From the IMG/VR virus record IMGVR_UViG_3300018083_000119, positions 1-23,085 of that record: a stretch of DNA of 23,085 nucleotides. One strand, 5' to 3'. Origin of the DNA: a virus. Positions within the stretch are counted from its first letter, which is position 1; each line of letters opens with the position of its first letter. The notes beneath the pieces are model-generated. The model saw only the letters and a program-made list of their open reading frames with translations. It was not told the DNA's origin and searched no databases. Position numbers and translations under genes: made by a program. This document shows, piece after piece, positions 1 to 23,085 of this stretch.

Positions 1-1
1 C

Positions 2-724
2 ATGGCGCGGCGGATTGGAACCGATCCCTTGCAAACGATGCAATCGCTCTACATCGTCCAAGGCAAGCCGGGATGGTCCGGACAGTTTCTCATTGCCACG
101 TTCAACCAATGCGGCAAGTTTTCCGCTATCAGGTACGAATGGCAGAGCGAGCAAGGGAAAAAGGATTGGGGTTGCCGCGCCTATACGATAGAGAAGGCAA
201 CCGGAGACCGCATTGATGGCCCTTGGGTAACTTGGGCGATGGTCGAAGCCGAAGGTTGGAACAAAAAGGCCGGAAGCAAATGGCTAACCATGCCAATGAT
301 TATGTTTTCGTATAGAGCTGCGGCTTTCCTTGTCCGGACTCATGCGCCGGAGATTGCAATGGGCTTGGCCACTGTGGAGGAAATCCGGGACGTTATCGAC
401 GTTGAACCACAACCGGCGAAGTCCGCTACCGCAGCCATCCTAGACACGCTCCGTAGCAGATTGGACAGGGAAGCCGCTGCGGCCGTGGAAGTCCCGCAGG
501 AAGCGCCCCAGGAAGCGCCGCTGCCCTTCGCCCTAGATCCGGAAGCCCCGGCGCCTGTGGAGCGCCCAACGATGTCCTATGCCGCCGTCCGTGAGCAATT
601 GGATGCGGCCGGGAACCGGGAGGTTTTGGATCAAGCCGCAGTCCATATCGAATTGGTGGCCGATGCCGGCCAACGGAAGGAACTGGTCGACATCTACAAG
701 GCGCTGAAGGCCAAATATAAATGA
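2..724 (+). CDS. recT: RecT-like single-strand annealing protein (5' end cut by window)
   Basis: This is the C-terminal part of a RecT/Bet-type phage recombinase, which anneals complementary single strands during phage replication and recombination. The reading frame is open to the left edge, so the methionine at base 2 is probably internal and the true start lies outside the window. The visible part holds the RecT signature pieces: DPLQTMQSLYIVQGKPGW (about residues 8-25), FLIATFNQCGKF (29-40), a GCRAYTIEKATGD segment (57-69) and KWLTMPMIMFSYRAAAFLVR (93-112), followed by an APE-x-x-MGL-x-T-x-EE stretch. The tail after residue 140 is Ala/Pro/Glu-rich and low in complexity, as is usual for these proteins. 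The stop codon overlaps the next gene's start (ATGA), as expected for a recombinase and its partner. Family assignment is by motif recognition. Confidence 0.85.
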   Translation: MARRIGTDPLQTMQSLYIVQGKPGWSGQFLIATFNQCGKFSAIRYEWQSEQGKKDWGCRAYTIEKATGDRIDGPWVTWAMVEAEGWNKKAGSKWLTMPMIMFSYRAAAFLVRTHAPEIAMGLATVEEIRDVIDVEPQPAKSATAAILDTLRSRLDREAAAAVEVPQEAPQEAPLPFALDPEAPAPVERPTMSYAAVREQLDAAGNREVLDQAAVHIELVADAGQRKELVDIYKALKAKYK

Positions 725-1290
725 TCCGGTATACGATCCAATCCAACGAAAACGCCTTCGCCCGCTACATCGGGAAGAAGATTACCTTGGGCTTGGGCGA
801 CTTCCATAAAACGCCGGAAGGGAACCGGCCGGCGCCGGCGGAAATGGAAGCAATAAACTATCGGGCTTGCCTTGCGGAAATCGCCGTGGCCAGGACGCTA
901 AACCTGTATTGGACCGGATCAGAAAAGCGCCGCCGGGATGTTGGCGGAATATTGGAAGTCCGGTCCATAGCCGATCCGGACCACGGATTGGTAGCCCGCG
1001 CAAATGACACGGAGGAAGCGCCGGCCGTTTTGGTATTGGTCGACGTTCCGCGCCTCGAATGCGATTTGTTGGGATGGCAAACCTTCGGCTATGCCAAGCG
1101 CTTTGGCCGGCCATTGGACGCGGACACGGCGTGGCCTTGTTGGATCCTCCCGCAACATTTCCTAGAGCCAATGGCGGAGCTCCGGCGGATCGTCCACGCC
1201 GTTAAACATCAGGAACCGACCGGCCGGACGGATCCTTGGATCGTGGCCTATGAAAAGGAAGAGCTAGCCCGTTGGGGATCCGTGGCATAG
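721..1290 (+). CDS. Conserved phage protein, possible PD-(D/E)XK-type nuclease partner of RecT
   Basis: This is a 189-residue protein whose ATG overlaps the recT stop by four bases, so the two are translationally coupled. Seen directly: an acidic helix (CLAEIAVARTL, about residues 50-60), then RRRDVGGILEVRS (70-82), then a hydrophobic strand APAVLVLVDVP (100-110). An early Glu, then an Asp, then E-x-R ahead of a strand recalls the layout of PD-(D/E)XK nucleases, with Arg where Lys is usual. Phage RecT proteins are commonly paired with an exonuclease, so the position fits. However, the protein is shorter than RecE or YqaJ exonucleases and I recognise no specific family. The nuclease role is inference. 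It is the last gene of the plus-strand early operon and is followed by an intrinsic terminator. Confidence 0.7.
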   Translation: MIRYTIQSNENAFARYIGKKITLGLGDFHKTPEGNRPAPAEMEAINYRACLAEIAVARTLNLYWTGSEKRRRDVGGILEVRSIADPDHGLVARANDTEEAPAVLVLVDVPRLECDLLGWQTFGYAKRFGRPLDADTAWPCWILPQHFLEPMAELRRIVHAVKHQEPTGRTDPWIVAYEKEELARWGSVA

Positions 1291-1316
1291 TCGATAAACT
1301 TTACAGCGCTTCCTCG

Positions 1317-1360
1317 GCCCAAGCCGATATTCCAATGGAATCAGGCTTGGGCATTTTTTT
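1317..1360 (+). terminator. Intrinsic terminator of the early operon
   Basis: A perfect 9-bp stem, GCCCAAGCC (1317-1325) with GGCTTGGGC (1344-1352), is followed directly by A and seven Ts (1354-1360). The loop holds a second short inverted repeat, ATTCCA/TGGAAT, which could extend the hairpin. It lies 27 bases after the stop of the recT-linked gene and 42 bases before the PEP-CTERM gene. The latter should therefore have its own promoter or depend on read-through; I see no convincing -35/-10 pair in 1361-1401. Confidence 0.9.
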
Positions 1361-1401
1361 GCTTGTAGGATGGCTCTACCGATCCACCAACTGGGGAAAC
1401 C

Positions 1402-2121
1402 ATGAAACGTCTAATTCTCGCCGCCGCCTTGTCGCTACTGGCAATGCCGGCTTCCGCCACCTTGCAGCTTGCCGCCAACATCAACGGTTCCATTTTCTTT
1501 TGCGCCGATCAGACCGCTTGCGATACCAATCCTAATGTTGGCCAATTGGCGATTGCCAACCAGATTTTTAACGGCGTCGAAATCCTTGGCTCTAGCCAAT
1601 TCCAGACCATCGGCGCCCAGAATTTCCTTAACACTTCAAGCTTTCAGATCATCAACCACAACCTAGCCGCCGCGACTATTACTCTGGCCATCGGCGGAAT
1701 AGACTTCCTCGGACCTGTCGCCACTTACTCCGCAAGCGGTTCCGGGACTTGGCAAAACGCCAACGGATCGTCCATCAACCTTGGATACTATGGCGATGCC
1801 GCCAACCAACAAGGCGCCGATACGCCCTTGGACTTGCCGGGAATCCTGTTGGCAAGCTTTGCCGACATCGCCAATGGTCCGGCCGATGCCTTCGCCTTCA
1901 ACCAGGATGGCGCTTTCGTCGCCGGCGGGAACTTCGGAATGACGCTCGGAACCTCCGGGACGCTTGCCGCATGGAATGGCGCTCCGGGAACCGAAGCCAC
2001 GCTTGTTGGCCGTAGCCAAACGATCCTGACAACGCAATTGGCCGTTCCGGAACCGGCGTCCGTGGCCCTGTTGGGACTCGGACTGATGCTGATCGGCTTT
2101 TCCCGGATCTGGCGCCGGTAA
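1402..2121 (+). CDS. Secreted PEP-CTERM domain protein
   Basis: This is a 239-residue exported protein with a C-terminal exosortase recognition signal. The N-terminus is a classic Sec signal peptide: Lys-Arg at residues 2-3, a hydrophobic core, and a MPASA cleavage motif ending at residue 19. The C-terminus has VPEPAS (215-220), then a hydrophobic helix (221-233), then a basic end RIWRR, which is the canonical PEP-CTERM layout. The middle is rich in Asn, Gly, Ala, Thr and Ser with few charges, typical of these surface or matrix proteins, and has one Cys pair (34 and 40). The start has GGGGA upstream. In bacteria, exosortase (EpsH/XrtA type) processes such proteins. The gene converges on the late operon with a 3-base gap. 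Its function in a phage is unknown; host-surface alteration is one possibility. Codon and word use match its neighbours. Confidence 0.93.
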   Translation: MKRLILAAALSLLAMPASATLQLAANINGSIFFCADQTACDTNPNVGQLAIANQIFNGVEILGSSQFQTIGAQNFLNTSSFQIINHNLAAATITLAIGGIDFLGPVATYSASGSGTWQNANGSSINLGYYGDAANQQGADTPLDLPGILLASFADIANGPADAFAFNQDGAFVAGGNFGMTLGTSGTLAAWNGAPGTEATLVGRSQTILTTQLAVPEPASVALLGLGLMLIGFSRIWRR

Positions 2122-2124
2122 GCG

Positions 2125-2736
2125 TTATTGTCCCGCCGCCGGTGGAACCACCACCACCGGCGGAACGATGGCCGGTTGCGTGGCGTTGCCGTTGATTACC
2201 ACTTGGCCATCCCGGTTAGCAATGTCGATGGCCGTATTGGTCGTGGTCGTCGTGGTCGTCGTGGTATTGGGCCGCAAGTTTGCAATGCCGGACCAATCAA
2301 TCGGGACCGGCTTGAAGGCCGTAACCGCATTAAAGCCGGATCCCGCGATTCCCTGCATGGCGCCATAGCCGGCGATTGAAACGTCCGCCGCGTTGTCCGA
2401 TTGCGTCATTCCAAGCCGGTAGCCGAACCATCCCATTGCCAAGGTGGATAGGCTTGGGACCAGGATCCGCGCCCATTCCAACGCTTCGTTTTGTGGTGGC
2501 GCCAATTGGACTTGGCGTTGGCCGTTTTGAGCGCCTAGCGCCAACATGACAACCGCAACCGTCCGCGTAGTCTGGTCCCCGCCATGCTGCGCCAATTCCT
2601 GCATCGCCCGCGTTTGCTCTCGGGAAATGGAAGCGTTGGCTTCGGCAATCCGCGCCATTGCGTCCGCATAATCTTGATAGCCGGTCGTTTGGCATCCCGT
2701 CAGCGCCACAACCAAAACCGCCGCCGTTGCTCTCAT
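2125..2736 (-). CDS. Phage lipoprotein with poly-threonine tract
   Basis: This is a 203-residue predicted lipoprotein. The very short signal sequence ends in a lipobox ALTGC with Cys at residue 15. It is followed by a helical, charged segment (about 20-55, DYADAMARIAEANASISRE), a hydrophobic segment around residues 93-110 that could be a second membrane contact, a run of nine or ten Thr near residues 157-166, and a Pro/Val-rich end. It is the last gene of the minus-strand late operon and its ATG overlaps the stop of a small membrane protein (ATGA). A small membrane protein followed by a lipoprotein at the end of a late operon could be a lysis (spanin-like) pair or a superinfection-exclusion factor. 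No specific family is recognised and neither role is shown. Confidence 0.8.
   Translation of the reverse strand: MRATAAVLVVALTGCQTTGYQDYADAMARIAEANASISREQTRAMQELAQHGGDQTTRTVAVVMLALGAQNGQRQVQLAPPQNEALEWARILVPSLSTLAMGWFGYRLGMTQSDNAADVSIAGYGAMQGIAGSGFNAVTAFKPVPIDWSGIANLRPNTTTTTTTTTNTAIDIANRDGQVVINGNATQPAIVPPVVVVPPAAGQ
2238..2268. repeat. GTCGTG-type simple repeat encoding poly-Thr
   Basis: On the plus strand this reads as alternating GTGGTCGTC and GTCGTGGTC units. On the minus strand it encodes the Thr run of the lipoprotein as ACC and ACG codons. Such a tract is prone to slippage, so its length may vary between isolates. Confidence 0.75.
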
Positions 2737-2879
2737 GGCTTGCCCCCAAGGAAATAGGCCAACGCCGCCGCCACAATGGTTGCAACGGTTCCCTTTAGTA
2801 CGATGGCAATCAATCTAACCTTGGCTTCCAGTAGCGCCAAGCGTACCGGGACCGTTTGATTGGCCAAGTCCGGATCCAT
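2733..2879 (-). CDS. Small membrane protein (holin-like size), 48 aa
   Basis: This is a 48-residue protein that reads MDPDLANQTVPVRLALLEAK and then continues into one hydrophobic segment (about residues 23-44, with AIVLKGTVATIVAAALAYFL), ending GGKP. An in-frame TAA 18 bases upstream of the ATG fixes the start. The stop overlaps the ATG of the lipoprotein gene (ATGA). An amphipathic N-terminal helix followed by a single transmembrane helix is compatible with a small holin, antiholin or inner-membrane spanin partner. Nothing beyond topology and position supports this, and I do not recognise a family. It is easily missed because of its size. Confidence 0.7.
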   Translation of the reverse strand: MDPDLANQTVPVRLALLEAKVRLIAIVLKGTVATIVAAALAYFLGGKP

Positions 2880-2894
2880 GATGGTTGCATCATC

Positions 2895-3647
2895 TTATGT
2901 ACGCTTGAATACAAAGGATTCTATTTGTTGCCGGCCGGCCCGCTGCTCCATGCCATTGCGCTCTAGCTGCTCAAAGCCGAAATGCGCCATAAACTTTTGG
3001 ATGCCGGCCACCGTGAAATACCAGCAATGCTCCGTTTTCCGATAATGCTTGGATCGCAGGATGTCCGCGCAATCCTTGAATATCGGAACCGAAACGAAAG
3101 CATAGCGCCGGACGTTAGCCAATAGGTCCGTTGGATCGTGTATATGCTCCAAGCTATCCCAAAAGGTAGCCGATTCGCAGGGATCCGAATAGGGATCATG
3201 CCACCGGCCGGCCCCCTTTAGCCAATCGATTGCCGCCGGATTGATGTCGAAGCCCTTGGATTGGCCAGGAAGCGCCGCAACGAAGCGCCCGCCGCCTATG
3301 CCTATGTCGACAACTTGCCCCTTCGTATGTTGCCGGACAAGGTCCACGCGCATCCCGGTTAGCTTGATGCCAACCGGCGTGGCGTCCATCTCCCGGTAGC
3401 GCTTCCAATAGGCTTCGTCATAGGGATTAGCCGTTACAGGGAACCATCCGATCCCGACCTCGGGAAGCCATTGCAGCTTGTCTGCTTGCCACGAGGTCCA
3501 TAAGCCATCGGTCGATTTCGGCCCCGATGCCGGGAATTCGTTTGTCGCAATTGTGGCTTTGGTCCCGGCATTGGCAGAAGTCAGGAGGAAGCAGGCTTCG
3601 GATGTTGCTTGCGTCGATTCTGCTATCGAAGATTCTTTCCGGTCCAT
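2895..3647 (-). CDS. Class I SAM-dependent methyltransferase (start uncertain)
   Basis: The core is a Rossmann-type methyltransferase: the SAM-binding glycine loop VVDIGIGGGRF (about residues 112-122), the acidic loop after strand 2 in GFDINPAAIDWL (132-143) and FWDSLEHIHDP (162-172) as motif IV. The C-terminus contains HYRKTEHCWYF. The substrate cannot be read from sequence. The start is a problem. The only ATG that keeps the conserved-looking LPEVGIGWFPV segment (61-71) lies at 3647, giving a 221-base overlap with the upstream glycosyltransferase gene. The next ATG, at 3389, leaves a 164-residue protein that lacks this segment. A non-ATG start or a frameshift product is possible. Its position beside a GT9-like gene suggests joint work on a glycan. 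Confidence 0.8.
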   Translation of the reverse strand: MDRKESSIAESTQATSEACFLLTSANAGTKATIATNEFPASGPKSTDGLWTSWQADKLQWLPEVGIGWFPVTANPYDEAYWKRYREMDATPVGIKLTGMRVDLVRQHTKGQVVDIGIGGGRFVAALPGQSKGFDINPAAIDWLKGAGRWHDPYSDPCESATFWDSLEHIHDPTDLLANVRRYAFVSVPIFKDCADILRSKHYRKTEHCWYFTVAGIQKFMAHFGFEQLERNGMEQRAGRQQIESFVFKRT

Positions 3648-4347
3648 TGTAATAGCCCCATCCGCCGAAGATTAAAAGCATTGGCGTCCGATAGGCTATC
3701 GCCGCCGGGACAAGCCATCCCACGCCACCGACAACGCCGGCCGCGCCTTGGACCATGGATAGAGTCTCCTCTATCGTTAATTCGCCGGCGTGGAAGGTTT
3801 GATCCGCATAGGGCAAAGGCTCTAGCGCCCATTCCTCTCCCGGCGCCAAGTCCGCGATGCTGATGATTTCGAAAAAGTCCCGCAGTTTATCCGCCGCCAA
3901 AGCCAGATATTCCGGATCCGGATTGCGCCCTGTGGCTAGCCATTCCTTCCGGATCGTGGCCGGCCGAATCACGATATAAGGCTTCCGGGACTGCTCCCCG
4001 AAGGATGGAAGGTCGAAGATCAAGCGCTCCGGCTGAAGCCCCACGGATGCGCCTAGCGCCTCCAGGATGGAAACCTTCGGCCGGCTAACGTAGTTGACGC
4101 GGATTTCCGGGATCCGGTTGCGTGGCCAAGCCGCCCAAGGCAAGCCATCCCGCATCATATTTTTGGCTTGCGTCCGAAGCCGGGACGCCACGCGCAATGG
4201 CCAAATGCCGGGAACGTCCGCGTAGAGCTGTGGCCAAGCGGTTATCAGGTAGACCGGCCGCGCCTTGGCCATTTCCCTAACGATGGCCCGCTGATAGATG
4301 TTGTCGCCAAGCCCCATCATGCCCCGGAGCATTATGGGATTGGGCAT
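3427..4347 (-). CDS. Glycosyltransferase family 9-like protein
   Basis: This is a 306-residue protein resembling heptosyltransferase-type (GT-B, GT9) enzymes, which transfer a sugar from an activated donor. The N-terminal loop MGLGDNIYQRAIVREM (about 11-26) matches the GLGD start of this family. The C-terminal half has a GVVGGVGWLVPAAIAYRTPM segment (204-223) followed by LLIFGG, which corresponds to the donor-binding half. A Cys-rich piece, FCQCRDQSHNCDKRIP (257-272), precedes the end. Its ATG overlaps the stop of the small upstream gene by one base (TAATG). The last 60 or so residues overlap the methyltransferase frame and look less conserved, so the functional domain may end near residue 285. 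The target could be host lipopolysaccharide, a virion protein or another glycan; the sequence does not tell. Confidence 0.75.
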   Translation of the reverse strand: MPNPIMLRGMMGLGDNIYQRAIVREMAKARPVYLITAWPQLYADVPGIWPLRVASRLRTQAKNMMRDGLPWAAWPRNRIPEIRVNYVSRPKVSILEALGASVGLQPERLIFDLPSFGEQSRKPYIVIRPATIRKEWLATGRNPDPEYLALAADKLRDFFEIISIADLAPGEEWALEPLPYADQTFHAGELTIEETLSMVQGAAGVVGGVGWLVPAAIAYRTPMLLIFGGWGYYNGPERIFDSRIDASNIRSLLPPDFCQCRDQSHNCDKRIPGIGAEIDRWLMDLVASRQAAMASRGRDRMVPCNG

Positions 4348-4511
4348 TAGCCGGCGAAAAAGTAATTGGTAGCCGTGGACGTTCCGCCGGGACCGCCGCC
4401 GCCGCCGCCGGTTCCGTTTTCTATAAGCATGGGTCCGGCCGGGACTTGCTCTTGCTTCGTTGTTACCTCATTAACGAATGGCCCGCCGGGGACTTGCCGC
4501 TCCGTGGCCAT
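4347..4511 (-). CDS. Small Gly-rich phage protein, 54 aa
   Basis: This is a 54-residue protein starting MATERQVPGGPFVNEV, with a second related unit QEQVPAGPMLIENG, then a Gly-rich linker (GTGGGGGGPGG) and the end TATNYFFAG. Short proteins with repeated Q-x-P-G-x-F-x-N-E-type motifs are common in phages beside tail fibre genes. Their role is unknown, and a fibre attachment or virion accessory part is only a guess. The gene starts one base after the end of the fibre-like gene upstream, and its TAA overlaps the ATG of the glycosyltransferase gene. Confidence 0.8.
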   Translation of the reverse strand: MATERQVPGGPFVNEVTTKQEQVPAGPMLIENGTGGGGGGPGGTSTATNYFFAG

Positions 4512-4512
4512 A

Positions 4513-5835
4513 TCAAGTAACCGTTAAGAATGGATCAACGTAAACCGTGGTGGACGCCTTGGCCAACATAACTCTCGCCATATAAAAGCCCTTCATTAAC
4601 GGAGTTACAGTAACGGCAAGCTTTTGTTTATTCGGATTCGCCATTCCCGTGGTCGTCCACGGTTCGCTGCTTGATGTTTGCGCCGCCGCCGTTGCCAATA
4701 CATCTGCCTTGGCATCGGAAGCTTGGGATCCGATGGGCGCTGCCGATGTCCCAAGGTATTGGACCTCGATCCATATTTCGTCATCGTTTAGCGCCGTTAC
4801 GCTATCGCGTAGGATCTCCACGGTTATCGTTTTGGCCGCGCCGGTGGTGGCGTTATACATGGCAATTTCCGGACTTGCCAAAGCTTGGCTCGGATAACGC
4901 GCATTAGCCGCCGATACCATTTTCCACGATAGCGTATTGACGCCATCGGATGCGCCGCCGCTCCGGACCAACGTCAATTCGTCCCGGATGCTGCCAAAGT
5001 AATCCTCGATCCATAGCCGGTAATTGGTCGCCCCGGAATCGCAGTTATACATTTCCGCCCGTCCCGGCGTGGTCCACGTTCCGTTCCGCAGGGATCCGGA
5101 CCAGGAAGCCGGAAGCTTGCAATTGCGGATTATCAGCTTGGCGTCCGGTGGCGGACTGTCGAAAAAATTAATGGTTGCCGCCGCATTGGAGAAGTCCACG
5201 TTTTCGCATAGCAAGCCCGCGCCGCCGCCTACCGCGCCGGAAGCGTATCCGGAAAATAGGACCGTTGGCGAAGTCCCGCCGGCGAGAATGGATCCGCCAT
5301 TCCAATGCAAATGTCCGCCCAATTGAATGAGTATCCCCGCCGCTGAAAATTTAACGTCGCAATCCTTCCAGTTAACTCGGCTCCCGGTAGACGTAAACGG
5401 CGGACAACGCATAAAGCCACCCGTCCCAAGCATTTGGAATTGGCATTTTTCGAGAAGCGTGACGCCATTGAGGACGCCTATATTCATGCTCGGATTGGAA
5501 CCACCGGCGCCGCATTGGAAAATGATTCCGTAATAATAAGCAATGCCGCCAACCGTTAATGAATTGTTCCCGGTACAAGCAATTACCGCAGTCGTCGCCA
5601 AAGCCGTAGGTGGTTCCGCCGAATCATCGCCGCATAGGAACCGCGTTGGCGCTGCAAGCGTTCCGGCTGAGACCGTTACCGATCCCGCTGTGGTTTCGCT
5701 ATGGACTTGGGAAAACCAAACCACATCGCCAGCAGCGACTAATGTTTGCCCTGCCATGTTTGCTTTTGCTAACGCCCAGGTCAATCCGCTGTCGGCGTTT
5801 AGGCCATCGGTGGACCGCGTATAACGAATGGTCAT
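4513..5835 (-). CDS. Fibre-like virion protein, probable beta-helix
   Basis: This is a 440-residue protein with low charge, rich in Gly, Ala, Thr, Ser and Val. It has many short strand-turn units such as GVTLLEKCQF, RVNWKDCDVKF and LLCENVDFSNAAATINF (about residues 125-235), the pattern of right-handed parallel beta-helix phage proteins. The N-terminus MTIRYTRSTDG and the end VYVDPFLTVT are probably adaptor and terminal strands. The start has an AAAGG ribosome site upstream. It follows the tail hub and another fibre-like gene, so a receptor-binding or side-fibre role is likely, though the receptor is unknown. No depolymerase catalytic residues were recognised. Confidence is high that it is a structural gene and moderate for the fold. 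Confidence 0.75.
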   Translation of the reverse strand: MTIRYTRSTDGLNADSGLTWALAKANMAGQTLVAAGDVVWFSQVHSETTAGSVTVSAGTLAAPTRFLCGDDSAEPPTALATTAVIACTGNNSLTVGGIAYYYGIIFQCGAGGSNPSMNIGVLNGVTLLEKCQFQMLGTGGFMRCPPFTSTGSRVNWKDCDVKFSAAGILIQLGGHLHWNGGSILAGGTSPTVLFSGYASGAVGGGAGLLCENVDFSNAAATINFFDSPPPDAKLIIRNCKLPASWSGSLRNGTWTTPGRAEMYNCDSGATNYRLWIEDYFGSIRDELTLVRSGGASDGVNTLSWKMVSAANARYPSQALASPEIAMYNATTGAAKTITVEILRDSVTALNDDEIWIEVQYLGTSAAPIGSQASDAKADVLATAAAQTSSSEPWTTTGMANPNKQKLAVTVTPLMKGFYMARVMLAKASTTVYVDPFLTVT

Positions 5836-5837
5836 GG

Positions 5838-6563
5838 TTAGTAACCTTTATTGATGGCGCGGAGCCATGCCTTACTGTCCGCGCTATGCCACCGAAATAG
5901 CAAGGCGTCGATTTTGTTTACCGCCGTGGACAGGACCGGCGAAGGCGTATCCGTCGAAAAGCGCAAATGGGCGCCGGCCGTAAATACGCGGCTTCCGGTT
6001 CCGTCTTGGGTAAAGATAACCTCGATCCGTTGGCCATTCGTCCCATTGGTAATATCGAAGGTAATCGGTCCGGTTAGCGTTCCGACTTCAACGCAAATGG
6101 ATGGAACCGTGTTGCCCGTCAAGTCCACTGTCAGGCTTGCCGCGTAAGCCGGCGTCAATACCATGAGCGATTGATCCGCGCCGGCATTGTTGGCGCCGCA
6201 TCTCCACTCGGTTATCGCCGTGGCCACGCCGGATGCCGTGGTTATCGTGTACAGCGCCACCACGCCGGCCAAGGTTTGTGGCCATAGCGTTGGCGCCGTG
6301 GTAACGGCAGAAACCACGCCGGCCGCAGTCCGCTTAACGTAATTCGTTGCGTTATCGGTTAGGGAAATGGTTTGATTGGCGATGGTCGTTGGCGTCCCCA
6401 GGACATTCAACGCGCCGCCGTAGACTGTCAGGGACAACGCCACAAGCGTTTTGATCCCGAAGATAGCCGCCGGCGCCTCCGCGTTGTTTACGCGGTTTAC
6501 GATCACTTCCTTTTGGGAGGAAGCAAAATCAATCTGGTCGACCAGCGGCGGAATTGAACTCAT
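5838..6563 (-). CDS. Tail fibre-like protein downstream of the hub
   Basis: This is a 241-residue protein. The first 125 residues contain the common phage fibre pattern: GTPTTIANQTISLTDNATNY (about 56-75), an AAGVV strand and a TAxxxWPQTLAGVVALYTI stretch (88-107), ending ITEWRCG. In other phages this module sits at the base of fibres beside the tail tip. The C-terminal half has strands such as PITFDITNGTNGQRIEVIF, resembling a jelly-roll or beta-sandwich tip. The ATG overlaps the hub stop (ATGA), so it is translated together with the hub. The probable role is a receptor-binding or connecting fibre at the tail tip. No enzymatic motif was seen. Confidence 0.75.
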   Translation of the reverse strand: MSSIPPLVDQIDFASSQKEVIVNRVNNAEAPAAIFGIKTLVALSLTVYGGALNVLGTPTTIANQTISLTDNATNYVKRTAAGVVSAVTTAPTLWPQTLAGVVALYTITTASGVATAITEWRCGANNAGADQSLMVLTPAYAASLTVDLTGNTVPSICVEVGTLTGPITFDITNGTNGQRIEVIFTQDGTGSRVFTAGAHLRFSTDTPSPVLSTAVNKIDALLFRWHSADSKAWLRAINKGY

Positions 6564-9500
6564 ATCGTTGTCCTCGTTTCGTATCCAAGTCCATATTGCC
6601 CGAATTGCCGGACGCCGACGTATAACGGATTTTGCAAGGATCCGAAGTCCACGCCTTGCGAAACCGCCAAATAAGTAACGGTGGTCGCCGCCGTAACGTC
6701 GAAATAGGATTTCTCCGCAGCAAAGCCGGTTGTGTAAAACATAACCCGATACTTTTCTGTTGGCTCATTCAACGGGACTTCTACCGATTCCAACCAAACG
6801 CCATTGATCCGCGTCCGCCGCGCCCAATTAATCGTTATGTCGCCGGCCGCATTGCGCCCGCCTTCTACCAGGACCGGCGTGTAAGGCTTGACCGCAACGC
6901 CTGTATTAATGAAGTCCACCGGCGCCACGCCGGCCGAAGGCATCCCAAGCGTAACGCCTTTGTATTTCCTCGATGCCCCAATTTCGCCGGCCGGACTGTT
7001 TACGTTTATGGATGTCGGCAATAGGACGAAGGTTTCATTGGCGCCATGCGTCCCGATAAGCCGCTCCGTCCCGTAGCGTCCGCGCAGTAATCCGGAAAGC
7101 CGGTATTGTTGCGGCCCTGTTAGCGTGGCCGTTTTGAATTGCGCCACTTCCCAGCCGGCGCTAGCCGATCCGATGGAGAAACGATTGGCGCCGTTCAATA
7201 CCGCTTGTTCCGATACCGAAACCAATTCGTTATCCGGATCGTCTATCACTACGTCTAGCCGGTTTTTTTCGTCAAAGTTATTTCCGCCGGTCCAATTGCC
7301 TAGCGTCGACAAGGCGCTGCCGATGGTGTCCGCTACTAGCGATTCGCCCGCCGCCGTATAGGTGGATCCGCCGTCGACGGATTTAAGTACTTGCGCCCCC
7401 GGCCACCGACCGACCGCCGCCGGACCGACGGCAGCATAAAAGCCGTTGGGATAATCCGATTCCGATAGCAACGGAAGATCCAATAGGACCATCTTCGTTG
7501 CCACCAATGGCAAGGGTGGAGTCGGCTCTATCCAACCGTCCGCCGGCGCTCCGGTTCCCGGTTGAAAGTAAATGGACGAATCTTCGTTGGCATAGATCGA
7601 AGGCGCCGCCAGGACGCCGGTCCACCGTATCACGCCGTCCGGCGCTTCCACGCGCGTTTGTATCCGGATCACGCGGCCACGGATTAGCCCAACGTCGCAA
7701 GGCTCCAAATGCGCCCATTTGCGCGTGGTCGACCATTCGAAATGCTCCCGCTCCACCCATGCGCCATTTATCAAGGTCCAGCATTTCTGCATGGCCTCAT
7801 CGGTATTTAATCCGACCGGAACTTGGACGGTTGTGTCCTGTTGGGAGAGCGTGGTCTGCCGTGGCGTGGATTGGGATCCGATTTGGTAGTCCCTGTCTAC
7901 ATCAATGTATGTAATCGTTACGGTTCGCGGTAGCTCTTGCTCCCGCGTCCGGATCGTTTTCAACGGTTCGCCGGACTCGGCGCCGTAGCTGCGCCCGCTT
8001 AGATCATCGTCCGGAATCTCGAAGGTGGATACCTCGGAGCGCTTGCGATATTTTATTTGGTCGTCCGATTCCACTGCATCGAAAAAGAAAACTTGGCGCA
8101 ATGCTTGGATGGCGTTGCGGACTGTCATCTGGGACGCCACAACAAACCACCGGACCGGATCCGTTAATTCCGTGGCATCGTACCGGCCAACCGCCGGCGT
8201 CATATCGGTTAGATTGCCAACGATGGTACTAAGAGCTGCGGCGCCCGGAGGAGGATTCAAAGAGAAAACTCCACCGCCTTGGACCGCAACTAGACCGTTG
8301 CCCAAGTTTGCAAAGCGGCCGAATTCTCCCGGCGTGATTAATAGAGGTCCATTTGACGAATCGGAAGCGGTACCGGCCGTTGCGTCTATGTCGAGAAGCG
8401 CCACCCGATGAACTCCACCAGGGTGATGGTCATAAGCAATTTGGTCCTGATAAACAACAAAGTTATTTCCCAATCCCGTACTGCTTGAATCGGCAAAGGT
8501 TCCCGTAAAAGCAGCATTGGGCCAATGATGTTCGAGATTCAAGTCGGTATCGAATTTGTAAAGCTCAAGCTGTCCGCCGCCGCCTGCGCCATTGAAGGCT
8601 GCATAAACCTTTTCATTCTCTAAATCTACGCCCAACCCGTATTCGTTAGCGTGGCTCGGCGGGAAATTGTAGGAACCACGATATGCGCCTCCCTCGGTCC
8701 AACTACTTAATTGAGCAGCCAGGCCAGCGCCATTCATATGGAATTGGATTCCGCCAACAGTAACAGCATAGTTGCCCTGCCATCCACCTCCAGTGGCGCT
8801 TTCGTCGGCGCCTTGGACGAATATCCCGACCGGATTTGGCAACGCCCAATAATAGGTCGTAGGAGAATCAAGGTTAGGAATAACATGGGAATTAATTGAT
8901 CCAAGCAATCCACTTCCGGCGCCCGGAGAGCTAAAAACAGTTGTCCCGACTTGCGATAGATTGTCATTGATATCAAATTGCATCCACGCATAGGACGGAC
9001 CGCCGTTTGTTGCGCTCACGGTTAATAGACCATCGGCTAAAGTGAAATGCGACTGGTTATATCCCGGCGCTAGAGCTGTCCATGGGTCGCCAGTGGCAAC
9101 ATAAAACGGATAATTGCCGCCATCGGTGTAGACCAGGAATTCGAAGGATGGAATACGGTTGCCGAAGTCGGTCAGGTAGTAGTCCGTCGCCACCACATAG
9201 GCATAGCCACGATGCGCCGGGACTTCGCCAACGCCGTGGATGGCCTCGAAAGTCGGATCAGGTAATTGATCTTCCGTCCCGTAGTAAATGGTAAATGGGC
9301 ATTCTTCGCCGGATTCAATGGACCAGATCAAACGCGCATCTGCCCAAATCTTCGTAATGCCACGGATTGCCGGTTGTCCAAACACTCTGGCGCCGCCTAG
9401 CAGGATGGCGAAGCTTGCCGAATAGGTGTAATTCGTTACCTCCGGACCGCCCTTGCCGCTACTCTTTTCCTTATGCTCTTCCAAGTCGGTTTGATCGATC

Positions 9501-9715
9501 ATCGTCCCGGCTATGCGGCCCTCGCCCCAGAAGTAAGGGATCATGGCGCCGTAGGTGGACTGTTGTAGTTTCTTATCCGCAAGGCGTGGCCCTTCGGACT
9601 TCGGCGGATCCAACAGACCACCGATCAGGCTTCCAATGACAAAGCCTAGCTGCGGGCTTCCGAAAAAAAAGCCGATGCCGGCGCCGACAACGCCAAGCGC
9701 TAGTTGAGTACTCAA
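6560..9715 (-). CDS. Tail hub / tip attachment protein (lambda J / GTA type)
   Basis: This is a 1051-residue baseplate hub protein that closes the tail tip and takes part in host contact. The N-terminus has two hydrophobic Gly-rich segments (about residues 5-34), as in hub proteins of this class. It continues with a conserved block of the type YGAMIPYFWGEGRIAGTMI (55-73) and NYTYSASFAILLGG (93-106). After residue 500, VRNAIQALRQVFFFDAVES and later blocks match the phage-tail_3 region, followed by fibronectin-like strands to the end. Residues about 205-495 are an insertion resembling a beta-propeller (see findings). The gene starts with TTG in a TTGA overlap with the NlpC/P60 gene, and no better start is present. 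It follows the NlpC/P60 gene, as in lambda and gene transfer agents. Confidence 0.88.
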   Translation of the reverse strand: MSTQLALGVVGAGIGFFFGSPQLGFVIGSLIGGLLDPPKSEGPRLADKKLQQSTYGAMIPYFWGEGRIAGTMIDQTDLEEHKEKSSGKGGPEVTNYTYSASFAILLGGARVFGQPAIRGITKIWADARLIWSIESGEECPFTIYYGTEDQLPDPTFEAIHGVGEVPAHRGYAYVVATDYYLTDFGNRIPSFEFLVYTDGGNYPFYVATGDPWTALAPGYNQSHFTLADGLLTVSATNGGPSYAWMQFDINDNLSQVGTTVFSSPGAGSGLLGSINSHVIPNLDSPTTYYWALPNPVGIFVQGADESATGGGWQGNYAVTVGGIQFHMNGAGLAAQLSSWTEGGAYRGSYNFPPSHANEYGLGVDLENEKVYAAFNGAGGGGQLELYKFDTDLNLEHHWPNAAFTGTFADSSSTGLGNNFVVYQDQIAYDHHPGGVHRVALLDIDATAGTASDSSNGPLLITPGEFGRFANLGNGLVAVQGGGVFSLNPPPGAAALSTIVGNLTDMTPAVGRYDATELTDPVRWFVVASQMTVRNAIQALRQVFFFDAVESDDQIKYRKRSEVSTFEIPDDDLSGRSYGAESGEPLKTIRTREQELPRTVTITYIDVDRDYQIGSQSTPRQTTLSQQDTTVQVPVGLNTDEAMQKCWTLINGAWVEREHFEWSTTRKWAHLEPCDVGLIRGRVIRIQTRVEAPDGVIRWTGVLAAPSIYANEDSSIYFQPGTGAPADGWIEPTPPLPLVATKMVLLDLPLLSESDYPNGFYAAVGPAAVGRWPGAQVLKSVDGGSTYTAAGESLVADTIGSALSTLGNWTGGNNFDEKNRLDVVIDDPDNELVSVSEQAVLNGANRFSIGSASAGWEVAQFKTATLTGPQQYRLSGLLRGRYGTERLIGTHGANETFVLLPTSINVNSPAGEIGASRKYKGVTLGMPSAGVAPVDFINTGVAVKPYTPVLVEGGRNAAGDITINWARRTRINGVWLESVEVPLNEPTEKYRVMFYTTGFAAEKSYFDVTAATTVTYLAVSQGVDFGSLQNPLYVGVRQFGQYGLGYETRTTI

Positions 9716-10149
9716 ACCACGCCCCGGTATTTGTACGCCCGCAGGATCCGCGCCCGCGCAATCTTGGCGCCATTCTCCACCACGCGCCCAACTGTCTGAT
9801 AGGCGTGGATCAGGTACATAGGATCAATCCGGGAAACGATGGCGAAATGCTGCGGATCCCGGAGGAAGGCCATTACCAGGACATCCCCCGGCAATGCGTC
9901 CGCGATGGCGATTCGGTCAAGGAACCGATCACAACCGGCAAGCAATAAATGCGGATCCGGCGTCGGTCCGTAATGATGCAACTCCGGATCCTCGGCCCAT
10001 TCCTTGGCTCCCTCGATGCCGATTTCAAGCGCCACGCCACCGATAAGGCCAATGCAATCCGTGGCCACGCCTTTTAACCGTTGCTGATGTTGCCACGGCG
10101 TCCCGATCCATTCTCGGGCTTCGTCGACAATATCATCCGGATAGATCAC
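9712..10149 (-). CDS. NlpC/P60-family tail peptidase
   Basis: This is a 145-residue cysteine peptidase of the NlpC/P60 type, carried on the tail and thought to cut peptidoglycan peptides during DNA entry or to act in tail assembly (lambda gpK C-terminal domain, GTA peptidase). Visible features are WIGTPWQHQQRLKGVATDCIGL (about residues 14-35) with the catalytic Cys at 32, PGDVLVM (87-93), the catalytic His in DPQHFAIVS (101), and LIHAY (113-117) with the probable third polar residue. The length matches single-domain family members. It starts with GTG in a GTGA overlap with the DUF2163 gene and lies between that gene and the hub, the standard order. Confidence 0.92.
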   Translation of the reverse strand: MIYPDDIVDEAREWIGTPWQHQQRLKGVATDCIGLIGGVALEIGIEGAKEWAEDPELHHYGPTPDPHLLLAGCDRFLDRIAIADALPGDVLVMAFLRDPQHFAIVSRIDPMYLIHAYQTVGRVVENGAKIARARILRAYKYRGVV

Positions 10150-10994
10150 TGCCGGCCAATCTGGACCAGGACATCATTTCCACGCAGCCAAGGCTCCCCG
10201 CGAAAGTTAATCACGTTTGAGAATTTGTCCCGGCAAGTCGTCCGCTTTTTGTCGCATCCGACAACGGCCGTGAACGTATCTCCCGGCGCCGGTTGATACG
10301 CCATCGGCGTTTTGGTAATGAATACGCCGCCGGCCGTAAAGCTTTTGATATCGTAGGAATGGCCATCCAATAGCCCGCTTGTAAACAGGACGATGCCTTC
10401 GGCGAAATAGGTTTCCTCTTGTCCCATGCCGCCATCAATGAACGTATACATATCAGGATTCCCGGAATCCACGGTTCCGGCAAACGTGTACGGACCAACG
10501 TCAAACTTGCAGCGTTCATCTCCAAGCCACGCCCGACAATTCGGCGTTGTGATTTCGCCAATGGAAGTCCCAAGCGCTTCCATCAAGCCAAGCAATTCCG
10601 CCACGAAGGTTTGACGGTTTACCGATACCTTGGCCAAATGTCCGGTGGAATCCTTTTTGTCGCCCATCGTCAGGTCCGCCCAATTGACCTGAAATATCCG
10701 ATAGGGCGAGAAGTCCCATTTCCCTGCGCGTAGATCTTCCTCCGTGAGCGTGTCGGAATCGAGTAGCGCTTCGGCTTCGGTGTTGTCGGTATCAAGACTC
10801 AAATTGGCCGCAATATCCTTTTGTATAAAGCTTGCCGTCGGTTCGTAGACAATGCCACCAATCGTCAACGGCCGATCATGCGTGGTAAATCCATACTCCA
10901 CGCCATCGAAGCTGCGCGTAATCAGGATGCAACGCGCAATGGTTGTCCCGCTTTGCTGCAAATGGGAGAACAAATCCGGATCGTAATTTTTCAC
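10146..10994 (-). CDS. DUF2163 / BR0599-type tail hub protein
   Basis: This is a 282-residue baseplate protein. The N-terminal half (LITRSFDGVEYGFTTHDRPL, then SLDTDNTEAEALLDSDTLTE at about residues 66-85) matches the DUF2163 domain. The C-terminal part with PMAYQPAPGDTFTAVVGCDK and FRGEPWL matches the BR0599 domain. Four Cys at 153, 162, 247 and 254 sit as two pairs (NCRAWLGDERC and CDKKRTTC). In the Rhodobacter gene transfer agent, the related hub protein is described with an iron-sulfur cluster; binding here is an inference from these conserved cysteines. The gene starts with GTG overlapping the stop of the DUF2460 gene (GTGA). Confidence 0.92.
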   Translation of the reverse strand: MKNYDPDLFSHLQQSGTTIARCILITRSFDGVEYGFTTHDRPLTIGGIVYEPTASFIQKDIAANLSLDTDNTEAEALLDSDTLTEEDLRAGKWDFSPYRIFQVNWADLTMGDKKDSTGHLAKVSVNRQTFVAELLGLMEALGTSIGEITTPNCRAWLGDERCKFDVGPYTFAGTVDSGNPDMYTFIDGGMGQEETYFAEGIVLFTSGLLDGHSYDIKSFTAGGVFITKTPMAYQPAPGDTFTAVVGCDKKRTTCRDKFSNVINFRGEPWLRGNDVLVQIGRQ

Positions 10995-11575
10995 GATGTC
11001 GCCTCCACTTCGAAAACAACCTCGACAATCGGAATGCTCCGGTAGCCCGCCAGGAATGTTCCATCCGTCTTTTTCGAAATACCTACAAGGTCGATCCGGT
11101 CCGCGTCAAACCGGCAATGCTTGTAATACTCCGGCGTTTCCCATGACGTAGCGCCGCCGGTAACGATGCCGGAATCCTCGTCATAGGTTCCGCCGCCGTG
11201 GAGGATGGCGTCCGCTCCCGGCTTCGTAACGATTACATCGAAGGCCATATCATCGAAGGTAATCCGCTTGGCCATCTGCTTGATGGCGCCGATAGTAACG
11301 ATTACACCTTCATGCGCCGCCACCGTATGGTCCGCCGGATCGTAAAGCCGGAAGGTATGCATCCGGCCGGCGTGGAGTCCGATAAAGGCGCGGATCATGC
11401 TCCAATGCTCTTGGTTCCGCGCATTGTAGGAAATGGAATACTCGGACCGATTGCCGCTCCACTCTTGGTTCCGCTGCTCCGCGCCGCTTGCCATCACGGA
11501 TAGATTGGTGGCGAAGCCGAAGCCGCCGGACCATTGCAGATCCACGCATTTTGGAAGTAGCTTTCCGGTATACAT
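10991..11575 (-). CDS. DUF2460 distal tail protein
   Basis: This is a roughly 194-residue distal tail protein of the DUF2460 family, which forms the ring joining the tail tube to the baseplate in gene transfer agents and many alphaproteobacterial phages. Visible family traits are the N-terminal WSGGFGFATNLSVMASGAEQ (about 16-35), the strand EYSISYNARNQEHWSMIRAF with the aromatic HTFRLYDPADHTV segment that follows, and the C-terminal CRFDADRIDL, which corresponds to the family's PVRFDxDxL end. I chose the ATG at 11575, which overlaps the tape measure stop as TGATG. An in-frame TTG lies one codon upstream. Confidence 0.92.
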   Translation of the reverse strand: MYTGKLLPKCVDLQWSGGFGFATNLSVMASGAEQRNQEWSGNRSEYSISYNARNQEHWSMIRAFIGLHAGRMHTFRLYDPADHTVAAHEGVIVTIGAIKQMAKRITFDDMAFDVIVTKPGADAILHGGGTYDEDSGIVTGGATSWETPEYYKHCRFDADRIDLVGISKKTDGTFLAGYRSIPIVEVVFEVEATS

Positions 11576-13698
11576 CAACGATCCATCCTGTTACGCGCCA
11601 CGGAATCGCCAACGCTCCGCTCAATCTGTCGGACGGTTGCGGAATTGATGGTTCCCGAAACGTGGAAATGGTTTTCTATTTGGATGGGCGAATCGTTGGC
11701 CGCCTTCGGTCCGGTTCCGTTTGGCCAAACTCGCGCCCCGCGTGGCATATCAACTATCTCCGGTCCATTCTCGCCAACCATCGTTGGCCCGCCAAAGGCG
11801 AATGACGTTCCCTTGGCGAATCCGCCCAAGCCTTCGAATCCCACGCCGGCCCCGCCGCCGCCGCCGAACGCCGCCAGGATAGCTTTGAACGCCGCGCCGA
11901 ATACATCCCCGCTTCCGGAGGTAGCGCCGCCAAACATTTGATCGCCTAGCTTGTGGAGCGCAATCTTCAATAGGTAACGCTCGATGTCGTTTGCCATATC
12001 CTTGAAGGCTTGGGACGCGGATTTTGTTCCCATAACAAATTCCTCGAAACTGTCCGCGAAGGAATCCGACAGGACATCCGACAAGGCTTGCAATGCGTCC
12101 TTGTCCGCCTTCAATGCAATGGCTACTTCCTTGTCCTTGAGCAATCCAAGGCGTTCCCGTAGCAACCGGATTTGAATTTCGGTTAACTCGATTTCGCCTT
12201 CGGTGGCGTTGTTTAACTTTTGCTTGTCGAGTAGCTCTTCCTTTTGCGCTAGCATCCCTTCCGTCCGCGCAATGGTTTGCTTCTTTAACGCTTCCTCGCC
12301 GCCGGTAAGGAATAGAATTTCGTCCTGTAGCGCCTTGTTGCCTTCCAGGATGGATTCCGCTTCCTGCATTTGCGCTTTGATCCCGGCTTGGCGCTCCGCT
12401 TCTACCTTGTCCAATGCCGCTTTTTCTTCGTCATGCGCCTTTCGGGACTTTACAATCCATTCCTCGGTTTCCTTGACCACATCAAGGTAAGCCGCCGCCG
12501 CCCGCGCCCGCGCTTCCAATGCCGGCGTCAATCCTGCAATGCCTTCCTCTATTTCCTTTTGTAGCGTTTGGGATGCCGTTAGCTCTTGCGTCCGCTGAAC
12601 TTGCATCTCCAAGGATTTAACAAGGCGCTCCGCTTCGCTGATCCGCGCCGCGCCGCCGCCGCCGGTTTTCGTGTCCTTCGGCAATCCCGGCGCCGCGGGC
12701 TTGCGGTTTGCCATGAAGTCCCGCGCATCCATGTTGCTTGGCGAAATTAATTTGTTCGCCTCTTGGCGCTGAATGAACTTCAGCAATTGAAGCTTTTTCG
12801 TAACGGCGTCGATTTGCTTTGTTGCATCCTCCGCGAACCGATCAAATATGCCGCCTTCGTCCGCTTGCTTTTTCAACTCTGCTAACTCTGCTTCCAATCG
12901 GTTGATCCCGGCTTGCGTCGATTCGAAGGGATCCGCCTTCCCGAAAAGCCCCATCGAAATAGCCGCCCAGAAGCCGCCGGCAATATTCGTCCCTTCCCGC
13001 ATTACGTCCAACATATCGACCAACGCCGGGACAACGGAATTGAGAATCAGATTTTTGAAGCCTTCAGTCTCTACCGACAACCGGCGCCACGCCTTTTCAA
13101 GATTCTCGGCTTCCTCCGCTTGCTTTTTCGTAACCGTGGCGCCGACATCCTGCAATTCCGCGATGTCTTTGAGCGTGGCTAGGAAGGCCGTTCCCTGCTT
13201 GCCAAACAGCGCCACGGCAATGGCCGCCTTGTTTACGCCGTCCTCGTATTTGTTTAGCGATATGGCGATTTCCTGCAAGGCTTGCGCCGGATCCGTGGCC
13301 GTAACGCCAAGCGCTTTCAATGCCGCGCCGGCTTTGCTTCCCTCTTCGCCCGCGCCGGCCATGCCAACCGACAACTTCAAAAGGATGGCTTGCAATTGGC
13401 CAAAGTCCGCGCCGGCAATCTTGGCTTGATTGGAAAGCCGGGAAAGGCTTTCCACGCTTGATCCGGTAGCGTCCGAAAGATCATTGAGCGCCGCCGCCGA
13501 AGAAATTATTTCCTCTGTCGCCTGTACCAATTCCGTCCCTATGGATAAGCCGGCCAGGATCCCGCCTATGGCCTTGAAGGAATTTTGGACGGACTTCGAG
13601 AAGCGTTGCGCTTGTAGCTCCGCCTTCGTCAGTCCGGCCGTATAGTCCGCCGCATTAAGGCCAAGGGAAACAACAAGGGATCCAAGACTAGTCGCCAC
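11575..13698 (-). CDS. Tail tape measure protein
   Basis: This is a 707-residue tape measure protein, which sets tail length and is ejected ahead of the DNA. The N-terminus (SLVVSLGLNAADYTAGLTKA, residues 7-26) has the standard phage tail start. Helical segments follow, with SNQAKIAGADFGQLQAILLK (about 107-126) and GKQGTAFLATLKDI, typical of the lambda TP901 core. Long coiled-coil helices run through the middle. A C-terminal Gly-rich region (GGGGGAGVGFEGLGGF) precedes GGPTMVGENGPEIVDMPRGA, the conserved end motif. At roughly 1.5 angstrom per residue, a tail of about 105 nm would be expected. The gene starts with GTG after GGGGAAGAAAC and overlaps the end of the GT frame by 11 bases. Confidence 0.95.
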   Translation of the reverse strand: MATSLGSLVVSLGLNAADYTAGLTKAELQAQRFSKSVQNSFKAIGGILAGLSIGTELVQATEEIISSAAALNDLSDATGSSVESLSRLSNQAKIAGADFGQLQAILLKLSVGMAGAGEEGSKAGAALKALGVTATDPAQALQEIAISLNKYEDGVNKAAIAVALFGKQGTAFLATLKDIAELQDVGATVTKKQAEEAENLEKAWRRLSVETEGFKNLILNSVVPALVDMLDVMREGTNIAGGFWAAISMGLFGKADPFESTQAGINRLEAELAELKKQADEGGIFDRFAEDATKQIDAVTKKLQLLKFIQRQEANKLISPSNMDARDFMANRKPAAPGLPKDTKTGGGGAARISEAERLVKSLEMQVQRTQELTASQTLQKEIEEGIAGLTPALEARARAAAAYLDVVKETEEWIVKSRKAHDEEKAALDKVEAERQAGIKAQMQEAESILEGNKALQDEILFLTGGEEALKKQTIARTEGMLAQKEELLDKQKLNNATEGEIELTEIQIRLLRERLGLLKDKEVAIALKADKDALQALSDVLSDSFADSFEEFVMGTKSASQAFKDMANDIERYLLKIALHKLGDQMFGGATSGSGDVFGAAFKAILAAFGGGGGAGVGFEGLGGFAKGTSFAFGGPTMVGENGPEIVDMPRGARVWPNGTGPKAANDSPIQIENHFHVSGTINSATVRQIERSVGDSVARNRMDR

Positions 13699-14364
13699 GT
13701 TTCTTCCCCTGTCCCAATTTGATTATCTTGCGGCCGGCAATGGCGCCAATCATGGCCGCGCCATTCGTCTTGGGCTTCGGTTTCGTTTTCTTCGGAGCGA
13801 AGTCCAACAGGAAATCCGAAAGCTTGGCTTCGGCGTTGCCGGACGTTTGGGCAATGACGCTGCATAGCTGCGCCAAATGCGCTTCTATCCTTCGGACAGG
13901 AAGTAACCGGCTACCGGCAAAGGTTAGCCAATTCGAAAATTCCCGCTCGGACATAGACCGCTCCAAGGTAGCCACCGACCATCCCAACGCAAGCGCCAAC
14001 TCGTGTTTAAACGATTGGCGCTCCGTCAGTTTCCCGAATCTTCGCCCTTATCGATTTCGGAAACCTTGTCGATTGCTACCAGGACGCGGATTGGCAGTTT
14101 CGCCATCCTGTCCACATGGTCCGGATTGTCGGGATCCAAAAGCCGGTTGCCGTTTTCGTCCGCTAGAAGTCGACAAGCGCCACGCGCAATCCCACGCTTG
14201 TTTTTCTTGTCCGCAGTATCGGCGATTTGATCGTCCATTTCGCCAATCGTGATTTCTCGGATATAGACTTTTCCTAGTTTCGGAATTTCGACTTCCTTTG
14301 GCTTCTCCGCCGCCATCCCTTCCATTGCGCCCAACAAGGCATCCAACGTGGTAAGCGCCGCCAT
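13688..14364 (-). CDS. Tail assembly chaperone GT fusion (made by -1 frameshift)
   Basis: This product equals tail chaperone G up to its last codon, then continues in the -1 frame after slippage at GGGAAAC (14029-14035). Reading resumes LTERQSFKHELALALGWSV and goes on through MSEREFSNWLTFAG to the stop at 13688. The total is about 225 residues. In lambda, gpG and gpGT are both needed: G binds the tape measure and the T domain recruits tail tube subunits. The T part has no good start of its own; the nearest candidate is a TTG inside the frameshift hairpin, which further argues for frameshifting. The basic tail PKKTKPKPKTNG at the C-terminal side is unusual but not disruptive. Confidence 0.88.
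13992..14035 (-). promoter_or_regulatory. Programmed -1 frameshift signal: GGGAAAC plus hairpin
   Basis: In transcript sense the order is the slippery heptamer G GGA AAC (14035-14029, in the G frame), a 6-base spacer TGACGG containing the G stop codon, then a hairpin. Its 5' arm is AGCGCCAATCGT (14022-14011), the loop TTAAAC, and the 3' arm ACGA, one bulged G, TTGGCGCT (14004-13992). All 12 pairs are Watson-Crick. The T frame lies exactly -1 relative to G. Heptamer, short spacer and stem form the textbook arrangement. Confidence 0.9.
14026..14364 (-). CDS. Tail assembly chaperone G (unshifted product)
   Basis: This is a 112-residue tail chaperone, the upstream part of a G/GT pair. It contains EVEIPKLGKVYIREITIGEM (about residues 25-44) and the acidic, helical C-terminus RVLVAIDKVSEIDKGEDSGN, and it lies directly between tail tube and tape measure genes, the fixed site for this family. 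The ATG at 14364 overlaps the tail tube stop (TGATG); a TTG one codon upstream is a less likely start. The final two codons, GGA AAC, belong to the slippery heptamer and are followed at once by TGA. Confidence 0.9.
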   Translation of the reverse strand: MAALTTLDALLGAMEGMAAEKPKEVEIPKLGKVYIREITIGEMDDQIADTADKKNKRGIARGACRLLADENGNRLLDPDNPDHVDRMAKLPIRVLVAIDKVSEIDKGEDSGN

Positions 14365-15023
14365 CAAGTTTCAAGCCAAAAGATTTCGCCGGAAAGCTTG
14401 ATGGTTGCGGATCCGGTCCATACACCGTTAACCGTACCTTGGAAGCTTGTTGCCTGAACCGTACCGATCATGATGCAAGTACCGCCATCCGTCGGTAACA
14501 CAACCTTGAACGCTATTTGATCGCCGGAAATTTCCGCGTCGCGGAGCGCCGTTTGTACCTCTTCCATTGGCGCCAGATTGAAATCTAACTGAAGCGTTCC
14601 GGAATCGCCCAAGCCTTGTTCGAATTCCTTTTTGGTGGAGCAGATCGTTGACACTTCGATTTGATCCGCGCCGCCGCCCTGCTGATTCATTCCCGTCAAT
14701 TCGCAGAAATCGGAGAATGTCGCCGGGAAGGCTTGCGCCGCCGGCGTCCCGGCATCAAACGCCATATAGCCGGTCCCGTCCACGCCGGCCAATTCGAAAG
14801 TCCCGGATGCCGGATTGTCGACGGCATAGGTTCCGCCATCCAACTCCGTTGGCTGATCGATGTTATCCAAACGGGCAACCGTTCCCAGGACGAAGCCGTG
14901 GGAAGCCGCAGAGATAACAACGGGATTGGTGGCCGATGCGCCCGTTACCGTAACCGGGGAGCCTTCGCCCGTTTGGACCGCGAAGGTGGATCCGTTGAAT
15001 TTGTACCGCTTGCCGCTAGACAT
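14364..15023 (-). CDS. Major tail tube protein
   Basis: This is a 219-residue tail tube protein that stacks as hexamers around the tape measure. The pattern is strand-rich: KRYKFNGSTFAVQTGEGSPV at the N-terminus (5-24), a long loop region, then CELTGMNQQGGGADQIEVST (107-126), DSGTLQLDFNLAPMEEVQTA (140-159) and a C-terminal strand VWTGSATIKLSGEIFWLE. ADQIEVSTICSTKKEFEQGL followed by the DSGTLQLDFNL strand is typical of lambda V-like and GTA-like tube proteins. Residues about 24-95 hold an extra domain (TVTGASATNPVVISAASHGF) that may project from the tube. The ribosome site AAAGGA precedes the ATG. It sits between tail completion and the chaperone, as expected. Confidence 0.9.
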   Translation of the reverse strand: MSSGKRYKFNGSTFAVQTGEGSPVTVTGASATNPVVISAASHGFVLGTVARLDNIDQPTELDGGTYAVDNPASGTFELAGVDGTGYMAFDAGTPAAQAFPATFSDFCELTGMNQQGGGADQIEVSTICSTKKEFEQGLGDSGTLQLDFNLAPMEEVQTALRDAEISGDQIAFKVVLPTDGGTCIMIGTVQATSFQGTVNGVWTGSATIKLSGEIFWLET

Positions 15024-15044
15024 GGCTTTTCCTTTCTGTCGGTG

Positions 15045-15416
15045 TTACGAATTGGACGAAGATGGATGGAACTGGTAATCGTCCGTTGCCCGATACGTCT
15101 TTGTTTCCGGATCGTATATTCCAAAACCGTTTTCCCTACTACATGGCGGAAAGGTAGCCATAAGCGCCGCCCGCCCTTGTTGCTGTAAAGCTAAAACCGC
15201 GCCTTTTGTCTTGGCGACATAATCAATTTGAACTGTTACCTGATCCGTGGCGCCGGTATCAGTCCCGCAAATATCCGGGACCGGATCCTCGGAAATGATC
15301 GTATACCGAATCGCCGGCCATATAGCAGCATTTGTTGGCGATTGCGGAAACGTGTCCGGATAGCAACGATCCGCCACCAGACCTTTGAGCGCCTCATAGA
15401 CAACGCCGGGAATCAT
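15045..15416 (-). CDS. Tail completion / DUF3168-like protein
   Basis: This is a 123-residue protein matching the pattern of the DUF3168 or gp17-like tail completion family, which caps the tube where it meets the head. It begins MIPGVVYEALKGLVADRCYP, then has PAIRYTIISEDPV (about 34-46), DQVTVQIDYVAKTKGAVLAL (58-77, the strand and helix typical of this fold) and ends with a strand and a Ser-rich tail. Its ATG overlaps the stop of the gp10-like gene (ATGA) and it precedes the tail tube gene, the usual site. Confidence 0.8.
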   Translation of the reverse strand: MIPGVVYEALKGLVADRCYPDTFPQSPTNAAIWPAIRYTIISEDPVPDICGTDTGATDQVTVQIDYVAKTKGAVLALQQQGRAALMATFPPCSRENGFGIYDPETKTYRATDDYQFHPSSSNS

Positions 15417-15859
15417 GCGCCGCCCTTTGTTATGGCCTTTTCCAACGTGGTCCGCATGGCATCCTTGGCTTTATCCAGATTGTTGGAAAGCCCTGTCCGC
15501 AAATACGGAACCGCCGGCATATTGACCGTCCCGAACTCGACCAGGGATCCAACCTTCCGCGTAGCAACGCGCCTATTGCCGGGACGCTGATAAGTAACTT
15601 TTTTTACCGTGACGATATGCTCGGACGTTAATTGCGTTTTGGACTTGGGAAGCTTTTTGGATATAACGTGTTTCTCCAAAAGATGCGTCTCCACGCGCTC
15701 CGCTTTTAATCTATCCCGCGCCGCCTTTTTGACGATGGCCGCCGCCCGCCCCGTGGCGCGGCCGGCCGCTTGCTTGGCTACCTTTTCGGAAAGCTTCCGC
15801 ATCCGTTGGCCTAGCTCTTGCAAGCCATCCATCCGGAAAGTGATCGTGTTAGCCATCAT
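15413..15859 (-). CDS. HK97 gp10-like / tail terminator-region protein
   Basis: This is a 148-residue protein of the HK97 gp10 type, which acts at the head-tail joint or tail end. Visible family traits are ITFRMDGLQELGQRMRKLSE (about 6-25), a long basic helix (VAKQAAGRATGRAAAIVKKA), then the loop and strand GSLVEFGTVNMPAVPYLRTG (103-122) near the C-terminus. That is the diagnostic E-x-G-T-x-x-x-P-x-x-x-x-LR motif of the family. Two adjacent ATG codons start it (15859 and 15856), overlapping the head closure gene's stop. It is strongly basic overall. Confidence 0.9.
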   Translation of the reverse strand: MMANTITFRMDGLQELGQRMRKLSEKVAKQAAGRATGRAAAIVKKAARDRLKAERVETHLLEKHVISKKLPKSKTQLTSEHIVTVKKVTYQRPGNRRVATRKVGSLVEFGTVNMPAVPYLRTGLSNNLDKAKDAMRTTLEKAITKGGA

Positions 15860-16205
15860 TCTTCCCGCTGTTACAGATAAATTCTATTTCCCGCATTTCC
15901 ATAAAGCGTTCCGCCGGCGGCCGCGCAATGTTGAACGTCAAAGGTTGCGCCCCGTTGCGCTCAAAGCGTAGTCGCCACTTGGCCGTTATCCGCGCCGCAA
16001 ATGTTGACCACCGGACGGCAATGCGCGTATCCATGTCCGCCGTGATTTGTTCCGCCCGCAGTATTTCCCGGCCGCCTATCGGCATGATGGAACATGACAT
16101 CCGACCGCGTGGAACAAACTCCACCACTTCCTCGCCGGTGTCGACATCCTGCATGGCTACAGGTTCGTCCGCCCAAACCTTGTGTGTGTAGTCGCCGGCT
16201 TTCAT
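15849..16205 (-). CDS. Head-tail adaptor / head closure protein
   Basis: This is a 118-residue protein of the phage head-tail joining (SPP1 gp16-like) family, which seals the connector after DNA packaging. It begins MKAGDYTHKVWADEP. The strand MPIGGREILRAEQITADMDT (about 41-60) followed by RIAVRWS is the hallmark of this family. The C-terminus contains REIEFICNSGKND. The ATG overlaps the stop of the head-tail connector gene (ATGA), and the order connector, closure, gp10-like, completion is standard. Confidence 0.87.
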   Translation of the reverse strand: MKAGDYTHKVWADEPVAMQDVDTGEEVVEFVPRGRMSCSIMPIGGREILRAEQITADMDTRIAVRWSTFAARITAKWRLRFERNGAQPLTFNIARPPAERFMEMREIEFICNSGKNDG

Positions 16206-16882
16206 GCGAAGTCCAACCTTTGTCCGCCGTAGGTAATGTCCAAAAGCGCGTGGACGCCTAGCGGCATCGTGGTAACTACGCCGCCGACGTTGACCGCCTC
16301 CCGGTTTTCGTAAAGGTGGCCCAGAAACATCAGCATGGCCATTTTGACCGTCCGTGGCAGGACGAAGCCCAACGGCGTTGTTCCCGGAAGGTCATAGCCG
16401 GCAACGTAGCGGATCCGAACCGAATTGGTAGCAGCTTGCGCCGTTGGCCAGGATTGGCCGGCTTGGAGAATGATCCGGGACGGATTGGCGAATGCGTCCA
16501 ATTCGTAAACCGTGTCCACTAGCGTTTGCTCTACTCCGTCCGTGTCATCGTAAAGGATGGATTCCACCGACTGCGCCGGACCATACGGCAAAACGATAAA
16601 GGGAAAGGCCGGGAACTTGTGGGACGCCAATTCCATAATCCGTGGCGAATAGCTCTGCTCCATGTAGCCTTCGGCGTAAGCGCAAGCCGCCGGGATGCCG
16701 ATATTTTCCAACCAGAAATCGTCATCGGATTCCGGTGGAGTCCCGAAGGTGTCAACCCGCAGATGCGCCCGCGCCTCTTCCAAGCTTATGGCGTTGCCTT
16801 CGGACTCGCCAACTTGCCGGACGTTATAGGTTTGCAGCGCTAGCCGTTGCGCCTCGGCAATGAATTGGTAAAAGTTATTCAT
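16202..16882 (-). CDS. Head-tail connector protein (gp6-like)
   Basis: This is a 226-residue protein of the gp6-like head-tail connector family, which forms a ring below the portal. The family start AISLEEARAHLRVD is visible at about residues 31-44, followed by a DDDF motif, a helix with AACAYAEGYMEQ, and the YGPAQSVESILYDD strand (about 99-112) as in other members. The C-terminal helix VKMAMLMFLGHLYENREAVN is also characteristic. I chose the ATG at 16882, which overlaps the upstream stop (ATGA). A longer frame exists upstream but would run 78 bases into the previous gene. Confidence 0.9.
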   Translation of the reverse strand: MNNFYQFIAEAQRLALQTYNVRQVGESEGNAISLEEARAHLRVDTFGTPPESDDDFWLENIGIPAACAYAEGYMEQSYSPRIMELASHKFPAFPFIVLPYGPAQSVESILYDDTDGVEQTLVDTVYELDAFANPSRIILQAGQSWPTAQAATNSVRIRYVAGYDLPGTTPLGFVLPRTVKMAMLMFLGHLYENREAVNVGGVVTTMPLGVHALLDITYGGQRLDFA

Positions 16883-17490
16883 GCCGCCAACCTTTCGAAG
16901 AGTAGAGCGCCGTCCAGGGATTGACGCCGGAAACAGTCCAATGCGGAATCCTCCGCGCAATTCACAATGTCCACAATCCCATAAACCGCTTCCGCCAACG
17001 CCCGCGCCCTATGGATCCATATCCCGAATTGCTTGGCGCTTGTCGGCGCTTCGGTCGATTCGTACCACCGGCCGCCGCGCATATCGAAGCCCAACAAAAG
17101 GATCCGCATGGCGCCGGCGTGGATGGCTACCTGTACCGCTTGCATCCCGCCATTATTATGCGTCCGAAGGCAGGACGGACTCGAATCGAATCCTTCCCGT
17201 CCCGTGTTTTGCAGGATTTGGACTTCGAAGGGAACATCCGGCCGGACTCCCGGCAATGGCTCTATCGTTAGCTTCCGCCCTTGGCATTGCAGCGCTTCCG
17301 GATTCCGGCGCCACCAGGACGCATCCCCGGCATAGATGGCGTCCGCGTCCGGCGCCAAGCGGTAAGTATCGTTTACGGCAATGCGCGGAAGATGCCGTAC
17401 CTTGTCCGCCACGGTTTGCGACATCGATGGACCGGACGCTAGGACCGCCACGGTTAGCCCTTCCCAATGGCGTGGAATGGTCCAATACAT
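16879..17490 (-). CDS. DUF115/GT42-like Rossmann protein, copy 2
   Basis: This is a roughly 203-residue protein. Visible pieces are LTVAVLASGPSMSQ (about residues 12-25), IAVNDTYRLAPDADAIYAGD (37-56), NNGGMQAVQVAIHAGAMRIL (113-132) with LLGFDM following, and IVNCAEDSALDCFRRQ near the end. By eye, the nucleotide-binding G-P-S loop and the later helix with G-[FY]-D resemble MptE-like DUF115 proteins and GT42 sialyltransferases, so sugar or nucleotide transfer is plausible. It aligns along most of its length with the gene just upstream in the operon, so the two are paralogs. I chose the ATG at 17490 (TGATG overlap with that gene's stop); a GTG one codon earlier is also possible. Function is unproven. 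Confidence 0.65.
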   Translation of the reverse strand: MYWTIPRHWEGLTVAVLASGPSMSQTVADKVRHLPRIAVNDTYRLAPDADAIYAGDASWWRRNPEALQCQGRKLTIEPLPGVRPDVPFEVQILQNTGREGFDSSPSCLRTHNNGGMQAVQVAIHAGAMRILLLGFDMRGGRWYESTEAPTSAKQFGIWIHRARALAEAVYGIVDIVNCAEDSALDCFRRQSLDGALLFERLAA

Positions 17491-18053
17491 CACAGGCAGT
17501 CCGCCAAGTCCCGGCGCTCAAAACAGGTAAGCGCCGTGGAGCGTGTCGCATTCAGGACCGTGGCGCCTTTGCTTGCCGCGTAGCGGGAAAGCCTTTCAAA
17601 CTTGGCCGGCCACCGCCCAATCGAATCGCAATTCTGCAAGCCCTCGGGATGGTTGCCATGCCAATGCGTTTGGCCGTTCAGGACTTGGCAATCGTAGCCA
17701 AGCATAACGATCCGCCGGGATCCCAAGGCAATGGCCAAGGCCACGGCCGAAGCGCCGCTATTGCCGAAGGCATGGAAGCCGGGAAACAACCTAGAGCTGC
17801 GAATGTCCCGTTGGACCAAATGCGGAGACTCGCAAAACTTGTCGCCCGTGAAAACCTCGCGGACTTCCTTTATATGCATCTTCCACCAATTCCGGTCGTA
17901 AGCGTAAAGGATGGACGCCCACGGACAACGCCGGAAGGTCGTATTGGTCACGATAGCCTTGTGGTCCGTTTCCCCAACCATTTGGCAATCCTCCACCGTT
18001 AAGCTTGGACCGCTTGCAATGCAGATGGCAACCTGTCCGGACCATTCAGCCAT
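17490..18053 (-). CDS. DUF115/GT42-like Rossmann protein, copy 1
   Basis: This is a 187-residue paralog of the following gene. Matching pieces are QVAICIASGPSLTVED (about residues 7-22), KAIVTNTTFRRCPWASILYA with YDRNWW (32-57), GNSGASAVALAIALGSRRIV (97-116) with MLGYDC, and VLNATRSTALTCFERRDL near the end, against IVNCAEDSALDCFRR in the partner. The layout, with a GPS loop, an Asp-x-x-Trp-Trp motif and a second nucleotide-site helix, recalls DUF115 and GT42-type enzymes; this is resemblance, not proof. It extends with HWHGNHPEGLQNCDS, a His-rich loop missing from the partner. It overlaps the collagen-like gene's stop by 8 bases. Confidence 0.65.
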   Translation of the reverse strand: MAEWSGQVAICIASGPSLTVEDCQMVGETDHKAIVTNTTFRRCPWASILYAYDRNWWKMHIKEVREVFTGDKFCESPHLVQRDIRSSRLFPGFHAFGNSGASAVALAIALGSRRIVMLGYDCQVLNGQTHWHGNHPEGLQNCDSIGRWPAKFERLSRYAASKGATVLNATRSTALTCFERRDLADCL

Positions 18054-18837
18054 GCTTAACCGACAGGATCCAATCCGGAGTTTTCGGTGGCTTCGTTGTA
18101 TCCACCTTGGCCGTATATTGGGATCCGCCGAAGGTCACAACGTCCCCGGCTTTGTATTGCTTCCCGCTTTCGAAAATGCCCCGGTAGATCTGCCACGGAA
18201 TCAAAATCTCATGCCGGGATTCTGTCTCGCCATTGGCAAACTTTAGAACAATCGTCCGGCCATCTTCCTTCAATTCCGCCGACATCCCTTCCAAGCCAAG
18301 TCCATCCTTCGGCCGTGGCCAACTCGACAATTCCCGATGGACCTCTAGCGCTAAGACTTCCTTTAGGAATTCCATATCCACCGGATCCGCGTCCCGGCCA
18401 TCGGCGCCCTTTTCTCCGGCCGCGCCATCCTTCCCGGCTTCGCCGTCTTTCCCGGCCGCGCCCTCCTTCCCGTTTTCCGGCTTCGGGATGGCGTCGACCG
18501 CCCGCGATACCGCGCCGGATATCTCGGAGAATAAGGCGCCAAGGTCAACCGATTTCCCGTCCTCCGGCGGCGGGATAAGGGAAATTTGCCGACGGACCTC
18601 GGCAGAAACTAGATCCGGATCTACGGACTTTGCCACCGGCCGGGATTCCAATACCGCTATCTTCTCGACCGCCTTTAGCAATTCGTCGGCGTTGTCGTTA
18701 ATGATGGACCTCTGGAGGTCAATCTCCCGCCTTGCTTCGGCAAGCGCCGCCAGGACCGGCGCTACTTGCTTCTCGCAATAGGTTTGGACCGCATGGATAA
18801 CCATTTCCGCGTATTGCTCTGTCTTGTCCATTGTCAT
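18046..18837 (-). CDS. Collagen-like virion protein with CBM5/12-like end
   Basis: This is a 263-residue structural protein in three parts. First comes a helical, coiled-coil-like N-terminus (residues about 1-75, with CEKQVAPVLAALAEARREID). Then a short collagen-like Gly-X-Y tract follows (about 123-148, built from GKEGAAGKDGEAGKD-type units), flanked by acidic linkers. Last is a C-terminal module of about 48 residues (WQIYRGIFESGKQYKAGDVV, then TFGGSQYTA, ending DWILSVKHG) that matches the carbohydrate-binding CBM5/12-type fold seen on phage fibres. I chose the ATG at 18837, which overlaps the upstream stop (ATGA); an ATG six codons earlier is possible. Trimer formation through the collagen tract and glycan binding at the tip are inferred. 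It lies among head genes. Confidence 0.8.
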   Translation of the reverse strand: MTMDKTEQYAEMVIHAVQTYCEKQVAPVLAALAEARREIDLQRSIINDNADELLKAVEKIAVLESRPVAKSVDPDLVSAEVRRQISLIPPPEDGKSVDLGALFSEISGAVSRAVDAIPKPENGKEGAAGKDGEAGKDGAAGEKGADGRDADPVDMEFLKEVLALEVHRELSSWPRPKDGLGLEGMSAELKEDGRTIVLKFANGETESRHEILIPWQIYRGIFESGKQYKAGDVVTFGGSQYTAKVDTTKPPKTPDWILSVKHG

Positions 18838-19025
18838 TCCCGAATGGTTGTCCACGCCGCCACAACGAAAAGTAGCAGGTCATCATCGTTTCGAATGCGG
18901 ATCCGGAGCATATCGTCCTCCGTCAAAACATGATCCGGCCGGAACGCGCCGCCGCCACCGATTATTACCGGCGGTTCCGGCGGAACGTCGGTCGAATTGG
19001 TCCAGGACCAATAGCGGATAAACAT
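18834..19025 (-). CDS. Small hypothetical phage protein, 63 aa
   Basis: This is a 63-residue protein starting MFIRYWSWTNSTDVPPEPPV, with a Gly-rich turn (IIGGGGAFRPDHVLTEDD) and a strand-rich, acidic C-terminal part (MLRIRIRNDDDLLLFVVAAW). No family is recognised. It lies between two fibre-like genes, starts 3 bases after one stops and overlaps the next by 4 bases. A small virion part tied to those fibres is plausible but unproven. Confidence 0.7.
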   Translation of the reverse strand: MFIRYWSWTNSTDVPPEPPVIIGGGGAFRPDHVLTEDDMLRIRIRNDDDLLLFVVAAWTTIRE

Positions 19026-19028
19026 TCA

Positions 19029-20354
19029 TCACGCCGGATCAATAGAGGTTAGCGGATCCCCCGGCGCCGTGGTAACAGCGCCCTGCCACGCTACCGTAGC
19101 GTCGTCCGTCTGGTAGACCTTTAGAAAGCCCGCGACAATTTCCGTTTTGTTCCGCAATGCGTAGAGCGCTTCCGAAACCGTCCGGACGCCATCGGATCCG
19201 CCCGCCACGTTACGTCGTAGGATGGCGTCCGCTATTTCGGTGGCCGTTGCGATTGCATCCATTGCCGCCGCTATTTCCGCCACGGCGTCCGCAGCTAGCG
19301 CCGAAGCCGTCAAGGTGTCCGGCGCCATCGCTCCCACGCTCGAATTCATGCGCCCGTTAACTAGCGCCAACGGAAGCCGGGATTGGACATCCGCCACTTG
19401 CCCCTGCGAAGCCATGCCGTAATTTATATGGTCGACAATGCCTTGCTCCATATCGCTAACGTTCGAATCCATCCGGCCGCCGATCAGCGCCAACGGAAGC
19501 CGCGTTTGGATGTTGTCGGTATCGGCTTGAACCGTTGCCAATGCTGCCGCCGTAGCGAGTCCTGATACGTCAAACGTAATTCCTGTTTGGATCTCTAATA
19601 CCGCATCGGCAGCTAGCGCCGATGCTGTTAGGACATCCGTGGCCATTGCGCCAACGCTTGCGTCCATCCGGCCGCCGATCAGCGCCGCCGGGATCCGCGT
19701 TTGCAAGTTATCTGTATCGGCTTGAACCGTGGCCAATGCCGCCGCCGTAGCGAGTCCCGCAACCGATCCCGACGTAGCCAATCCCGCTTGGATTTCGTTT
19801 ACGGCGTCCGTGGCAAGCGCCGAAGCGGTTAGCGTATTCGCTGCCATTGCGCCAACATTCGAATCCATCCGACCACTAATGAGCGCCGCCGGTAAACGCG
19901 CAATGATGTCGCCCGCTGTTTGTGGAGTCCCGGCGACATTTATTAAATTCGCATTGGCCACGCCGTTAGCATCAAGAGCCAAGGTTTGCCCGCCCTGATA
20001 GATGGGTCGAATATTTGATCTTTGCTCCATGCTGAATGATCCGATAATCGTACCCGCCACCGAAATTCCACCGACCGTCCCGGTTAATAGGACCACATGA
20101 TAGGTTGCGGGAATAAATCCAACCGCAGCGTTCAAAGCTATCCCAACGCGGTTTAGCCCAACCTTGCCATCGAAATCGACAAACAGATTAGTATTGGTCG
20201 TTATTTCGTTTGGATCGTTGGATACATATAGCGCAACCGATGGCGATCCAAGCAACGAAGTCGGAACGCCCGTCGTAAAATTCCGCGTATTAAAAAATAT
20301 TTGGACCGGTTGCAATAACGAGAAGTCGCCACAATAGGCGTATGAATAGACCAT
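19029..20354 (-). CDS. Repeat-rich fibre-like virion protein
   Basis: This is a 441-residue protein with two zones. The N-terminal 115 residues (for example QPVQIFFNTRNFTTGVPTSL at 15-34 and AATYHVVLLTG-like strands) form a probable beta-sandwich that resembles the base domain of phage baseplate or fibre proteins. From about residue 150 the protein is helical and repetitive. Units contain RLPAALISGRMDS, then VGAMAANTLTASALATDAV, then EIQAGLA, then GLATAAALATVQADTDN. Four copies are seen, two of them close to 65 residues apart. Charge is low and Ala is high, which suits a long fibrous trimer. It lies between portal and connector genes, so a head or neck fibre is possible. No catalytic motif was seen. 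Confidence 0.75.
   Translation of the reverse strand: MVYSYAYCGDFSLLQPVQIFFNTRNFTTGVPTSLLGSPSVALYVSNDPNEITTNTNLFVDFDGKVGLNRVGIALNAAVGFIPATYHVVLLTGTVGGISVAGTIIGSFSMEQRSNIRPIYQGGQTLALDANGVANANLINVAGTPQTAGDIIARLPAALISGRMDSNVGAMAANTLTASALATDAVNEIQAGLATSGSVAGLATAAALATVQADTDNLQTRIPAALIGGRMDASVGAMATDVLTASALAADAVLEIQTGITFDVSGLATAAALATVQADTDNIQTRLPLALIGGRMDSNVSDMEQGIVDHINYGMASQGQVADVQSRLPLALVNGRMNSSVGAMAPDTLTASALAADAVAEIAAAMDAIATATEIADAILRRNVAGGSDGVRTVSEALYALRNKTEIVAGFLKVYQTDDATVAWQGAVTTAPGDPLTSIDPA
19469..19865. repeat. Direct DNA repeat of about 195 bp period within the fibre-like gene
   Basis: The segment 19469-19562 (starting CCATCCGGCCGCCGATCAGC) recurs at 19664-19757 with the same start and end and a handful of base changes, 195 bases (65 codons) apart. 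A more diverged copy begins near 19865. The repeats are in phase with the protein and could recombine to alter fibre length. Confidence 0.8.
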
Positions 20355-20539
20355 CAGTACACCGGCGTTGCGATAATCTTAACGATTAGCTTTTGATCGT
20401 CCCGAATCGGGACAAACTCCCAAGCCCTTGGCCGTGGCGCCGGATCCGCCGGCATCACGATAACCGCCGGTGGAGCTGCTTCCTTCGCAACCTCTACAGG
20501 TTCCGGTGGCCGAACAATGCGCGGCTTCCAGTCATCCAT
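20354..20539 (-). CDS. Small Pro/Val-rich hypothetical protein, 61 aa
   Basis: This is a 61-residue protein starting MDDWKPRIVRPPEPVEVAKE, followed by AAPPAVIVMPADPAPRPRAW and the end QKLIVKIIATPVY. It is rich in Pro, Ala and Val. No family is recognised. It overlaps the portal stop by 8 bases, and its own stop overlaps the next ATG by one base (TGATG), so it is clearly part of the coupled operon. Confidence 0.7.
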   Translation of the reverse strand: MDDWKPRIVRPPEPVEVAKEAAPPAVIVMPADPAPRPRAWEFVPIRDDQKLIVKIIATPVY

Positions 20540-21953
20540 GCGCCGCCTGTAGTAGTCCCTTGGAAATCAATAGCGCCATTTTGGCCGCCGCTTGATCTTC
20601 CGCCGCATCATCATTGGCCGCCGGTTCCGGTTCCGCCGCCTTGGGCGCCGGCGTGTTGGACTTGAAGGGATCTTCGCTCCCGTCCCGTTGCGACAACGCT
20701 TCCAATCCGTAATTCTGTTGTTGCAAGTAAGGTATGTTGCCGCCTTCAACCGGCCCCAGATTGAACTTCGCCCGCCCTTCGTTTGGCGTCATCACGCCGG
20801 CGCCAACCAGATCCTTTACCGTCCCGGCTAGGCTCTTCGAATCCATGCGGAGCAGTCCATCCAATTCGAAGTTAGCCCGAAGGTGGCGCCCGTCCACATT
20901 GTCTAGCCCTAAGCCTTCGTCCAATAGCGCTTCGGTGGATTCCAAAAGCTTTTGGATGCAATCGTCGTAATAAATCTGATTCAGTATTTCCGCGTTTTGG
21001 TAAGCCGGCGTCGGACCGATCCCAACCTTGTACGCCGGAACGTGGAAGGTGGAGCAGATCATTTGCGCGGACATATTCAATTGGGCAATGTATTCCGAAT
21101 CCACGGCATCCTCGCGGATCGCCTCATACTTCAAGCCATTGCCTAGGACCGCCGTCCGTCCGGAATTAACGCCGGAAAAATTGGCTTCCCATTCGCCCTT
21201 GTAGCGCCGCATTTCGTCTGTCCCCAATATCCCCGGCGTCGACAACAAGCCACCAGGACGGGAACCGTTGGCGAAAAAGCGCGTCGACTGCTCTTGCATC
21301 GTCAAGCCTTGCGAAGCCGGAAGGCAGGAAGCGTAGAGCGGAGACAATCCGATTAGGGGATGGAAGAGCGTATTAAATCGATCATGCATTATTTCCGAAG
21401 CAGGGACCACAACATCCCGATACGGAATCCCGGCCAAGGCGTCCGTGTAAAGCCGGTAGTAGACCGAACCATTTTCCGCAACCAATGGCGTAACTCTGTC
21501 CGGATCCAATACATACATGGCGCGGACTCTTGTCGACAAGTCCCGCTCCAGCAAAACAAACGTGTTGCCGGTACGCTGTTTGGACAGCGCCCAACATTCC
21601 ATGAACTGTAACCACACCTGCCAATCGTTTGGCTTGCGGAAAAGCCGGTCGTACATACTCGGCGCTTTTTGGAATACGCCTTGTATGTATTCAACCGTAC
21701 TTAGCGCAAGCTTCGAGATATCGCCCGCAATCAAAGTCTCGCAAGCAAATACAACCCAATTGGATTGGATCTGGTTGTGGGAATAGTGGATGTCCTTTTG
21801 AAACCATCCATTGTCCCAAGCTGCTCCGGATCCCCAAACGCTTGTCCACATTCGCGGATCGTCGACGGACGATAGATCCCGTGGCGCCTTCGTTACAAGC
21901 GCCGATGGCGTCCGCGAAACTACCGCCGGCAAATTGCGCCGCCGTTTAGACAT
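20532..21953 (-). CDS. HK97-type portal protein
   Basis: This is a 473-residue portal protein, the twelve-fold ring through which DNA enters and leaves the capsid. Features of HK97 portals in order: HYSHNQIQSNWVVFACETLI (about 56-75), WALSKQRTGNTFVLLERDLS (121-140), YVLDPDRVTPLV (146-157), ASEIMHDRFNTLFHPLIGLS (185-204), then RFFANGSRPGGLLSTPG (224-240) and MICSTFHVPAYKVGIGPTPA (299-318). The C-terminus from about residue 430 is Ala/Glu/Pro-rich and probably disordered. The ATG overlaps the preceding stop by 8 bases. No protease or terminase lies beside it. The capsid gene precedes it, unlike the order in HK97 or lambda. Confidence 0.95.
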   Translation of the reverse strand: MSKRRRNLPAVVSRTPSALVTKAPRDLSSVDDPRMWTSVWGSGAAWDNGWFQKDIHYSHNQIQSNWVVFACETLIAGDISKLALSTVEYIQGVFQKAPSMYDRLFRKPNDWQVWLQFMECWALSKQRTGNTFVLLERDLSTRVRAMYVLDPDRVTPLVAENGSVYYRLYTDALAGIPYRDVVVPASEIMHDRFNTLFHPLIGLSPLYASCLPASQGLTMQEQSTRFFANGSRPGGLLSTPGILGTDEMRRYKGEWEANFSGVNSGRTAVLGNGLKYEAIREDAVDSEYIAQLNMSAQMICSTFHVPAYKVGIGPTPAYQNAEILNQIYYDDCIQKLLESTEALLDEGLGLDNVDGRHLRANFELDGLLRMDSKSLAGTVKDLVGAGVMTPNEGRAKFNLGPVEGGNIPYLQQQNYGLEALSQRDGSEDPFKSNTPAPKAAEPEPAANDDAAEDQAAAKMALLISKGLLQAAHG

Positions 21954-22221
21954 CGGTTGCCTTCGGCGCTTCGTAAACCATCAAAGGCGCCGCCGGTTCC
22001 GGAGCAGGTTCCGCAACCATATCGCGCCGGATATAAGCCCGCTTGGGCTTGTCATCTACTGGCGCGGACTTCGGGACCGGCGCCGGCTTTTTGGGAAGAT
22101 ACTTCGGCGCGTAGTAAGCGTGGCCAATTGCTACCAGGACTCGAGCATGGCCGCCGCTCATAGGGACGGTTGCGCCGGCCGGATTCCGGCCAAGGCGCTT
22201 ATTCAAAACGATGTTAGCCAT
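21946..22221 (-). CDS. Small basic hypothetical protein between capsid and portal
   Basis: This is a 91-residue basic protein: MANIVLNKRLGRNPAGATVP at the start, then a short hydrophobic stretch HARVLVAIGHAYYAPKYLPK, then a Pro/Lys/Ala-rich linker with PKRAYIRRDMV and an Ala/Pro end. No family is recognised. Short basic proteins next to capsid genes are common in phages, some serving in head assembly, but nothing here proves that. An AAAGG ribosome site precedes the ATG, and a terminator lies between this gene and the capsid gene. Confidence 0.75.
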   Translation of the reverse strand: MANIVLNKRLGRNPAGATVPMSGGHARVLVAIGHAYYAPKYLPKKPAPVPKSAPVDDKPKRAYIRRDMVAEPAPEPAAPLMVYEAPKATDV

Positions 22222-22245
22222 TGCTCGACCTTTCGCTACATCGGG

Positions 22246-22277
22246 AAAAAGTCCGGCGCCGCTGATCTGGCGCCGGA
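22246..22277 (-). terminator. Intrinsic terminator after the capsid gene
   Basis: In transcript sense, TCCGGCGCC (22277-22269), an 8-base loop, GGCGCCGGA (22260-22252), then C and five Ts (22250-22246). The stem is perfect over 9 bp and lies 14 bases after the capsid stop. It would lower expression of the downstream head and tail genes relative to the capsid, which is the expected need. The short T run suggests partial read-through. Confidence 0.8.
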
Positions 22278-22291
22278 TGCGAGGGAACCTT

Positions 22292-23085
22292 TTAGGAAAG
22301 GTCCGCGCCCCAGTTTGCGTTCCCGATATAGGTCACGGCCGGCGTCCGGCGCTTGCCCCAATTGATAGGCCGAACAACCTTGATCGCCGTGGACTCCTCT
22401 TGGAACATCGAGGTAAACATGGCCGATGCAGCAACCGGCGTGTCCGTCGCTCCCGTCGGCGCGTCCGACTGCTCGATCATGGCTTCCGTCGAAACCGACA
22501 GGGAAACGCCCAAGTCGCCAATCTTCCATATGTCGGAACAATGCAACAGGATAACGTCGCCAGGACCAACGTTGTCGCCAACGAAGATTTGGAAGCCGTT
22601 GATGTTGCCGCCGGTTGCCGATACTTCCGGAAATGCCTTCGGTCCCAATGGCGTGGTCATCATCGAAAGCCCGATCAGGACGCTTGGGGTCGTGACAAGC
22701 GCAAACGTCCCGCCGGTATTCTTGGCCGTGACGAATGGCGCAAGCAGCGCCTTCAAGTCCGCAATGATTCCCGCCTGATCCCCGCCGCTTGTATTGATTG
22801 CGGCAACGCCATTCAGGATGCCCGCCGGAGAAACGCCCGCAACCGCCGCCGCCGTGGAAAAGAAAGTCGAGTCCACGATCTGCGACAAGGCGCCGCGCAG
22901 TCCGTCGCCGGCAAGCGCCAACGCCGATGGGGAACTGTCCCGGATCAATTCGTTGGACATCACGGTAAGGCCCGCAACCTTCAACGGCGCCGTGGATGTC
23001 GAAGAGTAATCGCCCTTGGACATCGGGATGGCTTTGGACTCGCCAACCCAATAGCCGGTAAAGGCGCCGTCCTGTCCCTTGATGG
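22292..23085 (-). CDS. Major capsid protein, HK97 fold (5' end cut by window)
   Basis: This is the C-terminal 264 residues or so of an HK97-type major capsid protein; the frame is open to the right edge, so the start lies outside. The visible part reads FTGYWVGESKAIPMSKGDYS, then LKVAGLTVMSNELIRDSSPS, the conserved P-domain and spine-helix area of this family. GDGLRGALSQIVDSTFFSTA follows, then the loop and strand parts such as PLGPKAFPEVSATGGNINGF and DIWKIGDLGVSLSVSTEAMI (A domain), ending WGADLS. No added Ig-like domain is present in this part. The strong terminator just after the stop is consistent with high-level capsid expression. The usual upstream scaffold or protease region is not in the window. 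Confidence 0.93.
   Translation of the reverse strand, partial: IKGQDGAFTGYWVGESKAIPMSKGDYSSTSTAPLKVAGLTVMSNELIRDSSPSALALAGDGLRGALSQIVDSTFFSTAAAVAGVSPAGILNGVAAINTSGGDQAGIIADLKALLAPFVTAKNTGGTFALVTTPSVLIGLSMMTTPLGPKAFPEVSATGGNINGFQIFVGDNVGPGDVILLHCSDIWKIGDLGVSLSVSTEAMIEQSDAPTGATDTPVAASAMFTSMFQEESTAIKVVRPINWGKRRTPAVTYIGNANWGADLS

Follow-up and report, generated by a model that had tools for sequence, protein, structure and literature searches.

The stretch of DNA analysed here (the window) is an entire IMG/VR record of 23,085 bp and is a phage fragment, in which a gene for a protein with a PEP-CTERM sorting signal lies between RecT-side genes and a late operon that converges on it from the opposite strand. 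The minus strand carries portal, head-tail adaptor, major tail, tape measure and tail genes, and the features of the region around the PEP-CTERM gene are as follows.

2–1290, plus strand: upstream phage genes, encoding a RecT-like annealing protein (cut by the start of the window) and the phrog_18407 gene that follows it
1317–1360, plus strand: rho-independent terminator of the RecT-side operon, 5′ of the PEP-CTERM gene (from folding and a counterpart in L002)
1402–2121, plus strand: gene of the PEP-CTERM protein, 239 amino acids (open reading frame with 59 viral family members)
1402–1458, plus strand: Sec-type signal peptide, residues 1–19, with an AxA cleavage motif (from the sequence pattern)
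1459–2040, plus strand: beta-sandwich (jelly-roll-like) core, residues 20–213 (from AlphaFold2, fold matches and conserved columns)
2041–2118, plus strand: PEP-CTERM sorting signal, consisting of VPEP, a hydrophobic helix at residues 219–238 and RIWRR (PF07589 and TIGR02595, both above cut-off)
2125–2736, minus strand: convergent gene of a lipobox protein (LTGC), with homologues near the PEP-CTERM gene in L003 and L129

The 239-residue product begins with MKRLILAAALSLLAMPASA followed by TLQL, and ends with VPEPASVALLGLGLMLIGFSRIWRR. Its signal peptide, recognised by sequence pattern, terminates in ASA, and both A17 and A19 are invariant in alignment A1. The tail scores 25.2 bits against the Pfam PEP-CTERM model PF07589 (cut-off 20.7) and 21.3 against TIGR02595 (cut-off 16), the model proposed as a check in the initial annotation, whose claim that the gene has both halves of an exosortase substrate is thus borne out. 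None of the named NCBIfam PEP-CTERM families (PepA, EDSAP-1, NF038129, THxN and others) reaches its own cut-off, the best score being 28.2 bits against 65 for NF038129, and the matches to these families sit at the C-terminal end of the protein; there is no match to the PHROG families at E ≤ 0.1, and no sequence relative was found in the PDB. The gene is under purifying selection, with a dN/dS of 0.13 between the window and the 89% identical copy in L002.

A hairpin at 1317–1352 followed by a T-run has a folding energy of −23.3 kcal/mol (z −3.8), and its counterpart in L002 has one of −28.8 kcal/mol (z −5.9); the stem is preserved in L002 despite sequence changes, including a switch from G-C to T-A. 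This agrees with the earlier proposal that the gene is a unit of its own past the early operon terminator. A consensus promoter for the gene was looked for in the window and not found. The GC content of the gene is 57.7% against 56.4% for the phage, consistent with the claim that its word use matches that of the phage. The gene order is the same in L001, which encodes an identical protein, and in L002, and because both keep it the gene does not belong to flanking host DNA; this conserved placement also excludes a host chromosome with a degenerate prophage. Its standing as a phage-borne gene is further supported by relatives located in those parts of other phage genomes that serve packaging, head formation and replication. 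Seven virus records that share only the portal with the window (one of which, L080, is the same phage) have no PEP-CTERM gene, these being fragments that may miss the site. The phage relatives of the window tail protein come mainly from phages of Caulobacter, Rhodobacter and Brevundimonas, and an alphaproteobacterial host is therefore likely, judging from these sequence relationships.

Searches with the window protein, its relatives and alignments of those relatives gathered a family of 59 IMG/VR loci, including the window, which fall into 45 clusters at 90% identity; pattern searches used subsets of the distant members, since 14 of them aligned together were too heterogeneous. The family is spread over clearly different phages. 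Neighbour annotation and clustering place its genes beside terminase, portal, polymerase or exonuclease genes; for example, L003 encodes a DNA polymerase together with a primase and a helicase that resemble those of L129, L005 and L078 are 84-kb records, and L011–L014 carry a RecE-like exonuclease. In L016 and L017 the gene belongs to the head operon, with a 4-base overlap with the portal gene, and an order of PEP-CTERM gene, terminase and tail fibre recurs in L015, L105, L115, L120 and L121. The position thus varies by phage, being after RecT, before the terminase or within the head operon, and the time of expression is therefore not uniform. A tblastn search of 50,697 phage records with four divergent family members gave no match to a cultivated phage, and plasmids likewise gave no match to the family. 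A query limited to the 25 residues of the tail also drew no hits, a result that carries no weight because BLAST filters out low-complexity sequence.

Both ends of the protein are conserved in this family. All 57 members with an intact C-terminus have an xEP motif, a helix and a basic end (54 with PEP, and one each with QEP, SEP and TEP), the other two being cut by the contig end, and 57 of the 59 have a signal-like N-terminus, the remaining two being cut at the 5′ end. The EP of the tail does not vary in an alignment of 40 members whose identity to the window protein ranges from 37 to 89%. When a strict tail criterion is applied to the 3,710 open reading frames in 786 kb of family loci, 63 conform to it, comprising 54 strict-PEP family members, eight adjacent companions and at most one elsewhere; only 8 of 16,980 shuffled proteins do so, and the tail is thus beyond chance. 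The companions are second PEP-CTERM genes directly adjoining the first in eight contigs, at these positions.

L005: 9215–9973
L073: 5447–6184
L074: 9252–9923
L078: 10180–10938
L109: 10576–11364
L122: 10639–11433
L130: 9316–9972
L132: 10592–11299

In the three companions that were compared (L005, L073 and L074) the tail is the only part in common, and these genes may encode further phage surface proteins. The pair in L132 (9878–11299) consists of two adjacent proteins that both have a PEPxxWA tail, scoring 35.5 and 35.9 against a cut-off of 35, as expected if tails follow the exosortase type of the host. The closest relative of the L132 helicase comes from an Ochrobactrum phage.

No exosortase was found in 40 virus records, and a tyrosine integrase is present in only two of them; most of the records are fragments, so that the absence of either gene is only suggestive. 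Because integrases are so rare we consider action in lytic infection more likely than lysogenic conversion, which is not favoured as a general role. Cellular relatives were surveyed by a pattern scan of 84,980 species and by profile searches in the Acetobacteraceae, in the class and phylum of a betaproteobacterial metagenome-assembled genome (MAG), and in the Alphaproteobacteria. The scan yielded four loci in three genomes, namely Roseomonas populi (one), Sabulicella rubraurantiaca (two) and the MAG (one), where the homologues adjoin ordinary host genes. Full-length profile matches are limited to two of the 299 Acetobacteraceae searched, one of 369 genomes from the MAG's class and one of 398 from its phylum, all of them in genomes already known from the seed search, and the other matches are mostly to the tail; the Alphaproteobacteria sample added one divergent match (G1047, E 1.9e-9). 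The unnamed family is thus mainly viral, with full-length cellular homologues very rare in the groups searched, and a cellular source could still lie outside the surveyed phyla. The family tree consists largely of viral rows, with the few cellular ones at two positions; as the tree is unrooted, the direction of transfer is not readable from it. All three cellular genomes that encode a homologue also have an exosortase, as do 42 of 120 Acetobacteraceae. Sabulicella rubraurantiaca (L008, L009 and other contigs) carries several copies of the core family together with 36 PEP-CTERM matches, an unusual expansion.

An AlphaFold2 model built from 40 alignment rows (mean pLDDT 92.5, pTM 0.84) has a beta-sandwich at residues 22–212 and a C-terminal helix at 219–238, and alignment columns reveal a C34/C40 pair in the core together with conserved D36, D41, D132 and N135. 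The best fold matches of the core are Bd1399 (Z 8.8), the Bacteroides SGBP-B (Z 8.4) and CBM61 (Z 7.8), with 6–9% identity. On these matches the core is possibly glycan-binding, and we treat this as a lead and not a result because Z values of 7.8–8.8 may mean just a common arrangement.

Taken together, we think it likely that the window protein and its family are sorted by the exosortase of the host, because all 57 members with a complete C-terminus have the tail and every N-complete one has a signal-like N-terminus, because eight contigs pair PEP-CTERM genes and the L132 pair shares PEPxxWA, and because the phages lack a detected exosortase while the cellular genomes bearing homologues have one. 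The reading that we prefer, and hold with slightly more confidence than doubt, is that the phage encodes a surface protein which is exported and relies on the exosortase of its host for sorting; its further support is that the core is under purifying selection and that the nearest folds are those of Bd1399, of the surface glycan-binding protein SGBP-B and of the carbohydrate-binding module CBM61. In such a scheme Sec would export the protein during infection, the C-terminal helix would retain it in the inner membrane, and the exosortase of the host would cut off the tail and hand the core to the outer surface or to the exopolysaccharide matrix. The displayed core might then bind or cover a glycan at the surface, and neither the infected cell nor its matrix or debris would go on capturing phages, with competitors excluded and fewer progeny lost; alternatively, the effect of the displayed core could be to loosen the matrix. 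Masking of receptor or matrix is the role that we favour for the core, though only tentatively.

The C-terminal helix could instead be a plain anchor, holding a periplasmic protein in the membrane to act on the envelope, for example near lysis, with no part for an exosortase. A signal peptide and a C-terminal helix are enough for an inner-membrane protein, the gene adjoins terminase genes in several phages, and in the window it lies near a lipoprotein gene and a 48-residue open reading frame with one transmembrane segment. We nonetheless consider this unlikely, as a plain anchor needs neither the EP that is invariant in the aligned members, nor the shared PEPxxWA dialect of the L132 proteins, nor the paired PEP-CTERM genes. 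The invariable retention of the tail and the lack of a detected exosortase in the phages would suit a decoy, which would occupy the host exosortase to saturation and so deprive the cell of PEP-CTERM proteins of its own; for that purpose, however, a tail with a loose core would suffice, and the low dN/dS and invariant residues of the conserved core make a decoy distinctly improbable. We assign a similarly low probability to a virion component, such as a decoration or tail protein whose signal and anchor would serve assembly at the membrane: the overlap with the portal gene in the head operons of L016 and L017 and the frequency of beta-sandwich folds among phage tail proteins would fit, but a Sec signal with a basic C-terminal anchor is unusual in the virion proteins of tailed phages, and the position of the gene within structural operons is not fixed. 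Finally, the gene could be a host surface-protein gene picked up recently and by chance, without a function in the phage, or the contigs could contain host contamination. The few cellular homologues beside ordinary host genes speak for this reading, which is highly improbable and for the family largely refuted by the 45 viral clusters, many of them inside phage operons, by purifying selection, by the scarcity of full-length matches in the sampled genomes, and by a control in which one host PEP-CTERM protein had no viral relative.

The phage protein, with its N-terminal signal and a VPEP-helix-basic tail above cut-offs, resembles the exosortase (EpsH) substrates of Gram-negative bacteria, and departs from them in being phage-encoded, in the lack of a detected exosortase in the phages, and in a core that fits no named family. 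In bacteria, the current view is that Sec exports PEP-CTERM proteins, which are retained by their tails, processed by exosortase and linked to the surface or matrix (PMC12188702, PMC11980579), with links to matrix binding and flocculation in particular (PMC9850573, PMC12188702); overexpression of PepA in a floc former raised bound polymer and lowered soluble polymer (PMC9850573). With PepA-type flocculation proteins (NF033554) the window protein shares the sorting signal, and matrix action would be expected, but only its tail aligns (24.4 against 80 bits). The claim in the initial annotation that there are no well-described phage examples agrees with the open literature, in which, with a minority of subscription papers and bioRxiv preprints included, no phage-encoded family of PEP-CTERM proteins was found to be described. 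The nearest precedent is a one-sentence mention of 13 TIGR03118 proteins in hot-spring viruses, noted as host-derived (PMC11003980), which similarly have a putative exosortase-interaction tail in virus contigs but belong to a different family, TIGR03118 being absent from the matches of the window protein. As far as we have checked, therefore, the sorting system is known and the recurrent viral substrate family is undescribed.

Superinfection-exclusion and receptor-masking proteins of phages are placed in the host envelope and alter adsorption. The family would resemble them if the proposed role is right, with the difference that exosortase sorting would be used in place of lipid or plain membrane anchoring. 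More generally, we regard as evenly balanced the proposition that environmental phages, for the most part lytic, have in common a dedicated family of exosortase substrates that is dominated by viruses and in some of them forms two-gene cassettes, and that they display these proteins through the host exosortase to change the surface or matrix, with tails that fit the dialect of the host, a strategy not described before. Work on exosortase sorting has so far treated it as a host system concerned with matrix and flocs; if the proposition is true, viruses that supply substrates without the enzyme exploit this route, and their substrates would offer a natural probe of the effect of exosortase on its substrates, as well as a host-range clue, since the host should carry an exosortase matching the tail. 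The analysis also assigns to a family, with a predicted fold, a gene that has so far lacked annotation in 45 or more kinds of environmental phage.

Several neighbouring genes may be noted. The homologues of the window lipobox protein (L003, 9027–9635; L129, 8792–9553) are in otherwise different phages, also near the PEP-CTERM gene, and adjoining the lipobox gene in the window is the 48-residue reading frame mentioned above (2733–2879, minus strand), which is of holin-like size. In L005, amidoligase and gamma-glutamyl cyclotransferase genes (2971–5909) lie upstream of the PEP-CTERM pair. Overlapping methyltransferase and GT9-like glycosyltransferase genes are present at 2895–4347 of the window (minus strand) and could modify a glycan; the same pair is found in D3-like Pseudomonas phages, between the head-tail and tail genes.
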